This document shows, one piece after another, positions 1 to 64,000 of a stretch of DNA of 64,000 nucleotides. The notes below the pieces were generated by a model, which saw only the letters and a list, made by a program, of their open reading frames with translations, was not told where the DNA came from and ran no database searches. Every line of letters starts with the position of its first letter. Position 1 is the first letter of the stretch. This stretch comes from Granulicella paludicola (GTDB taxonomy: Bacteria > Acidobacteriota > Terriglobia > Terriglobales > Acidobacteriaceae), in assembly GCF_025685545.1 (NCBI RefSeq), contig NZ_JAGSYC010000022.1:248001-312000 (forward strand), written 5' to 3'. Made by a program: the position numbers and the translations under genes.

Positions 1-428
1 GCAACCGTTGAGGGATAACAGCGCAGCTCCCAGCCCTGCTCTCGCGCTGTCGTCTCCAGCACGCCCAGCTTTACACCCGGCTCGCACACCGCGACACCAT
101 CTTCTTCGATTGACTCGATCCGGTCCAGGCGCTGCAGATCGAGCACCACGCCTCCGTTCAACGGAATCGCCTGCCCGTAGTTGCCTGTACCCGCGCCCCG
201 CACCGTGACCGGAACACCCTGTGCATAGCAGTAGCGCATTACCGCACAAATCTCATGCACGCTCACGGGCTGCACCACAACATCGGCGCGCTTGTCATCC
301 AGCAGTGGCTTCAATATCGGCGAATACCAATAAAAATCCCGAGATAGGCGCTCCAATACCTGCGGCTGCGTCAGCACCCGCGACGCATCGCCTAATATCT
401 GTCCCAGTCCTGCTGCTAGATCGCTCAT
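1..428 (-). CDS. FAD-binding oxidoreductase (GlcD/FAD_binding_4 type), C-terminus off the left edge
   Basis: The first 142 residues of a flavoprotein dehydrogenase are visible. It starts at the ATG complementary to 426-428 and runs leftward out of the window. The stretch VRGAGTGNYGQ (residues 77-87), followed by GGVVLDLQRLDRI, is the pyrophosphate-binding core of the PCMH-type FAD domain found in glycolate oxidase GlcD, D-lactate dehydrogenase and related enzymes. The upstream residues include the usual DxxVxPxSxxEI pattern. It lies 54 bp downstream of the deaminase on the same strand, so the two may be cotranscribed. The substrate cannot be inferred because the C-terminal substrate cap is missing. 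Confidence 0.8.
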   Translation of the reverse strand, partial: MSDLAAGLGQILGDASRVLTQPQVLERLSRDFYWYSPILKPLLDDKRADVVVQPVSVHEICAVMRYCYAQGVPVTVRGAGTGNYGQAIPLNGGVVLDLQRLDRIESIEEDGVAVCEPGVKLGVLETTAREQGWELRCYPSTV

Positions 429-482
429 CGAAACTCCTGCGCAAACACGCACTCGGTGCAGCCTTAAGCCAAGCCTGACAAA

Positions 483-1028
483 CTATTTTTTTCTGCGGGT
501 ACTCCAGGTGCGGAAGGCTCGTTGCATGTTGGGGTGTGTGAACAGTGTAAGGCACAGCGCCTGCTCTATCGGCCCCACCACCTTGCACCGCATGTCACTG
601 CGTTCTGCGACTTCTTTCGCCGCAATCTGTATCTGTCGGCAGAACCGGTTCGCGTCTGCAATCGTCGCGCCATACACCACGCGGTCCAGTCCAGCCCACA
701 GCGCGTTTGCCATACACATCGGACACGGTTCGCAGGTGGTGTACATCGTGTAGCCTCTGAGCGAAAGGCTCTTCAGCTTCTTGCACGCCAGTCGCACTGT
801 TCGCACCTCGGCGTGCGAGCTGGGATCGAACTCCTTTGCCACCGCATTGTGCGCTCGCATTAACCGTTCGCCAGATCTTGTGTTCACAATCTCCGCACCA
901 AAAGGAATAGGTTTGTCTGTATCCAGCGTCTTCGCTGTCCATGCGGCAAGCGCACGCATCCGCTCAGCATCCAGTGAAGGTCCGCGCAAAGGCTTTTTTG
1001 TAGCGATGGTCATATTCGAACTTAGCAT
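483..1028 (-). CDS. Nucleoside/nucleobase deaminase of the CDA zinc family
   Basis: 181 residues. The zinc-dependent deaminase signature is complete: SHAEV (H72 ligand, E74 proton shuttle) and PCPMC (C102 and C105 ligands). This order, HAE then PCxxC, is that of guanine deaminases and tRNA adenosine deaminase (TadA). The long spacer and the C-terminal region after FCRQIQIAAKEV differ from TadA, so a free guanine/cytosine-type nucleobase substrate is more likely, by inference. The ATG at 1028 is chosen because an AGAGG ribosome site lies 7 nt upstream; a second in-frame ATG is at 1013. It is divergent from the amidase and upstream of the FAD oxidoreductase. Neighbours suggest catabolism of nitrogenous heterocycles. 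Confidence 0.85.
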   Translation of the reverse strand: MLSSNMTIATKKPLRGPSLDAERMRALAAWTAKTLDTDKPIPFGAEIVNTRSGERLMRAHNAVAKEFDPSSHAEVRTVRLACKKLKSLSLRGYTMYTTCEPCPMCMANALWAGLDRVVYGATIADANRFCRQIQIAAKEVAERSDMRCKVVGPIEQALCLTLFTHPNMQRAFRTWSTRRKK

Positions 1029-1096
1029 GCTGGCACCTCTCTTATTCCCGCGAATTCTTTCTCAAGAGACACGCTATCCGCCGTTACAATCTGCGC

Positions 1097-2368
1097 ATGT
1101 CCACATCCAGCTCGCCGCTCCAGTCGCTCCGCCAGCGATACCTTGACCATCAAAGCAGCCCTATCGCAGAGCTGGAGAGCGCGCTCCTACACTCCAATAC
1201 AAACATCTCTCATAACGTCTATGTCACACAAAACGCAGCTTGGTCTCGCGGCGAAGCCGAACGACTGGACCGCGATAACTTGGCGACGCAACCACTCTGG
1301 GGCATCCCGGTCTCGCTTAAGGACTGCTTCGACCTCGCGGGTTTCACGTCGTCCTGCGGCTCAGCCTTCTACCGCGACCACAAAGGCATCGCCTCCGAAG
1401 ACTCAGCCGTCGCAGCCAGGCTTCGCACAGCAGGTGCGATCATCACCGGTAAGACGCACCTGCATCAGCTCGCCTACGGCATCACCGGACAGAACGCCGA
1501 CTTCGGCGACTGTATGCAGCCCAATGCGCCCTCACAGCTCACGGGCGGCTCGTCCAGCGGGGCCGCCGCCAGCATTCAGGAAGGTTCTGCGCTAGCAGCC
1601 ATCGGCACTGATACCGGCGGTTCCATCCGCGTCCCTGCTGCTCTCTGCGGCCTCAGTGGCTACCGCTCCTCCCTATCGCTCAACACACCTGAGCTCTGGC
1701 GCGGTGGCGCTCATCTCGCGCCATCTTTCGACACCCTCGGGTGGCTCTACCGTGATCTCGCCGACGGCGCACTCCTCGGCCATGCGCTCTTCGATCTCCC
1801 CTTTGCACCCGCACCGGAGCTTGCCGGCCTGACCGTCGGTATCCCCAGTGCCAGTTTCCTGCACGACTGCGCCCCCACGATCCTTGATACCCTCAATCGC
1901 TGGCAGTCGAAGCTCGCTCAACAGCACGTCGCGCTCTCCCGCTTCGATGCTGCATTCTGGAACGACGCAATGTCGATCTTCGCGCCCATACAAGCCAGCG
2001 AAGCCGCAACGCTCCATCGCGGTAACTTCACCCACTTTGAAGCGCCGATTGCCGAGCGCCTCTTCTGGGGCGAGTCCATCACCGCAGATGAACTCACGTC
2101 CCTTCGCGCCCGACTGGACATCTTTCGCACCGCCACCAACGCTCTGTTCGAGCACTTCGACTATCTCCTGCTCCCGTGCTCCCCTATCCCTGCGCTCTTC
2201 GCCTCTGATGATCAGAGCGAAGCCCGCGCCCGAATCCTCCGCTACACCACGCCCATCAGCCTTTGCGGTCTGCCTGTCGTCACTCTGCCAGGGGGCCTCC
2301 AGCTCGTCGCTCCGATGAACGGGGACGCCACACTCTTGGCTCTCAGCGCAACACTTGCCAATGCATAA
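1097..2368 (+). CDS. Amidase, amidase-signature family
   Basis: 423 residues, a complete amidase-signature enzyme. The Ser-cisSer-Lys triad is visible: K75 in GIPVSLKD, cis-Ser S152 in GGSSSG (150-155), and nucleophile S176 in GTDTGGSIR. The 24-residue gap between the two serines is the family norm. Hydrolysis of a C-N amide bond is therefore well supported. It is shorter than GatA (about 480 aa) and lacks GatB/GatC neighbours, so it is more likely a catabolic amidase (AtzF/allophanate hydrolase-like) than a tRNA amidotransferase subunit. It is followed 16 bp later by a binding lipoprotein, probably in one transcript. The cytoplasmic location is inferred from the absence of a signal peptide. 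Confidence 0.88.
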   Translation: MSTSSSPLQSLRQRYLDHQSSPIAELESALLHSNTNISHNVYVTQNAAWSRGEAERLDRDNLATQPLWGIPVSLKDCFDLAGFTSSCGSAFYRDHKGIASEDSAVAARLRTAGAIITGKTHLHQLAYGITGQNADFGDCMQPNAPSQLTGGSSSGAAASIQEGSALAAIGTDTGGSIRVPAALCGLSGYRSSLSLNTPELWRGGAHLAPSFDTLGWLYRDLADGALLGHALFDLPFAPAPELAGLTVGIPSASFLHDCAPTILDTLNRWQSKLAQQHVALSRFDAAFWNDAMSIFAPIQASEAATLHRGNFTHFEAPIAERLFWGESITADELTSLRARLDIFRTATNALFEHFDYLLLPCSPIPALFASDDQSEARARILRYTTPISLCGLPVVTLPGGLQLVAPMNGDATLLALSATLANA

Positions 2369-2384
2369 TGGAGAGCGTCTTTTC

Positions 2385-3377
2385 ATGTACGCTGCAAGCA
2401 TGATCCTTCGCCGCGCCTTCTGCCTCTCGACGATCGCTCTTAGCCTTCTCGCGGCCTCCGGCTGCCGCAGGCCAACCGATACCAACGGCCTCACGCATGT
2501 ATCCCTACAGACCGATTGGTATCCGCAGCCCGAGCACGGCGGCTTCTACACCGCACAACTCAAGGGCTATTACAAGCAGGAGGGTCTTGACGTCGAGATC
2601 ATCCCCGGCGGCCCGTACATCTCCGGCGATCCACTCGTAGCGAGCGGCAAGATCCAGTTCGCGATGAACTCCTCAGACCACATTCTGGAGGCCATCGCCA
2701 ACGCGCACGAGCCACTTCTTGCCGTGGGTGCCACCATGCAGCACGACCCCCAGGGCATCCTGCTGCACGCCAACTCTCCCATCCGTACCTGGACCGATCT
2801 CAACGGCCACACCATTGCCGTCAAGCCCGGCTCTACCTGGTGGGAGTTCCTCGTTCACAAGTTCCACCTCACGAACGTGCATGAGGTTCCCGCGACCTTC
2901 TCCGTCGCCAACTTCATTCAGGACCCCAGCTACATCCAGCAGGGCTTCCTGACCTCTGAACCATATTTTGCTGGCAAGGGTGGCGCCCCGGCCCGCATGC
3001 TTCTCAACCGAGATGCTGGTTACGATCCCTATCGCGTCTTTTACACCTCTACGGTCTATGCGAAGCAGCATCCGGATATCGTGGCGAAGTTCGTGCGCGC
3101 CTCGATCCGCGGCTGGAAGGAGTACCTCCGCGATCCCGCCGCCACCAACGCCGAGATCGAAAAGTTGAACCCTGCCATGTCCGCCGACTGGACCGACTAT
3201 AGCTATAAGACCCTCAAATCCGGAAACTTCATCACGGGAGACGATGCTTCCGGCGTCCAGATAGGCCAATTCGATCCCGCCCGCTGGCAGACGACTGCCC
3301 AGCAGCTTCGAGACCTCGGCGTGATCCAGCAGCCCCTCGACCCTACCAGCGGCTACACGACCCAGTTCCTCAAGTAA
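2385..3377 (+). CDS. NMT1/THI5-like (ThiY-type) substrate-binding lipoprotein
   Basis: 330 residues. The start at 2385 is chosen for a GGAGAG site 9 nt upstream; ATG 2400 is an alternative that trims the n-region. A signal peptide ends in a lipobox (LAASGC, C27). The mature part opens with VSLQTDWYPQPEHGGFYTAQLKGYYKQEG, truncated here by description: the DWYP...GGFY.AQ.KGYY block is the signature of NMT1/THI5-like periplasmic binding proteins such as ThiY, which bind pyrimidine thiamin precursors. No ABC permease or ATPase gene accompanies it, so it is either an orphan binding protein or uses a distant transporter. The upstream amidase and deaminase suggest a pyrimidine- or amide-like ligand; this is inference. 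Confidence 0.8.
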   Translation: MYAASMILRRAFCLSTIALSLLAASGCRRPTDTNGLTHVSLQTDWYPQPEHGGFYTAQLKGYYKQEGLDVEIIPGGPYISGDPLVASGKIQFAMNSSDHILEAIANAHEPLLAVGATMQHDPQGILLHANSPIRTWTDLNGHTIAVKPGSTWWEFLVHKFHLTNVHEVPATFSVANFIQDPSYIQQGFLTSEPYFAGKGGAPARMLLNRDAGYDPYRVFYTSTVYAKQHPDIVAKFVRASIRGWKEYLRDPAATNAEIEKLNPAMSADWTDYSYKTLKSGNFITGDDASGVQIGQFDPARWQTTAQQLRDLGVIQQPLDPTSGYTTQFLK

Positions 3378-3532
3378 GCGAAGGCGACGCTGGATTGAAA
3401 ATCAATAATTCCCTATGGAAACTCGACTAGTGTGCACGCCAAAACGAGCGCGGTGCAGGTACTCTAAATAGTGCAGATACCGTTCCAGCCCCAGCTGCTG
3501 GCAGTCGTACCGATTTCACGAAGGAGCTTCAC

Positions 3533-4885
3533 TTGGCCGTCCCCACCCGCAATGTAAGTGCACCCGGCTATCTAGCCGACGGGCAGATCAAAACCGACAT
3601 GCGCGCCATGAGCGTCGCTACCGCCCTCTTCTTCATGGTCGGTTTCCTCACGTGCCTCAACGATGTCGTCAGCCCGCACCTCAAATCTATCTTCGGCCTG
3701 AACTACTCCGAAACCCAGGCCATCCCCTTCTTCTTCTTCTCCTCGTATTTTGTCTTCAGTTACCCGGGTGGCAAGCTCGTCGAGCGCGTCGGCTACAAGA
3801 AGTCCATGGTCACCGGCCTGCTCGTTATGGCTGCCGGAGCGGTCGGGTTCCTTCCCGCGGCTCACCTCGCACTCTTCCCGCTGTTCCTCACGGCACTTGT
3901 CATCCTCGCCGCTGGCATGACTATCGTGCAGGTGGCGATTAACCCCTACGTGACCGTCATCGGACCCGCCGCCACCGCAGCCAGCCGCCTCAACCTCGCG
4001 CAGGCAGTCAACTCCTTCGGGACCTTCATCGCGCCGTTCATCGGCACGTATCTGATCCTGCGCAACGCACAGGCTCCCGCCTCCACAGCGCAGCTACTGG
4101 CCATGTCCGACGTCCAGCGCCAGAGCTACCGCGTCGTCCAGGCTTCCACCGTCCAGGCTCCGTACCTCATCATTACCGTCGCGTTGGTGCTGCTCGCTCT
4201 TGCGCTGGCTGCCATCAAACTCAAGCCGCAGACAGGCCACACCGACCTGACCCAGGACTTCCGCCCCGGTGCCTTCGCCGAGGCTCTGGAAAAGCCCAAG
4301 AGCATCTGGAGCCACAAGTGGGTGATCTTCGGCGCGCTCGGTATCTTCTGCTACGTTGGCGCGGAGGTCTCCATCGGCAACCTGCTCATCAACTACATGG
4401 GCCTGCCGAAGATCGCGGCCCTGCCTGAATCCACCGCCGGGTACTTCCTCATGGTCTATTGGGGCGGCGCCATGGTCGGTCGCTTCATCGGATCAGCAGT
4501 GCTCCAGAAGCTCCGCACGGGTCCTGTTCTTAGTGCCGCTGCGATCGGAGCCTTCCTTCTGGTCGTGCTGTCGCTCTTCACCACGGGACACGTCGCCATG
4601 GGCGCACTCCTCGCCGTTGGCTTCTGCAACTCCATCATGTTCCCATCAATCTTCACCCTCGGGATCCAGGATCTTGGCCCGCTCACCAGCAAGGGCTCCA
4701 GCATCCTGATCGCAGCCATCCTCGGCGGCGCGATCGTGCCCAAGATCCAGGGCATCATCGCCGATCACATCGGTTTGCAGCCTTCCTTCTTCATCCCGGC
4801 CATCTGCTACGTGTACATCGCGTCCTTCGGCATCGCGGCCATCAGCCGCCCTTCCGCTGTGGACGCTCCACACATGGTCGAGTAA
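3533..4885 (+). CDS. Sugar:proton symporter, FucP/GluP-like MFS family
   Basis: 450 residues starting at a TTG (3533) with an AAGGAG site 6 nt upstream. About 12 hydrophobic segments are seen. The N-terminal FFMVGFLTCLNDVVSPHLK and the following YSETQAIPFFFFSSYF match the first helices of the fucose/glucose-galactose permease branch of the major facilitator superfamily, and FPSIFTLGIQDLGPLTSKGS matches its TM10 region. It should import a monosaccharide (fucose, glucose or galactose) across the inner membrane with protons. It is flanked by a 155-bp upstream gap and a perfect hairpin terminator downstream, so it looks monocistronic. The exact sugar is not decidable from sequence. Confidence 0.85.
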   Translation: MAVPTRNVSAPGYLADGQIKTDMRAMSVATALFFMVGFLTCLNDVVSPHLKSIFGLNYSETQAIPFFFFSSYFVFSYPGGKLVERVGYKKSMVTGLLVMAAGAVGFLPAAHLALFPLFLTALVILAAGMTIVQVAINPYVTVIGPAATAASRLNLAQAVNSFGTFIAPFIGTYLILRNAQAPASTAQLLAMSDVQRQSYRVVQASTVQAPYLIITVALVLLALALAAIKLKPQTGHTDLTQDFRPGAFAEALEKPKSIWSHKWVIFGALGIFCYVGAEVSIGNLLINYMGLPKIAALPESTAGYFLMVYWGGAMVGRFIGSAVLQKLRTGPVLSAAAIGAFLLVVLSLFTTGHVAMGALLAVGFCNSIMFPSIFTLGIQDLGPLTSKGSSILIAAILGGAIVPKIQGIIADHIGLQPSFFIPAICYVYIASFGIAAISRPSAVDAPHMVE

Positions 4886-4903
4886 TCAGACCGCAACCTA
4901 AGA

Positions 4904-4937
4904 CGACGAAGGCCGCTCACATGAGCGGCCTTCGTCG
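4904..4937 (+). terminator. Perfect 16-bp hairpin after the FucP-like gene
   Basis: The stem CGACGAAGGCCGCTCA (4904-4919) pairs perfectly with 4922-4937 around a 2-base centre. It starts 18 nt after the MFS stop codon. The 3' tail is only weakly T-rich, so it may act as a bidirectional terminator between the + strand transporter and the convergent minus-strand gene ending at 5056. Confidence 0.65.
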
Positions 4938-5055
4938 CTCTACCTAAACTCTTAGTCACGGCTCCTTCGATTCCGACATCTCTTGGGTAAACAAAATCTG
5001 CACTCCCACTCAGCGGACTCTCTGCGTTACATTCCGCATGGCAGCGAACGCATGT

Positions 5056-7342
5056 TCAAGGCCTCACCACAACTCCAACACTCACAAACCCCGTCGCTCC
5101 ACTCGCCGCCGCGATCTCCACCAGCTGTGGCTGCCCCGGCACTACCATTGGCGCAACCGACACTTGCCCGTTTGCGTCCGCCGTCATCGTCACCTGCTGA
5201 GCCTTCAGCACCGGAGCCGCAGCACAAGGCCCCACAGCCGTGCAGACACCCTCCCAGGCATAGTCCGTCTGAAACACCGTCACAGTGGCTCCACTTACAG
5301 CATTTCCACCCGCATCGCTCACCTGCAAGACCACCGCAGACAGAGCAGTCCCCACCGTCACGCTCTGTCCGGCACCGCTCACAACCGAAATCGTCGCTGG
5401 AGGCCCCACCACTATCGCAGTCGCCGCGTAGGTTAACGCTCCAACGATATCGCTGCTGCCCCCGTCGTCGTGTCCAATACCTCGACATCGACCGCCACCG
5501 CACCTGCCTGGGCCGCACTCTGTGTTGGAGCCACCGCCACAATCTTCGTCGCTGTCCAGCTCGTCACCTTCGCTGGCACACCGTTCACCAGCACCTCGTT
5601 GCCCAGCCGAAAACCCATCCCCGTCAGCGTAATCGTCCCGCCCGCGCTCCCAGCAACGCAGGCGACACGCTGTCTGCGTACAGCACCCGCGCCTGATAAC
5701 CAAAGTCCGGTCGCCCTTCGCCATACTGGTCAGCGATCACCAGCCGATAAGTTGCATTCGCCCCCGTGGGCGCTGCCGCCATCCGCAGCTGCGTCACTCC
5801 TAATGCCATCGCATTCATCGCCACCGGTTGGCTGGCTACCGTCGGCAACGTCCCCGTCGGATCGCTCGCTGCCCACACCCCGATTACGGGCTGTGCCTTC
5901 TGCACCGTGGCGTCTCCGCTCTCATCCGATGCAGTCGTTTCGATCGTCCACGTCCGCCCCGGCTGGACCGTCATCGACAGCCACGAACTGTGCCCCATCC
6001 CACATAGCAATCCCATCGACCAGCCACTGGGATCCACCGCAACCGGCAGCAACTCTGTCTCATCGCTGCCCGGGTTGCACGTTCCCGGCTCGTTCGTCAT
6101 CGGCGTCCAGAACGCCTGCTGCACGCCGGGTTGCGCGAACGACGAGACTTGCGCCGGTGGTCCCACGCTCAACGACATCGGCGTGCGCACATACGGTCCT
6201 AGCGCATAGCTGCCCGTATATAGCGGATTGATCGCCTCCGGCACCACATACAATCCCGTAAACGGAGGCGCAATGGGCACACGGCCCATCGCGTAATACT
6301 CGCTCCAGATGTTCCACTCGACACCGGAGTTCAGCAGCAATGGCGTAGCTCCCGAGACCGGATTGCCCGCGTCAATCTGGAACAGCTGCCCCGTAATCCC
6401 CGAAGCCTCCTGCCAGCCCTGCCAGCCGCCCTCCTGGCTCAGGGTCACCGTCATGTTCAGCAGATCCATCCCTTGGCCTGTCGAAAAATACGTCCATCCC
6501 TCGACGAATGCCGCCCCCGTAGAACTAACCTCTTTACCTGGGCTCACGTTCGCCGCCGTCACCGGGTACAGCAGGGCCAGTGTCGAAATATCGTCATCCC
6601 GCAGCACAAAAGGGTTTGGTACACAAAGGTAGGTGTAAGGCCCGCACACCACGTCGATCGGATGCATGACCGGCCAGTGCGCCATCTGCTGCGCCGTCGG
6701 CTGCGTAGCTCCGGTGAAGACGTTGTCGTTTAGCTGCGACCACGCCAGTCCCAGCACGCGACCAAAAGCCCGCATCGTCTGATACTGCATCTGCAGCAGA
6801 GATTGCGGCGCGCTCGTCACACATCGTCCATTCAGCACGATCAAGGCGTGTTGAATCGTCCCCGTTGCTCCAAAACCATCGACGCTCTCCGTCACGCCGT
6901 TCTGCCTGCATCCGCTCGGGCTGCTCGCACCCGACCCCAACAACAGGTCCGTTACGCTACCATCCGTGTCATAGATTACCGCGATGGGAATGTTCAGATA
7001 ATTCGTCGCCTGCGCATCCAGCGGAAACACAATCTCCGTGCCGTTAAAGAAGGCGTTCGACCCATTCACGTGTTCCGCCAACTGCCCGCTCTGCCCTAAC
7101 GTCAGGTTCGCCGTCGGGACATTCCATACCGCGGCAGCGGCAGCGACCATTGCATCCGCTTGGGCATGACTCGCATACACACTCAAACCTCCCGGATCAG
7201 TCGCATAGGTCACCTGGGGCGTATAAAACGCCATCATCAGCCCCGCCTGCGGATACTGCGTTCCAGTCACAAATCGCGGCCCACCCGCCCAGCTCAAAGC
7301 TGTCATTAGCAGAAGCACCACCAGCCAGCTACTGCGCTGCAT
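5056..7342 (-). pseudogene. Secreted matrixin-like / IPT-TIG / Ig-like (Big) protein with two frameshifts
   Basis: Three reading frames join into one 763-codon gene if one base is added at each of two G runs: near 5647-5649 (after residues SPALLG) and near 5459-5463 (after DTTTG). The N-terminus has a signal peptide. Residues 30-220 look like a matrixin-type metalloprotease domain, but the zinc motif is degenerate (RAFGRVLGLAWS at 191-202 instead of HExGHxLGLxHS). The second frame encodes an IPT/TIG domain (GGTITLTGMGFRLGN...VNGVPAKV). The third frame encodes a bacterial Ig-like domain (VSGAGQSVTVGTALSAVVLQV). The start ATG at 7342 overlaps the upstream gene by 14 nt. The gene may be truly broken, or the two indels may be sequencing errors in homopolymers. 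Confidence 0.7.
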
Positions 7343-7961
7343 GAGGCTCCTCCAGCACACGCATCTGCCCTTGCACCTTGACCGGCATGGGCCTCCAGCC
7401 GCCCGGCAGCTCGCGCACGCCCGGCTCCTTACCCGTCGCTAGGCTTGCCACCGCCTCCGGAAGCGCCACCGCCTCCACCATCATCGGCTGCCCCACCGCC
7501 CTCTGTATCCGAGTCGCCAAACGCCGCACATCCGGCAGCGGAGCCGCGTCCGCTCCCATTGGCACCAACGGAACCACGCCCTCCATTCCATCCACCGGAG
7601 AGTTCAGCCCCGCCCCGTTCGGAGCGTTCAGAAACCACATCGCCCGCTGCCCGACTGCATACCTCTGTTGTCCCCCAGCCCAGAGTCCAGCCCACTCCCG
7701 CAGCGTGTACGTCGCGCCCACAGCCCCCTGCACCACCTGCTGCACGCTGAAGCGGACCTCTACCACGCCGCCGCGGCGCTCGACAGCCACCACCAGTCCG
7801 ACGAACACCACACCAGCTCGACTCGCCAGGTTCCGCAGCGCTCCGCCCACGCTCACATCGACAGCAGGAGCGGCCGTCAGCGCCACAGGTTCGCGCCGCA
7901 CCTGCGCCCCGGCGACCCCAGCAGCGAGAATTAGCATCATTCCCACATAACGCATACGCAA
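7329..7961 (-). CDS. Secreted protein of unknown function, possible NTR/TIMP-like fold
   Basis: 210 residues with a clear signal peptide (hydrophobic MLILAAGVAGAQ). The central part, VFVGLVVAVE...VEVRFSVQQVVQG...YTLREWAGLW...YAVGQRAMWFLN, has the spacing of beta strands seen in bacterial netrin/TIMP-like (OB-fold) domains; this is pattern recognition only, and the N-terminal cysteine of true TIMPs is absent. It overlaps the start of the matrixin-like gene by 14 nt, so the two are translationally coupled and probably work together outside the cytoplasm. I do not recognise a named family. Confidence 0.6.
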   Translation of the reverse strand: MRMRYVGMMLILAAGVAGAQVRREPVALTAAPAVDVSVGGALRNLASRAGVVFVGLVVAVERRGGVVEVRFSVQQVVQGAVGATYTLREWAGLWAGGQQRYAVGQRAMWFLNAPNGAGLNSPVDGMEGVVPLVPMGADAAPLPDVRRLATRIQRAVGQPMMVEAVALPEAVASLATGKEPGVRELPGGWRPMPVKVQGQMRVLEEPHAAQ

Positions 7962-8045
7962 CGATCCTCCATTGCCTCTTTCGTCGCAGGGGAGGATCGG
8001 TGCTCCTGTGTCCCAACCTCGGACACAGCTACAAATTCAGTTGCT

Positions 8046-8246
8046 CTAGATCTCGGGATAAAAGTCGAAGAATGCTTCGACGCTGTGCTTCAGCTGCGCC
8101 TCAATCTGCTCGCGGCTGCCCTCCAGGATGTGCATCGTCACCTGGGTCTCGTTTCCGTTCTTCAGCGTTACCGGCGCTGCCTTCACAGCTGCCACCTCAT
8201 CGGCGGGCAGCAACCTCATTCCATACACCAAAACCAGATCAGCCAT
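8046..8246 (-). CDS. Small conserved-looking cytoplasmic protein, 66 aa, unknown function
   Basis: A short open frame begins MADLVLVYGMRLLPADEV and ends in EAFFDFYPEI; it has no signal peptide or membrane segment. An upstream in-frame ATG at 8300 would add 18 residues but would run into the trxB promoter, so the shorter form is preferred (GGAG about 12 nt upstream). It reads away from trxB across a shared 65-bp region. Amphipathic, acidic C-terminal helix (REQIEAQLKHSVEAFFDF). No family is recognised. Confidence 0.5.
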   Translation of the reverse strand: MADLVLVYGMRLLPADEVAAVKAAPVTLKNGNETQVTMHILEGSREQIEAQLKHSVEAFFDFYPEI

Positions 8247-8311
8247 AGCTTCATCGTACTCCGCGACCCCCTGCTCCGAATCCTTCTCCTCCCGGTACAA
8301 TCAAATCAACT

Positions 8312-9280
8312 ATGTCCGACGCCTCCACCACAACTCCAGAAATCCGCGACACCGTAATTCTTGGCTCCGGCTGCTCCGGCCTCACGGCCGCCATCTACGC
8401 AGCCCGCTCCAACCTCAAGCCTCTTGTGCTCGAAGGACATGAGCCCGGTGGCCAGCTCTCCATCACCACCCTGGTCGAAAACTTCCCCGGCTGGCCCGAG
8501 GGCGTCCAGGGCCCTGAATTGATCGAGAACATGAAGAAGCAGGCTGTTCGCTTCGGCGCCGAGCTCAAGCTCGCGCATCTCACCAGCGCCGACCTCTCCA
8601 AGTCTCCTTATGAGCTCACCGTCGGGAAGGAGACCATCCTCACCCGGACGCTCATCATCGCCTCCGGCGCCTCGGCCCGGTGGCTCAATCTGCCCTCCGA
8701 GCAGGCCCTCATCGGCTTCGGCGTCTCCTCTTGCGCCACCTGCGACGGCTTCTTTGCCTCCGGCAAGGAAATCGCAGTGATCGGCGGCGGCGATTCCGCC
8801 ATGGAAGAAGCCATCTTCCTCACCCGCTTCGCCACCAAGGTGACCATCATCAACCGCACCGAGAACTTCCGCGCCAGCAAGATCATGCTCGAGCGCGCCC
8901 TGGCGCATCCCCAGATCGAGTTCCTGCACAACACCGTCGTGGAAGAGTGTCTTGGTGTCGAAGATAAGGACCTCAAGGGTCTTAAGCTCTACAACAAGAA
9001 GACTGGCGACCGCTGGACGCTGCCCGTCAGCTTCATGTTCCTCGGCATCGGCCACACCCCGAACGCCTCCGCCTTCAAGGGACAGATCGATCTGGACGCC
9101 GACGACTACATCAAGACTAACGAGAACGTCTTCGTCACCCTCATGGGAGAGCGCCTACCCGGCGTCTATGCCTGCGGAGATGTACAGGACCGTCGCTACC
9201 GCCAGGCCATTACCGCTGCTGGCTCCGGCTGTATGGCCGCACTCGAAGTCGAAAAATTCCTGGAAGAAAAGGGCCTTTAA
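8312..9280 (+). CDS. trxB: Thioredoxin reductase-like FAD/NADPH enzyme
   Basis: 322 residues, the usual TrxB length. Visible elements are the N-terminal FAD fold (GSGCSGLTAA, 18-26), GGQLSITTLVENFPG typical of TrxB, the redox-active disulfide CATC (C141, C144), the NAD(P) fold GGGDSAMEEA (158-167) and the C-terminal CGDV...RQAITAAGSGCMAA FAD motif. It passes electrons from NAD(P)H to thioredoxin. Unusually, the NADPH-binding HRRxxxR motif reads NRTENFR (181-187), so one of the two arginines that read the 2'-phosphate is missing. There is no clear ribosome site; a TACAAT box at 8296-8301 would start the mRNA only a few bases before the ATG. Confidence 0.9.
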   Translation: MSDASTTTPEIRDTVILGSGCSGLTAAIYAARSNLKPLVLEGHEPGGQLSITTLVENFPGWPEGVQGPELIENMKKQAVRFGAELKLAHLTSADLSKSPYELTVGKETILTRTLIIASGASARWLNLPSEQALIGFGVSSCATCDGFFASGKEIAVIGGGDSAMEEAIFLTRFATKVTIINRTENFRASKIMLERALAHPQIEFLHNTVVEECLGVEDKDLKGLKLYNKKTGDRWTLPVSFMFLGIGHTPNASAFKGQIDLDADDYIKTNENVFVTLMGERLPGVYACGDVQDRRYRQAITAAGSGCMAALEVEKFLEEKGL

Positions 9281-9325
9281 CTGAACTTCACCAAGCGATC
9301 TTTTGTTACCTCCTGCTCGCTCGCG

Positions 9326-10252
9326 ATGCTCCTCAGCACCGCGGCGGCAGCGCAGCAGTCTCTGTCACCAGCTTTACCCGACGCTCCCTCTGCAATCCTC
9401 TTGGCCGAGACCTCTCCCTATGTTCTGCCAGTCGACGCCGGGTCGGTAAGCTCCTTCCCTGTGCCGGACTTCAGCTCCTCTGTCCTTGACGAGAACCTCG
9501 ACCTCAATCTCCAGCAGTCCACCGACACCCCGCAGACCGCGCCGCAGAAGAAACGCAGCAGCCTCCTCGGCGATGCCGTGGATGCCAACGGCAATCCCAT
9601 CCCGCTTGAAAAGCAGCAGCCCAAGCGAATCCTCGGCTTCATGCCGAACTACCGCACCGTCTCTGCAGGCGCGGCGACCCACCCACTCGGCTGGAAGTAC
9701 AACTTCACCGTCGCCACGCGGCAGGCTTTCGACTACTCATCGTTCATGTTTCTGGGACTCACCTCGATCACCGCGGAAGGCCTAAACGAGCATCCAGCCC
9801 TGGGCAAGGGTGTTGGTGGTTTCTACGCCTACACCTGGCGCGGCTTCCTAGATAAGACCGACGGCACCTATCTCTCCGCTTTTTTCCTCCCTAGCCTGCT
9901 ACACGAAGACACGCGCTACCACCCGCTCGGCCACGGGCATCGCATCGTGGTTCGCGCACTCTATGTGATCAGTCGTCAGGGCGTCGCCCAGACGTACGGC
10001 GGTCGCCAGACCCCGAACATCGCGGGCCTCGGCGGCAAGGTGCTTACCCAGGTCATCTCGCGTAACTACTACCCCGCAGGCTCGACTGACTTCGGTGTCC
10101 TCGCCGAAAAGTTCGGCTACTCCGTCATGCGCGACGTAGCCTTCTCCTCCATCCGAGAGTTCTACCCCGATATCGCCGCTCACTATATCCGCAAGCACCA
10201 GGAGAAGGCAGCTCGCATGTCCGCCCGCGACGTGAACTCCGTCACTCCTTGA
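9326..10252 (+). CDS. Secreted/envelope protein of a family common in Acidobacteria, unknown function
   Basis: 308 residues from ATG 9326. The same frame is open back to the base after the trxB stop: a CTG at 9281 would give a better signal peptide (basic NFTKRS, then hydrophobic core, then AAAAQ). The mature part has a Pro/Ser-rich linker, then ILGFMPNYRTVSAG and repeated aromatic motifs (YNFTVATRQAFDYSSF, AYTWRGFLD) and ends in a basic helix. Such proteins recur in acidobacterial genomes next to envelope genes; I know no assigned function. It immediately follows trxB and probably shares its transcript. A hairpin (10276-10318) follows. Confidence 0.65.
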   Translation: MLLSTAAAAQQSLSPALPDAPSAILLAETSPYVLPVDAGSVSSFPVPDFSSSVLDENLDLNLQQSTDTPQTAPQKKRSSLLGDAVDANGNPIPLEKQQPKRILGFMPNYRTVSAGAATHPLGWKYNFTVATRQAFDYSSFMFLGLTSITAEGLNEHPALGKGVGGFYAYTWRGFLDKTDGTYLSAFFLPSLLHEDTRYHPLGHGHRIVVRALYVISRQGVAQTYGGRQTPNIAGLGGKVLTQVISRNYYPAGSTDFGVLAEKFGYSVMRDVAFSSIREFYPDIAAHYIRKHQEKAARMSARDVNSVTP

Positions 10253-10275
10253 TCGCAGACAAACCTTACATCTGG

Positions 10276-10318
10276 CCGTCCCATTCATACTTAGCTCCGC
10301 CGCGTATGAGTGGGACGG
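10276..10318 (+). terminator. Hairpin between the two envelope genes
   Basis: A 15-bp stem with one G-U pair (CCGTCCCATTCATAC at 10276-10290 with 10304-10318) encloses a 13-nt loop, 23 nt after the upstream stop. There is no strong T-tract. Confidence 0.5.
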
Positions 10319-10444
10319 TGACCTATCCGTTCTAGACCAAGCCCACCTGCACGCCTCACCTCAAAATCAATCTTTCGATGGATGCGTCTCTCCTCCCAGA
10401 CTCCCTAGAGTGGGCGTGCCCAAATTTTCTCTTTGAAAGACATC

Positions 10445-11287
10445 ATGAACCATAAGCTTCTTCTCACTGCCTTCCTCGCCGCAACAGCCCTCCCCGCAGC
10501 AAACGCCCAGTCAAACAACTTCTTCTCCGCCTGGCAGGATCGCGTGCGTTCCACGCTCGCACAGCAGCCCTCGTTCCCCATCCCGGTGATCGCGCCGTCC
10601 TCGCAGATGGTCCAACTCTTCCGGTTTGACCTCGTCCACGAGTACACGCCAACGCGCACCGTCACCACTATTTACGACAACAGCAAAGGTGTGAACCTCG
10701 TCCCTCTGCGCAACGTCGAACTCGACATCAACCTGCCGCCTTTTATCCACCACAACACGCCTAAGTCCATCGACGGCCCCGGCGACTTCACCACGGTCCT
10801 CAAGTACCGCCCCTTCAAGAGCAACGACAAGGGCCACCGCTACTCCGCCGCCATCCAACTCGCCGCCTCCGTTCCCACCGGAAGCTATAAGAACGGAACC
10901 GCGGTCAGTACCCTCACGCCTACCCTGATGGGCGCGAAAGGCTTCGGTAGCCGCTTCTCGCTGCAGTCCACCCTCGGCGGCACGCTCCCTACCAGCGAGA
11001 CCAAGACCCTCGGACGCACCGTCACCTGGAACACCACCGCCCAGTACAAGGTCGGCAAGATCTTCTATCCCGAAGTCGAGGTCAACGCGAACTACTACCA
11101 CCTCGGCCCGAACGATGGAAAGAACCAAACCTTCCTTTCGCCCGGCATGATGGTCAGCAAGCTCAAGTTCCGCAAAGACCCGAAAGACCGTCTTTCCCTC
11201 ATCTTCGGCGGCGGCTTCCAGGTCGCCACCTCGACTTACCACAGCTATAACCACGCTGTGGTCTTCACCTCCCGCTTCGCCTTCTAA
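10445..11287 (+). CDS. Outer-membrane beta-barrel protein (MetA-pathway/transporter-like), unknown function
   Basis: 280 residues from ATG 10445, with a clean signal peptide ending ALPAANAQ. The mature chain alternates hydrophobic and polar residues in strands (for example HRYSAAIQLAASVPTG, SRFSLQSTLGGTLPTS, RLSLIFGGGFQVATS) and ends in Phe (TSRFAF), the outer-membrane insertion signal. An 8-12 strand barrel with long periplasmic N-terminus is inferred. Similar proteins are annotated as transporter or MetA-pathway phenol degradation proteins without experimental support. It is monocistronic between two hairpins. Confidence 0.7.
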   Translation: MNHKLLLTAFLAATALPAANAQSNNFFSAWQDRVRSTLAQQPSFPIPVIAPSSQMVQLFRFDLVHEYTPTRTVTTIYDNSKGVNLVPLRNVELDINLPPFIHHNTPKSIDGPGDFTTVLKYRPFKSNDKGHRYSAAIQLAASVPTGSYKNGTAVSTLTPTLMGAKGFGSRFSLQSTLGGTLPTSETKTLGRTVTWNTTAQYKVGKIFYPEVEVNANYYHLGPNDGKNQTFLSPGMMVSKLKFRKDPKDRLSLIFGGGFQVATSTYHSYNHAVVFTSRFAF

Positions 11288-11303
11288 CCCAGAGAGTCGC
11301 TGG

Positions 11304-11335
11304 GACCGCACATCTCGCGCCCGAGATGTGCGGTC
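11304..11335 (+). terminator. Hairpin terminator after the barrel protein
   Basis: A perfect 14-bp stem (GACCGCACATCTCG at 11304-11317 with 11322-11335) and 4-nt loop lie 17 nt after the stop codon. Confidence 0.6.
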
Positions 11336-11455
11336 GCGAGAGTTCTACCTGCTTCTATCCACCCCATCCAAATTGCCCAGCGCAGCGTTGTAACCCATAG
11401 CGCCGTCTCGGCGTCTGATAGAAGGTCCGCAACATAGACCTCTGAGGTTTCAACC

Positions 11456-12130
11456 ATGCGTTCTCTTCGCTTCGCCCTCCCCGTCGCCCTGCTTCTTTCG
11501 CTCACCGCATGCAACGCGCAGGAAGCCACGCACGGACCGCTGCCGGTAGCCAAGGTCGATGTTCCTCTCGCGACCACTCCGGGCAAGGCCACGGCAGTGT
11601 TCGCAGGTGGCTGCTTCTGGGGCACGCAAGCCGTCTTCCAGCGCGTCAAAGGTGTGATTCACACCACCGCAGGTTACTCGGGCGGCACGAAGAACACCGC
11701 CACCTATGCCGACGTCACCACCGAGACCACGGGTCATGCCGAGTCCGTCGAGGTCGTTTACGATCCCTCTAAGCTCACCTACGGTCAACTTCTCCGCGTC
11801 TTCTTCACCGTGCACGACCCCACCACGCTCAACCGCCAAGGTCCGGATGTGGGCACCTCGTACCGCTCTGCGATCTTCTACAACTCCCCCGACCAGAAGC
11901 GCATCGCCGAAGCCTACATCTCGCAACTCACCGCGGATAGATCCTGGCCGCATAAGATCGTCACCGAGGTCACGCCCTCCAAGGGCTTCTTTCCCGGCGA
12001 AGACTATCATCAGGACTACGCCCTGAAGAATCCCAACAACCCCTACATCATGGTCTGCGACCACCCAAAGATTGCCACCCTGAAGGCCGACTACCCTGAG
12101 CTGTACGTCGAGTACCACGGCTCACGTTAG
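11456..12130 (+). CDS. msrA: Peptide methionine (S)-sulfoxide reductase, lipoprotein form
   Basis: 224 residues. It begins with a lipoprotein signal (LLLSLTAC, C19), so it acts in the periplasm, anchored to a membrane. The catalytic motif GCFWG has C53; YSGGTKNTATYADVTTETTGHAESVEVVYDP is family-typical (key parts GY.GG, GHAE, V.YDP), and the C-terminal DYHQDYALKNP is the MsrA fingerprint. A second Cys near the C-terminus (IMVCDHP) could be the resolving residue. It repairs oxidised methionine in envelope proteins with electrons relayed across the membrane. No MsrB gene is adjacent. Confidence 0.93.
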   Translation: MRSLRFALPVALLLSLTACNAQEATHGPLPVAKVDVPLATTPGKATAVFAGGCFWGTQAVFQRVKGVIHTTAGYSGGTKNTATYADVTTETTGHAESVEVVYDPSKLTYGQLLRVFFTVHDPTTLNRQGPDVGTSYRSAIFYNSPDQKRIAEAYISQLTADRSWPHKIVTEVTPSKGFFPGEDYHQDYALKNPNNPYIMVCDHPKIATLKADYPELYVEYHGSR

Positions 12131-12157
12131 GCCTCACTCCAGCCTTCCAGCAGCAAT

Positions 12158-13645
12158 TCAAGAAGCGGTGCGTTCATCCAGCGGAAGCAGCGTGACCTTG
12201 CCATCCTTCTGCCGCAGCAACCGATCGCAGTTCTCACTGAGCCCGCGAATATGCAGGGTCTTTCCAAGCACTCGATAACGCCCCGCAAGACCTTCGATCG
12301 CCTCCAGCGCGGACGAATCCATGATCCTGGCGTGGTCAAACTCAAGGTAGACCTCGTTGGGATCATCCTTCGGTGTGAAGAACTTTGTAAACTGCGCCGC
12401 AGACGCGAAGAAGAGGCTCCCACGCAGCCGGTAACGTTTCAGCTCCGGCGTTGACTCCACCTCTACCTCGAGCTCCTGCGCATGGTCCCACGCGAAGACC
12501 AGCGCCGCGATGACGATTCCCGCCACGACGGCTACCGCCAGATTGGTGAGCACCGTCACGAGCGTCACCACGATCATCACCAGCGTGTCGTGCTTTGGGA
12601 CCTTCGCCAGATTGCGCAGGCTCTTCCAGTTGAACGTCTCCGCAGACACCACAAACATCACACCAACCAACGCAGCCAGCGGAATACGTTCAATCAGCTT
12701 CGATCCAACAAGAATGAACGAGAGCAGAAAGCTACCGGCAGCGATGCCCGAGAGCCGCTTGCGACCGCCAGCATTCAGATTGATGATGCTCTGCCCGATC
12801 ATGGCGCAACCACCCATGCCGCCAAAGAGCGCGCCGACAAGATTGCCTGCTCCCTGCGCCATGGACTCGCGGTTCGGTCGACCTCGCGAGTCCGTTATCT
12901 CATCGATGAGGTTCAGCGTCAGCAGTGTCTCAACGAGCCCAATCACAGCGAGAATCACCGCGTACGGCAGAATGATCCGCAGCGTCGCCAAGCTGTAAGG
13001 CACCTGCGGGATATGGAAGCTCGGCAGCGAGCCATGGATCGACGATAGATCGCCCACCGTGCGCGTGCTGATGTGGAGGGCAAACGCAACAGCCGTCGCT
13101 GCGAGGATTCCCGCGAGCGCCGAGGGGAACGCCTTCGTCAGCTTCGGCAACAACACCGTTACCAGAACCGTCACCGCCACCAGCGCCAGCATCTTCAGCA
13201 ATGCAGTTGGCGCCATCCAGCTCTCAGAACCATTCGCCAGCCGCATATGAAAGTGCTGCAGCTGAGCCGACGCAATGATGATCGCCAATCCGTTCACAAA
13301 CCCCAGCATCACCGGATGCGGCACCATGCGGATCAGCTTGCCCAGCCGAAACCAGGCAAACAGAATCTGCAGGACGCCCGTCAGGATCACGGTAGCGAAC
13401 AGGTACTCCACCCCGTGCTGCACCACCAACCCCGCCGACACCACGGCCATCGACCCAGCAGCGCCGGAGATCATCCCCGGACGCCCACCCCAGATCGCTG
13501 CGATCAGGCAGATGATGAACGCCGCATACAGCCCCGTTAGCGGATTCACATGCGCCACCAGCGCAAACCCCACCACCTCCGGCACCAGTGACAACGCGGC
13601 CGTCAATCCGGCCAGCAACTCAACCCGAAATTCAAACAGCTTCAT
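12158..13645 (-). CDS. SulP-family anion transporter with STAS domain
   Basis: 495 residues from ATG 13645. Earlier in-frame starts lie inside the RNase E/G gene and the terminator and are rejected. The N-terminal half carries the SulP hallmarks: ELLAGLTAALSLVPEVVGFALVAHVNPLTGLYAAF region, then GLVNGLAIIIA-like helices, and GNLVGALFGGMGGCAMIGQSIINL. About 10-12 membrane segments end near residue 400. The last 90 residues are a STAS domain (EVYLEFDHARIMDSSALEAI). It moves sulfate, bicarbonate or another small anion. The gene lies directly downstream of the RNase terminator and converges on msrA. A sulfate role is possible given the cys genes elsewhere, but not proven. Confidence 0.88.
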   Translation of the reverse strand: MKLFEFRVELLAGLTAALSLVPEVVGFALVAHVNPLTGLYAAFIICLIAAIWGGRPGMISGAAGSMAVVSAGLVVQHGVEYLFATVILTGVLQILFAWFRLGKLIRMVPHPVMLGFVNGLAIIIASAQLQHFHMRLANGSESWMAPTALLKMLALVAVTVLVTVLLPKLTKAFPSALAGILAATAVAFALHISTRTVGDLSSIHGSLPSFHIPQVPYSLATLRIILPYAVILAVIGLVETLLTLNLIDEITDSRGRPNRESMAQGAGNLVGALFGGMGGCAMIGQSIINLNAGGRKRLSGIAAGSFLLSFILVGSKLIERIPLAALVGVMFVVSAETFNWKSLRNLAKVPKHDTLVMIVVTLVTVLTNLAVAVVAGIVIAALVFAWDHAQELEVEVESTPELKRYRLRGSLFFASAAQFTKFFTPKDDPNEVYLEFDHARIMDSSALEAIEGLAGRYRVLGKTLHIRGLSENCDRLLRQKDGKVTLLPLDERTAS

Positions 13646-13652
13646 ACTCCCC

Positions 13653-13686
13653 CGTAAAACAAAAGGCCACCATATCGGTGGCCTTT
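13653..13686 (-). terminator. Intrinsic terminator of the RNase E/G gene
   Basis: On the minus strand AAAGGCCACC (13677-13686) pairs with GGTGGCCTTT (13662-13671) around a 5-nt loop, followed by TTTTGTTTT-like tail. It starts 22 nt after the RNase stop codon and ends just before the SulP start. Confidence 0.85.
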
Positions 13687-13707
13687 CGCCTTTCACTACT
13701 CGTTGCT

Positions 13708-16700
13708 TTAGTGGATATCGAACTGCTCCGGATGAAGGCTGGGATCGCTCTTCACCAGGATCGTCTTGCGCGAGAGCTCTTCCATCTCCTGCAGCCACTT
13801 GCCGCCGTTCGACTTCAGCTGCTTCACCACCTCCGGATGAACGCGAAGCATCACATCGCCCTTGTCCATGTGCTTGTGCATCTTGCGCATCTCGATGTAG
13901 ATGTCGTTGCACACCGTCACCGGCGACTTGACCATACCCGTTCCCTGGCAGACGCCGCAGGTTGTCGAAAGCGTGCGCTCGAGCGACTGCTTCACACGCT
14001 TACGCGTAATCGCGACGAGACCAAAGTCATTGAACTGCAGCACCTTCGAAGGAGCACGGTCCGACTTGAGCTCTTCCTCAAGCGCAGCCATCACCTTGTT
14101 CCGGTTCTTGCGTTCATCCATGTCGATGAAGTCGATGATGATGATGCCGCCAAGATCGCGCAGACGGATCTGGCGAACGATCTCGGGGATCGCATCGAGG
14201 TTCGTCTTCACGATGGTGTCTTCGAGCTTAGTCGTCTTGCCGACGAATTTGCCTGTGTTGATATCGATCGCCACCAGAGCTTCGGTCTGGTTGATCACAA
14301 TCGATCCACCGGACTTCAGCCATACCTTCGAGCGCAGAGCCTTATTGATCTCTTCGTTGATGCCGAACTGCTCGAACAGCGGGGTATCCTTGCTGTAGAG
14401 CTTCACGCGGCGGATGAGGCTCGGTTGGAAGCGCTGCAGGAAGCGCAGAACACGCTCGTACTCAGCTTCGGTATCAACCCAGATCGCGGAGAAGTTGTCC
14501 GTCACCTGATCGCGCAGGATGCGCTCAATCAGGTTGAGATCGTGGTAGATCAGCGCAGGCGACTTCGAGCTCTCGGAACGCGTCTTGATGTCGGCCCAGA
14601 GGTTAAGCAGGAAGCGTAGATCGCTCCGCAGTTCCTCTTCGCTGGCACCCGAAGCTGCGGTACGCACGATGAAGCCACCGCTCGCATCGCCACGCTCGGA
14701 AAGCAAAATCTCCTTCAGGCGGCGACGTTCGCCATCGGACTCGATCTTACGGCTGACGCCCACATGACTGACCGTCGGCATAAACACCAGGAAGCGGCCC
14801 GGCAACGCAATGTGGCTCGTGATGCGCGCGCCCTTCTTGGCAATGGGCTCCTTCGCAATCTGAACGAGCACCTCCTGCCCGGGCTTCAGCAGATCGCTGA
14901 TGGCCGGCAGATCCGTTGCCTGTACTGAAGGACGTCCGCGACGCTCGCCGCCACGACCGGAGGAACGACCGCGGTCGCGGCCACCCGAGCTGCTACGATC
15001 ACCGCCGCTACGATCAGAGCCGCTGCGATCCGAAGTGCTGGAGCTGCTGCGTTCGCCGCGGTCACGTCCACCGCGACGACCATCGCGACGTCCGCGACGA
15101 CCACCTTCGCGGGGGGCACGATCGCCAGCGGGCTGCTCGCCTTCAGTGGTTTCAGTAGCGCCAGCTTCGGCGTACTCGCCTTCTTCTACCTCGGACAGAT
15201 CGGAGCCTGAGAACTCATCGCCCTCTTCTCCTTCCTCCTCCGTTGACTCAAACTGGTCTTCCTCAAGGTCCTCTTCGTCGATATCGAAGTCGTCTTCCTC
15301 ATCGTGTTCGTCTTCGTGAGCGACGGGTTGTGCGCCCGTGATCTCGTCGATGGACATGTCACGGATCATGCGACCGAGGTCGGCTGCATGCTCCAGCGTC
15401 TCCTCTTCCATGTCATCGTGATCGGCACTGGCATGAAGCGGAATGAAGGCATCGTCCTCGTCGTCGAGCAACTCCTCCTCGAGGACACCTTCGCCCGGCG
15501 CGAAACCCTGTGCAGGCTGGTTCGATTCGACCGCCTCTACCTGTGGCTCAGGCGTATAGGACTCGTGCGCATGCTCTTCGACATCGACTTGTTCTTCATG
15601 CGGCGCCTCGACTACAGACCCTGCCTGGTGCTCAACGGAGTGCTCTGTCTCAGCAGTAAGCTCTTCGACCGGAGCGCTCTGGCGGAACTCGCGCGGGCTT
15701 ACCGGGTCGACGCGGAACGAGGCCGAAGCATCGTCCTCCGGCTCGTACTCTGTAACGATCTCCTGAAACTCGGCAGCTTCCTGGAACTCAGCAACGGGCT
15801 CGCGGCCTTCTTCCTCGGTGTCTTCCGAAACCTCCGGAAGGGTGACATCCACAGGATGAATCTCCTCGTCGGTATCATGGCCTGAGGTCACACCGGGAAG
15901 AACAGCCTCTGCGGGCGACAGCGTCGCGGCGGGAGCAAAGCTCTGCACGTGCGGCTCATGCGGAGCCTCGTGGCTCGGCTCGTGATGAGTCTCTTCATGA
16001 GCAATTGGCTGCTCGGAGAGGCCTGTCTGCTCGTGAGCTACAGGCTGTTCATTCGACGAGCTGGATTCGTTGCGGGGACCGCGGCGCTGGTCACGGTCGC
16101 GACGACGATCCCGGCCACGGCCGAAGTCGCCACGCGAGTCCGAAGATTCGCTGCGCGGCTCGTTGCTCGACTGGGCCGCGGGCTCGCGGCGGCGGATGGT
16201 CTCGCCAGGAAGAACTGCCCCGCCGTCCCATGCATCGGCAAGGACAAACTCTGTCGAAGGCTTGGGGATGATGACGTTCGCAGGAAGATTCGAAGACTGT
16301 GAACCTGCCGCAGATCCCTGCTCCTCGCCCTTGCGATACTTTGAGAGCGACTCACCCGGAAGGATAAACGGCTCTGGCTCAGGAGCAGATGGCTCAGTCG
16401 AAACCGGCTCTGCATCGTTGCGCAGACCACGCGGCGCAAAGCGCCCGCGTATCGCGTCGTGACGGCTGTTGTCGCGTCCGCCGCGACGGCGGTCACGGCC
16501 GCGATCGCGCCCGCCACGGTCGTTACGTTCCTTGAACTCACGAGGAGCTTGCTGCTCAGAGTTCGACTCTGCTGGCTGCTCATCGGAAGCCTGCGCCTCA
16601 AAGGACTGACCTTCGAATTCATCATCCTGCTCAATGAAAGGCTCTGAACTCTCGGGCGCTGCCGAGGTCGTCTCCCCCTCAGCCTCGCGATTGCCACCCC

Positions 16701-17223
16701 GTCCGCGGCGACGGCCACGACGGCCGCGCCACCGGCGGCTGCCATCGGCACCAGGAGCGCCTTCGCCAATCTCTTCGCCTTCAGGAGCGCGATCTGCGCT
16801 GAGCAACTCGTCCTCGACAGGGACGGCAATCGGTGTCGCTTCGGCCTGGGCATTGCGGGGACGTTCATCGCGGCGTCCACGGCCGCGGTCATTGCGATCG
16901 CGGCGCTCTCCGCCACCCTCGCGCTTTTCGCCGCTGCTTTCACGCTTTTCGCCGCCGCTGCGCGACGCACCTTCGAAGTCCGCGGACTCGCCGGCTTCTT
17001 CCATGAAGTCTGTGATGTAAAGGAAAGCATCGCGCTCCAGACCGATGTCTACGAAGCTGGACTGCATTCCGGGAAGGACGCGGGTGACGCGGCCGTTGTA
17101 GATCGAGCCTGCGAGTGTGTACTCATTTTCGCGCTCGTAATAGATCTCTGTGAGTTCGTCTTTTTCAACGATGGCAAGCCGCGTTTCGTGCGGCGTGCTG
17201 GAGATGTAAATTTCCTTCGACAT
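13708..17223 (-). CDS. rng: Ribonuclease E/G with a ~695-residue disordered insertion in its S1 domain
   Basis: 1171 residues from ATG 17223. Residues 1-75 match the start of RNase G/E (ISSTPHETRLAIVE...GSIYNGRVTRVLPGMQSSFVDIG), and the homology resumes at residue 775 (ISDLLKPGQEVLVQIAKEP...GARITSHI). In between lies a charged, low-complexity block rich in Glu, Arg, Gly and Ser, with RG repeats. Catalytic metal-binding Asp residues are D987 (VAIDINTG) and D1031 (IIIIDFIDM), and a Zn-link CGVC is at 1089-1092. It processes and degrades RNA, and ends at QFDIH without the long RNase E C-terminal scaffold; the insertion may serve as scaffold instead. A strong terminator follows. Confidence 0.92.
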   Translation of the reverse strand: MSKEIYISSTPHETRLAIVEKDELTEIYYERENEYTLAGSIYNGRVTRVLPGMQSSFVDIGLERDAFLYITDFMEEAGESADFEGASRSGGEKRESSGEKREGGGERRDRNDRGRGRRDERPRNAQAEATPIAVPVEDELLSADRAPEGEEIGEGAPGADGSRRWRGRRGRRRGRGGNREAEGETTSAAPESSEPFIEQDDEFEGQSFEAQASDEQPAESNSEQQAPREFKERNDRGGRDRGRDRRRGGRDNSRHDAIRGRFAPRGLRNDAEPVSTEPSAPEPEPFILPGESLSKYRKGEEQGSAAGSQSSNLPANVIIPKPSTEFVLADAWDGGAVLPGETIRRREPAAQSSNEPRSESSDSRGDFGRGRDRRRDRDQRRGPRNESSSSNEQPVAHEQTGLSEQPIAHEETHHEPSHEAPHEPHVQSFAPAATLSPAEAVLPGVTSGHDTDEEIHPVDVTLPEVSEDTEEEGREPVAEFQEAAEFQEIVTEYEPEDDASASFRVDPVSPREFRQSAPVEELTAETEHSVEHQAGSVVEAPHEEQVDVEEHAHESYTPEPQVEAVESNQPAQGFAPGEGVLEEELLDDEDDAFIPLHASADHDDMEEETLEHAADLGRMIRDMSIDEITGAQPVAHEDEHDEEDDFDIDEEDLEEDQFESTEEEGEEGDEFSGSDLSEVEEGEYAEAGATETTEGEQPAGDRAPREGGRRGRRDGRRGGRDRGERSSSSTSDRSGSDRSGGDRSSSGGRDRGRSSGRGGERRGRPSVQATDLPAISDLLKPGQEVLVQIAKEPIAKKGARITSHIALPGRFLVFMPTVSHVGVSRKIESDGERRRLKEILLSERGDASGGFIVRTAASGASEEELRSDLRFLLNLWADIKTRSESSKSPALIYHDLNLIERILRDQVTDNFSAIWVDTEAEYERVLRFLQRFQPSLIRRVKLYSKDTPLFEQFGINEEINKALRSKVWLKSGGSIVINQTEALVAIDINTGKFVGKTTKLEDTIVKTNLDAIPEIVRQIRLRDLGGIIIIDFIDMDERKNRNKVMAALEEELKSDRAPSKVLQFNDFGLVAITRKRVKQSLERTLSTTCGVCQGTGMVKSPVTVCNDIYIEMRKMHKHMDKGDVMLRVHPEVVKQLKSNGGKWLQEMEELSRKTILVKSDPSLHPEQFDIH

Positions 17224-17753
17224 TGCTCTGCTTTCTGCTCGTTTCGGCTCAAAGGCCGAAAACGTGCTGGCAGAACAGGCGAAGATCATGCTGCATGAGG
17301 TGCGACGCTATCGCGTTTGCCTCAGGCAGCCGCCTCTCTGGGTGAGGACAGATGCTGAGCGACGGTGACTGGGTAAGAGCTCCAAAATCGTGACGTAGGC
17401 GCAACGCGCGAACGCCCCCACTGCACCGCTTTGCGCGGGGAGGGAGGGCCGAGTGAGGATGTGTCCAGTGGGATACCGCGTGTTGAGGACTTGCTTGAAA
17501 TCACCTCGAACACCTGTGCGCAAACGGAGTTTGTGACCAACTCAGCCGTTGAAGGCGGGGCCGTTAACCGTCCGTTCACGTTCATACTCAAAAACCTGTC
17601 CGACCCATCGGATGCTGATCCGTGCCTGGCCGGCCTTCTTATAGAAACTTTTGCGTTCCGCTACGGCGGGGAAATAGTTCGCATCCGCCGAGCGAGGGTT
17701 TGCTTGTTCGTCCGGTATACGACCGGACGCCTGCCTATAGTATGCACTAAAGC

Positions 17754-17784
17754 AGGGAGTCGGGAGTAGAGAATAGGGAGTAGA
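17754..17784. repeat. GGGAGTA heptad-like repeat, copy 1
   Basis: AGGGAGTCGGGAGTAGAGAATAGGGAGTAG-type tandem of about 7 bp units (GGGAGTA/GGGAATA). Similar tracts on the opposite strand occur at 46782-46817 and 54101-54137. Confidence 0.6.
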
Positions 17785-17818
17785 AAAGACAAAGCAGTAG
17801 GACCTGAAGGCCTACTGC
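17782..17818 (-). terminator. Terminator of the mre-rod operon
   Basis: On the minus strand GCAGTAGG (17811-17818) pairs with CCTACTGC (17794-17801) around a 9-nt loop, followed by TTTGTCTTTTC. It starts 25 nt after the rodA stop. Confidence 0.75.
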
Positions 17819-17842
17819 CTGACCTGCTACCTATTCGGCGCC

Positions 17843-18940
17843 TCAATTCACAAATCGCCGCATCCGGATATTCATCACGATCCCCAGGGCCAGAAAGCTG
17901 AACAGGACCGAAGACCCGCCGTAGCTCATCAGCGGCAGCGGAATACCGGTCACCGGCATCAATCCCACGCACATGCCTATATTGATAGCGATCTGGAAGA
18001 GCATGACCGCCATAATGCCCATGATAATCAGCGTTCCCGGCGGATCAGCAGCGGTCTGGGCGTTCTGAATCAGCCGCACAAGGATAAGAAAGTACAGCAG
18101 CAGCACCCCGACCGCGCCGATAAAGCCATGCTCCTCGCAGAAGGCAGCGAAGATGAAATCGGTATACGGAATTGGTAGGAAATCGCCCTGGGTCTGCGTA
18201 CCCTTGCTGGTTCCCTTACCCCAAAGCCCACCCGAACCCACCGCGATGAGCGACTGACGGATCTGATACCCGGAGCCTTTAGGATCACTGTCTGGATTGA
18301 GGAAAGCGTCGATGCGCTTCTGTTGATAGGGTTTCAGGTGTTTGCCGCTGGCGACCGCCAGCCCGCCGAGAAGCGCGATGCCGGCAAGGATGATGCCAGC
18401 CTGACGCAGCCTCATGCCGCCGAGAAACAGCCCCGTAATCAGGATCGGCGAGTAGGTGAGGGCCGTGCCCAGATCGGGCTGCGTCAGCACCAGCACCATC
18501 GGGCCGCCAATGAGTGCAAAGGACTTACCGACCTCCGGCCAGCTCATCTCGCGTCCATTGGCAATGATCTCCCAGAAAAAGCGAGCCGCGACGATGATGA
18601 GCACAAGCTTGACCCACTCCGACGGCTGGAAGTGAACCCCACCGCCGAGGTTGATCCAGCGGCGCGCACCAAGCACCTTCTGCCCGACCAGCTTCACCGT
18701 GACCAGGCAGCCGACGCCGATCCCATACGCCCAGTAGGCCACACCCAGCAGCCGGTGATAGTCAATGAACGAAATGGCAAACATCAACACGATGCCGACG
18801 CCAATAAAGAGCATCTGCTTCTGCTGGAAGCCGTGAAACTTCGTCATCTCGGTGGCAGAGCGAATCTCCAGCACGCTGATCACGGAAAGAAGAAGGACAA
18901 AGCCAAGCAGCACCCAGTCGAAGTCACGAAATCGAACCAT
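17843..18940 (-). CDS. rodA: Rod-shape peptidoglycan polymerase RodA (SEDS family)
   Basis: 365 residues with about ten membrane helices. SEDS signatures include GARRWINLGGGVHFQPSEWVKL and the C-terminal MSYGGSSVLFSFLALGIVMNI. The Trp-Ile-Asn-Leu/QPSE block and SYGGSS are diagnostic for RodA/FtsW. It polymerises glycan strands from lipid II together with the class B PBP encoded just upstream: the ATG follows the mrdA stop with no gap. It is the last gene of the mreC-mreD-mrdA-rodA operon, and a terminator follows. Confidence 0.93.
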   Translation of the reverse strand: MVRFRDFDWVLLGFVLLLSVISVLEIRSATEMTKFHGFQQKQMLFIGVGIVLMFAISFIDYHRLLGVAYWAYGIGVGCLVTVKLVGQKVLGARRWINLGGGVHFQPSEWVKLVLIIVAARFFWEIIANGREMSWPEVGKSFALIGGPMVLVLTQPDLGTALTYSPILITGLFLGGMRLRQAGIILAGIALLGGLAVASGKHLKPYQQKRIDAFLNPDSDPKGSGYQIRQSLIAVGSGGLWGKGTSKGTQTQGDFLPIPYTDFIFAAFCEEHGFIGAVGVLLLYFLILVRLIQNAQTAADPPGTLIIMGIMAVMLFQIAINIGMCVGLMPVTGIPLPLMSYGGSSVLFSFLALGIVMNIRMRRFVN

Positions 18941-20881
18941 CTATCGTGTTCCGCCTGTCGGATCGGGGGTAGCAGGAGCAGTACCGCTGATGCCTGAGGG
19001 TGCGTCCGCATGGTCTTCGGCGGCTGGCTTCGGCGCAGCCGCCAGCTTCATCAGATTGCCCGAGCGTTCGCGCTGCTTGTTCACATACGCCGTAATCACC
19101 TGAGCCGCCAGCTTGGCGGAGTTATTGCCCCAGTAGCCGTGCTCCCAAAGGACAGCCACCACGATGTCTGGATTGCGACGCGGCGTCATACCAACGAACC
19201 AGGCATTGGGAATCGTGGACTTATCAGCGCTACCCTTCTTTCGTCCGCTGACGACATCAGCCGTGCCGGTCTTGCCCGCAAAATCGATGCCTTCTAGATG
19301 AGCTTCATACGCCGTGCCGATGGTGCTCTGCGTAACGTTGGCCATGTCATCGGTGATGATCTGCCAGTTGGCGGGCGAAATGTCGATCTTCTTCACGCCG
19401 GAGCCCGGGTGCGCGTCTTCTATGGCCTGCAACATCTCGGGCGAGACCTCGTCTGGGAAGACAACGTGGGGGCGAACAAAAACTCCACCGGAAGCAATGC
19501 CGCTGAGCGCGCGAGCCAGTTGGATCGGGCTGGCCTGCAGAGCTCCCTGACCGATGCCTACCGAAGGAGTCTCGCCGGCGTACCACTTGTCATGCTGCGC
19601 CTTCAGCTTCCACTCTGCACTGGGCATGATGCCGGTAGCTTCATCGGGAAGGTCGATGCCCGTCTTCTGACCGATGCCGACCTCGTGCCCGTACTTCGCG
19701 ATCGTTTCAATGCCGAGCCTGTCCGCAAGTGTGAAATAGTAGCTGTCGCAGGAGTACGGCAAAGCATTGTGAATGTCGACCATGCCGTGGTGCTTGTCGC
19801 AGCTGAAAAAGTGGCCTTGCAGTGTCACTCCTCCATTGCAGACGACGTGCATATTCTGCGCGGCGTTCTCCTCAAGCCCAGCAAGCGTCATGATGACCTT
19901 GAACGTCGACCCCGGAGCCAGCTGAGCCTGAATCGCCTTATTCATCAGCGGATGGTTCGGGTCGTTGATGATCTGGTTCCAATAAGACTTGCTCAGGCGG
20001 ACAGCGAACTGGTTCGGATCAAAGGTTGGCCCCGAAGCCATCGCAAGGATCTCGCCGGTATGCGGATCCATGGCAACAATCGCTCCCGACTTGCCCTCGA
20101 GCGCCTTCTCCGCGGCCATTTGCACATCGAGATCGATGGTCAGCCGCAAATCCTTGCCAGGCGTAGCCAGCTCCTGCCCCAGCACGCCAACCTCTTTGCC
20201 GTGCGAGTTCACAATCACATCGCGCGCGCCATCGGTGCCACGCAGCACCTCGTCATACGCTTCTTCGACGCCGAACTTCCCGACCACATCGCCGGGGGCG
20301 TAGAAGGCGAACTTCGACTGATTCAGATCGTTCTCTGAGACCTCGCCAACGTAGCCGATAAGGTGAGCCGCGAAGCCATCACGGGGATAGAGGCGGCGCT
20401 GCTCCTCCACCGTCTCCAGCTCTGGCAGCTCGTTGCGATGCGCTTCAATGAAAGCCTGCTCGTCTGGGGTAATGTCCTGCTTCAGCGGAATGGGCTGATA
20501 CTTGGGCGCGTACTGATACTTGCGCAGAATGCCCTGGATGTCATCGACGGTCATGTGCAGACCAGTCGCGATAAGCGGCAGATCGCTGTCGAGGTTCTTC
20601 TGGTCGCGCAGGAGCAGGCAGCGAACCGAGGGATAGTTGTCCACGATGATGCGGCCTTCACGATCGAAGATGCGGCCACGCGGCGCGAGCACAGGCTCCT
20701 TGCGGATGCGATTCTGGTCAGCAAGGACGCGGTAGCCATCCGCTCCGAGAATTTGCAGACGCCAAAGACCCGCGCCAAGAATAAAAAGCACCAGCGCAAC
20801 GACATACTGCGAAGCGTGGAGCTTCACGGTGGAGAGCTTCTCTTCCCGAGTGATGCTTTCGAGATCTTCTTCAATGGCCAT
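18941..20881 (-). CDS. mrdA: Penicillin-binding protein 2 (elongasome transpeptidase)
   Basis: 646 residues. A single N-terminal membrane anchor (about 25-43) is followed by the PBP dimerisation domain (APRGRIFDREGRIIVDNYPS at 66-85) and the transpeptidase domain. The three active-site motifs are visible: S325-T-F-K, S377-C-D, and K537-T-G-T. It cross-links peptidoglycan in the lateral wall in partnership with RodA. The proline-rich C-terminal tail (TAPATPDPTG) is a short extension. It sits between mreD (96-bp gap) and rodA (abutting). Confidence 0.93.
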   Translation of the reverse strand: MAIEEDLESITREEKLSTVKLHASQYVVALVLFILGAGLWRLQILGADGYRVLADQNRIRKEPVLAPRGRIFDREGRIIVDNYPSVRCLLLRDQKNLDSDLPLIATGLHMTVDDIQGILRKYQYAPKYQPIPLKQDITPDEQAFIEAHRNELPELETVEEQRRLYPRDGFAAHLIGYVGEVSENDLNQSKFAFYAPGDVVGKFGVEEAYDEVLRGTDGARDVIVNSHGKEVGVLGQELATPGKDLRLTIDLDVQMAAEKALEGKSGAIVAMDPHTGEILAMASGPTFDPNQFAVRLSKSYWNQIINDPNHPLMNKAIQAQLAPGSTFKVIMTLAGLEENAAQNMHVVCNGGVTLQGHFFSCDKHHGMVDIHNALPYSCDSYYFTLADRLGIETIAKYGHEVGIGQKTGIDLPDEATGIMPSAEWKLKAQHDKWYAGETPSVGIGQGALQASPIQLARALSGIASGGVFVRPHVVFPDEVSPEMLQAIEDAHPGSGVKKIDISPANWQIITDDMANVTQSTIGTAYEAHLEGIDFAGKTGTADVVSGRKKGSADKSTIPNAWFVGMTPRRNPDIVVAVLWEHGYWGNNSAKLAAQVITAYVNKQRERSGNLMKLAAAPKPAAEDHADAPSGISGTAPATPDPTGGTR

Positions 20882-20977
20882 TTGGATGCCCTGTAGATGA
20901 TTGTATGCGCTTTGCGCGGGTCTGCTGAGTTAGACGGTTACAGCATGAAACCGGGTCGTTACGGGTCGAGCAACTGA

Positions 20978-21502
20978 CTAGTCCCGCGTCTTGAAGCGGT
21001 CGAGCAAAAAGTAAAGCGGAATCCCAACGGCGGTATTCGCAACCGCCCGCAGCAGCTCGTGTACCGGTTGCAGCCGAAAAGTCGGGTCAGCCAGCAGCCA
21101 GCGCGAGATGAGAAAGATCAGCGCGCTGTGCAGCAGGCTGAATAGGAAGGTAATCAGGCCGCGATTAACGGGGTTTTCCATATCCACCGCGAAACCGACG
21201 CTCGCTGCGAGATAGCCGATGATCGCTTTGGCGATGCCGAAGACTCCAAACGGGTGGTTCGTTAGGCCGTCCTGAAAGAGTCCGATGGCCGTGCCGGTGA
21301 GCGTGCCGGAGATCTGGCTGCGCCGAGCAACAGCGAAGAATATTGTCGCGATCAACGGCAGATCGAGGATGCCGAGGCGCGGGAAGGTCTTAGGCAATAG
21401 GGACTGCAGGATCAGGCAGACCAGCGGCGCCAGAATGGTCACCGAAGGGTGAAAGCCATACTGGTCCATCTCGCGCCGGGATGTGTAACTGAGTTCTGCC
21501 AT
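20978..21502 (-). CDS. mreD: Rod shape-determining protein MreD
   Basis: 174 residues, small and very hydrophobic, with about five membrane helices (for example VTILAPLVCLILQSLLP and FLFSLLHSALIFLISRWLL). MreD is poorly conserved, so the call rests on size, topology and its position 4 nt after mreC and before mrdA, the standard mreCD-mrdA-rodA order. It helps couple MreC to the elongasome. Confidence 0.85.
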   Translation of the reverse strand: MAELSYTSRREMDQYGFHPSVTILAPLVCLILQSLLPKTFPRLGILDLPLIATIFFAVARRSQISGTLTGTAIGLFQDGLTNHPFGVFGIAKAIIGYLAASVGFAVDMENPVNRGLITFLFSLLHSALIFLISRWLLADPTFRLQPVHELLRAVANTAVGIPLYFLLDRFKTRD

Positions 21503-21506
21503 CGGA

Positions 21507-22742
21507 CTAGTCTTCCTGGGGTGGTTCTGAGGTCGTCGGAGTGCTCTCGGTGGGGGTCTGCTTCGGCGTGGACCGAGGCGCCCGTGGCGGCGGCGTATAA
21601 CTGGAGGCCGGCGCGGCCGCGCCCGGTGTCAGCGACTCCGCCGGTGGGCTGTCATTGGGGCTGTAACGGTCCGGATGCAGCGCTGGCTTCGGATGCGGAA
21701 TACCGGTGCTGGGCGCGCCCGGGGTTCCGCCTGCCGGCGTGTCGGGAGCACTCGGATTGTTCGGGTCGATAGGTTCATCGGGGTGAATACTTGGCAGCTT
21801 TTCAGCAACAAGGTCCGCGGCACGCTTCATCTCGTCGGCGCGCTGCTGCGCGGCAGCGGCATCCTGTTGCGCGCTCGGCGTTAGATTACTCTGCGTGCCC
21901 GTAATGACAAGCACCTCCTCCAGCTCGGTTAGGTTCGCCGCGGGCTTGATGGAGATGGCCGTATAAGGCTGGTGCTGCGGATCGGGCGCAATCGATTCGA
22001 TTCTGCCGACGGGAATGCCGCGAGGAAATACCAGGTCGCCGCCGGAAGTCAGTACCTGCTCGCCGGGCTTGATGCGGGAGTCGGCCGTGAGGTTATTGAT
22101 CTGCACCTCGCCCGCCGCAGCGCCTCGCAGAATGCCGCGGATGCGCGTGGAGGCCAGGATGACGCCCGCCCCAGAGCTTGGGTCCGAGATAAGCAATACC
22201 TGCGCGGTATGCGGATACACGTCGCGCAGCTTGCCCACAATGCCGTCCGGAGTAATAACCGCCTGCTCTGGCTTCAGCCCGTCAGCCGAGCCCTTATCGA
22301 TGAGGATAAGCCGCGAGCGGTCCGAACCACTGGTTCCAATTACCTGTGCAGCTACGGTGGAGCTGACATACTGCTGCTTGAAGTCCAGCAGCTTCTGCAA
22401 GCGGCGTCCCTGCACGGCGTCCTCGGAGAAAGACGCCTCCTCTTCGCGAATGCGGGCCAGATCTAGTTTCAGCTGCGCGTCCTGCTGGCGCACGTGGCGC
22501 AGGTCCATATAGTTGGACCACACGCCCCGCACCTTGAGGCTGGAACCGTGAAGAATGCGCTCGATCGGCGTCACCGTGGCAGAGATCCAGCGCCGCGAGA
22601 GCGTAGACTCCCGTCCATCCGGCATATCCGTCCCCAATCCCTGAGCAGGCCGCTGCACCTGCATCGCAAGCGCCACGACCTGCGCAACGATCACGGCGAT
22701 GAGCACCAGCGGGTTCTTGTATCGGGTAAAAAATGAGTCCAT
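21507..22742 (-). CDS. mreC: Rod shape-determining protein MreC
   Basis: 411 residues from ATG 22742. One N-terminal membrane helix (LVLIAVIVAQVVALAMQV) precedes a coiled coil (about 75-115, DAQLKLDLARIREEEASF) and the MreC beta domain (VIGTSGSDRSRLILIDKGSADGL, VLLISDPSSGAGVIL, GEQVLTSGGDLVFPRGIPVG). The last 100 residues are a Pro/Thr/Ser-rich tail, longer than usual. MreC organises PBP2/RodA outside the membrane. No mreB gene lies in the window; the operon starts here, divergent from recG. Earlier in-frame starts overlap recG and are rejected. Confidence 0.92.
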   Translation of the reverse strand: MDSFFTRYKNPLVLIAVIVAQVVALAMQVQRPAQGLGTDMPDGRESTLSRRWISATVTPIERILHGSSLKVRGVWSNYMDLRHVRQQDAQLKLDLARIREEEASFSEDAVQGRRLQKLLDFKQQYVSSTVAAQVIGTSGSDRSRLILIDKGSADGLKPEQAVITPDGIVGKLRDVYPHTAQVLLISDPSSGAGVILASTRIRGILRGAAAGEVQINNLTADSRIKPGEQVLTSGGDLVFPRGIPVGRIESIAPDPQHQPYTAISIKPAANLTELEEVLVITGTQSNLTPSAQQDAAAAQQRADEMKRAADLVAEKLPSIHPDEPIDPNNPSAPDTPAGGTPGAPSTGIPHPKPALHPDRYSPNDSPPAESLTPGAAAPASSYTPPPRAPRSTPKQTPTESTPTTSEPPQED

Positions 22743-22883
22743 GGGGAGACAGCAGCGCGCGAGAGACCGATCCGTTCTATATCTATTATTCCACTCTGAT
22801 TGAAGCGTTGCGAGGGGGGCTGTGGGAAGTGTCGAGGCGTATGCCTTCTGCACAGCCTCACTGCTACCATCGAAGCCGTGCCG

Positions 22884-25298
22884 ATGGACCTGAAGACTCC
22901 GGTGAAGTACATCAAGCGCGTAGGCGAGCGAGTCGCCGCGGGCCTGGCGGAGCGCGGAATTGTCACAATCGAAGATCTGCTCTACCACCTACCCTTTCGC
23001 TACGAAGACAGACTTCACCCCAAACCCCTAAGCACCTATCGCCCAGGAGATATAGCAGGCCTGATCGGTGAAGTTCGCGGCAGTGCCTTCCTGAAGACAC
23101 GCGGAGCGCCCATCTTCGAGATGACGGTCGGCATCAAGCCGCCTCCGCAGGGTTCCAAGGAAGAGTTGGATGGTCTCTTGAGACCACCGCCGTTAGCCGT
23201 GCTGGAGACGATCAAGTGCCTGTGGTTTCACGGCGGGTACCTGAAGGACAAGTTCAAAGCCGGTCAGATGATCGCGCTCTACGGCAAGCTCGAAAGCTCG
23301 CGCACCGGAAGTGCGCTCGGCATGATGCCCGGTGCAGGCGCGGCGGGTGTGAAGTTCAAGATGGTGCAGCCGACCTTCGAGATTCTCCCCGACGCGATGG
23401 CTACCGGCGAGGACGCCGAGTTCACCATGTTGGAGATGGGCCGCATCGTCCCGGTGTACGAATCGCTCGGCGGCAAAACGCCATGGGGTGCGAAGCTGAC
23501 CTCGCGCTGGCTGCGTCGTGTCATGTGGACGGTCTTCAAGGAGTTGCTCGAAAACGGAGCCGAGGCCGACGAGACGCTGCCCACGCTGCTGCGCGAGCGA
23601 CTCGGTCTGCCCGGGCGCATGGAGTCATTGCAAGGTCTTCACTTCCCGGCCGCCGGCACAGTGATGACCGAGCTGATGAGCGCTCGGACCCCCGCGCATC
23701 GTCGCCTGATCTTCGAAGAGTTCTGGTATCTGGAGCTTGGCCTGGAGCTCAAGCGACGCAGACTGCGCGAACGCGAAGGCACCGTTTTCGTAACCGATGC
23801 CAAGGTGCGCGAAGCTCTGAAACAAGTGTTGCCGTTCAAACCCACCAGCGCGCAAAAGCGCGTTCTCGGTGAGATCGCCGGAGACATGCGGAAGCCACAG
23901 CCGATGCGCCGCCTGCTGCAGGGCGATGTAGGCTCAGGCAAGACCATCGTGGCATTTCAGGCCGCCTTAGTGGCAATCGAAAACGGTTATCAGGTAGCCA
24001 TGATGGCCCCGACGGAGATCCTCGCCACGCAGCATTATCTAGGCGCGAAGAAACTCCTCGGCGGCGTCGTGTCGCCGAAGACAGGCAAACCCTACCGCGT
24101 CGCACTGCTGACCGGGTCGCTCGATGACCGCAGCAAGCGCGAGGTGCGCGGGCGTATCTTTCGCGGCGAGGTGGATCTTGCGATTGGCACGCATGCGCTG
24201 GTCGAAGAGAAGGTCGACTTCGACAACCTCGGCCTCGTCATCGTGGACGAGCAGCACCGCTTCGGCGTGCAGCAGCGCTTCCAGCTGATGCGCAAGCCCG
24301 GTGCCAGCGGTGTCGCCACCGAGCCCGATGTGCTGGTGATGACCGCTACGCCGATTCCGCGCACGCTGGCACTCACCATGTACGGCGACCTTGAGGCGAG
24401 CGTGATCGATGAGCTCCCCCCAGGCCGTTCCCCGATTGTGACCCGCCGCCTGCAGCAGGACCGCAGCGATGAGGTGTGGGGCTTCGTCCGCAAGCAAGTC
24501 GAGGCAGGGCGACAAGCATACGTGGTCTACCCCGTCATCGAAGGCGAGAAGGACGATCAACCAGAGCTGGACTTCGCTTCCGCAACAGATGAAGAATCGC
24601 TAAGTCTTCAAGCAGAAACTTCTGTCGCGCTGAAGACAAAGAAGGGCTCGACAGAGAAAGCCCCTCGCAAAAAGCCACAACGACAGAAGCTGCGCTCCGC
24701 CACCGAGATGTTTGAAGAGTTGAGCGCCGGTGCATTGAAGGGACTGAGGCTTGGCCTGCTCCACGGCCGCATGAGCGCCGACGACAAGGAAGTCACCATG
24801 GCACGCTTCAAGCGCGGCGAGATTGACGTCCTCGTGTCTACGACAGTCATCGAGGTCGGCGTCGATGTGCCAAACTCCACCGTCATGGTCATCGAGCACG
24901 CCGACCGCTTCGGCCTCGCCCAGATGCACCAGCTGCGCGGGCGAGTCGGTCGCGGTGCAGCGAAGAGCTATTGCGTTCTGGTGACGAGTGCCGCGATCTC
25001 GCCTGAAGCCGACGAACGCCTGAACGCCATGGTGCGTACGCAGAACGGCTTTGAGCTCGCCGAGTTCGATCTGCAACTGCGCGGCCCAGGCGAGTTCTTT
25101 GGGACGCGGCAGGCAGGCCTGCCCGAGTTCCGCGTAGCCAACCTTGCCCGCGATCGCGACCTGCTGGAGCTAGCCAAGATCGAAGCCGCCCGCTTCGTCG
25201 AAGCCCCCGACCCTGCGATGCCACGGCCAGAGATCGAAGCCGTATGGGCTCGACTCAAACAGCAGTGGCAACGCAGGTATGGGCTAGTCGAAGCGTAA
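22884..25298 (+). CDS. recG: ATP-dependent DNA helicase RecG
   Basis: 804 residues from ATG 22884. The N-terminal wedge/OB domain (about 50-170) includes LYHLPFRYEDR, which is RecG-typical. Helicase motifs are GDVGSGKT (347-354, Walker A), DEQHRFGVQQR (motif II, a DEQH box), MTATPIPRTLA (III) and the TRG/C-terminal GRVGRG. An unusual charged insert of about 60 residues (Lys-rich, KKGSTEKAPRKKPQRQK) lies between the two RecA lobes near residue 575. RecG remodels stalled replication forks and Holliday junctions. It is divergent from mreC and converges on the receiver gene, 3 bp apart. Confidence 0.95.
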   Translation: MDLKTPVKYIKRVGERVAAGLAERGIVTIEDLLYHLPFRYEDRLHPKPLSTYRPGDIAGLIGEVRGSAFLKTRGAPIFEMTVGIKPPPQGSKEELDGLLRPPPLAVLETIKCLWFHGGYLKDKFKAGQMIALYGKLESSRTGSALGMMPGAGAAGVKFKMVQPTFEILPDAMATGEDAEFTMLEMGRIVPVYESLGGKTPWGAKLTSRWLRRVMWTVFKELLENGAEADETLPTLLRERLGLPGRMESLQGLHFPAAGTVMTELMSARTPAHRRLIFEEFWYLELGLELKRRRLREREGTVFVTDAKVREALKQVLPFKPTSAQKRVLGEIAGDMRKPQPMRRLLQGDVGSGKTIVAFQAALVAIENGYQVAMMAPTEILATQHYLGAKKLLGGVVSPKTGKPYRVALLTGSLDDRSKREVRGRIFRGEVDLAIGTHALVEEKVDFDNLGLVIVDEQHRFGVQQRFQLMRKPGASGVATEPDVLVMTATPIPRTLALTMYGDLEASVIDELPPGRSPIVTRRLQQDRSDEVWGFVRKQVEAGRQAYVVYPVIEGEKDDQPELDFASATDEESLSLQAETSVALKTKKGSTEKAPRKKPQRQKLRSATEMFEELSAGALKGLRLGLLHGRMSADDKEVTMARFKRGEIDVLVSTTVIEVGVDVPNSTVMVIEHADRFGLAQMHQLRGRVGRGAAKSYCVLVTSAAISPEADERLNAMVRTQNGFELAEFDLQLRGPGEFFGTRQAGLPEFRVANLARDRDLLELAKIEAARFVEAPDPAMPRPEIEAVWARLKQQWQRRYGLVEA

Positions 25299-25301
25299 GA
25301 A

Positions 25302-25736
25302 CTAACCAGCGACCGCCATCTCGTGCGGCATCATCTCCGCCGTCGGCATCTGCTTCTTCGGCCCACGCTTGCGAGCGACAAGGATGCGAATGCGGTCTAG
25401 GATCTCGGCGGGAGTGCAGGCCCCTTTGGGCAGGAAGGCGTCGGCTGCGGCCGCACGGTCATAGCCCGTCACCGTGTTCGAAAGGATCAGCGCGGGCAGC
25501 CCAGGCAGGAGCTGCTTGGCGCGGCGGACCAGTTCGTTGCCATCCATTTGCGGCAGCTGCAGATCAGACATCAGCAGGTCGATGGAGCCAGGCAGAGCGC
25601 CCTGGAGGTATTCGATGGCCTCGGCCGCAGAGGCGCAACCGACAACGCGATAACCGCGGGTCTCAAGGAGGAACTTGCGGACAGATAGGACTTGTTCGTT
25701 CGCTTCGACGCAGAGGATCAACTTACGAGGGCGCAT
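25302..25736 (-). CDS. Single-domain response regulator (CheY-like receiver)
   Basis: 144 residues from ATG 25736 (GGAG 10 nt upstream). It consists only of a receiver domain: acidic pocket E11/E14, phospho-acceptor D58 (LLMSDLQLPQMDG), the Ser of ALILSNT and Lys K104 (FLPKG). There is no output domain, so it must act by protein interaction in a phosphorelay. The first acidic-pocket residues are Glu rather than the common Asp-Asp. No kinase is adjacent. It ends 3 bp from recG. Confidence 0.85.
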   Translation of the reverse strand: MRPRKLILCVEANEQVLSVRKFLLETRGYRVVGCASAAEAIEYLQGALPGSIDLLMSDLQLPQMDGNELVRRAKQLLPGLPALILSNTVTGYDRAAAADAFLPKGACTPAEILDRIRILVARKRGPKKQMPTAEMMPHEMAVAG

Positions 25737-26431
25737 GTTTCTTGTTCTCCGTGCCGGTATCTCCGGCTTCAATCGTTAAAGGCTTTTCCAAAAGTGCCGG
25801 GCTGCGGGTTAGCAGGGCGGCGAAGGCATTGTGTTATCTGTGCAAGCTGCATTTCGGGCCGAGCAAAGGCGTTGCCATGCCTGGGAGAGCACGCGCTGCC
25901 AAAACTCGGGTGAAGCTGTGTTCGCGGGGCGAAGAGTCTATCGGGACGCAGGGGGAGTGCTGCCGGTGGGGACTGTGGAAGGCGGTGGAAAGAGTGCAAA
26001 ACTCTCCCCTCCGCTTCCCAGAAGTCTCTGGAAGCAGTGCCGCTGCGTTCTTGGAATGGCTTTGAGACAAAAGGTCTCTCAACCACTCCCTTCGGAGCGC
26101 GGTTAGAGAGAAAAACTGACCATTCGGAGAGGCCTTCGATCGCGCGGCGTGTTACTCACTGTCCCTGCGCGTTGGTCCCGAAAAGCTGGCTTTTCTCAGT
26201 AAATTGTGGTTGAAACGAAATCCAATCCTGGTCGTGACGGCCCCGAGGTCAAGTTGCGACGGGCATAACCGTGACGAGCGATTTGCTGAGAGTACAGACG
26301 TGAACACACCGTGACAACGGCGAAATTTAGGCGAATAACCGAAGGTTTTGAGGTAGCGCGTCCACCGCATCAACGATACCCCTTGCAGATGTTGACGATT
26401 GTGGTTCTCACGCTGTGTAAAAGTGCCTTGG
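25737..26431. other. Non-coding region with three successive hairpins
   Basis: No supported gene in 695 bases. Between 25970 and 26090 three hairpins follow each other: an interrupted long stem (GGAAG at 25977-25981 with 26014-26018, closing AGAGT/ACTCT at 25991-25995/26001-26005), CCAGA/TCTGG at about 26018-26031, and TTGAGAC/GTCTCTCAA at about 26064-26084. A GAAAAGC/GCTTTTC hairpin lies near 26188-26203. A small RNA is possible, but it matches no RNA class I know (not RNase P, tmRNA, SRP or 6S by their cores). Confidence 0.4.
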
Positions 26432-27343
26432 TTATGGCAGGAAAAACCGTCCCATTGCAACGGGAATGGTGCGGCCCGAAATGAACACGTTTTGAACTTT
26501 GCCGTCGAGCCGGGAGGCGCGCGCAGAGATCAAACTCGGCCGCTTCATCTCAATGCCCTGTTCGATGTGCACTTCCGCATCCGGCACAGCGAGCCCATGC
26601 TGCACAAGCCAGGAAATACAGCATCCAGCCGCCGATCCCGTGGCTGGATCTTCGCCGTTATAGAACTGCATGCGCGCATGCCACTGCGGTTTGTCACGCG
26701 ATGTGTTGCCCGTTGGGGCAATGCAGTAGAAGAACTTTGCGCCGATGCTGGCCAGGAACGGATCGGCGCTTCGGCGATCGATCTGGATGCGGCTGGCCAC
26801 CTCGAGTGACCGCAAAGGCACAATGCAGAACGGCAGTCCCGTAGATACGCACTGGGGTGCATATGTTGCTGAAAGATCCTCCGCCCTCAAGCCGAGCAAG
26901 GGTGCAACGACTGCAGGATCACAGACCGTGCCAAATACGGGATCGTTCTGCCGCATCGTGCCGACGACACCCGGCACACCGTCCGTCGGCAGCGCAAAGC
27001 GCACCGGGATCGGCCCTACATTCAGCCGCAGCGTGATCGTCTCCGCGCCACGTAGCGTGGGATGATGCAAGTGCAGCCAAGTCGCAGTTCCTAGCGTCGG
27101 ATGACCGGCAAAGGGAAACTCTTCCTCAGTTGTAAAGATGCGAACGCGGACGCCGTGCTCCGCCTCGTACGCGGGGTCCTCCGGAAAGACGAAGGTCGTT
27201 TCAGCAAGGTTAGTTTCGCGAGCCAGCGCCTGCATCTCTTCGGTAGAAAGCGAGCGTGCATCGTGAAAGACAGCGAGCGGGTTACCGGCAAGCGGCTGCT
27301 CTGCGAAGACATCAAGGATGGAATACTCAAGCGTGCGGGACAT
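26432..27343 (-). CDS. PhzF-family isomerase/epimerase
   Basis: 303 residues. It opens YSILDVFAEQPLAGNPLAVF, the diagnostic PhzF start, with ARETNLAETTFVFP carrying the catalytic Glu region, FPFAGHPTLGTA, and YNGEDPATGSAAGC near residue 235. Members have a diaminopimelate-epimerase fold and act as isomerases on small acids; only PhzF itself makes phenazine. No phenazine genes are nearby, so a housekeeping or detoxification role is more likely. It is divergent from the Cys-rich leader at 27484. Confidence 0.88.
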   Translation of the reverse strand: MSRTLEYSILDVFAEQPLAGNPLAVFHDARSLSTEEMQALARETNLAETTFVFPEDPAYEAEHGVRVRIFTTEEEFPFAGHPTLGTATWLHLHHPTLRGAETITLRLNVGPIPVRFALPTDGVPGVVGTMRQNDPVFGTVCDPAVVAPLLGLRAEDLSATYAPQCVSTGLPFCIVPLRSLEVASRIQIDRRSADPFLASIGAKFFYCIAPTGNTSRDKPQWHARMQFYNGEDPATGSAAGCCISWLVQHGLAVPDAEVHIEQGIEMKRPSLISARASRLDGKVQNVFISGRTIPVAMGRFFLP

Positions 27344-27483
27344 ACTCTGATGGTACTTGCGGGCGAGGGTGGGGAGTTGACAGGTTCGAGCAGTCCCCGT
27401 ACCTTGGTTTTACCGCAATGGGGCAAACTGCTCCATGCTGATGTCTCACATTGGCGGCGGTTCTAAAGTTTAGGAAGACACGT

Positions 27484-27567
27484 ATGAAGCTGATCCTCTC
27501 CAACTCGACTCTCTGCTGCCGCTGCTGTTGCTGCGCGGGTGAGCGTGTGGGCGAGTCGAGACGATAA
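27484..27567 (+). CDS. Poly-cysteine leader peptide 1 (cysteine attenuator, peroxiredoxin/tRNA-Cys)
   Basis: A 27-codon ORF with six Cys codons within seven (CCRCCCC, codons 11-17, 27514-27534), a basic N-terminus and the end ESRR. An AGGA site lies 8 nt before the ATG. It is followed 27 nt later by an intrinsic terminator and then by the peroxiredoxin gene. Clustered Cys codons before a terminator are the mark of a transcription attenuator that senses charged tRNA-Cys, and a tRNA-Cys gene lies at the end of the same transcription unit. The peptide itself probably has no function. Two similar leaders occur at 60597 and 60752. Confidence 0.82.
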   Translation: MKLILSNSTLCCRCCCCAGERVGESRR

Positions 27568-27593
27568 GCAAAGCGTCAAGAAACGAACATCAC

Positions 27594-27633
27594 GACCCAC
27601 CCAAGGCCAGCGCCGGGTGGGTTTCTTGCTGTT
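27594..27633 (+). terminator. Attenuator terminator of leader 1
   Basis: ACCCACCC (27595-27602) pairs with GGGTGGGT (27615-27622), with an inner GGC/GCC stem, followed by TTTCTTGCTGTT. GGGTG (27537-27541) and GTGGG (27547-27551), just after the Cys codons, could pair with the 5' arm as an antiterminator, each only 5 bp. Confidence 0.75.
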
Positions 27634-27739
27634 AGGCGGTACGCCAGGCAAGAGACCACGGCAAGGGCCCCCGGGCGATCTTCAACAGTTGCACGAACTC
27701 ACGGGGAGCGAGCTCCCTCAAGAAGGACGGAAGGAAATC

Positions 27740-28396
27740 ATGTCACTCCGCATCAACGACGTTGCACCCGACTTCACCGCAGAGACGACGCAGGGCCCCA
27801 TCCACTTCCACGAATGGATCGGCGACAGCTACGCAGTCCTCTTCTCGCACCCTAAGGACTTCACTCCGGTCTGCACGACCGAACTCGGCGCGGTCGGCTC
27901 GCTCGAAGCTCAGTTCGCAGCCCGCGGCGTCAAGCCCATCGGCCTCAGCGTCGACGGCGTCGAGAACCACGCAAAGTGGGCCAAGGACATCGAAGAAGTG
28001 ACCGGCGCAAAGGTGAACTTCCCCGTCATCGGCGACACCGACCTGAACGTCGCGAAGCTCTATGACATGCTGCCCGCCAGTGCTGGCGACACCTCCGAAG
28101 GCCGTACGCCCGCAGATAACGCCACCGTGCGCGTGGTGTACATCGTCGGCCCCGACAAGAAGATCAAGCTGCAGATGGCGTACCCGATGACCACGGGCCG
28201 CAACTTCGATGAAATCATCCGCGTCATCGACTCCATCCAACTGACCGCGAAGCATAAGGTCGCAACGCCTGCGAACTGGAAGCAGGGCGAGGACGTCATC
28301 ATCACGGGTGGCGTCTCGAACGAAGATGCGGACAAGATCTTCCCGGGTTACAAGACCGTGAAGCCCTACCTGCGGACAACAACGCAGCCGAAGTAA
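27740..28396 (+). CDS. 1-Cys peroxiredoxin (Prx6 type)
   Basis: 218 residues from ATG 27740, with a GGAAGG ribosome site. The peroxidatic site is PKDFTPVCTTELG (C45). There is no second cysteine in the protein, and the C-terminal extension (YPMTTGRNFDEIIRVIDSIQLTA...PANWKQGEDVII) is that of 1-Cys Prx6 enzymes. It reduces H2O2, organic peroxides or peroxynitrite in the cytoplasm and needs an external thiol for recycling. The gene lies between a poly-Cys attenuator and tRNA-Cys, so its level should rise when cysteine is short; a link between thiol shortage and peroxide defence is a plausible reason (inference). Confidence 0.92.
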   Translation: MSLRINDVAPDFTAETTQGPIHFHEWIGDSYAVLFSHPKDFTPVCTTELGAVGSLEAQFAARGVKPIGLSVDGVENHAKWAKDIEEVTGAKVNFPVIGDTDLNVAKLYDMLPASAGDTSEGRTPADNATVRVVYIVGPDKKIKLQMAYPMTTGRNFDEIIRVIDSIQLTAKHKVATPANWKQGEDVIITGGVSNEDADKIFPGYKTVKPYLRTTTQPK

Positions 28397-28442
28397 GGCA
28401 ATAGAGATTGGCAGCGTAGAGTTACATGCGCGGCCTCAATGA

Positions 28443-28518
28443 GCACCGGTGGCGAAGTGGCTAACGCGCTGGTCTGCAAAACCAGTATTCATGGGTTCAA
28501 ATCCCGTCCGGTGCTCCA
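28443..28518 (+). tRNA. tRNA-Cys (anticodon GCA), CCA encoded
   Basis: A full cloverleaf: acceptor GCACCGG (28443-28449) with CCGGTGC (28508-28514), 3-bp D stem GCG/CGC, anticodon stem CTGGT/ACCAG with loop CTGCAAA (anticodon GCA at 28476-28478), variable TATTC, T stem ATGGG/CCCGT. Discriminator U (28515) and CCA (28516-28518) are encoded; U73 and GCA are the cysteine identity elements. It begins 46 nt after the peroxiredoxin stop with no terminator between, so it is likely cotranscribed and subject to the upstream cysteine attenuator. Confidence 0.96.
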
Positions 28519-28549
28519 AAAGTTCAGCCACCATCCACACTGGCACGCA

Positions 28550-28585
28550 AGCGGGCCCATCTTTCGGTGGGCCCGCTGTATTTCT
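28550..28585 (+). terminator. Terminator after tRNA-Cys
   Basis: AGCGGGCCCA (28550-28559) pairs perfectly with 28568-28577 around an 8-nt loop, followed by GTATTTCT. It closes the leader-peroxiredoxin-tRNA-Cys unit. Confidence 0.8.
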
Positions 28586-28606
28586 GCGACCAGGCTCCGG
28601 GACTCA

Positions 28607-28634
28607 TTGCAACACGCTTCAACGGGTCTATCCT
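28607..28634 (+). promoter_or_regulatory. Possible serC promoter
   Basis: TTGCAA (28607-28612), a 16-bp spacer and TATCCT (28629-28634) lie between the tRNA-Cys terminator and serC. Assigned by consensus only. Confidence 0.4.
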
Positions 28635-28683
28635 AAGTAGGGTGGAAGATCTCAACCACGACCAGACATGGAGAAGGATTCAA

Positions 28684-29859
28684 TTGAAAGAGCTCGTAAC
28701 TCGACCTGCAAACCTACCGAAGAACCCGCACTTTTCATCAGGACCCTGCGCAAAGCGTCCCGGCTGGTCGCTGGCTTCACTGAGTGATGCCCTCGTCGGA
28801 CGCTCGCATCGCTCAAAGCCTGGCAAGGCGAAGCTTCAAGAGGTAATTGATCTTTCTCGTGAGATTTTGGGCATTCCCGAGGACTATCGCATCGGCATCG
28901 TCCCCGCTTCGGATACAGGAGCAATCGAGATGGCCATGTGGTCGATGCTCGGCGCGCGCGGAGTCGACGTCCTCGCCTGGGAGAGCTTCGGTAAAGAGTG
29001 GGTCACCGACATCACAAAGCAGCTCAAGCTCGCGGATGTGAATGTGTACGAAGCTCCCTACGGCGAGCTTCCAAATCTTGCCGGCGTTGATTCAAACCGA
29101 GATATTGTCTTCACCTGGAACGGCACCACCTCCGGCGTCCGCGTGCCGAACGCAGAGTGGATCTCCGCATCGCGAGAGGGTCTGACCTTCTGCGACGCGA
29201 CCTCTGCAGCCTTCGCCATGGACCTGCCGTGGCAGAAGCTCGATGTCACGACCTGGTCGTGGCAGAAGGTCTTAGGCGGCGAGGGAGCACACGGCATGAT
29301 CGTTCTCAGCCCGCGCGCCGCAGAGCGGCTGACCTCCTACAATCCCGGCCGGTCTCTGCCGAAGATCTTCCGCCTCTCCAAGGGCACCGAATTGATTGAA
29401 GGCATCTTCAGCGGAGAGACGATCAACACCCCGTCCATGCTGGCGGTGGAAGATGCTCTCGATGGCCTGCGTTGGGCTAAGTCCATCGGCGGCCTCACTC
29501 ACCTGGTCAAGCGTTCGGAGGACAACCTCAAGTCTGTCTCCGATTGGCAGCAGAAAAGCTCCTGGGCCGCCTTCCTCGCAGCAGAACCCGCAACACGGTC
29601 CTGCACCTCGATCTGTCTCACGATCAACGACGCTGACTTCGCGACATGGGACGCCAAGAAGCAGGCTGCCTTTCTCAAATCCCTCACAGGCCTGATCGAA
29701 AAGGAAGGCGCTGGATTCGACATCGCCTCCTACCGTGATGCCCCACAGGGCCTCCGAATCTGGGGCGGCGCTACAGTAGAAACGGCTGACATCCAATTAC
29801 TGCTGGAGTGGCTCGACTACGCCTTCATCACGACGAAAGCTGCGCTGTCGGCTTCTTAA
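28684..29859 (+). CDS. serC: Phosphoserine aminotransferase
   Basis: 391 residues from a TTG (28684) with GGAGAAGG 6 nt upstream; an earlier start would overlap the terminator. [17 protein letters not shown] at the N-terminus, [26 protein letters not shown] and the PLP-lysine region [16 protein letters not shown] identify the SerC subfamily that is common in alpha-proteobacteria and archaea (about 370-390 aa). It makes phosphoserine from phosphohydroxypyruvate, the route to serine and thus to cysteine. It follows the Cys-attenuated unit but appears to have its own promoter. Confidence 0.92.
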
Positions 29860-29880
29860 TCGAAACTCTCGGCCCGCCTG

Positions 29881-29924
29881 CGGGTCATGGCACAGAGCGA
29901 ACCTGTTCGCCGTGCCATGACCCG
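29881..29924. terminator. Long nested hairpin after serC
   Basis: CGGGTCATGGCAC (29881-29893) pairs perfectly with 29912-29924; inside it GCGAA/TTCGC forms a second stem. No T-tract follows. It may be a terminator or a regulatory element for the next gene. Confidence 0.5.
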
Positions 29925-29953
29925 CGGCCAAGCGAGGCTGAGAAGGAGAAACC

Positions 29954-30238
29954 ATGATCGATGTTGTGATTCACGTTGAACTGCGCGGCATGGCCGACGA
30001 AAGCGTCTACGCCGAGCTGCACCAGGGGATGCTCGCTCGCAAGTGGCGCGCCACCTTGACCACGGACGACAAACAGGATCTCCCCCTTCCCGACCTGACC
30101 TACAGCGGGCAGACCGAAGAGACAGTCGACTCCGTCTCTCAGACTCTGCACGACTGGATTGTCGCCAGCATCTGGAATGAGGGCGCCACCGTTCTCGTAA
30201 CCGAGCTCACCGCCTGGTCCATCTCCGGCGATTACTGA
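29954..30238 (+). CDS. Small conserved-looking protein, 94 aa, unknown function
   Basis: Starts MIDVVIHVELRGMADES with a strong AGGAGA ribosome site. Predicted compact alpha/beta, acidic, no signal or membrane segment; it ends WNEGATVLVTELTAWSISGDY. The pattern VIHVELRGMAD and the central TDDKQDLPLPDLTYSG suggest a small ferredoxin-like fold, but no named family is recognised. It lies alone between serC and the BlaI-type regulator. Confidence 0.6.
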   Translation: MIDVVIHVELRGMADESVYAELHQGMLARKWRATLTTDDKQDLPLPDLTYSGQTEETVDSVSQTLHDWIVASIWNEGATVLVTELTAWSISGDY

Positions 30239-30290
30239 GTTCTCAAAACCCGTTTCCGCGTTGGTAGCAAAGAGTTTGCGAGGCATCGCT

Positions 30291-30306
30291 AACTAGTTCC
30301 TTAGTT
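30291..30306. promoter_or_regulatory. Possible BlaI-type operator
   Basis: The inverted repeat AACTA-N6-TAGTT lies 22 nt upstream of the BlaI-family start. BlaI/MecI-family regulators bind short dyads in front of their own operon; assignment here is positional. Confidence 0.4.
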
Positions 30307-30328
30307 GCTCGTCTAGGAAGTAGCCAGT

Positions 30329-30778
30329 ATGCCGCCGCGCCCTTCCAAAACGCTGACCGAAGCCGAGCTCAGACTCATGCGTCTCCTCTGGAGCATGGGC
30401 GAGTGCTCCGTGCAGGACCTCGTCTCTGCCCTACCCGCAGACTCCAAGCTGGCCTACACCTCGATCCTGACGACCATCCGTATCCTCGAAAACAAAGGCT
30501 ACGTCGTCCACCGGCAGGCAGGCCGTGCCTTCCTCTATTCCTCCCGCATCGCCGAACACCAGGCCCAGCAGACCGAGGTGCGCCACGTGATGAATCGGTT
30601 CTTCGGCGACAGCCGCGAGAGGCTGATGCTCGCGATCCTCGGCGATGGCGAAGTCAAAGAGGAAGAACTCGAGCGACTCAAGCAGCTCATTGCAACGGCT
30701 GAAAACTCGGCTAACAACCCCCCTCAAAACCCTGTAGCGAGGCCCGCACCGGCAGAGCAGAACGAAGGCAGGCAATGA
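30329..30778 (+). CDS. BlaI/MecI/CopY-family transcriptional repressor
   Basis: 149 residues. The winged helix TEAELRLMRLLWSMGECSVQDLVSALPADSKLAYTSILTTIRILENKGYV is diagnostic in pattern (LW..G..TV..V...L......AYTT..T.L..L..KG); the C-terminal half forms the dimerisation helices. It represses its operon until cleaved by the membrane sensor encoded by the next gene, which overlaps it by 4 bp (ATGA). A Pro/Ala/Asn-rich tail ends the protein. Confidence 0.9.
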   Translation: MPPRPSKTLTEAELRLMRLLWSMGECSVQDLVSALPADSKLAYTSILTTIRILENKGYVVHRQAGRAFLYSSRIAEHQAQQTEVRHVMNRFFGDSRERLMLAILGDGEVKEEELERLKQLIATAENSANNPPQNPVARPAPAEQNEGRQ

Positions 30779-32106
30779 CGCCCACACTCGCCGGCATCGC
30801 GGACACCCTTGCCAAAGTCTGGATCGCAGGCCTCTGGCAGGGAGTTCTGTTTATCCTCCTCGGAGCCGTCCTGCTGCAACTGCTTCCCCGGGCCGCAGCG
30901 GCCTTCCGCCACGGCGTCCTGATCGCGCTCTTCGCCCTGTCAGTGGCCCTGCCATGGCTCTCGTTTCATCCTGCTGCATCGACGGGCCATGCGCTCCGCC
31001 TCGCTCCGTGGATGGCTGTCGGTATCGCCGCCTGCTGGGGCATCGGCTTCAGCTTTCGCGCAGTTACGCTCGTCATCGCGTGGCAGCATCTCCGCTCCGT
31101 CCGCCACAACGCCGTACCATTTCCGATCGAGACAATGCAGTTTCACCACCTGCCCCTCGATGGTCGCCGTCTTCCGCGGATTTGCACCTCGTCTGCCGTA
31201 GACTCACCCCTGATCGTCGGCTTCTTTCGACCCGTCCTTCTGCTGCCGGAATGGCTCGCGCCCACTCTCGGCGCAGAAGAGCTCCGCCAGATCGTCCTGC
31301 ACGAGTTCGAACATCTGCGCCGCGGCGACGACTGGTGTAACCTTCTCCTCCACGTCGCTCTCACGCTCTTCCCGCTCAACCCCGCGCTGCTGTGGTTCAA
31401 CCGCCGTATCGGTGTGCAGCGTGAGCTCGCCTGCGATGCCGCCGTGGTCGCGGCGACCACACGCCCCATCGATTACGCAGCCTCCCTCGCGCGCATCGCC
31501 GAGCAGCGCCTCCGTCGCAACACGCTTCGCCTCGCCCTCGCGGCCTGGGGACGCCAGTCCGAGCTCACCACCCGCGTTCATGCCCTACTCGAGCAGCCAC
31601 GAAGCTGGTCACCAAGACAGCGGTCTCTTACAAGCGGAGGTGTCGCGGCTACGCTCTTTGCCTCCGTCTTCGGACTCGCACACGTGCCTCAACTCGTCCG
31701 CATTGAATCACCCACCGTAGCTATGGCTTCCGAGAGTGCCGACAGCCAGCTACTTCCCACCACCTCGTCCAGCCACAACGAAGGCGCATTCGTCCGGTTC
31801 GTGCCTGCCTCTTACCATGCGAAACCGGCTGCGCATTCCCAGCGCCCCGTCGCTCATAAGACAGTCGCGAGAGATACACGCCGCGTCCAGCAGCCCACCT
31901 ACGAGTATGCAGTCGCAGCCGTGGAGGAATCACCCGTTCCCCAGCGCACGCATGCCGTCGCTGCCGACCATGCCACCGTCGAGGCAGTCAGCTTTCAGGA
32001 AGACTCAGCCCAATCCGACGCCCCGATCCGCGCCATCCACGCGGGCTTCTCCCCTACCTACGTCGCTGTCCCTGTCCCCAATGGCTGGATCCTGATTCGT
32101 CTCTAA
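30775..32106 (+). CDS. BlaR1-like membrane metallopeptidase, M56 family
   Basis: 443 residues. Three or four membrane helices in the first 110 residues are followed by the zinc protease site HEFEHLRRGDDW (H176, E177, H180) and a further hydrophobic segment near 295. BlaR1-type proteins sense an external signal and cleave the cognate BlaI repressor. The long C-terminal region (about 320-443) is low-complexity and lacks the penicillin-binding sensor domain, so beta-lactam sensing is not supported; the signal is unknown. Translationally coupled to the repressor. Confidence 0.85.
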   Translation: MTPTLAGIADTLAKVWIAGLWQGVLFILLGAVLLQLLPRAAAAFRHGVLIALFALSVALPWLSFHPAASTGHALRLAPWMAVGIAACWGIGFSFRAVTLVIAWQHLRSVRHNAVPFPIETMQFHHLPLDGRRLPRICTSSAVDSPLIVGFFRPVLLLPEWLAPTLGAEELRQIVLHEFEHLRRGDDWCNLLLHVALTLFPLNPALLWFNRRIGVQRELACDAAVVAATTRPIDYAASLARIAEQRLRRNTLRLALAAWGRQSELTTRVHALLEQPRSWSPRQRSLTSGGVAATLFASVFGLAHVPQLVRIESPTVAMASESADSQLLPTTSSSHNEGAFVRFVPASYHAKPAAHSQRPVAHKTVARDTRRVQQPTYEYAVAAVEESPVPQRTHAVAADHATVEAVSFQEDSAQSDAPIRAIHAGFSPTYVAVPVPNGWILIRL

Positions 32107-32132
32107 CTCACCGCCTTCGGATACGGTGCGTT

Positions 32133-33437
32133 CTACCAGACGGCGACTGTAAGGATGCGTGGCGATCCGGACATCCCGTTCACCACATCCGTACTCAACA
32201 CCGCCTCGAAATCCCGATTGCGGAACCCCGGGCCGACACGTCGCCGAAGCTCTTCGAGTTGCTGTGGATCAGCCAGAAACTCACCTGCAGCCGCTGTCCC
32301 GCTCATCCCGATACCCGCGACAATCACCTCAAGCTCCCCGGTAGATGAGTCATGGATGCGCGCCACAATCGCATAGTCGCGAGTTACCGTCAGCAACGGT
32401 TTCTTCAGATCGAGTGACCAGTCTTTCGCTGCAGGGTTCGTTGCATCGGCAATCCAATAGGATTCGTCATCGCTCCCCGCAAAACGAAAGCGCAGTGGAT
32501 TGATCGCGTGCATGGTCCATTGGTTATCCATGCCCCCCACCAGCACCGCAGGCCCTTGCCTCAAGTCATCCAGCGAGGTGGCCACGCTCATGCGCAGATG
32601 ATTTTCGCTTCCCTTGCCCGCAAGCAGATCGGAGACGCGCATCGCCGCCGCCATATCCGAGAAGACAACGTTCTCTCCCAGCGACTCATGCTCCAGAAAG
32701 TTCGGGTCCGGCGAAATATGCCCGCCCGCTTTCATCGGCGACAACTGATTGACCAACTGGCCACCCACAACCTCCGACTTGGCCGTAATCGCGGCCTCGC
32801 CCCCGGCTCGTGGAACGCAGAACGTAATGGCACGATGTCCCGCGAGCAAAGGTGCCCAGAACTCTTCCGTCGCGCTAGGATGCATCCACCGCCAACCGAA
32901 AAATCCGGCAACGACGGCAACCCCTACAGCCGCGCCCAGCCAGAGCAAGCCTGCACCTCGTGCAGACCTGCTGGACCGAATCACGGAAGCGGCCTGCACC
33001 TCCGGCAGTGAAGGAGCCGTCGGAAGATCGGGCAGAGGTACGACGTGCGATCGCAGGCTATCCTGCCGCGGCCGGAACTCAGGCTCATAACTCCCCGGCA
33101 GCAGCTCGATCCGCATCTCGCTCTCGTGCGCTTCCTCGTGGTAGTACTGCGCAATCCGCTTCCGAATCTCAGCGACGGTGACGCGAACGATAGGGTCGGT
33201 GGCAGTGTCGTAGTCCGCCGGCCGGTCGAAGACGCGAATGCCCAGCAGCCGCTCCTTCAGGAACTCGCCACGACCCTCCAGCGCCTCCTCAACAATGAAA
33301 CGGAAGAGTGCGGGGTACCGCTTGCTGTTACGGAAGTGCGTGGTCTGGAGCAGGCGATGCAGTTGCTGACGCACCGCCGCCTTCTCCTCTTCCGTAGTCG
33401 GGTTCCAAGCAATCCTGTCGTAGGTTTCAGTACTCAT
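32133..33437 (-). CDS. Membrane-anchored putative regulator with acidobacterial N-terminal domain
   Basis: 434 residues. Residues 20-120 carry the pattern LLQTTHFRNSKRYPALFRFIVEEALEGR...LKERLLGIRVFDRPADYDTATDPIVRVTVAEIRKRIAQYY, a domain repeated many times in Acidobacteria, often in front of TPR or sensory modules and thought to be a DNA-binding or signalling module. A membrane helix (about 165-185, GLLWLGAAVGVAVVAGFFGW) and a periplasmic C-terminal domain of about 240 residues follow. It is divergent from the TonB receptor at 33714 and may control it (inference). Confidence 0.7.
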   Translation of the reverse strand: MSTETYDRIAWNPTTEEEKAAVRQQLHRLLQTTHFRNSKRYPALFRFIVEEALEGRGEFLKERLLGIRVFDRPADYDTATDPIVRVTVAEIRKRIAQYYHEEAHESEMRIELLPGSYEPEFRPRQDSLRSHVVPLPDLPTAPSLPEVQAASVIRSSRSARGAGLLWLGAAVGVAVVAGFFGWRWMHPSATEEFWAPLLAGHRAITFCVPRAGGEAAITAKSEVVGGQLVNQLSPMKAGGHISPDPNFLEHESLGENVVFSDMAAAMRVSDLLAGKGSENHLRMSVATSLDDLRQGPAVLVGGMDNQWTMHAINPLRFRFAGSDDESYWIADATNPAAKDWSLDLKKPLLTVTRDYAIVARIHDSSTGELEVIVAGIGMSGTAAAGEFLADPQQLEELRRRVGPGFRNRDFEAVLSTDVVNGMSGSPRILTVAVW

Positions 33438-33497
33438 CGTGTTCTCAAATTCCTACGGCCAACAGCATAAGCCTTATATCGTGACATGACAAATCGT

Positions 33498-33558
33498 CTT
33501 TACCTGCTCTTTACCTTTACCCAAAATACCCAGTTTCCGCATATTTCTCCCGGTAAAG
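33498..33558. promoter_or_regulatory. CTTTACC direct repeats upstream of the TonB receptor
   Basis: CTTTACC occurs at 33498, 33509 and 33515, with the inverted copy GGTAAAG at 33552. They lie between the divergent membrane regulator and receptor genes and may be binding sites of that regulator. Confidence 0.4.
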
Positions 33559-33713
33559 ACCCGGTGCTATACCAGATGCCACCTATACATCCGTTGTCTG
33601 CGCTTCCTATAGTCCTCGGCGATCCAAAGAACTCTTCGTGGACGCCGTGAACCTTCCTCGGCGTCTGTCCATGCCGTTTCATCGCACCTAACAATACCGA
33701 TCAAGGAAGCAAC

Positions 33714-36700
33714 ATGACATCCATCCATCGATTTAGTTCCACCTCCACCGGCCAGTGGACCCGTACCCTCCGCAGGATAGGTCACCTCGTGAGTCTACTC
33801 ACGGTACTGATCTTCGCCTGCAGCAGAGCGTCAGCGCAGATCACGACCGCCGATATCGTTGGCACCGTCACCGACCCCACCGGCGCCCTGGTTCCCAACG
33901 CCAAGGTCAAGCTCGTCAACGTCGACACGCACGATCAGCGCGACGCTACCAGCAATACCAGTGGCGACTTCCAGTTCACTCTTCTGCCGGTCGGCCGCTA
34001 CAACGTGACCGTCTCGGTCCCGGGCTTCAAGACCTCCACCATTTCGAACGTCGCCGTCGAAGCGGGCGACCGTGCCCGTGCCGACGTCAACCTCGCTACC
34101 GGTATCCAGAACGAAACCGTCACCGTAGAAGCAACCACTCCCCTTCTGCAAGCCGATAACGCCACCGTCAGTTCCACCGTCACCGCCAAGGCCGTGCAGG
34201 ACCTTCCGCTCAACGGTCGTAACTTCGTCCAGCTCGTACAGCTTGTTCCCGGAGCCAACGAAGGCCCCGGCAACGGCCTCACCTCCGGCGGCCGTCCCGA
34301 CGATCGCCGCGTCTCGGCCTCCTTCTCCGTCAATGGACAGGACGACACCCTGAACAACTACATCATCGACGGCGCGGACGACAACGAACGCATCATCGGC
34401 ACCATCGGCGTTCGCCCGAACGTCGAAGGCATCCAGGAAATCACCGTCCAGACCAACAGCTACTCGGTCGAAGCAGGCCGCACCGCTGGAGGCGTAGTCA
34501 GCATCACCACCCGCTCCGGCACCAACCAGTTCCACGGCTCCGCCTACGAGTACTTCCGCAACGACGCACTCGATGCCCGCAACGTCCTCCAGCGCACCGG
34601 CCGCAAGCCAGAGCTTCGCCAGAACCAGTTCGGCGGCAGCTTCGGCGGCCCCATCATCCACGACCGCACATTCTTCTTCGGTGACTACGAAGGCTTCCGC
34701 CAGGTCTCTGGCCTGACCTACTCGAACACCGTGCCAACGGCCGACCTGTACAACGACCTCAACGGTCTTGCCGGTGGAACGCCGCAAGCCATCATCGCTG
34801 CTTCCAATAACGGAGTCGCAACCTACTGCGCCACCGTCACCACCTGCATCGACCCCATCGCCCTGAACTATCTCAAGCTCTATCCGGCGCCTACCAACTC
34901 CGGGCAGACCAACAACGAGGTCATCAGCCCCAGCAAGACGCAGTACAGCAGCACGGCAGATGCCCGCGTCGACCACCACTTCAACAGCAACAACCTGATG
35001 TTTGCCCGCTTCTCGTTTAATAAAACCGACACCTTCACCCCTCCCGGTCTCGGCAACGTCGGGGGTTTCCAGATCTCCGGCGGCCGTTATAACTTCTCCG
35101 GCCCGGCTACGGACAAGGCCTACCAGTACGGCCTTGGCTACACCCACATCTTCAACCAGAACCTTCTGCTCGATCTGCGCGCCACCTACACCCGTATCAA
35201 CAACCTCTCGCTGCCGCTGAACTACGGTCAGAACGCGGACACCAAGCTCGGCTTCGGCCCGAACATGAACTTCAACACGCTGTCGAACTTCCTCACGCCT
35301 ATCTCCTTCGGCTCCTTCCCGGACATCGGCGACGGTGCCTACGTGCCGCTGCAGGACATCGACAACACCTTCCAGTACTCCGGCACCCTCAGCTGGACGC
35401 TGGGTAACCACAGCGTAAAGGTGGGCGCACAGCTCATCCGTCGCCAGTCCCGCAACGTACAGAGCGCCTTTGCCGCTGGCCAGTATGGCTTCGGTCTAAC
35501 CAACGACAACGCCACCGTCGCCAATCCGGGCGTCACCAACGTTCTGCAGCAAACCTACATCAACCAGCTCGCTTCTTCGCTGGTCGGCGCTTTCACCTCC
35601 GAAGGTCGCAACTACGATATCGATCCGCCTGACTACCGCTCGTGGGAGCCAAGCGGCTTTGCTCTCGACTCCTGGAAGGTGAGCCCCAAGCTCACCGTGC
35701 AGTATGGTCTTCGCTACGACGTCTTCACCCCCTTCACCGAAGCCCACAATCACATCTCGGACTTCGACTTCAACAAAGCGGTAGGTTCGAACGCTACGAA
35801 CATCGGCTCGGCACTACTGGTAGCAGGTCAGAATGGCGTCAGCTCTACGGCTGGCATCAAGACCGACTACTCTAACGTCGCTCCGCGCATCGGCTTCTCC
35901 TACTCAGTAACGCCAACCATCGTCGTCCGCGGCGGCTATGGACTCAGCTACTTCCCCGGCAACTACACCTCAAACGCCGATCTGAAGAACGCTCCGTTCG
36001 TCAGCGTGTACTCGCCAAGCTGCGGCCAGTCGGATCTCGCGATCAAGCTGCAGACAGGCGCAGCCTATGGCAACCTGCCCACCTCGGGCTACAACTCGGC
36101 CTGCTTCACTGCCGCGAACGATTCCACGCACACCTTCGACGCGGGTCTGCCTCTGCCCACGCCTCAGTCCATCACCAGCAACGCTCTGTCCTTCGTTGCA
36201 GAAGACACTCATTTCCGCTCTGCACTGATTCAGCAGTACAACCTGCAGGTTGAAAAGCAGTTTGGTGCCAACGTCTTCACCATCGGCTACGTCGGCAACG
36301 TTGGACAGCATCTGCCTGAGACCATCAACGACATCAACCAGCCTGCACCCTTCAACCCCTTTGCCACCGGTGCAAGCAGCGCCTTCAAACTAGCTGGCCT
36401 TCTGCCGAACCTCGGCAGTGTCGGCTGGATGCAGAGCGAAGGCGTCTCCAACTACAATGCACTGCAGACCTCCTTCCAGCGCCGCTTCTCACATGGCCTG
36501 GCCTTCGATGCCAACTACACCTGGGCAAAGGACCTGAGCGACATCACCGGCTTCTCCGAAGAAGGAGACCAGGGATGGAGCAACGCCGATCCGACCCGCA
36601 TTCGCCAGATCGACTATGGCATTGCGGAGAACGATATCCAGAATCGGTTTGCGCTCTCGCTCAACTATGAGCTGCAGTTCGGCTCGTCCTTCACCGGCAT

Positions 36701-37235
36701 CAAGCGTGCCGCTCTTCACGGCTGGGAGATCAACACCATCACCGTCTGGCAGAGCGGTAAGCCCATCTCCATCTACAACGGTGGCAATACCGACTACGAC
36801 ACCAACCCCGCCGCTCCCGATTACAAGATCGTCTACGGCAACCGCGCGACTCCGGTCAACAGCGGTGGCAACGACCGTCCCAACAAGATCGCCAGCAACC
36901 ACAACCCGCACACCCTCACCCAGTGGTTCAACACCTCGAACTACGCTCCTCAGGCGTTAGGAACGATCGGTTCGGCCAAGCGCAACTCCGAGTTTGGTCC
37001 GCGCTTCCGCCACATCGATCTGTCCTTGTTCAAAGACTTCGCGTTGACTCAGCGCTACACGCTGCAGTTCCGCGCCGAAGCCTTCGACATAACCAACACG
37101 CCTGATTACTTCATCCCGAACAACAACAACGGCGCAGCGCAGCTCGGCAGTTCGACCTTCGGCCAGGCTGGCAACGCCGTCGATCCGAACTACACTCCTC
37201 GCGAAGTGCAGTTTGCGCTCAAGTTGAAGTTCTAA
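33714..37235 (+). CDS. Oar-like TonB-dependent outer-membrane receptor
   Basis: 1173 residues. A signal peptide (cleavage near ASAQ) is followed by a carboxypeptidase-regulatory-like (Cna B) domain (IVGTVTDPTGALVPNAKVKLVN, about 47-130), a plug domain (DLPLNGRNFVQL...SVNGQDDTLNNYIIDG) and a large beta barrel ending in aromatic-rich FALKLKF. This is the typical acidobacterial receptor architecture, used for large nutrients such as oligosaccharides or proteins; no TonB box can be assigned with certainty. The GH1 beta-glucosidase follows after a strong terminator, hinting at glycan uptake. Confidence 0.92.
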   Translation: MTSIHRFSSTSTGQWTRTLRRIGHLVSLLTVLIFACSRASAQITTADIVGTVTDPTGALVPNAKVKLVNVDTHDQRDATSNTSGDFQFTLLPVGRYNVTVSVPGFKTSTISNVAVEAGDRARADVNLATGIQNETVTVEATTPLLQADNATVSSTVTAKAVQDLPLNGRNFVQLVQLVPGANEGPGNGLTSGGRPDDRRVSASFSVNGQDDTLNNYIIDGADDNERIIGTIGVRPNVEGIQEITVQTNSYSVEAGRTAGGVVSITTRSGTNQFHGSAYEYFRNDALDARNVLQRTGRKPELRQNQFGGSFGGPIIHDRTFFFGDYEGFRQVSGLTYSNTVPTADLYNDLNGLAGGTPQAIIAASNNGVATYCATVTTCIDPIALNYLKLYPAPTNSGQTNNEVISPSKTQYSSTADARVDHHFNSNNLMFARFSFNKTDTFTPPGLGNVGGFQISGGRYNFSGPATDKAYQYGLGYTHIFNQNLLLDLRATYTRINNLSLPLNYGQNADTKLGFGPNMNFNTLSNFLTPISFGSFPDIGDGAYVPLQDIDNTFQYSGTLSWTLGNHSVKVGAQLIRRQSRNVQSAFAAGQYGFGLTNDNATVANPGVTNVLQQTYINQLASSLVGAFTSEGRNYDIDPPDYRSWEPSGFALDSWKVSPKLTVQYGLRYDVFTPFTEAHNHISDFDFNKAVGSNATNIGSALLVAGQNGVSSTAGIKTDYSNVAPRIGFSYSVTPTIVVRGGYGLSYFPGNYTSNADLKNAPFVSVYSPSCGQSDLAIKLQTGAAYGNLPTSGYNSACFTAANDSTHTFDAGLPLPTPQSITSNALSFVAEDTHFRSALIQQYNLQVEKQFGANVFTIGYVGNVGQHLPETINDINQPAPFNPFATGASSAFKLAGLLPNLGSVGWMQSEGVSNYNALQTSFQRRFSHGLAFDANYTWAKDLSDITGFSEEGDQGWSNADPTRIRQIDYGIAENDIQNRFALSLNYELQFGSSFTGIKRAALHGWEINTITVWQSGKPISIYNGGNTDYDTNPAAPDYKIVYGNRATPVNSGGNDRPNKIASNHNPHTLTQWFNTSNYAPQALGTIGSAKRNSEFGPRFRHIDLSLFKDFALTQRYTLQFRAEAFDITNTPDYFIPNNNNGAAQLGSSTFGQAGNAVDPNYTPREVQFALKLKF

Positions 37236-37253
37236 CCTGTTGCCTTGTACCCA

Positions 37254-37297
37254 GGCCGCCGATCCGATAGATCAACCTTCGGGTCGGCGGCCTTTTT
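37254..37297 (+). terminator. Intrinsic terminator of the TonB receptor gene
   Basis: GGCCGCCGATCCG (37254-37266) pairs with 37280-37292 (one G-U), followed by TTTTT. It starts 18 nt after the stop. Confidence 0.9.
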
Positions 37298-37330
37298 GCT
37301 GTAAGCTTGTCCCACTCCAGGAGCACTCCC

Positions 37331-38791
37331 TTGTTGAAGATCTCAAGACGTAATCTCGCCCGCGTTCTCGGCGGCTCTGCCGCTTCGCTCTGTCTACCGC
37401 ACACAGCGTCAGCCACACTGCTCAATGCACCTGCGCCAGATCCCTCGCCCGCACGCACCTTCCCGCAAGGCTTCCTCTGGGGCTCCGCAACCGCCTCCTA
37501 CCAGGTCGAAGGCGCCATCCACGAGGGTGGCCGCGGCACCTCCATCTGGGACACCTTCTCCCACACTCCCGGCAAGACCTTCAACGGCGATACCGGCGAC
37601 GTTGCCGATGACTTCTATCACCTCTATCCAAAAGACATCGAGTTGATGAAGTCCCTCGGCGTCAAGACCTTCCGCTTCTCCGTCGCCTGGACACGCATCT
37701 TCCCCAATGGCACCGGCGCACCCAACCAGCAAGGCGTCGACTTCTATCGCAGGATGATCGAAGCTCTGCTCGCCAAGGGAATTCAACCCTTCTGCACCCT
37801 CTACCATTGGGATCTGCCGCAGACCCTGCAAGACAAGGGCGGCTGGGAGAACAGAGACACGGCCAAGGCCTTCGCCGATTACGCAGGCTACACCGCAGGC
37901 AAGCTTTCCGACCTCGTCTCGCACTTCATGACCATGAACGAGATGAGTACCTTCGTCGAACTCGGCTACGGCACCGGAACCCACGCGCCCGGTCTCAAGG
38001 TCGGCCAGAAGCGCCTCGCGCAGCTCAACCATTACGTCGTGCTTGGTCACGGCATGAGTGTGCAGGCCATCCGTGCACAGACCCGGCCCGGCACAAAGAT
38101 CGGCATCGCCGACAACATCACCGCGACCACTCCCGTCATCGAATCGCCTGAGCACATCGCCGCCACGCGCAAGGCCTTCCGTGAAGAGAACGCCATGTTC
38201 CTCACCGTTGTCGAAGAAGGCCGCTATACCGACCAGTACCTGAAGCGTCTCGGTCCCGACGCTCCAAAGTTCACCGCCGAGGAGATGAAAACGATCGCCT
38301 CCCCCATGGACTTCGTCGGCGTCAACATCTACACCCCAACCTACGTCCGCGCAGACAACTCCGAGAAGGGCTACGCCGTCGTCACCCCGCCCAAGTCCTA
38401 TCCGCACATGTATAGCTCATGGCTCAACATCGGCCCTGAAGCTCTCTACTGGGGTCCCAAGCTCATCCACGAAACCTGGAACGTGAAAGAGCTCTACATC
38501 ACCGAAAACGGCGCGTCCTCAAAGGACGAGGTCGCTCCCGACGGCGAGATCTACGACACCGACCGCGTGATGTATCTTCGCAACTACCTCACCCAACTCC
38601 ATCGCGGCGTCTCCGAAGGCATCCCCGTAAAGGGCTACTTCCTCTGGAGCCTCCTCGACAACTACGAATGGGCTGACGGCTACGAAAAGCGCTTCGGCAT
38701 CACCTACGTCGACTTCAAGACGCAGAAGCGCACACCCAAACTCAGCGCAAAGTTCTACAAGGACGTCATCGCAAAGAACGAGGTTCTTTAG
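37331..38791 (+). CDS. Beta-glucosidase, glycoside hydrolase family 1, Tat-exported
   Basis: 486 residues from a TTG (37331, AGGAG 7 nt upstream). The N-terminus has a twin-arginine signal (SRRNLARVLGG). GH1 landmarks are FLWGSATASYQVEGA, FRFSVAWTRIFPNG, LYHWDLPQ, the acid/base Glu in TMNEMS (usually TxNEP; here Pro is Met) and the nucleophile Glu in LYITENGAS. It releases glucose (or other sugars) from beta-linked oligosaccharides in the periplasm. It lies downstream of the TonB receptor and converges, 3 bp apart, on the acetamidase gene. Confidence 0.92.
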   Translation: MLKISRRNLARVLGGSAASLCLPHTASATLLNAPAPDPSPARTFPQGFLWGSATASYQVEGAIHEGGRGTSIWDTFSHTPGKTFNGDTGDVADDFYHLYPKDIELMKSLGVKTFRFSVAWTRIFPNGTGAPNQQGVDFYRRMIEALLAKGIQPFCTLYHWDLPQTLQDKGGWENRDTAKAFADYAGYTAGKLSDLVSHFMTMNEMSTFVELGYGTGTHAPGLKVGQKRLAQLNHYVVLGHGMSVQAIRAQTRPGTKIGIADNITATTPVIESPEHIAATRKAFREENAMFLTVVEEGRYTDQYLKRLGPDAPKFTAEEMKTIASPMDFVGVNIYTPTYVRADNSEKGYAVVTPPKSYPHMYSSWLNIGPEALYWGPKLIHETWNVKELYITENGASSKDEVAPDGEIYDTDRVMYLRNYLTQLHRGVSEGIPVKGYFLWSLLDNYEWADGYEKRFGITYVDFKTQKRTPKLSAKFYKDVIAKNEVL

Positions 38792-38794
38792 GAC

Positions 38795-39820
38795 TTACTT
38801 CTTCGCTGCATCCGTAAAGATGTTCTTCGGCAACATCGCATGAACGCCTACATTGCCATCGACCAGCTGTGTGATATCCATATCCACCGCAACACTCGAG
38901 AGCATGTAGGCGTCGTCGCGTGACATGTGCTTTTCCGTCACGAGAAAGTCGATCATATCGCGCAGCGCAAACTCGGTCGCCTCTTTCAAATCCGGGCTGA
39001 ACCCCATCGAGATGTAATGCGTCGGCGTCTCCGCTCGCGGCCAGTTCAACGCTTCATGCTTGTGCAACACGAACTTGAACGTCCCCGTCAGGAACGTCTC
39101 CATCGCGGTGATATCGACCTCGCCATTGCCCTGCCCCGCATGACCATCGCCAGCGACAAACAAAGCACCCTTAGCCGCCACAGGGATATACAGCGTCGTC
39201 CCCGCGACCAGTTCCTTGTTGTCCATGTTGCCCGCATGTGAGAACGGAGGCGCACTATCCACACGCCCCTGACCCGGTGCCACACCCATGCTGCCGAAGA
39301 ACGGATGCAGCGGAATATCGATCCCCGGCGCGAAGTGCCCGATCATCTTTGCGCGGTCCAGCGGGATAATGCGATTCCGGCTGTAGGGAAAGTCCATCGG
39401 CAAAAACCCACGATGCAATCCAAAGCCGTTACAAGCAAAGTTCGCGTCGATGTCCACCTTCAGTATCTGCACCTCGAGCACATCGCCCGGCTCCGCGCCC
39501 TCGATCGCCACAGGCCCCGTAAGAATGTGACCGCCTGGCCCCTTCTCGCTGTCAGGAATCGCCGCCTTGTAGATGACATCGTTGTACGCAGGAATATCTT
39601 CCGGCTTGATGCCGCGAGCCACCAGCCGCTCCGTCGACCCGCACGTCGACAGCGTCTGAATGCTCACCGTGTCGCCGCTCTTGACCGTGATCGCGGGCTT
39701 CGTCACCGCATAGTGACCCCACTCAATCGTGCTCGGCGTAGCGAGCAGCTTGTAATCCTGTGCAGACGCGGAAGACACACCAGCCAACGAAATCCCGGCA
39801 ACAAGAAGCAGACGGCGCAT
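38795..39820 (-). CDS. Acetamidase/formamidase family protein, exported
   Basis: 341 residues from ATG 39820 (GAGG 5 nt upstream). A signal peptide ends in SSASAQ. Family features of FmdA_AmdA are GGHILTGPVAIEGAEPGDVLEVQI, NNPxG-type FGLHRGF, and VAGDGHAGQGNGEVDITAME, the zinc/hydrolase core. These enzymes hydrolyse short-chain amides to acid and ammonia; this one acts outside the cytoplasm. It converges with the GH1 gene. Confidence 0.88.
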   Translation of the reverse strand: MRRLLLVAGISLAGVSSASAQDYKLLATPSTIEWGHYAVTKPAITVKSGDTVSIQTLSTCGSTERLVARGIKPEDIPAYNDVIYKAAIPDSEKGPGGHILTGPVAIEGAEPGDVLEVQILKVDIDANFACNGFGLHRGFLPMDFPYSRNRIIPLDRAKMIGHFAPGIDIPLHPFFGSMGVAPGQGRVDSAPPFSHAGNMDNKELVAGTTLYIPVAAKGALFVAGDGHAGQGNGEVDITAMETFLTGTFKFVLHKHEALNWPRAETPTHYISMGFSPDLKEATEFALRDMIDFLVTEKHMSRDDAYMLSSVAVDMDITQLVDGNVGVHAMLPKNIFTDAAKK

Positions 39821-39890
39821 GAACACCTCACAAATTTTGAAGAGACCTCTACAGCTTACCTGCGCCCCGGCCTATGCCGTTAGCCCAGCC

Positions 39891-40637
39891 CTAAGCCGTT
39901 ACCACCGCCGCGTCCTCGTCTTGCACCGTCTGCGTCTCATTCGGGCTGCCATCCAGTCCCAGCACCACATTCAGCAGCCCCGGCAGCAACGCCTCCAGCC
40001 AAGCCAGCGTTAGATCGCGCGGGCTGAACAGCGCGTTCAGCGCAAATCCTTCCAGCAACGCCTCGATCGCCAGCGTCTTGCTCCGCGTCTCCGCGGAATC
40101 GTGCTTATTCGGGAAGAACTCCGCCAGCTCTTCTTCATGCACCATCACGCTCGCCGCAATGTGCTTATCGGCGAGTTCCTTCAGCAGATCAGGATGCCGC
40201 AGCGCGAACAGCTTGAACTCGATCTGCAGCAGTAGCGTCTGCCGGTCACAGATCTGCTCGATGATGTGCCTTTGCACTGCCGCAATCCGCGCATCTTCAT
40301 CCACTGCAGCCGTCAGCCGTCCACGGATCTCTCGTGCGCGGCTCTGCATCGCACGCGTGCGCAGCGCGAGAAATACCTCAGTCTTATTGTCAAAATTTGC
40401 ATAAAAGGCGCCGCGGCTGCGGCCCGCCTCCGACGCAATATCCTCAATCCGCGACGCCTCAAAGCCATCCCGCGCGAAGATCTTCTCCGCAGCCGCCAGC
40501 AGCGCGTTGCGCGTACGTTCAGAGCGCTGAACCTGCAGACTCACACGCGGAACGACCGCCGTTTTCGACGACGAAACCTTGCGCCGGATTGAAGCATCTG
40601 ACACTAGAGCTTCGTCTTCCACAGACTTTTCCATCAT
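39891..40637 (-). CDS. TetR-family transcriptional regulator
   Basis: 248 residues from ATG 40637; a start at 40676 would put the N-terminus inside a likely operator. The HTH is RTRNALLAAAEKIFARDGFEASRIEDIASEAGRSRGAFYANFDNKTEVF (core pattern .A...F...G....T...IA..AG.S.G.FY..F..K). The C-terminal ligand domain resembles AcrR-type regulators. It is divergent from the RND efflux operon and most likely represses it and itself. Confidence 0.92.
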   Translation of the reverse strand: MMEKSVEDEALVSDASIRRKVSSSKTAVVPRVSLQVQRSERTRNALLAAAEKIFARDGFEASRIEDIASEAGRSRGAFYANFDNKTEVFLALRTRAMQSRAREIRGRLTAAVDEDARIAAVQRHIIEQICDRQTLLLQIEFKLFALRHPDLLKELADKHIAASVMVHEEELAEFFPNKHDSAETRSKTLAIEALLEGFALNALFSPRDLTLAWLEALLPGLLNVVLGLDGSPNETQTVQDEDAAVVTA

Positions 40638-40670
40638 CTTTTTGAACCGCGCGACCAGTTTCGAGCATAT

Positions 40671-40684
40671 ATACATGCGTGTAT
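40671..40684. promoter_or_regulatory. Probable TetR operator
   Basis: The dyad ATACA-TGCG-TGTAT sits in an AT-rich patch in the intergenic region between the TetR gene and the efflux operon. Confidence 0.5.
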
Positions 40685-40764
40685 GTTTTCAAGAAGAGAT
40701 GTTTCCGCACCCGTCTCCCCTAGATTTTGATTCCCGTATCCCACGCAGGTTGAGGTTACCCCTT

Positions 40765-41961
40765 ATGTTCTACCGTTCGTTCTCGTCCAAGGCGCCTATC
40801 TTCGCCGCCAGCCTTTCTGCCGCCTCCTTGATCGTTCTGGCAGGCTGCAAGTCAGCCGCGCCCCCGCCGCCGGCAGCGGGCCCCGTACCCGTACAGGTCG
40901 GTACCGCCATCCAGCAAAGCGTGCCGGTCACCGGAGAGTGGGTCGCCCAGACCGACGGCTTTGTGAACGCCCAGATTCAGCCACAGGTCTCCGGCTACCT
41001 CATCCGCCAGGACTACAAGGAAGGCAGCGTCGTCGGCAAGGGACAGATCCTCTTCGAAATCGACCCCCGTCCCTTCCAGGCCATCCTCGACCAGGCCAAG
41101 GGTCAGGTAGCCCAGGCGCAAGCCAAAGTCGGTCTCGATGAGATAAACGTCAAGCGTGACACTCCCCTCGCCCAGGCACACGCCATCGCGCAGAGCACGC
41201 TCGATACCGAGACGCAGACCCTGCAGCAGGACAAGGCCAGTGTCGCCACCGCGCAGGCGCAGGTCGATGCCGCTGCTCTCAACGTCGGCTTTACCAAGGT
41301 CCGTTCCCTCATCGATGGCATCGCCGGACAAGCCGCGCTCCAGGTCGGCAACCTCGTCAGCACCTCCTCTGTGCTGACCTCCGTCTCGCAGGTTAGCCCT
41401 ATCAAGGTCTACTTCTCCATCAGCGAGCAGGAGTACCTGTCCCTCGTCGAACGCGCCAAGCAGGGCGGCCACGCCGACCTCCTCAGCGCCGGCAACTCGC
41501 TGCCTCTGAAGCTCACCCTTGCCAACGGACAGGTCTACCCACAGACCGGCCGCATCATCTTCGTCGACCGCAGCGTCAGCGCGCAGACAGGTAGCCTCCG
41601 CATCGCCGCTCAGTTTGCGAACCCCGGCAATCTACTGCGCCCCGGCCAGTTCGGCCGCATCACCGCCCAGACCCAGATCCTGCAAAACGCCATCCTCATT
41701 CCGCAGCGCGCCGTGGCTGATCTCCAGGGCATGAACCAGGTATACGTCGTCGGTCCCGACAACACCCTTCACGTTCATACCGTAAAGCTTGGACCGCAGA
41801 TCGGACCCAACATCGTGATCTCCGGTGGACTGCAGGGCAACGAGACCGTCGTCACCGAAGGCCTCGACACGCTCAAGGACGGCGAGAAGGTAACTCCTCA
41901 GCCTGACAAGGGACTCAACGCTCCCGACGCAACGCAAACCCAGAGCGGCCAGAACCAGTAA
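40765..41961 (+). CDS. RND efflux periplasmic adaptor subunit (AcrA/MexA type), lipoprotein
   Basis: 398 residues from ATG 40765 (GAGG 9 nt upstream). A lipobox (LAGC) precedes a short Pro/Ala linker. The barrel-sandwich hybrid domain ([38 protein letters not shown]), an alpha-helical hairpin (about 110-170) and the beta-barrel domain ([14 protein letters not shown]) are in order. It links the inner-membrane pump to the outer-membrane channel. First gene of a three-gene pump operon under divergent TetR control; 11 bp before the pump gene. Confidence 0.93.
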
Positions 41962-41972
41962 GGGAAGCAACC

Positions 41973-44900
41973 ATGTCAAAATTCTTCATCCGCCGGCCCA
42001 TCGTGGCCATGGTGATCGCCATCCTGATGGTGATCGGTGGAACCGTCACGGTGCTCAGCTTGCCCACCGCGCAGTTCCCCAATATCGTTCCGCCTGAGAT
42101 CCTCGTGCAGGCGACCTACCCCGGTGCCGACGCCAAAACCCTCGAGCAGGCCGTAGCTACGCCCATCGAACAGCAGATGAACGGCGTCGACAACATGAAC
42201 TACATGGAGTCCACCAACGCCAGCAACGGCCTCACCCAGCTGACCGTGGACTTCGACGTAGCCACCAACCCTGACACCGATCAGATTCTCTCGCAGCTCC
42301 GCGTCTCGACCGCCCAGTCGCAGCTGCCTTCGATCGTGCAGGTCGCCGGACTCACGGTGCAGAAGGCGCTAACCTCGCCGCTGATGCTGCTGACCGTCTC
42401 GTCGCCCAAGTCGACCTACGACGGCATCTTCCTCGCGAACTACGCCAACATCAACCTGGTGGACGCCATCACCCGCGTCAAGGGCGTCTCGCGCGTGCAG
42501 GTCTTCGGAGCCGGTCCGTACGCACTCCGCGTCTGGGTCAAGCCTGACCAGCTCGCCAAGCTCGGCGTCACCGTCCCGCAGATCACCGCTGCCCTCTCCA
42601 CGCAGAACAACGTGAACCCCTCCGGCCAGATCGGCGGCGAACCTGTCCCCAGCGGACAGGAGATGACCTACACCGTTCGTACCCAGGGTCGTCTCGTCAC
42701 CGAAGAAGAGTTCGGCAACATCATCCTGCGCTCCAACCCCGATGGCTCCATCCTGCACCTCAAGGACGTCGCCCGCCTCGAGCTCGGTTCGCAGACCTAC
42801 AACCTCAACGGGCGCTTCGACGGCAAGCCCGCCGCCGTCCTCGCTGTCTATCAGCTCCCTGGCTCCAACGCCGTCGAGACCGCCAAGAACGTTCAGGCGG
42901 AACTCAAGACGCTCGAAGCGAGCTTCCCGCCTGACATCATCAGCGGCGTGCCGCTCGATACCACCAAGGCCGTCAACGCCGGTATCCACGAGATCATCGT
43001 CACGCTCGTCATTGCGCTCGCGCTCGTCATCCTGGTCGTCTACATCTTCCTCCAGGGCTGGCGCGCTACGCTCATCCCCCTCCTCGCCGTGCCCGTGTCG
43101 TTGATCGGTACCTTCATCGTCTTCCCGATGCTGGGCTTCTCCATCAACACGCTGTCCCTCTTCGGCCTCGTACTCGCCATCGGTCTCGTCGTCGACGATG
43201 CCATCGTCGTAGTCGAAGCTGTCGAACACCACATCGAAGAAGGCATGAACCCGGTCGATGCCAGCTACGCTGCCATGGAGCAGGTGTCCAGCCCGGTTAT
43301 CGCTATCGCGCTGATTCTGTCAGCCGTGTTCATCCCCACCGCCTTCATTCCCGGCATCACGGGTCGTCTGTACCAGCAGTTCGCCGTCACCATTGCGATC
43401 TCGGTCATCTTCTCGGCCTTCAACGCCCTCACCCTCAGCCCCGCACTCTGCGCTCTCCTGCTCAAGCCGAAGACCGAGAAGAAGGGCCTGCTGCAGAAGT
43501 TCTTCAACGGCTTCAACAACCTCTTCGGCCGCGTCACCAACGGCTATGTTAAAGGCTCCGGCTGGCTCGTGCGCAAGTCCTTCGTCGTGGTCTTCATCAT
43601 CCTCGGCGTCAGCGCACTCGTCCTGCTCATCGGCAAGCAACTCCCCGGCGGCTTCCTTCCGACCGAGGATCAGGGCTACGCCTTCGTGAACCTGCAACTC
43701 CCGCAAGGTGCGTCGCTGCAGCGTACGACCGAAGCCTCGGCTGACGTCGAAGCTGCCCTGCACAAGGTCCCCGGCGTGCAGAGCGTCATCTCCGTCGTCG
43801 GCTTCAGCCTTCTGTCGCAGACCCAGTCCACCTACAACGCCTTCTACTTCGTCACCTTGAAGGACTGGGACGATCGTAAGAGCAAGGATGAGCAGTTCAC
43901 CGTCATCCAGGCGAACCTTGCCAAGGCGCTCGGCGGCATCAAGCAGGGCATCGCCTTCTCCTTTGCTCCTCCGGCCATCGCTGGTCTGGGAACCTCAGGC
44001 GGCGTCTCGCTCGTGCTCGAAGATCGCTCCGGCAACAGTGATCCGCAGTTCCTCACCCAGAACGTCTACAAGTTCCTCGGTGCAATCTCGCAGAATCATC
44101 AGCTGATCGCCGCTGCCATCCCGACCTACTACCCCGCTACGCCGCAGCTCTTCGTCGATGTCGACCGCGAGAAGGTGGCCCAGCAGCAGGTGCAGCTCTC
44201 CGACGTCTACACCACCATGCAGGCGTTCATGGGCGGCAGCCTCGTCAACTACTTCAACCGCTTCGGTCGCCAGTGGCAGACCTACGTAGAAGCCGAAGGC
44301 TCGTCCCGTACGAACATCGATAACATCGGCCAGTTCTACGTCACCGCCGCCAACGGCAATCGCGTACCGCTTTCGGCCCTCACCTCGGTTCGCCGAGTCA
44401 CCGGCCCTGAGTTCACCACGCGCTTCAACGAGTACGAGGCCGCCAGCATCACCATCGTCGCTCCGCCGGGTGTCAGCTCTGGTCAGGTCATGGCCTACCT
44501 CGAGCAGACCTTCGCCCAGACCATGCCGAAGGGCATGGGTATGGACTACACCGGCCTCAGCTTCCAGGAAAAGAAGGCACAGGAAAGCATCCCTGCCTGG
44601 GTCGTCTACGCCATCTCCATCGTGCTCTGCTTCCTCATTCTGGCAGCACAGTATGAGAGCTGGTCGCTTCCCTTCGGCGTGCTGCTCAGCACTCCAGTCG
44701 CCATCCTGGGCGCGTATCTCGCTCTCTTCGGTCGGCATCTGGAAAACGATGTCTACGCGCAGATCGGTCTGGTCATGCTCATCGGTCTCTCCGCGAAGAA
44801 CGCCATCCTGATCGTCGAGTTCGCCAAGGACGAATACGAGAAGGGCGCAACAATCTTCGACGCGGCCATGAGTGCAGCTCGGCTCCGCTTCCGCCCGATC

Positions 44901-45200
44901 ATCATGACGGCCTTCGCCTTTATCCTCGGTTGCGTCCCGCTCTGGGTAGCCTCCGGCGCTGGCGGCGTCTCGCGTCAGATCCTCGGCACGGTCGTCATCG
45001 GTGGCATGTTGGCGGCAACGCTGATCGCCGTCTTCCTCGTGCCGACGACCTTCTCGCTGGCTGAGCGTGTCGCGCAGAAGTTCTCCAGCGCGCACAACGC
45101 CAGCCTCGACTCCGACCACGACGCCGGTCCGCCACGCGGCGATCGCTACGGCCAACCGGTACCTCACCAGAAGAACCCCTCGGACGGAGGTCACGCTTGA
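41973..45200 (+). CDS. RND multidrug efflux pump, inner-membrane subunit (HAE1/AcrB family)
   Basis: 1075 residues, full length for the family, with 12 membrane helices in two halves. It starts [22 protein letters not shown], has [32 protein letters not shown]-type porter sequence, and the TM4 proton relay [21 protein letters not shown] with adjacent Asp residues. The second-half [21 protein letters not shown] is also typical. It expels hydrophobic compounds using the proton gradient. The stop overlaps the channel gene by 4 bp. Confidence 0.95.
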
Positions 45201-46672
45201 AACGCCTAACTCTATTTACCGTCAGCGCAGCTTTGGCGACGACCCTCGCCGGCTGCAAGGTCGGGCCCAACTACAAGCGGCCCGTCGTCAACACCCCCGC
45301 AGAGTACCGCGGGGCCATGGCACCCGACGCCACCAACGGCGCCTCCGCCACGCCGCTCGGTGCACAGAAGTGGAACGATGTCTTCACCGATCCCGTCCTC
45401 CAGGCCCTCATCACCGAGGCCCTGAAGAACAACTTCGACGTGAAGATCGCCGCGGACCGCGTCCTCGAAGAAAAGGCAGCCGTCGGCGTCACCCGCGCCG
45501 GCCAGTTCCCCACGCTCTCCGGCGGCGCAAGCTACGACGCTGTATCCTTGCCCGGCGGCCTGCTCAGCGGACTCAGTGGCAATAACAACAACAGCAGCAG
45601 TGGCAGCAGCAACTCCAACAGCAACAACTCTCGCTCCAACCTGTACTCGGGCGGACTTACGGCATCGGCTGCCTGGAACCTCGACTTCTGGGGCATGTAC
45701 CGCCGCATGACCGAGGCTCAACGCGCCGAGTATCGCGCCACGCAGTGGGCGCAGCAGACCACCTACTCCACCCTCATCGACGAGATCGCCACAGACTACT
45801 ACCAGCTGCGTTCCCTCGATGCGCAACTTGCCGCCACGCGCCAGACCATCGACGCACGCAAGCAATCGCTCGACCTCACCAACACGCTGAACAACGGAGG
45901 CAGCGGAACACTCGCCGATGTTCGCCAGGCCGAGGAGCTCTACTACACGGCACAGGCCGAGGTTCCCTCGCTCGAGCAGCAGATCGCGCAGACTGAAAAC
46001 AACATCGGTCTTCTGCTCGGTCGCAACCCCGGCCCCATCCTGCGCGATGTCACAGCCTCCACGGACATCATGGCCAAGGCTGCCCACCCGGTAGCCGTTC
46101 CGGTCGGTCTTCCCTCGGAATTGCTTGAGCGTAGGCCCGATGTGCGCCGCGCAGAAGAGCTGCTGATACAAGCGAATGCAAACATCGGCGTGGCAAGAGC
46201 ACAGTTCTTCCCTTCCCTCTCACTCTCTGACACCGCAGGCACGTCTTCTTCGCAGTTGAAGAAGATCTTCGACTCCGGCAACATCTACACCTACGCAGTC
46301 GGTTCCTTGTCGCAGCCCATCTTCGACGGCGGCAAAATCCGCAACAACTATCGCGAGGCCCAGGCCAAGGACAAGGAACTTCTCGATACCTACCAGCAGA
46401 CCATCGCCGGTGCGTTCCGCGACGTCTCCAACGCTCTCGTCGCCTACTCCAAGTCCCGCGAATACCGCGAGCAGCAGGAGAAGCTGGTAGCTTCTTCCGC
46501 CGACGCCGTGCGCCTCGCGCGCATGCGCTTCAACGCCGGAGCGACCAGCTACCTCGAGGTCCTCACCAACGACACCACCCTCTACAACGCACAGCTCTCC
46601 CTGGTCACCGCACAGCAGCAGGAGGCTCAATCCCTCGTCCAGCTCTACAACGCTCTGGGCGGCGGCTGGTAA
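45197..46672 (+). CDS. RND efflux outer-membrane channel lipoprotein (NodT/OprM family)
   Basis: 491 residues with a lipobox ([16 protein letters not shown]20). Two repeats of the TolC-like coiled-coil and barrel pattern are seen ([76 protein letters not shown]). The [18 protein letters not shown] signature is diagnostic. A Ser/Asn-rich stretch of about 25 residues near 123-150 is an unusual linker. It forms the exit duct of the pump. A strong terminator follows. Confidence 0.94.
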
Positions 46673-46700
46673 AAGCACGAAGCAACTCAAAAAGCATGAA

Positions 46701-46731
46701 GGGACTTGAGCATCGCTCAAGTCCCCTTTTC
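46701..46731 (+). terminator. Terminator of the RND operon
   Basis: GGGACTTGAGC (46701-46711) pairs perfectly with 46715-46725 around ATC, followed by CTTTTCTGTT. Confidence 0.88.
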
Positions 46732-46781
46732 TGTTCAGAATCTCCGAAGAGCATCTACTTCTGCACTCGCCGTCGCATTAG

Positions 46782-46817
46782 CCCTACTCCCTACTCCCTG
46801 TCCCCCTACTTCTCCCC
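46782..46817. repeat. CCCTACT heptad-like repeat, copy 2
   Basis: CCCTACTCCCTACTCCCTGT-type tandem, the reverse complement of copy 1 at 17754. It overlaps the last codons of the ROK regulator. Confidence 0.6.
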
Positions 46818-47972
46818 CATAGCATCATCCCCCAGTACTAACGCCACCGCACTCCGCAGCCGCGCCGTATTTCCGTCATACGCAGGCCGCAACAAAGGAG
46901 GCTTCGTGAACGCATTCTTCTTCATGTGCGCCTCCACAATCGACCCGAACTGGTGCCACACCGTCGTGATGTCGCCCACCACCACAATCTCTTTCGGCGC
47001 CAGCGCCACCGCAATCAGCCGAATCCCGCGCCCCAGGTTCTCTGCCATCTTGGTCATCGCCTGCACCGCGAACGCATCGCCACTCTGCGCTAGCTTCAGC
47101 AACGCCTCAAACGTGATCGGCACAGCCGACTTCACCAGCTCGCCGTAGTACCCCACCGCCGCACGATTGGACGCCACCACCTCCCAGCACCCCTGGCTGC
47201 CACATGCACACGGAGGCCCATCCGGCGCAATCTGCACATGCCCAAACTCCCCCGCGAGTCCGCTCTCTCCACGCAGTAGCTGCCCGTTCGCAAAGATCCC
47301 CGTGCCGATACCCTCGGCCACATTCACCACCACCAGATCGTGCAGCCCATCGCTCCCGCCGAACCAAACCTCGCTCAGCGCGCAGGCATTTGCCACGTTG
47401 TCCATCTTCACGCGCAGCCCTGTCGCGCGCTCCATCTTCGACTTCAAACTCAGCACAGGCCAGTTAAGGTTCGGCGCAAAGATCAGCTTCTGTAGATGCA
47501 CGTCTGCGCGTCCCGGCAGGCTGATGCCAATGCCATCGAACGACAAATCCTCATGCGCCGCCAGCAATTTACGAATCGCATTCACGATGGCGTTCAACGC
47601 CTTCGTCGCGCCATCCGGCACCATCACCACCTGCTGCGTTACGATCTTCCCCGCAAGGTCCGTCACCGCAATCGTCGTCTGTGCCGGATGAATATCCAGC
47701 GCAATGATCGCCCGCTTCGAGTTGATCTCCAAAAACGTCGGCCTGCGTCCACGCGGCAGATGCCCCACCGCTCCCTCGACGATCCAACCCTCTTCGATCA
47801 GGTCTTCGACAATCAGCGAGATCGTGCTCCGCTGCAATCCCGACACGCGCGACAGGTCTGCTCGAGAGATCGGCTGCTTGGTGCGGATCAGGTTGAAAAT
47901 CAGATTTCGATTGATCCTGCGAGGCGTCTTGTTCGACGCCGTCTGCGTTCGATTAAAGCTAAAGCGCTGCAA
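46806..47972 (-). CDS. ROK-family transcriptional regulator (NagC/XylR type)
   Basis: 388 residues from a TTG (47972) preceded by GGAGG at 7 nt; a further ATG at 48020 lacks this site. An N-terminal winged helix (RRINRNLIFNLIRTKQPISRADLSRVSGLQRSTISLIVEDLI) is joined to a ROK sugar-kinase-like domain with the zinc motif CACGSQGCWE and ATP-region VNVAEGIGTGI. Such proteins repress sugar-use genes and respond to a sugar or sugar phosphate. It lies next to the alginate lyase-like and GH32 genes, its likely targets. Confidence 0.92.
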   Translation of the reverse strand: MQRFSFNRTQTASNKTPRRINRNLIFNLIRTKQPISRADLSRVSGLQRSTISLIVEDLIEEGWIVEGAVGHLPRGRRPTFLEINSKRAIIALDIHPAQTTIAVTDLAGKIVTQQVVMVPDGATKALNAIVNAIRKLLAAHEDLSFDGIGISLPGRADVHLQKLIFAPNLNWPVLSLKSKMERATGLRVKMDNVANACALSEVWFGGSDGLHDLVVVNVAEGIGTGIFANGQLLRGESGLAGEFGHVQIAPDGPPCACGSQGCWEVVASNRAAVGYYGELVKSAVPITFEALLKLAQSGDAFAVQAMTKMAENLGRGIRLIAVALAPKEIVVVGDITTVWHQFGSIVEAHMKKNAFTKPPLLRPAYDGNTARLRSAVALVLGDDAMGEK

Positions 47973-48346
47973 GGGCGGGCCTCCGCACGGCTTAACAGGA
48001 TGATCGCAAAGGACTCTCAACTACACGTCCATCCCTGCGGTCATTTTCACCGTACACGTTTATATCAGCCACGCAACACATTTGTACTCCGTGCGAACAA
48101 AAGAACGATCACACCCATGCTCTGCCCTTGCAAAAGGGATATTCATTTCGTGCTGCATGGCAAAAGAGAACCCTGTCATCCTGAGCGTAGGTTGGAGCGC
48201 ACTTTGCGCCAACCGCAGCCGAAGGACCCGAGGAAGCCTGTCGCAACACAAAAGCTCGAAGCTTTCTTGCCTGCAAACTCGACCGCCTCTCCCTCAACGT
48301 TGCAGCCGACGTGAGGTCTGATGCCGACAGGACGCGCCCCAAATCT
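47973..48346. other. Non-coding region with a hairpin repeat and possible ROK operator
   Basis: No gene is seen in 374 bases. TTTGT-N11-ACAAA (48081-48101) is a possible operator. From 48171 to about 48250 lies an element of the type GTCATCCTGAGCG...GAAGGACCCGAGGAAGCC, containing the hairpin GTTGGAGCGC-ACTTT-GCGCCAAC; such elements are scattered between genes in Acidobacteria. Confidence 0.5.
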
Positions 48347-49558
48347 TTACACCCACAAGACCGGCTGCCGCACGGGATAATTCCGCACAATCTCCCCTAC
48401 CGTCGGATCAGGATTGAGACTCTTCCACAACGCCAGCCACTCCGCGTCCTTATACGCTAACCCTGCAAACAGCAGGCTCGGCTGCCGCACCGGCAACTCC
48501 TCAAAGTGCTGCACGTCGAACGGATACGGCCACAGCTTCTTGTCCGCAATAAACGGAGCCATGTACGCAACGGCCTTCCGCAGCCCGCGCCCATCCGACG
48601 TTGTGAACGCAAACAGATCGTCTGCCCCACCGGGCACCGAAAGTATCTGCGCAACCGTTGCCAGCACATCCAGATCGAACAGCGAGTAGCTATACGGCTT
48701 CGTCCGCGCTACCTCCAGCGGCAGGCTGCCGTTCGCCGCGATCTGCTCCGGAACCAGCCTCTCCCGGAACCGCTGCCTGCACTCTCGCTGCAACGCCGCA
48801 TTCCCTGTAAACCGCGAAAACTCCGCCACCTGCATCACCCAGCAGCTGCCATGGTTGTTCTTCTGGTCGCGCTCTTCCTGCCCATTCGCTGAAGTCGTCA
48901 GCCACTTCAGATAGTCGCCGAACCACGCCCGCAGATCGAGATTCTCCTGCAACGAGAACACATCGGTTCCCGCCATCAGTAATCCTGCCGCCCGCACCGG
49001 CTCTACCAGATGGATCGTGTCGATGATCCCGATACCGCGCCCCTTGTTCACACCGAAGATCGCCTGCGCATACTCCAGGTTCGGATTCATCTTCGTCGCC
49101 GGATCCAAAAACCAGGCTCGCAGATGCACCGCAGCCTGCTCCGCATACCGCCGCTGCCCCGTCACCTTCCACGCCGCCGTCAGCGCGGGCACCATCACGC
49201 TCATCCGCACCATCGCCTCCCGGTGCTTCGTGAAGTTGTCCGGGTTCGTGAACCCGTCCTGCCGTAGGTACGGTCCGTCCGGATGCTCCGGGTCAGGCCA
49301 CCAGTAGTCGCCTTCCGAGAAAAAATCATGCAGCCCGCCAGCACTGCGAACCCCATGCGAGGCCGTGATCGTCACCGGCTCTTCTTTCAGAAATCCATTC
49401 GCCGCCCGTACAATCCGCGCGCGATCCACCTTCGCCACATCGATCCCAACCTCCGGAGCAGCGTAGGAAACCCGCGGGGCTGCGGCAGCAGCCACAGCCG
49501 CAGCCGTGCCTCCCAGAACGAACCGTCGACGACTCAAACTTCGAACCAAAGCACCCAT
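48347..49558 (-). CDS. Alginate lyase family (PL5-like) protein, Tat-exported
   Basis: 403 residues from ATG 49558; longer in-frame extensions lack a ribosome site. A strong twin-arginine signal (SRRRFVLGG) precedes the mature part. The alpha/alpha-barrel pattern and the sequence NNHGSCWVMQVAEFSRF match the catalytic NNH region of alginate lyase-like enzymes, and WKVTGQRRYAEQAAVHLRAWFLDPATKMNPNLEYAQ is family-typical. It should cleave a uronic-acid polysaccharide by beta-elimination in the periplasm; the true substrate is uncertain. Confidence 0.85.
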   Translation of the reverse strand: MGALVRSLSRRRFVLGGTAAAVAAAAAPRVSYAAPEVGIDVAKVDRARIVRAANGFLKEEPVTITASHGVRSAGGLHDFFSEGDYWWPDPEHPDGPYLRQDGFTNPDNFTKHREAMVRMSVMVPALTAAWKVTGQRRYAEQAAVHLRAWFLDPATKMNPNLEYAQAIFGVNKGRGIGIIDTIHLVEPVRAAGLLMAGTDVFSLQENLDLRAWFGDYLKWLTTSANGQEERDQKNNHGSCWVMQVAEFSRFTGNAALQRECRQRFRERLVPEQIAANGSLPLEVARTKPYSYSLFDLDVLATVAQILSVPGGADDLFAFTTSDGRGLRKAVAYMAPFIADKKLWPYPFDVQHFEELPVRQPSLLFAGLAYKDAEWLALWKSLNPDPTVGEIVRNYPVRQPVLWV

Positions 49559-50009
49559 GCTGTTGCCCCACTCCTCCCCCGCAGCGTCCGGCAACCGTCC
49601 GCTCAACGCCGCTGCTCCCATAGTTATACGGCCTCTCACACCCTCGCCCCATGAACCGGCCCACCGCCTTGCCAATTCAGGACAAGCGGACCATCTTCCT
49701 TCCCCGTCGTCCCCCGCCGACACTATCTGCTGGACAAACGCACCCCCGAGTGTGCAATATTCCGTGCATCACCTAAGCACGCAGCATACAGCAGCAGCAG
49801 TCGGAGCTAGTCAACCGGGGCATCAACTTACCTCAACAGGCATCGCAAACAATCGAACCTATAGTAATTTCCGATAACAACCATCGAATCTTACGATAAG
49901 TTGACTACACAATCTCTCGCTATCCTGTCTACACTGATCGAAGGATGTTTTTTTAGAGATTGGCCGCGCTGAAACTCCGAGCAACCGTGGCCGCAGGAGA
50001 ATCGAAACC
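49559..50009. other. Divergent intergenic region
   Basis: 451 bases between the lyase and the hybrid regulator. It is AT-richer than its surroundings from 49850 onward and must hold both promoters; a TTGACT is at 49901 and a TATCCT at 49921 but their spacing (14 bp) is too short for a normal promoter. No gene is seen. Confidence 0.5.
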
Positions 50010-51179
50010 ATGTTGATGCAGGAGCACGGAGAAGCGACCGTCGACACCACCGCGACCCCAGCGGCCAAGGTCCAACCCAAATATCGCCAGATCGTCGAAA
50101 GTCTGCGCACCAGCATCACCACCGGCCAGTATCGAAACGGCGGCCGCCTGCCCAGCGAAGCCGAACTCGTGCGCCGCTTCGGCGTCAGCCGCATGACCGC
50201 CGTCAAAGCCGTGCAGCAGCTCCAGCAGGAAGGTCTGCTCGTTCGTCGCGCTGGCTCCGGAACCTACGCCGCCGAGTTGTCCCGCAGCCTCAAGCCCGTC
50301 TTCGGCCTCATCATCCCCGACCTCGGCAACACAGAAATCTTCGAGCCCATCTGCAAAGGCATGACCGGCTCACCCTCCACCGCCGCCGGCCAGGGCTGGT
50401 CCCTCGCCTGGGGACACTCCTCCACCCAGACAGCCAACAAGGAGTTCGAAGCCGAGCAGCTCTGTCGTCAGTACATCGATCAGCACGTCTCCGGCGTCTT
50501 CTTCGCTCCCCTTGAGTTCGGCCCACGCCGCGACGCCGTCAACCGCCGCATCCTCAAAGCCCTCAAAACCGCGCGCATCCCTGTCGTCCTGCTGGATCGC
50601 TCCGCCATCGAGTTCCCCGGCTGCAGCGAGCACGACATCGTCGGCCTCGACAACCGTCGCGCCGGATGGATGATGACCGAACACCTCCTCCGCACCGGCG
50701 CCCGGCGTCTCGGCTTCTTCGCCCGCGAAGGCTCCGCCGAAACCGTCGACGATCGCATCGCTGGCTTCCGCGGAGCCCTCTACGCTCACGATGTCCCCCT
50801 GCGCAAAGGCCAGGTCGTCCGCGCCGACCCCGCCGACATCCACGCCGTCGACGAGGCCCTCAAACGCGAAAAGTTCGACGCCCTGCTCTGCGCCAACGAC
50901 CACACCGCCGCGCGCTTGATGCGCACCCTGCACAGCCTCAACATCAAAATCCCCCAGGACCTCCGCATCGCTGGCTTCGACGACGTCCGCTACGCCGAGC
51001 TCCTCCCCGTCCCGCTCACCACACTTCACCAGCCCTGTCTCCAGATCGGCTCGGCTGCCATCGCCGCCATGCTCGACCGCATCGCCAACCCTACCCTGCC
51101 GCCCCGCTCCATCCTGCTCAACGGCCACGTTGTCATCCGCCAGTCCTGCGGCTTCGACGCCTCGGTCACCACCGCATGA
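50010..51179 (+). CDS. Hybrid GntR-HTH / LacI-type sensor transcriptional regulator
   Basis: 389 residues. The N-terminal 25-95 is a GntR winged helix (KYRQIVESLRTSITTGQYRNGGRLPSEAELVRRFGVSRMTAVKAV). It is fused to a periplasmic-binding-protein-like sensor (GLIIPDLGNTEIFEPICKG...VVLLDR...GFDDVRYAELLPVPLTTLHQP), as in AraR of Bacillus. It should bind a sugar and control the adjacent genes. Its stop overlaps the GH32 gene by 4 bp (ATGA), so the two form an operon and the regulator probably controls fructan use. Confidence 0.93.
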   Translation: MLMQEHGEATVDTTATPAAKVQPKYRQIVESLRTSITTGQYRNGGRLPSEAELVRRFGVSRMTAVKAVQQLQQEGLLVRRAGSGTYAAELSRSLKPVFGLIIPDLGNTEIFEPICKGMTGSPSTAAGQGWSLAWGHSSTQTANKEFEAEQLCRQYIDQHVSGVFFAPLEFGPRRDAVNRRILKALKTARIPVVLLDRSAIEFPGCSEHDIVGLDNRRAGWMMTEHLLRTGARRLGFFAREGSAETVDDRIAGFRGALYAHDVPLRKGQVVRADPADIHAVDEALKREKFDALLCANDHTAARLMRTLHSLNIKIPQDLRIAGFDDVRYAELLPVPLTTLHQPCLQIGSAAIAAMLDRIANPTLPPRSILLNGHVVIRQSCGFDASVTTA

Positions 51180-52678
51180 GCCCCTTCACCCGCAGAGACT
51201 TCGTCGCCCTCGGCGCAGCCGCTCTGGCTGCCCTGCCGAAGTCTCTGCGCGCGCAATCCCCGGACGCGATCGCCACTAAACTCGCCGCCGACCCCATGCG
51301 CCCGCAGTTCCACCTCCTCCCCGCCCGCAACTGGATGAACGATCCCAACGGCCCCATCTACTTCGCCGGCAACTATCACATGTTCTTCCAGTACAACCCC
51401 CTCGCCGCCACCTGGGGAGACATGAGCTGGAACCACGCCATCAGCAAGGACATGGTCCACTGGCAACTCCTCCCCGTCGCCATGACCCCCACCCCCGGCA
51501 GCTACGACTCCTTCGGCGTCTTCTCCGGCTCCGCCATCGCCGTCGGCAAGCGCGTCTATCAGGTCTACACCGGCACCAAGCAGGGCCCAAAAGACCTCGC
51601 CACCATCGCTGGCGATCCCAACAACGTGCAGGAGTCCCAGTGCCTCGCCTGGTCCGACGACCCGCGCCTCATCCACTGGACCAAGGCCGACAACCCCATC
51701 ATCCCGCTCCCTCCCACCGGCATGAAGATCACCGGCTTCCGCGATCCCTCCGTCTGGAAGCAAAACGGCGTCTACTACATGACCGTCGGCTCCGGCGAAG
51801 CCCAGGTTGGCGGCTGCGTCCTCCTCTATCGCTCCAAAGATCTCCACACCTGGGAGTATCTGCACAAGCTCACCAGCGGCACCTGGAACGGCAAGCCAAC
51901 CCAAAACCCCTGCGACGACGGCGAGATGTGGGAGTGTCCCGACTTCTTCCCCCTCGACGGCAAACACGTCCTCATCTACTCGACCCTCGGCAAGGTCTTC
52001 TGGCAGTCCGGCAAACTCGACGAAGCCACCATGCTCTTCCACCCCGAGCACACCGGCCTCCTCGACCTCGACGCCTTCTACGCTCCCAAAACCCAGCTCG
52101 ACGCCCACGGCCGCCGCATCCTCTGGGGCTGGATTCCCGAGCGCCGCAGCGAGGACGCCATGCGCTCCGCAGGCTGGAGCGGCATGATGAGCCTCCCCCG
52201 CATCCTCAACCTCGACCCCGACGGCATCCTCCGCATCACCACCCCGCAACAGGTCAGCGCACTCCGCGGCACCGCCCAACCGCAGCTCGAAAGCCTTACC
52301 GGCATCCGCAAACTCCTGCCCGGCGCCTCCGGGGAACTCCTCTGCACCGGCCGCAAAGGCAGCGCCTTCGAGCTCCAGCTAAGCTGTCCCGAGCTCCCCG
52401 AGCTGCTCCGCGTCAAGTACCTCCCCGACACGCACAGCTTCCTCGCCGACGGCAAAGAGATCAAGCTCCAGCCCGCCGACACCCCCACCCTCCATGCCTA
52501 CATCGACGGCTCCGTCATCGAACTCATCCTCGGCGAGCGCATCGGCTACACCAAGCGCTTCTACTACACCGCCCCCACGGCCCCGGACGTCCAGCTCTCC
52601 GCCACAGGCGCAGGCCTCACCTCGCTAGACGCCTGGCAAATGCACCCCATCTCCCCCAACCGCCTCACCACCCTATAA
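51176..52678 (+). CDS. Beta-fructosidase (levanase/inulinase/invertase), GH32, Tat-exported
   Basis: 500 residues from ATG 51176. It carries a Tat signal (TRRDFVALGAAAL). The GH32 triad is intact: nucleophile D56 in WMNDPNG, transition-state D190 in FRDP, and acid/base E253 in WECPDFF. The C-terminal beta-sandwich (about 370-495) is present. It hydrolyses terminal fructose from sucrose, inulin or levan in the periplasm. It is translationally coupled to the sugar-sensing regulator, and a sugar MFS transporter follows at 54180. Confidence 0.94.
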   Translation: MSPFTRRDFVALGAAALAALPKSLRAQSPDAIATKLAADPMRPQFHLLPARNWMNDPNGPIYFAGNYHMFFQYNPLAATWGDMSWNHAISKDMVHWQLLPVAMTPTPGSYDSFGVFSGSAIAVGKRVYQVYTGTKQGPKDLATIAGDPNNVQESQCLAWSDDPRLIHWTKADNPIIPLPPTGMKITGFRDPSVWKQNGVYYMTVGSGEAQVGGCVLLYRSKDLHTWEYLHKLTSGTWNGKPTQNPCDDGEMWECPDFFPLDGKHVLIYSTLGKVFWQSGKLDEATMLFHPEHTGLLDLDAFYAPKTQLDAHGRRILWGWIPERRSEDAMRSAGWSGMMSLPRILNLDPDGILRITTPQQVSALRGTAQPQLESLTGIRKLLPGASGELLCTGRKGSAFELQLSCPELPELLRVKYLPDTHSFLADGKEIKLQPADTPTLHAYIDGSVIELILGERIGYTKRFYYTAPTAPDVQLSATGAGLTSLDAWQMHPISPNRLTTL

Positions 52679-52752
52679 CCGTCAGACCGGGCACCCACCG
52701 CTTACCCAAACCGGGCATCACCCTCTAACCCAAACCCGGCACCCACCCTTTT

Positions 52753-52872
52753 TGTCATTCCGTAGCGAAGCGGAGGAATCTGCATCTGTGTAGCGACGTG
52801 CGAAGCACGAGCCTACCCACTCCAATCTCAAACACTCTTAGCTCCAGGCTGAACAAAACCCCTGCACCCAAG
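52753..52872. repeat. Diverged copy of the 150-bp intergenic repeat
   Basis: TTGTCATTCCGTAGCGAAGC...GTGCGAAGCACGAGCCTA...GGCTGAACA matches, with differences, the triple repeat at 55536-55986. Confidence 0.6.
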
Positions 52873-52873
52873 C

Positions 52874-53434
52874 TCAGCGCCCGTCCACGACAGCCACAGC
52901 CCCCACCATCCCCTCCACCCGCCTCCGCCGCAAAATCCCTGCCGTCACCAGCACCATCACCAACCCCACCGGCAGCGGCTCCAGCAGCGTCATCGACATC
53001 CGATACAGCGGGTTCGCATACATCACCTCAAAGTGGCGCGCCTCCGCAATCTTGGCGTCGAGCGCAGCGCCCTGCAGTCCAGAATGTTCCGCCTGTTTTA
53101 CCAGACTGGCCGTGTAGTCATGCGCAAAGTTCTTCTCCACCGTCGCCACCAGCACCTCCCACATCGCCACATAGCAGGCGCACGTCATCAGCATCATCAG
53201 CGCACCCGCCGCAAAGGCACGCCCAAAGCTGATAAAGCCGCCCAGCTCCATGTCGCGATACTGCTTCACCCCCACAAACACGACCAGGAAGCTCAGCACC
53301 ATCGTGGTGTAGCCCACAGCCATCGCCACGCCATTGCTCGTCTTCAGCAGATGCTCAAACGGCACCGTGGCCGCCCCCAGCACCGCCAGCACGACACCGC
53401 TCAGCAGACCGTACTTCAACACATACTTCTTCAT
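52874..53434 (-). CDS. DUF4199-family membrane protein
   Basis: 186 residues with four membrane helices (YGLLSGVVLAVLGAATVPF; MAVGYTTMVLSFLVVFVGV; FAAGALMMLMTCACYVAMW; LLEPLPVGLVMVLVTAGIL) and a soluble amphipathic loop between helices 3 and 4 (AHDYTASLVKQAEHSG). VGVKQYRDMELGGFISFGRAF is typical of DUF4199. The function of the family is unknown. It follows the membrane LuxR-type gene on the same strand (149-bp gap), a pairing that suggests a common process. Confidence 0.85.
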   Translation of the reverse strand: MKKYVLKYGLLSGVVLAVLGAATVPFEHLLKTSNGVAMAVGYTTMVLSFLVVFVGVKQYRDMELGGFISFGRAFAAGALMMLMTCACYVAMWEVLVATVEKNFAHDYTASLVKQAEHSGLQGAALDAKIAEARHFEVMYANPLYRMSMTLLEPLPVGLVMVLVTAGILRRRRVEGMVGAVAVVDGR

Positions 53435-53583
53435 CTCTTACCTCCGTATGCGGACCGTCTCAGACTCCAAAAACGTTAGCTCCCTTGGCCCGTCACCCCA
53501 CTTTGCGGAAAACCAACCCGCAGCGCGTCATACTTTCGCATGATTTCTTCTGAAATCCTCAGAATCATCCCAAAGCACGAGCT

Positions 53584-54027
53584 TCAGGACAGCAGCCCAA
53601 GCTCTTTGCCGCGCAGCACAGCCTCCGTCCGCCGCCGCGCCCCCAGCTTGTCGAACGCCCGGCTGCAATGCGTCTTCACCGTGTTCTCGCTCACAAACAG
53701 CGTCTCGCCAATCTCGCGATTGCTCAGCCCCCGCGCAACCAGTTCCAGGATCTCCAGCTCTCGCCGCGTAATCCCCAGCCGCTCGCGAGCGGCCTCATCC
53801 TTCGCGAAGCTGGGTACGGCAGCAGGAACACTCACTTCCACGATCCGCTCCCGTGGAGCCAGCAACCGCGTCCCCAGCCAGATCCCCGTCCCTGCAAACA
53901 GAATCGCGATCAGCACGCCATAGATCGCCACCGAGTGCTCCAGCACCACAAAGTGAAACTCCGTCCACTGCAGCAGAGTAACGAGCACGCCTCCTGCCAG
54001 CCCGAAGATCAACACCTGCTTCCGCAT
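53584..54027 (-). CDS. LuxR-type HTH regulator with N-terminal membrane helices
   Basis: 147 residues. Two membrane helices (LIFGLAGGVLVTLLQWTEF and IYGVLIAILFAGTGIWLG) take the place of a receiver domain. The C-terminal LuxR HTH is complete (ITRRELEILELVARGLSNREIGETLFVSENTVKTHCSRAFDKLGARRRTEAV pattern). It would bind DNA while attached to the membrane and is encoded just upstream of the DUF4199 gene. Regulators of this build are common in Acidobacteria and Bacteroidota; the signal is unknown. Confidence 0.88.
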   Translation of the reverse strand: MRKQVLIFGLAGGVLVTLLQWTEFHFVVLEHSVAIYGVLIAILFAGTGIWLGTRLLAPRERIVEVSVPAAVPSFAKDEAARERLGITRRELEILELVARGLSNREIGETLFVSENTVKTHCSRAFDKLGARRRTEAVLRGKELGLLS

Positions 54028-54100
54028 CGCACCCTCTTCAAAAAGCTTGCTGCCATCGTATCGCGCACCCTTCCTTCGCGGCTATCTGCTTTTGCACCAC

Positions 54101-54137
54101 CTCCCTACTCCCTCCTCCCTATTCCCCACTCCCTGCT
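54101..54137. repeat. CCCTACT heptad-like repeat, copy 3
   Basis: CTCCCTACTCCCTCCTCCCT followed by ATTCCCCACTCCCTG, between the LuxR-type gene and the sugar transporter; same unit as at 17754 and 46782. Confidence 0.6.
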
Positions 54138-54179
54138 CTATGTGTTTGAATCATCCTGCGAAAGCATTCGGAGATTCTT

Positions 54180-55502
54180 TTGAACAAATATCTGTTGAAG
54201 GCCACAGCCGTGGGAGCGCTCGGCGGGCTCCTGTTCGGTTTCGATACCGCAGTCATCGCAGGCGCAAACGACCAGCTGACCACCGTCTTTCACCTGACGC
54301 CGACCACGCTCGGCCTCACCGTCTCCATCGGCCTCTTCGGCACCATCCTCGGCGCCATGACCTCCGGCGTCCTCGGCCAGAAGATCGGCGGCCGCGAAGC
54401 CCTCCGCATCATGGCCATCCTCTATCTCGTCTCGTCCATCGGCTGCGCCTTCGCCTGGAACTGGGACGCCCTCATGGTCGCCCGCTTCGTCGGCGGCATC
54501 GGCATCGGCGGCTCCTCCGTACTCGGCCCCGTCTACATCGCGGAACTCGCCCCGGCCAAATGGCGTGGTCGCCTCGTCGGCACCTTCCAGATCAACATCG
54601 TCATCGGCATCCTGCTCGCCTACCTCTCGAACTACATCATCACCATCCTGCACACAGGCGCTCTGCAGTGGCGTTGGGAGTTCGGCGTAGCCATCCTGCC
54701 CTCGCTCTTCTTCCTCATCCTGCTCTACACCATCCCGCGCAGCTCCCGCTGGCTCGTCACCACCAACCAGACCGACGAGGCCCTCGAAGTGCTCAAGCTC
54801 ATGGGCTCGCCCGACTCCGAAGCCGAGCTCCAGGAGATCATCTCCTCCGTCCACCTTGAAAAAGGCTCCACCTCCGAGCCGCTCTTCCAGGGCAAGTACA
54901 AGCTGCCCATCTTCCTCGCCATCTCCATCGGCATGTTCAACCAGCTCGCCGGCATCAACGCCATCCTCTATTACTCGAACTCGATCTTCGCCGCCGCCGG
55001 CTTCAAGGACACCTCCGCCGCGCTTCAGAGCGTCGCCATCGGCCTCGTCAACCTCTTCGCCACCTTCCTCGGCATGACCCTCATCGACAAGCTCGGTCGC
55101 AAGACCCTCATGCTCATCGGCTCCGTAGGCACGGCCATCGCCCTCGCTGGCGTGGCTGGCATCTTTGCGACGAACTCCCACCAGAACCTGCTCGTCTGGT
55201 GCCTCATGCTCTTCATCGTCTTCTTCGCCGTCTCGCAGGGAGCCGTCATCTGGGTCTACATCTCCGAGGTCTTCCCCTCCCGCGTCCGCTCCAAGGGCCA
55301 GAGCCTCGGCTCCAGCTCCCACTGGATCATGAACGCCATCATCGCCTTCGCCTTCCCCCTGATCGCCGTCCGCTCCCACGCCGCCCCATTCGTCTTCTTC
55401 GCCGCCATGATGGCCGTCCAGTTCCTGGTCGTCCTCTTTATCTACCCCGAAACCAAAGGCCAGACCCTCGAAAAGATCCAGGCCAACTTCGGCATCCACT
55501 AA
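54180..55502 (+). CDS. Sugar porter of the MFS superfamily (GLUT/XylE-like)
   Basis: 440 residues starting at TTG 54180 (GGAG 6 nt upstream). Twelve membrane helices and all sugar-porter motifs are seen: GGLLFGFDTAVIAGA (TM1), GGREALRIM, VGGIGIGGSSVLGPVYIAELAPAKWRGRL, QLAGINAILYYSNSIF (TM7), DKLGRKTLMLIGS and the end PETKGQTLEKI (PETKG). It imports a hexose or pentose with protons. In this context it would take up fructose or glucose released by the GH32 enzyme. Confidence 0.93.
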   Translation: MNKYLLKATAVGALGGLLFGFDTAVIAGANDQLTTVFHLTPTTLGLTVSIGLFGTILGAMTSGVLGQKIGGREALRIMAILYLVSSIGCAFAWNWDALMVARFVGGIGIGGSSVLGPVYIAELAPAKWRGRLVGTFQINIVIGILLAYLSNYIITILHTGALQWRWEFGVAILPSLFFLILLYTIPRSSRWLVTTNQTDEALEVLKLMGSPDSEAELQEIISSVHLEKGSTSEPLFQGKYKLPIFLAISIGMFNQLAGINAILYYSNSIFAAAGFKDTSAALQSVAIGLVNLFATFLGMTLIDKLGRKTLMLIGSVGTAIALAGVAGIFATNSHQNLLVWCLMLFIVFFAVSQGAVIWVYISEVFPSRVRSKGQSLGSSSHWIMNAIIAFAFPLIAVRSHAAPFVFFAAMMAVQFLVVLFIYPETKGQTLEKIQANFGIH

Positions 55503-55535
55503 GAAAGATTGCCGCCAGGACCGACCCCACCCACG

Positions 55536-55986
55536 AATTGTCATTTCGACCGAAGCATCGCAGCTTTATCGCGATGCGCAGCGGAGAAACCTGCTTCTGC
55601 GCCAGCGATGTGCGAAGCACGAGCCTATCCCTCCCCTATCTCGTCCACTCTTATCTCTAAGCTGAACAGAACCCTGCGCACCCTGCCTCCCCTAAGAATT
55701 GTCATTTCGACCGAAGCATCGCAGCTTTATCGCGATGCGCAGCGGAGAAACCTGCTTCTGCGCCAGCGATGCGCGAAGCACGAGCCTATCCCACTCCTAT
55801 CTCGTCCACTCGTATCTCTAGGCTGAACAGAACCCTGCGCACCCTAAGAATTGTCATTTCGACCGAAGCATCGCAGCTTTATCGCGATGCGCAGCGGAGA
55901 AACCTGCTTCTGCGCCAGCGATGTGCGGAGCACGAGCCTGTCCCTCTCCTATCTCGTCCACTCTTATCTCTAAGCTGAACAAAGCA
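55536..55986. repeat. Three tandem copies of a ~150-bp intergenic repeat
   Basis: Copies begin at 55536, 55697 and 55849 (spacing 161 and 152 bp). Each has AATTGTCATTTCGACCGAAG, a small stem (GCATCGC/GCGATGC), CGGAGAAACCTGCTTCTGCG and GCGAAGCACGAGCCTATCCC, ending near AAGCTGAACA. Near-identical sequence over 130 bp shows recent duplication. Open frames across them are repeat artefacts. A diverged copy is at 52753. Confidence 0.9.
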
Positions 55987-56272
55987 CCAACCACCTCAAC
56001 CGTACGCCCCGATCCCTAGCTTTTCCTGTCAACCCCCAACAACCCTGCAAAACAGAAATCCCCAACAACCACGCGGGTTTTCTCTCCAAAAGTAATTGGA
56101 TGTTTGGTAGTTGCGATTCTCTATAATAGAAATAAAGAACAAAAAGCCGCCCGGCATAAGCAGGGCGGCTTTTCTAATGGACAGGTCCAGACCAAACAGG
56201 CAGAAGTCCAGACTTAACTCCCTCCAGCTCAAGACTTTGAGACTAAAAGTACGAGGGGGGAGGTGGGGGTAC
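55987..56272. other. Intergenic end of the cys operon
   Basis: Holds the terminator at 56142-56173 and no supported gene. Confidence 0.5.
56142..56173 (-). terminator. Terminator of the cysDNH-tauE operon
   Basis: AAAAGCCGCCC (56142-56152) pairs perfectly with GGGCGGCTTTT (56163-56173); on the minus strand the stem is followed by TTTTTGTTCTTTATTTC. Confidence 0.85.
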
Positions 56273-57109
56273 TTACGGGGTCGTCGTCCTATTCGCACCC
56301 GGAATCTGATGCGCAGCAACCACCGAAGCAGCAGCTGGCTTCGGCGCAGAAGCATTCGGCTTGAAAAGCGCGTTATAGCAGAACTGAATCCCAATCACCG
56401 TAAGCCAGAGACTCAACACCAGCCGCAACGTGCGGTTCGGAATCTTCGGAGCAAATCCCGAAGCCAGAACGCCACCAATCACACCGCCGATCGCCATCTT
56501 GATCAGAATCGCCGTCGCATAATGCCCACCAATCATGTGAACACCGCTTCCAACCAGCGCAATCACAAGCCCGAAAGCAAGATCTGTACCAACAACCAGC
56601 GGCGCAGACAGATTCGTCATACTGAGCAGCGCAACCGTTCCAAGAGCTCCAGCACCTGAAGACGAGAACCCGACCTCAGCGCCAATCGGCAGCATAATCA
56701 AACCGATCAGCTTCGCACGGTCCTTGTTCGGTCGAGCAATGCCAGCAGGCCGGAAATGCCGATAAATATGCCAGCCTGACGTAAAGATGATGATCGCGCC
56801 CAGCGCAAAGTAAAGCGCAGCACGAGGTCCGCTGCTGGCAACATGCTTGAACATGATGGAGCCAAAGATCACTCCCGGCAAACCGCCGAGCAGCATAAAA
56901 CCCAGCACGCGATAGTTCACCTGCTTGCGAACAACCTGCGCCGGAACCACGATGAGCTTCACAATCGCCGAATACGCCAGCGCTGTCGAGACCGCAATCT
57001 CCAGCGGCACATGCAGAAACAGAATCAGCAGCGGCGCTGTAATCACGCCCGCGCCAACGCCTGTAAGCGCGATGACGACGGCGATAAGGAATCCAATGAT
57101 GTAGTCCAT
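56273..57109 (-). CDS. TauE/SafE-family membrane transporter
   Basis: 278 residues with about eight membrane helices in two repeats (GFLIAVVIALTGVGAGVITAPLLILFL; GLIMLPIGAEVGFSSSGAGALGTVALLSM). TGVGAG...P.L and GF.S.GAGALG are the duplicated family motif. Members move sulfite, sulfoacetate or other sulfur anions across the inner membrane; some are importers in sulfate-assimilation operons. It is the last gene of the cys operon, 65 bp after cysH, so sulfate uptake or sulfite export are both possible. A Pro/Ala-rich tail ends the protein. Confidence 0.85.
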   Translation of the reverse strand: MDYIIGFLIAVVIALTGVGAGVITAPLLILFLHVPLEIAVSTALAYSAIVKLIVVPAQVVRKQVNYRVLGFMLLGGLPGVIFGSIMFKHVASSGPRAALYFALGAIIIFTSGWHIYRHFRPAGIARPNKDRAKLIGLIMLPIGAEVGFSSSGAGALGTVALLSMTNLSAPLVVGTDLAFGLVIALVGSGVHMIGGHYATAILIKMAIGGVIGGVLASGFAPKIPNRTLRLVLSLWLTVIGIQFCYNALFKPNASAPKPAAASVVAAHQIPGANRTTTP

Positions 57110-57174
57110 GGTGAGGCTGGCTTGCCTTCCGGGAACGAAGTCCCTGCACTTCTACTGGCTTTGTACGACGAGGT

Positions 57175-57888
57175 CTAGTGGCTTTCGGAGGCGTCGCTCG
57201 CAGGCGAAATATGAATGCCGCACTCTAGCTTCTGGCCGCCCCAGCGGCCAGAACGAGGATCGTTCGGATCGAGTGGCAGCGTCGTACAAGGCTCGCAGCC
57301 GATGCTCGTATAACCCTTGTCGTACAGGCTCAATAGCGGCACATCATGCTCCATCGCATACGTCCAGACATCCCTCGCGTTCCACTCCGTGAGCGGAGAA
57401 AGCTTGCGGATGCTGCGACCCGAGGGCAACGTAAAGTCATCAATCTCTTTCAACGCAGCTCGGCTCTTGGCCTGCTCGCGACGCAGCCCAGTGAACCACA
57501 CGTCGTAAGCCTCGAGCGCAGCGAACAGCGGCTTCACCTTGCGAATACCGCAGCACTTGCCGGGGTCGCTCTGGTTCAGAATGCCGAACTGCGACTCCTG
57601 CTCTGCAACTGTGATCTCGGGTTGAAGGCTCGTGAGGTTCATGCGCCACTCGCTCGCCATGCGATCGCGATACTCATAGACCTCGGCGAAGTGATAGCCA
57701 GTATCAAGGAACACCACCGGAATATCCGCTAGGTGACGCTGCACCATATGGAGCAACACCATGTCTTCCGCCTGAAAGCTGTTTGTCAGCACGAGCTTGC
57801 CAGTCGCCGTGGCAATGGAATCCGCGACAAGCTGCTCTGCCAAAGCAATCTTTTCTACCGTGCTTGGAACCGCAGCGACGTCACTCAC
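57175..57888 (-). CDS. cysH: Assimilatory adenylyl-sulfate (APS) reductase
   Basis: 237 residues from GTG 57888. The PAPS-reductase fold is present (TNSFQAEDMVLLHMV; FLDTGYHF), and the four iron-sulfur ligands KCCGIRK (C112, C113) and GCEPC (C198, C201) show a [4Fe-4S] APS-type reductase rather than a cluster-less PAPS reductase. The catalytic Cys is C223 in LECGIH. It reduces activated sulfate to sulfite. The start overlaps the cysN stop by 4 bp (GTGA), so it is translationally coupled. The APS type fits the absence of a cysC gene. Confidence 0.94.
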   Translation of the reverse strand: MSDVAAVPSTVEKIALAEQLVADSIATATGKLVLTNSFQAEDMVLLHMVQRHLADIPVVFLDTGYHFAEVYEYRDRMASEWRMNLTSLQPEITVAEQESQFGILNQSDPGKCCGIRKVKPLFAALEAYDVWFTGLRREQAKSRAALKEIDDFTLPSGRSIRKLSPLTEWNARDVWTYAMEHDVPLLSLYDKGYTSIGCEPCTTLPLDPNDPRSGRWGGQKLECGIHISPASDASESH

Positions 57889-59519
57889 GCGCGACCTCCA
57901 TTCAGGATGCCTTCAGTCTGCAGATGCTCAATGAGCGCGCCGGTTGCAGCGAAGGTCTTCGCGTCGAAGGTTGTGAAGTCGCGTAGCGCCGCACCTGCAG
58001 CATCAGACAGATCGCCTTCCACCAGCACGATCAACCCAAGCGCCAGCAGCGCATGCAGTGTCTTCTCCGCCAGCACAGCGGTGCGAACGACCAAAGCGCC
58101 TTGCGCAAGCAAAGCATGTTCCACCTCGCCAATGTCGAGCGACGACGTTGCAGAAAAAGCGATCAGCGCGGGCTTGTGCGCAGCGTTCGCCTGCTCATTC
58201 GAAAGTCCTCTGCGGATCATGCCCGCAGCCAACGTCGCATTGCTGTGTGGATCGATCAGAATGAAGTTGCCGGTCGCTCGGTTTTCGGCGTAGGGATCGA
58301 AATACAGCGCGCGTGTGAGCTCAATCTCAACAGTACCGATGTCGTTCATCCCCAGCGCATTGACGGCCTCGTCCGCAAAGGTCTGAATGTTCGTCCGATG
58401 CTGTACGCGCGTCACGCGCGCAGGGATCGTCGCAGAACCATGCTTCAGCAGATACGGCGTATGCGTCTCGAGGCGGCTCTCGTTGAACCACACCAGCGAA
58501 GCTTCAAGCGCCGATGCGCGCCGCGGTTGCGAATCCGGTGTCGTGATCATGTCGCCACGGCTGATATCGAGCTCGTCTGCCAGCGTGAACGCAATCGACA
58601 ACGGTGCAGTCGCCTCAGCAAGGTCGCCATCGAAGGTAGTGATAGCCGTGACCACACTGCTACGACCCGAAGGCAACGCTGTCACCGTATCGCCAGGACG
58701 CAGAGTACCCGAAGCAATCTGACCTGCAAAACCGCGGTAGTCCTGGTTCGGGCGGATCACACGCTGCACGGCCATTCGGAACGGCTCATTTGCAACATCA
58801 GTCCACACAGGAACCGTTTCAAGATGTCCCAGCAGCGTGGGTCCTTTGTACCAGGGCGTGCGCGTGCTGGCCTCGACGACGTTATCTCCATCGAGTGCCG
58901 ACACTGGAATCGTGGTCAGCGAGGAGTTGCCATACTGTTTCACCAGCGCAGCAAAGTCGCGCTCGATCGTGCGGTAGGTCTCCTCATCAAAACCTACGAG
59001 GTCCATCTTGTTCACTGCCGCAACGAGATGACGAATGCCCAATAGCGACGCGATGTACGCATGACGGCGCGACTGCGTAAGTATCCCCTTACGCGCGTCG
59101 ATCAAGATGATCGCCAGATCAGCAGTAGAAGCGCCCGTCGCCATGTTTCGCGTGTACTGCTCGTGACCTGGAGTGTCCGCGATGATGAACTTGCGACGCT
59201 GTGTGGCAAAGTAGCGATAGGCGACGTCGATAGTAATACCCTGCTCGCGTTCCGCTCGAAGGCCATCGGTGAGCAGAGCAAAATCGATCGCGGGCTCACC
59301 ATTCGCAGTAACGGCGCTGCCCTTGCCGGTCACAGCGCGCACCTGGTCTTCGTAGACCGAGCGCGAGTCATACAGCAGACGACCAATGAGTGTGGACTTG
59401 CCATCGTCCACCGAGCCTGCAGTGGAGAACCGGAGCAGGTCCTTAGTCTCTTCGGAGCGAAGGAAGTCTTCGATGGCAAAGTCAGTTGCGGGTTCGAGAA
59501 CTGCGTCAGTGAAAGACAT
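57885..59519 (-). CDS. cysN: Sulfate adenylyltransferase subunit 1, GTPase, with C-terminal extension
   Basis: 544 residues, about 100 more than usual. G1 is GSVDDGKS (35-42), followed by DTPGHEQY (G3) and NKMDLV (G4), then two beta-barrel domains typical of CysN. From about residue 441 an extra segment (HKPALIAFSATSSLDIGEVEHALLAQGALV) resembles the outline of an APS kinase domain but has no P-loop, so it is not a working CysC. With CysD it makes APS from sulfate and ATP, driven by GTP. It lies 1 bp after cysD. Confidence 0.93.
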   Translation of the reverse strand: MSFTDAVLEPATDFAIEDFLRSEETKDLLRFSTAGSVDDGKSTLIGRLLYDSRSVYEDQVRAVTGKGSAVTANGEPAIDFALLTDGLRAEREQGITIDVAYRYFATQRRKFIIADTPGHEQYTRNMATGASTADLAIILIDARKGILTQSRRHAYIASLLGIRHLVAAVNKMDLVGFDEETYRTIERDFAALVKQYGNSSLTTIPVSALDGDNVVEASTRTPWYKGPTLLGHLETVPVWTDVANEPFRMAVQRVIRPNQDYRGFAGQIASGTLRPGDTVTALPSGRSSVVTAITTFDGDLAEATAPLSIAFTLADELDISRGDMITTPDSQPRRASALEASLVWFNESRLETHTPYLLKHGSATIPARVTRVQHRTNIQTFADEAVNALGMNDIGTVEIELTRALYFDPYAENRATGNFILIDPHSNATLAAGMIRRGLSNEQANAAHKPALIAFSATSSLDIGEVEHALLAQGALVVRTAVLAEKTLHALLALGLIVLVEGDLSDAAGAALRDFTTFDAKTFAATGALIEHLQTEGILNGGRA

Positions 59520-59520
59520 T

Positions 59521-60483
59521 TTAGAAGTAGCCCTCGCGCTTCTTGATCTCCATCGAACCGTCGGTATCGTGGTCGATCACGCGGTTGGCGCGCTCGGAGC
59601 TGCGGAAAGACAGCAGCTCCGCAATGATCTTGGGAATGGTATCGGCATCGGAGCGAATGGCGCCGGTGCAAGGGCTGCAGCCGAGCGAGCGCAGGCGCGA
59701 CTTTACCATCTGCACCTCTCCGGGAAGCGACTTGACGAATGACTGCTCGACAGGTATCAGCGAGTCTCCGCGCACGATCATCTCGCGCTCCTTTGCATAG
59801 TACAGAGGCACGATGGGAATGTTTTCGAGCAGGATGTAATGCCAGATGTCCAGCTCAGTCCAATTGCTGAGCGGAAATACGCGAATGCTTTCGCCAGGCG
59901 AAATGCGCGCGTTGTAGAGGTTCCAGACCTCAGGCCGCTGATTCTTGGGGTCCCACTGACCTGCCTTATCGCGGAAAGAAAAGATGCGCTCTTTCGCGCG
60001 CGACTTCTCTTCATCGCGCCGAGCTCCACCGAAGGCTGCGTCGAAGCCGCCGTTGCGCAGACCATCAAGAAGCGACTGCGTCTTCAGCAGGCCGCAGCAG
60101 CGCTGCGTGCCGAGTACAGCAGGGTTTGCGCCATTGGCAATAGCGTCTTCGTTGCGCCAGACATGCAGATCGAGATCGAGTTCCCTCGCCAGGTTGTCGC
60201 GGAAGGTGAGCATCTCGTGGAACTTGAACCCGGTGTCTACATGCAGCATGGGAAACGGAATCTTGCCGGGGAAGAAGGCCTTCTGCGCGAGCCGCAGCAT
60301 CACGGAGGAGTCTTTGCCGATGGAGTACAGCATCACCGGATTTTGAAACTCGGCTGCGACCTCGCGGAAGATGTGAATGCTCTCAGCCTCAAGCAGCTTG
60401 AGATGCGAGAGCCGTGCAGGAGTCAGCGCCACTGTTGTTTCGGCTGTTGCGTGCAGCGCGGACTCGGTCAGAGTAGAGCTCAT
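59521..60483 (-). CDS. cysD: Sulfate adenylyltransferase subunit 2
   Basis: 320 residues from ATG 60483; AAGGGA lies about 10 nt upstream. The PP-loop reads [18 protein letters not shown], followed by [46 protein letters not shown] and [11 protein letters not shown], all CysD-typical; it ends KKREGYF, the conserved terminus. It adenylates sulfate together with CysN. First structural gene of the operon; a poly-Cys leader peptide and terminator lie in its 200-bp upstream region, so its expression should be controlled by the supply of charged tRNA-Cys. Confidence 0.96.
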
Positions 60484-60530
60484 ACGGTGATGTCCCTTGT
60501 AGATGTGATTCGCGAGATGCGGTGAGGAAG

Positions 60531-60563
60531 CGAAAACAAAACCCACTCGCGTTTGGAGTGGGT
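60531..60563 (-). terminator. Attenuator terminator of leader 2 (cysD)
   Basis: On the minus strand ACCCACTC (60556-60563) pairs with GAGTGGGT (60541-60548) around a 7-nt loop, followed by TTTGTTTTCG. It starts 33 nt after the leader stop. The segment GCACCCAC (complement of 60558-60565) of its 5' arm can instead pair perfectly with GTGGGTGC in the leader ORF (60612-60619). Confidence 0.88.
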
Positions 60564-60596
60564 GCTTGTTCCTACGTGTTGGACTGGCGTCTAGGC

Positions 60597-60683
60597 CTAT
60601 CGACAACACGCGCACCCACAGATACACGCCTGACAGCAACAGCTGCAACAGGAGGTATTTGCGAAGGTGCGAGAGAAAACCAT
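60597..60683 (-). CDS. Poly-cysteine leader peptide 2 (cysteine attenuator of cysDNH)
   Basis: A 28-codon ORF with ten Cys codons: CCSCCC at codons 12-17, then Cys at 20, 22, 24, 26 and 27, ending with Arg and TAG. Between the ATG and a perfect -35 box there is only a -10-like CATCCT (60691-60696) 7 nt upstream, so the mRNA may start at or next to the ATG; the AAGGAG touching the ATG is too close to be a normal ribosome site. Codons 22-24 contain GTGGGTGC, complementary to the terminator arm. If ribosomes stall at codons 12-17 this segment stays free to form the antiterminator, which predicts cysDNH expression when cysteine is scarce. Confidence 0.85.
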
Positions 60684-60690
60684 CTCCTTA

Positions 60691-60719
60691 AGGATGCGGG
60701 AGGGACCCAGGTTTGTCAA
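60691..60719 (-). promoter_or_regulatory. Promoter of leader 2 / cysD operon
   Basis: Minus-strand TTGACA (60714-60719, perfect -35), 17-bp spacer, CATCCT (60691-60696) as a weak -10. Predicted start point is at about 60683-60684, the first base of the leader ATG. Confidence 0.65.
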
Positions 60720-60727
60720 TGAAGGGT

Positions 60728-60756
60728 TTGACGTGGCGGCGGATAAACGCTATGTT
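60728..60756 (+). promoter_or_regulatory. Promoter of leader 3 / TonB receptor
   Basis: TTGACG (60728-60733) followed after 17 bp by TATGTT (60751-60756), which overlaps the ATG at 60752; transcription would then begin just before the in-frame GTG at 60767. Alternatively GATAAA (60742-60747) is the -10 and the ATG is at the start point. The -35 box lies 8 bp from that of the divergent cysD promoter. Confidence 0.55.
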
Positions 60757-60850
60757 CAAACGAACCGTGAAGTCCGTTGCCTATACCGCCTGTTGCTGCT
60801 GTCGCGCTTGTCGCGAGGCGTGCTGCTGCGCGGTTGAAAGGCTACGGTAA
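60752..60850 (+). CDS. Poly-cysteine leader peptide 3 (cysteine attenuator of a TonB receptor)
   Basis: A 32-codon ORF (27 codons if the GTG at 60767 is the start) with seven to eight Cys codons in two clusters: CCCC at codons 14-17, one at 20 and CCC at 24-26; basic N-terminus, ends ERLR. It is followed by an intrinsic terminator of the same design as in leaders 1 and 2 and then by a TonB receptor gene. GGTTCGA (60857-60863), just after the stop, can pair with TTGAACC (60902-60908) at the base of the terminator (one G-U), a possible antiterminator. No good ribosome site is seen, again suggesting a leaderless start. Confidence 0.82.
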   Translation: MFKRTVKSVAYTACCCCRACREACCCAVERLR

Positions 60851-60904
60851 GTTGCAGGTTCGAGTATTTCTCGTTTAGATCCTGAAGCATAACCAGAGCG
60901 ATTG

Positions 60905-60946
60905 AACCCACGCAGAGCCGGATACGGCGCGTGGGTTTTGTTTTGC
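60905..60946 (+). terminator. Attenuator terminator of leader 3
   Basis: AACCCACGC (60905-60913) pairs with GCGTGGGTT (60929-60937); an AGA bulge separates an inner GCCG/CGGC stem with a GATA loop. The tail is TTTTGTTTTG. Confidence 0.88.
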
Positions 60947-61052
60947 TGCGATGGACCTGCACGCAACTTCCTGACCCCCTTGAACAAAACCAAAGAGATG
61001 CACGCGATATCCGATGTCGCGCCTCGTACCCAGATTTTTCCAGGAGAATATC

Positions 61053-64000
61053 TTGTCTATCTCTCGCACAATTCTTGTCCTGATGGCCCTCGCCACCCCG
61101 GCGGCGCTGCATGCCCAGGTGGTTGGCGGCACCATCTCCGGCCGTGTGACCGATGCCACCGGCGCGGTGATTCCAAACGCTCATGTGGCTGTTCGCAATG
61201 AGGAAACCGGCGGCCTGCGCAGTCTGACGACCAATCGCGATGGCGAGTTCTCTGCCCCCTCCGAGCCTGTCGGCAGCTACACGTTAGAGGCCGAAGCACC
61301 CGGATTCAGCGACTACAAGAACACTGGCGTGACGCTGACGATCGGCCAGACGCTGGAGCTGACGCTGACGTTGCGAGCCGCCGGTTCAGAGTCAGTGACG
61401 GTCAACGATACGCCGCTGAGCGTGAACACCACGACCGAGCAGACGGCAGGCCTCGTGAACTCGCGGCAGGTAAAAGAGCTGCCGTTGAATGGCCGCAGCT
61501 ACGATCAACTCATTACGTTGAACCCAGGCACGGTGAACGCAACCAACCAGCGCGCTGGTGGCGTCGGCACGTCGAACTCTTCCGTGGGCAGCATGTTTGC
61601 CGTCTCGGGTCGCAGGCCGCAGGACAACCTTTTTCTGCTGAATGGCGTTGAATACACCGGCGCCTCGCTCATCAACGTGACACCGGGAGGCACGTCGGGA
61701 CAACTGCTCGGCATTGATGGCATTCACGAGTTCAACGTAGTCACGGATACGTACTCCGCGGCCTACGGCAAGCGCGATGGAGCACAGATCTCCATCGTGA
61801 CGACCGGTGGAACAAACGCGCTGCACGGCTCGGTGTACGAGTTTGCGCGCAACAGCTTTTTCGACGCGCGGAATTACTTTGACGGAGCGCGCATCCCTGA
61901 GTTTCAGCGCAATGACTTTGGCGCCTCACTCGGTGGGCCGATCAAGAAGGACAAGGCGTTTCTCTTTGCGAACTACGAAGGCTATCGCCAGAACCTTGGC
62001 GAAAGCCTGGTGACTCTCGTGCCAGATAACAACGCGCGCCTTGGACTGCTGCCGAACTCGAAGGGCGTCGAGACAGCTGTCCCCGTCAGCCCGGTATCTG
62101 CGCAGCTCCTGAACCTGTGGCCCGTGGCGAACGGCCCCGAGGTACTCGACCCCAACACGGGCTTCCTGACCGGCATCGCTAAGTGGATCGGTACAGCGCC
62201 GCAGAAGATTCGCGAAGACTTTGGCACGACGCGCTTCGATGAAAACCTGGGGACGAATGACACCTTCAACTCCGTATATACGGTCGATGACTCCTCCGCG
62301 ACCACACCTTCCGCCGATCCCTACTCCTACGTGACCGAGCGGTTGCGCGAGCAGGTGCTAAGCGCCGAGGAGAAGCACATCTTTGCGAAGATCGTGAACA
62401 TTGCGCGCTTCGGATACTCACGCGCGAGCTACTACTTCTACGGTTATGTGCCGGCGGCTCAGCAGGCGCTGACTCCAAGCGTGCGGGCAGGTGTGCCGAC
62501 CTACGCGGTAGTCATTGCCGGTTCAACGGCCTCGAATGGAGCTTCGTCGATCACGACCGCTGGCGCGAATGTTGGTTCGAACAACGGGATCACGCGCAAT
62601 CTATTTACCTTCGACGACCACGGCTATTACACCGTAGGCAAGCACAGCATCCAGGCAGGCGTGTGGGTGCAGCGGCTGCAGTCAAACGACAATCTTGCGC
62701 AGGACCAGTATGGACAGGCTGCGTTCAACTCTTTGACGACGTTCCTGGCCGGCAGCATCAAGACCTTCACCTATGCTCCTACCACCACGGAACTCGGGTG
62801 GCGGACCCTGTTTGTGAACGCCTTCCTCGAAGACACCTATCACATCACGCCTCGGCTGGAGGCACGTGTAGGCTTCAGGAGCGAGTCTTCGACCGGTTGG
62901 AGTGAGGTGCAGGGGCGTGCAGGTGTATATACCTTCACCGACAACGTGATCAGCTCAACGCCCAGCATCCGAGGGAATGCGATCGGCCCGAACCATGCGC
63001 TCTTTTTGCCCGAGCCGCGCGTGGGGCTTGCATGGAATGTCTTTGGCAACGGACGCACGAGCGTGACCGCGGGCGCGGGCCTGCATCACTCACTGCTGGA
63101 CGCACTCGACTACCGCCTGGATCAAGCTGCACCGTATAACACCGTGTACTCCTACGCCGGATCGACCGTAACGAATCCGACGGGGGTAACACCGCAGGTA
63201 TCACCTTCGACGGTGGACAGCGGCATCTCGACGCCCGCTCTGCTGGCTTACAACCTGAAGGTTGAACAGCAAATCGCACCGTCTACCTCGCTCTCGATCG
63301 GTTACGACGGCTCGCGCAGCTACCATCAGATTTTGAATGGAGATCTGAACGAGCCCGCCTACCAGGTGCTCGCGAACGGTCGCATCTACTACCCCACCAC
63401 AACGAAGGCCAATCCTGCCGTGGCGAACACTACGTCCTGGTGGAGCGGAGGTTCGGGTAACTACAACGCGCTGATCGTTGACCTGCGACACGACCTTTCG
63501 CACGGTCTTCAGCTGCGTGGAAACTTCACCTGGGCAAAGAACCTCGACGACGGCTCTGCTTGGAACACGTCGGTATCCTCGAATACGCCTGCGTTCGTCT
63601 CCGTGCCTTCGCTGCCGCACCTGGATTATGGTCCGGCGGCCACCGATATTCGTCACGCGGCCGCAATAAACGGCACGTATGAACTTCCTTTCGGCACAGG
63701 CAAGTCGTACCTCGCAAATGCAGGGCACGCAACCGAAAGAGTGATCTCGGGTTGGTCGATCTCTTCGATCGCAAACTTCCTGTCTGGCTTCCCTTTCTCT
63801 CCGCAGCTGGGCTACAACCCGACAGGTTCGGGCGATTCGCGCAATCCTGTGCGACCAGACGTGAACACAGCTTTCAGCGGCAAGCTGTACACGAGTGGCA
63901 CCACGGCCCAACGCGTGGCGCAGTACTTCAATCCCAACGTCTTCTCGGCGCCAGCTTATGGCTATGTCGGCAACGTACGTCGCGACTCACTTGTTGGTCC
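61053..64000 (+). CDS. Oar-like TonB-dependent receptor, C-terminus off the right edge
   Basis: 982 residues visible from TTG 61053 (CAGGAG 6 nt upstream). A typical signal peptide ends ALHAQ. The carboxypeptidase-regulatory-like domain (ISGRVTDATGAVIPNAHVAVRN, about 30-110), plug (ELPLNGRSYDQLITLNPG; FAVSGRRPQDNLFLLNGVEYTG) and the start of a large beta barrel follow, with no stop before the window ends. Only about 34% identical-looking segments are shared with the receptor at 33714 by eye, so it is a separate paralogue. It sits behind a poly-Cys attenuator and opposite cysDNH, so it probably imports a sulfur-containing nutrient (inference). Confidence 0.92.
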   Translation, partial: MSISRTILVLMALATPAALHAQVVGGTISGRVTDATGAVIPNAHVAVRNEETGGLRSLTTNRDGEFSAPSEPVGSYTLEAEAPGFSDYKNTGVTLTIGQTLELTLTLRAAGSESVTVNDTPLSVNTTTEQTAGLVNSRQVKELPLNGRSYDQLITLNPGTVNATNQRAGGVGTSNSSVGSMFAVSGRRPQDNLFLLNGVEYTGASLINVTPGGTSGQLLGIDGIHEFNVVTDTYSAAYGKRDGAQISIVTTGGTNALHGSVYEFARNSFFDARNYFDGARIPEFQRNDFGASLGGPIKKDKAFLFANYEGYRQNLGESLVTLVPDNNARLGLLPNSKGVETAVPVSPVSAQLLNLWPVANGPEVLDPNTGFLTGIAKWIGTAPQKIREDFGTTRFDENLGTNDTFNSVYTVDDSSATTPSADPYSYVTERLREQVLSAEEKHIFAKIVNIARFGYSRASYYFYGYVPAAQQALTPSVRAGVPTYAVVIAGSTASNGASSITTAGANVGSNNGITRNLFTFDDHGYYTVGKHSIQAGVWVQRLQSNDNLAQDQYGQAAFNSLTTFLAGSIKTFTYAPTTTELGWRTLFVNAFLEDTYHITPRLEARVGFRSESSTGWSEVQGRAGVYTFTDNVISSTPSIRGNAIGPNHALFLPEPRVGLAWNVFGNGRTSVTAGAGLHHSLLDALDYRLDQAAPYNTVYSYAGSTVTNPTGVTPQVSPSTVDSGISTPALLAYNLKVEQQIAPSTSLSIGYDGSRSYHQILNGDLNEPAYQVLANGRIYYPTTTKANPAVANTTSWWSGGSGNYNALIVDLRHDLSHGLQLRGNFTWAKNLDDGSAWNTSVSSNTPAFVSVPSLPHLDYGPAATDIRHAAAINGTYELPFGTGKSYLANAGHATERVISGWSISSIANFLSGFPFSPQLGYNPTGSGDSRNPVRPDVNTAFSGKLYTSGTTAQRVAQYFNPNVFSAPAYGYVGNVRRDSLVG

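Follow-up and report, generated by a model that had tools for sequence, protein, structure and literature searches.

A predicted cysteine attenuator upstream of cysDNH in Granulicella paludicola and its recurrence in Acidobacteriota

Introduction

Is transcription of cysDNH in Granulicella paludicola coupled to the charging of tRNA-Cys? The question is raised by a short, Cys-rich ORF that is followed by a terminator and then by cysD. A first-pass annotation of the window (the whole stretch of DNA that was analyzed, 64 kb) had described this arrangement as a cysteine attenuator with trp-like architecture. Predicted attenuators of Acidobacteriota are almost all without an assigned function, according to the accessible part of one report (PMC2965389). 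Here, the arrangement upstream of cysD is analyzed together with further Cys leaders of the same genome and with homologous loci from relatives. All features are listed in Table 1.

Leader, Terminator and Promoter Upstream of cysD

The genes downstream of the leader serve cysteine supply. The predicted operon is cysD-cysN-cysH-tauE, with the TauE/SafE-family permease gene probably at its end. The closest named CysD is that from Granulicella sp. dw_53 (87% identity).

The layout described by the first-pass annotation (a leader ORF of 28 codons with ten Cys, a T-tailed terminator 33 nt after its stop codon, then cysD) is exact, but it had been left unstated that all parts are on the minus strand. 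The Cys codons are 12, 13, 15, 16, 17, 20, 22, 24, 26 and 27. The terminator hairpin is ACCCACTC-CAAACGC-GAGTGGGT, followed by TTTGTTTT. Also exact is the complementarity that had been noted between leader codons 22-24 and the 5' arm of the terminator: GTGGGTGC (60619-60612) and GCACCCAC (60565-60558) are complementary over all 8 nt, six of the latter being inside the terminator stem and two immediately 5' of it. A protector (1:2) hairpin might form, as CGCACC at codons 5-7 is able to pair with GGTGCG, which is a weak indication. When searched against Rfam 15, neither this leader nor the others matched a family above the gathering score, the sole match being a tRNA.

Table 1. Features of the cysD, receptor, peroxiredoxin and reductase loci. 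Positions refer to the window, except for the last line.
Feature	Position	Strand	Basis or remark
cysD leader ORF, 28 codons, ten Cys	60597..60683	-	ORF reading of the sequence
Intrinsic terminator, 8-bp stem (60563-60541) and T tract	60533..60563	-	hairpin search
Putative antiterminator segment GTGGGTGC, codons 22-24, leader nt 65-72	60612..60619	-	complementarity, pairing computations
GCACCCAC, complement of GTGGGTGC, overlapping the terminator 5' arm	60558..60565	-	complementarity
Putative promoter TTGACA-17-CATCCT	60692..60720	-	spacing comparison among cysD leaders
cysD	59521..60483	-	CysD by NCBIfam; start at 60483
cysN	57885..59519	-	profile match; no APS-kinase domain match
cysH	57175..57888	-	profile match
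TauE/SafE-family permease gene	56273..57109	-	profile match
Divergent Cys leader VKSVAYTACCCCRACREACCCAVERLR (then stop), GTG start	60767..60850	+	ORF reading
Receptor terminator AACCCACGC...GCGTGGGTT and T tract	60905..60945	+	hairpin search
TonB-type receptor gene (CarboxypepD_reg and OMP_b-brl_4)	61014..64000	+	profile match; runs off the window
Cys leader MKLILSNSTLCCRCCCCAGERVGESRR (then stop)	27484..27567	+	Cys-codon scan
Terminator ACCCACCC-AAGGCCAGCGCC-GGGTGGGT and imperfect T tract	27595..27630	+	hairpin search
1-Cys-type peroxiredoxin gene	27740..28396	+	profile match
tRNA-Cys(GCA), one of two tRNA-Cys genes in the genome	28443..28518	+	tRNA search
Fourth Cys leader MKLSPIAACCPLLSHRACCAAY and terminator	L279:892-1020		precedes the only PF01077 reductase gene of the genome

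Transcription is predicted to start roughly 1 nt upstream of the leader ATG. Eight of 18 cysD leaders (L001, L003-L007, L033, L034) have TTGACA and a NANNCT hexamer separated by 17 nt, with the ATG 1-3 nt after the predicted start. This promoter call follows from the looser comparison of the 18 cysD leaders; a stricter scan for promoters in 60400-61100 detected that of the receptor gene but not that of cysD. An AAGGAG before the leader ATG is not conserved among cysD leaders; it is probably upstream of the transcription start and would not be a ribosome site. Judged by promoter spacing, the cysD leader is probably leaderless. The trp-like architecture is to be qualified: leader, terminator and competing pairing recur in relatives (see below), but a probably leaderless start sets the element apart from trp.

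We propose that the polymerase makes a leaderless or nearly leaderless mRNA and that translation of the leader ORF begins at the 5' end of this mRNA. Under shortage of Cys-tRNA, the ribosome would stall at codons 12-17 and leave GTGGGTGC exposed. This segment would then pair with the emerging 5' arm of the terminator, resulting in read-through into cysD-cysN-cysH-tauE. With ample Cys-tRNA, the ribosome would proceed to the stop codon and cover much of GTGGGTGC; the terminator would form, and transcription would end. The sulfur-supply genes appear, on this proposal, to be switched on when ribosomes run short of cysteine.

Recurrence Upstream of cysD Homologues

The upstream regions of cysD homologues were surveyed with a fixed rule. 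A Cys leader has at least four Cys in 8 residues, is encoded by an ORF of 8-45 codons and lies at most 400 nt upstream; a terminator was counted within 120 nt of the Cys leader. Usable were 107 of the 110 loci, while three had too little upstream sequence. Leaders were found in 23/107 regions and were accompanied by a terminator in 16/107 (counting L021, which has a doubtful terminator and was left out of the folding tests). The reverse strands of the same regions had Cys leaders in 4/107, with a terminator in 0/107. Among 1070 dinucleotide shuffles, 0.6% had a Cys leader, and 0/1070 had one with a terminator. Leaders are missed by this survey where another gene precedes cysD in the operon.

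All loci with leader and terminator (16/16) are from Acidobacteriota. They belong to relatives in the class of the window genome or have titles with Acidobacteria, Acidobacteriaceae, Acidobacterium, Granulicella or Terriglobia, and one is gp6. The sole Cys ORF found by the fixed rule outside this phylum (L081) has no terminator. At the Cys codons, TGC and TGT are exchanged while the residue is kept, and Cys spacing varies widely among homologues. In one leader listing, starts were set to the longest ATG, and those of L021, L051, L059 and L264 are probably too long.

In the same listing, 12 cysD regions have a Cys ORF without terminator (L009, L010, L019, L022-L025, L027, L036, L054-L056). A Cys cluster upstream of cysD is absent from L026 and L028-L031. 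The same layout was to be looked for before cysD in relatives, with cysD homologues devoid of Cys codons or terminator counting against attenuation. The former is found in the 16 loci; the latter is also true for many homologues, and the predicted attenuator is therefore patchy among relatives. This speaks in part against the original claim.

L026 and L028-L031 have, by eye, a short ORF of the type MxxxSxRIARCPRQ before cysD, with few Cys and no visible terminator. These ORFs are possibly another type of leader.

The Divergent TonB-Type Receptor Gene

A second Cys leader, which the first-pass annotation had left out, precedes a divergently oriented gene for a TonB-type receptor. The receptor family has no NCBIfam name; the complete ORF has 1082 aa (L142). 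The starts of the two divergent leaders are ~70-85 bp apart. The GTG at 60767 fits as start of the receptor leader because the ATG further upstream, at 60752, shares bases with the predicted -10 element (TATGTT). Divergent Cys leaders are also present in the genomes of L003/L143, L004/L154 and L005/L150. Among the receptor loci (this one and 29 orthologues, n = 30), a Cys ORF was found in 14/30 and a terminator in 4/30; ten of the 14 orthologue loci with a Cys ORF have no terminator.

That Cys leaders might be general to TonB-type receptors was considered and rejected, as they are found at 0/28 upstream regions of paralogues from the same genome (a usable locus was available for 28 of 36 matches; one of 29 paralogue loci had no usable upstream region).

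Among the receptor orthologues L143-L163, several have a Cys-cluster ORF close upstream. In several relatives, the order is a PF03601/YeiH-type gene, then the Cys-cluster ORF, then the receptor gene. The PF03601 family was checked for L146 and L156; the match to TIGR00698 stays under its cut-off.

Since Cys ORFs occur without terminator in 12 cysD regions and at ten of the 14 receptor loci, Cys leaders probably have a second mode of action in relatives. These same ORFs would fit translational or Rho-dependent attenuation, in which the ribosome position acts on Rho or on the start of the next gene, the hairpin being a terminator of the ordinary kind. Such cases have been reported or proposed for mycobacterial Cys uORFs, to the extent that the sources are accessible. 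For cysDNH, we consider this unlikely, given the terminator between leader and gene and the specific leader pairing in the cysD group (see below).

The Peroxiredoxin Gene and the Second tRNA-Cys Gene

A third Cys leader with terminator precedes a 1-Cys-type peroxiredoxin gene, and a gene for tRNA-Cys(GCA) starts 46 nt after the latter. Among 30 peroxiredoxin loci, a Cys ORF is present in 21/30 and a terminator in 19/30, compared to 0 for the reverse strands and 0/300 for shuffles. A tRNA-Cys gene is near the peroxiredoxin gene in 21/30 loci. In the 20 that were examined (L253 was left out, being near-identical to L252), it is on the same strand and 18-101 nt after the peroxiredoxin stop codon, and its sequence differs little except in the T arm. 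A terminator-like site between the two genes was seen in 1/20 (L246).

Of 46 tRNA matches in the genome, two are for tRNA-Cys. The other copy, beside tRNA-Gly, clearly differs in sequence from the one at 28443-28518. A search of the 245 nt upstream of the latter revealed no promoter-like site (at least 8/12 matches). Gene order and strand suggest that this tRNA-Cys is co-transcribed with the peroxiredoxin gene under control of the same putative attenuator. Both would then probably be switched on at cysteine shortage, as predicted for cysDNH.

Inspection by eye revealed that, in place of TTGACA, the peroxiredoxin leaders of the genus have in common two stretches, the first similar to GGCGGCGGT and the second to TAAAG. 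They perhaps reflect another sigma factor or the site of an activator. In another genus of the family, the DNA after the peroxiredoxin gene has an ARAGORN match to tRNA-SeC(TCA) (L269:2786-2883).

The Reductase Gene and the Genome-Wide Set

The genome was scanned for four Cys-type codons in a row (TGYTGYTGYTGY), and the surroundings of each listed site were read. There are 86 sites, compared to 40 for the reversed pattern. Of the short, Cys-dense ORFs at these sites, just three are followed by a terminator within 130 nt: those preceding cysD, the receptor gene and the peroxiredoxin gene (27484), all inside the 64-kb window. Nearly all other short Cys ORFs at these sites run across long ORFs and have no terminator.

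The excess of sites over the reversed pattern, and the position of these other ORFs, would be compatible with chance, that is, CTG/GCT-type repeats in the Cys frame which happen to lie beside an ordinary terminator. The controls with shuffles and reverse strands, which already speak against it for the group, and the recurrence before orthologues contradict this. We regard chance as extremely improbable.

The scan is blind to shorter Cys runs. A fourth Cys leader with terminator (L279) precedes the reductase gene; its product is predicted to be a NirA/Sir-type (sulfite or nitrite) reductase (best NCBIfam match NirA, below cut-off). Reductase leaders often have just three Cys, and a looser rule (at least three Cys, with CC) was applied. 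By this rule, Cys ORF and terminator are found at 25/30 PF01077 reductase loci, compared to 4/300 shuffles and 0/28 receptor paralogues. Cys leaders were not detected near cysS of the genome, near two PF01053 genes (the two strong ones of 12 matches) or near three of the six cysK-like matches. The genome thus has at least four predicted Cys leaders with terminators: those for cysD, the receptor, peroxiredoxin with tRNA-Cys and the reductase.

Metal-responsive Cys leader peptides exist. The peptides encoded here have a very high Cys content, and a peroxiredoxin is among the targets. A Cys-rich peptide might thus bind a metal or react with an oxidant, so that translation arrest and not tRNA-Cys charging is the signal. 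The targets, however, are sulfur-supply genes and a tRNA-Cys gene, and a metal- or oxidant-binding peptide fits poorly with the widely differing Cys spacing among homologues and with the three Cys of many reductase leaders. We consider such a signal improbable, even more so than an action on Rho or on the next gene's start.

Competing Pairing and Ribosome Position

The duplex of the cysD terminator arm with its own leader is better than expected from 300 shuffled leaders (p = 0.02). A duplex better than 95% of the shuffled leaders was obtained for 7/18 cysD and 10/21 peroxiredoxin leaders. Across these 18 and 21 leaders, the best partner of the terminator 5' arm has its end in the range from 33 nt upstream to 4 nt downstream of the leader stop codon. 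In a cotranscriptional window, the pairing probability is 0.67 for cysD leaders compared to 0.49 for shuffles (n = 17, p = 1e-4) and 0.68 for peroxiredoxin leaders compared to 0.41 (n = 21, p = 1e-6), these pooled p values being optimistic because the leaders are related to each other. Individually, 4/17 cysD and 9/21 peroxiredoxin leaders are below 0.05. The predicted antiterminator pairing is thus present, above the level of shuffles, for both sets of leaders. It was not above shuffles for the reductase leaders (0.45 vs. 0.49, p = 0.74, n = 23), and a duplex with p < 0.05 was obtained for 0/4 receptor leaders.

A swap test was performed with 15 diverse cysD leaders of the 18 (L003, L004 and L021 were left out). 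The terminator arms fit their own leaders better than other leaders (p = 0.003). With 11 peroxiredoxin leaders (10 of the 21 were left out), the own partner was not better (p = 0.23), the arms being nearly alike.

Folding of the leader RNA with and without masking of codons 12-24 had been suggested as a check. The ribosome was placed with its 3' edge 15 nt downstream of the first base of either the first clustered Cys codon or the stop codon. For the cysD leader, the computed antiterminator pairing is 0.47 with the ribosome at the first Cys cluster and 0.14 with the ribosome at the stop codon, so that, in silico, the stall frees the segment and the stop position masks it, as proposed. The mean of 17 cysD leaders changes from 0.67 to 0.19, that of 21 peroxiredoxin leaders from 0.68 to 0.10, and the positive control (E. 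coli trpL, same method) from 0.71 to 0.05. More RNA upstream is free in the stalled state and accounts for part of this contrast, which is why the test against shuffles matters. Once the complete terminator has been made, it dominates at equilibrium in both states (0.88 and 0.91 for the cysD leader, 0.96 and 0.97 for trpL). Therefore, the switch must be kinetic and depend on the order of synthesis.

With leader, terminator and competing pairing present and recurring in relatives, the attenuation originally proposed for cysDNH is supported. We consider it very probable that transcription is attenuated here by a ribosome-mediated mechanism responding to charged tRNA-Cys. More tentatively, and with somewhat more doubt than confidence, we speculate that tRNA-Cys charging is the master signal for poly-Cys attenuators in Acidobacteriaceae. 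Besides sulfate assimilation, the signal would govern an outer-membrane receptor for a sulfur source and an operon of peroxiredoxin with a dedicated second tRNA-Cys gene. A tRNA gene would then be under feedback through an attenuator that senses tRNA of its own kind, and oxidative loss of cysteine would be sensed via charging.

The recurrent set of Cys leaders in Acidobacteriota provides a testable sulfur regulon, and it offers a hint at the function of the receptor family, which NCBIfam leaves unnamed. What specialists may find most unexpected is the peroxiredoxin-tRNA-Cys arrangement, in which a tRNA gene is a candidate for control by an attenuator responding to tRNA-Cys. Titles and abstract openings, which mostly do not cover subscription papers, revealed neither a Cys attenuator in Acidobacteriota nor leader-peptide attenuation of a tRNA gene. 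Regulation of sulfur-related genes is said to be the subject of Lyubetsky et al. (2014), where prior cases could be described.

Comparison with Known Systems

The cysD leader resembles E. coli trpL in having codons for the product of the pathway, competing antiterminator and terminator, masking by the ribosome and similar computed switching. The systems differ in the amino acid (tryptophan there, cysteine here), and the cysD leader is probably leaderless, with a weakly indicated protector hairpin.

Polycysteine leaderless uORFs of mycobacteria were reportedly described by Canestrari in 2020. As far as the sources are accessible, these are similar to the leaders analyzed here in being leaderless (predicted here) and poly-Cys and in preceding cysteine-supply operons. 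They differ in having no conserved terminator hairpin and in acting by translation attenuation, whereas an intrinsic terminator with competing pairing is found here. The accessible part of PMC1262725 has Cys leaders without terminators in Mycobacterium and relatives, and translation attenuation of M. smegmatis cysteine genes is cited in that of PMC13236596.

In the literature examined, and within the accessible text, Cys attenuation with an intrinsic terminator is represented by a single predicted motif, uORFC-8-2, in which a Cys uORF and an intrinsic terminator precede cysS of Rhodobacterales (PMC8632094). It shares with the leaders described here the Cys codons in a uORF, the subsequent intrinsic terminator and the proposed logic. 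According to the same accessible text, it differs in being found only before cysS, in one alphaproteobacterial order and with two Cys codons. None of the leaders described here precedes cysS; their targets are cysDNH, the receptor, peroxiredoxin with tRNA-Cys and the reductase.
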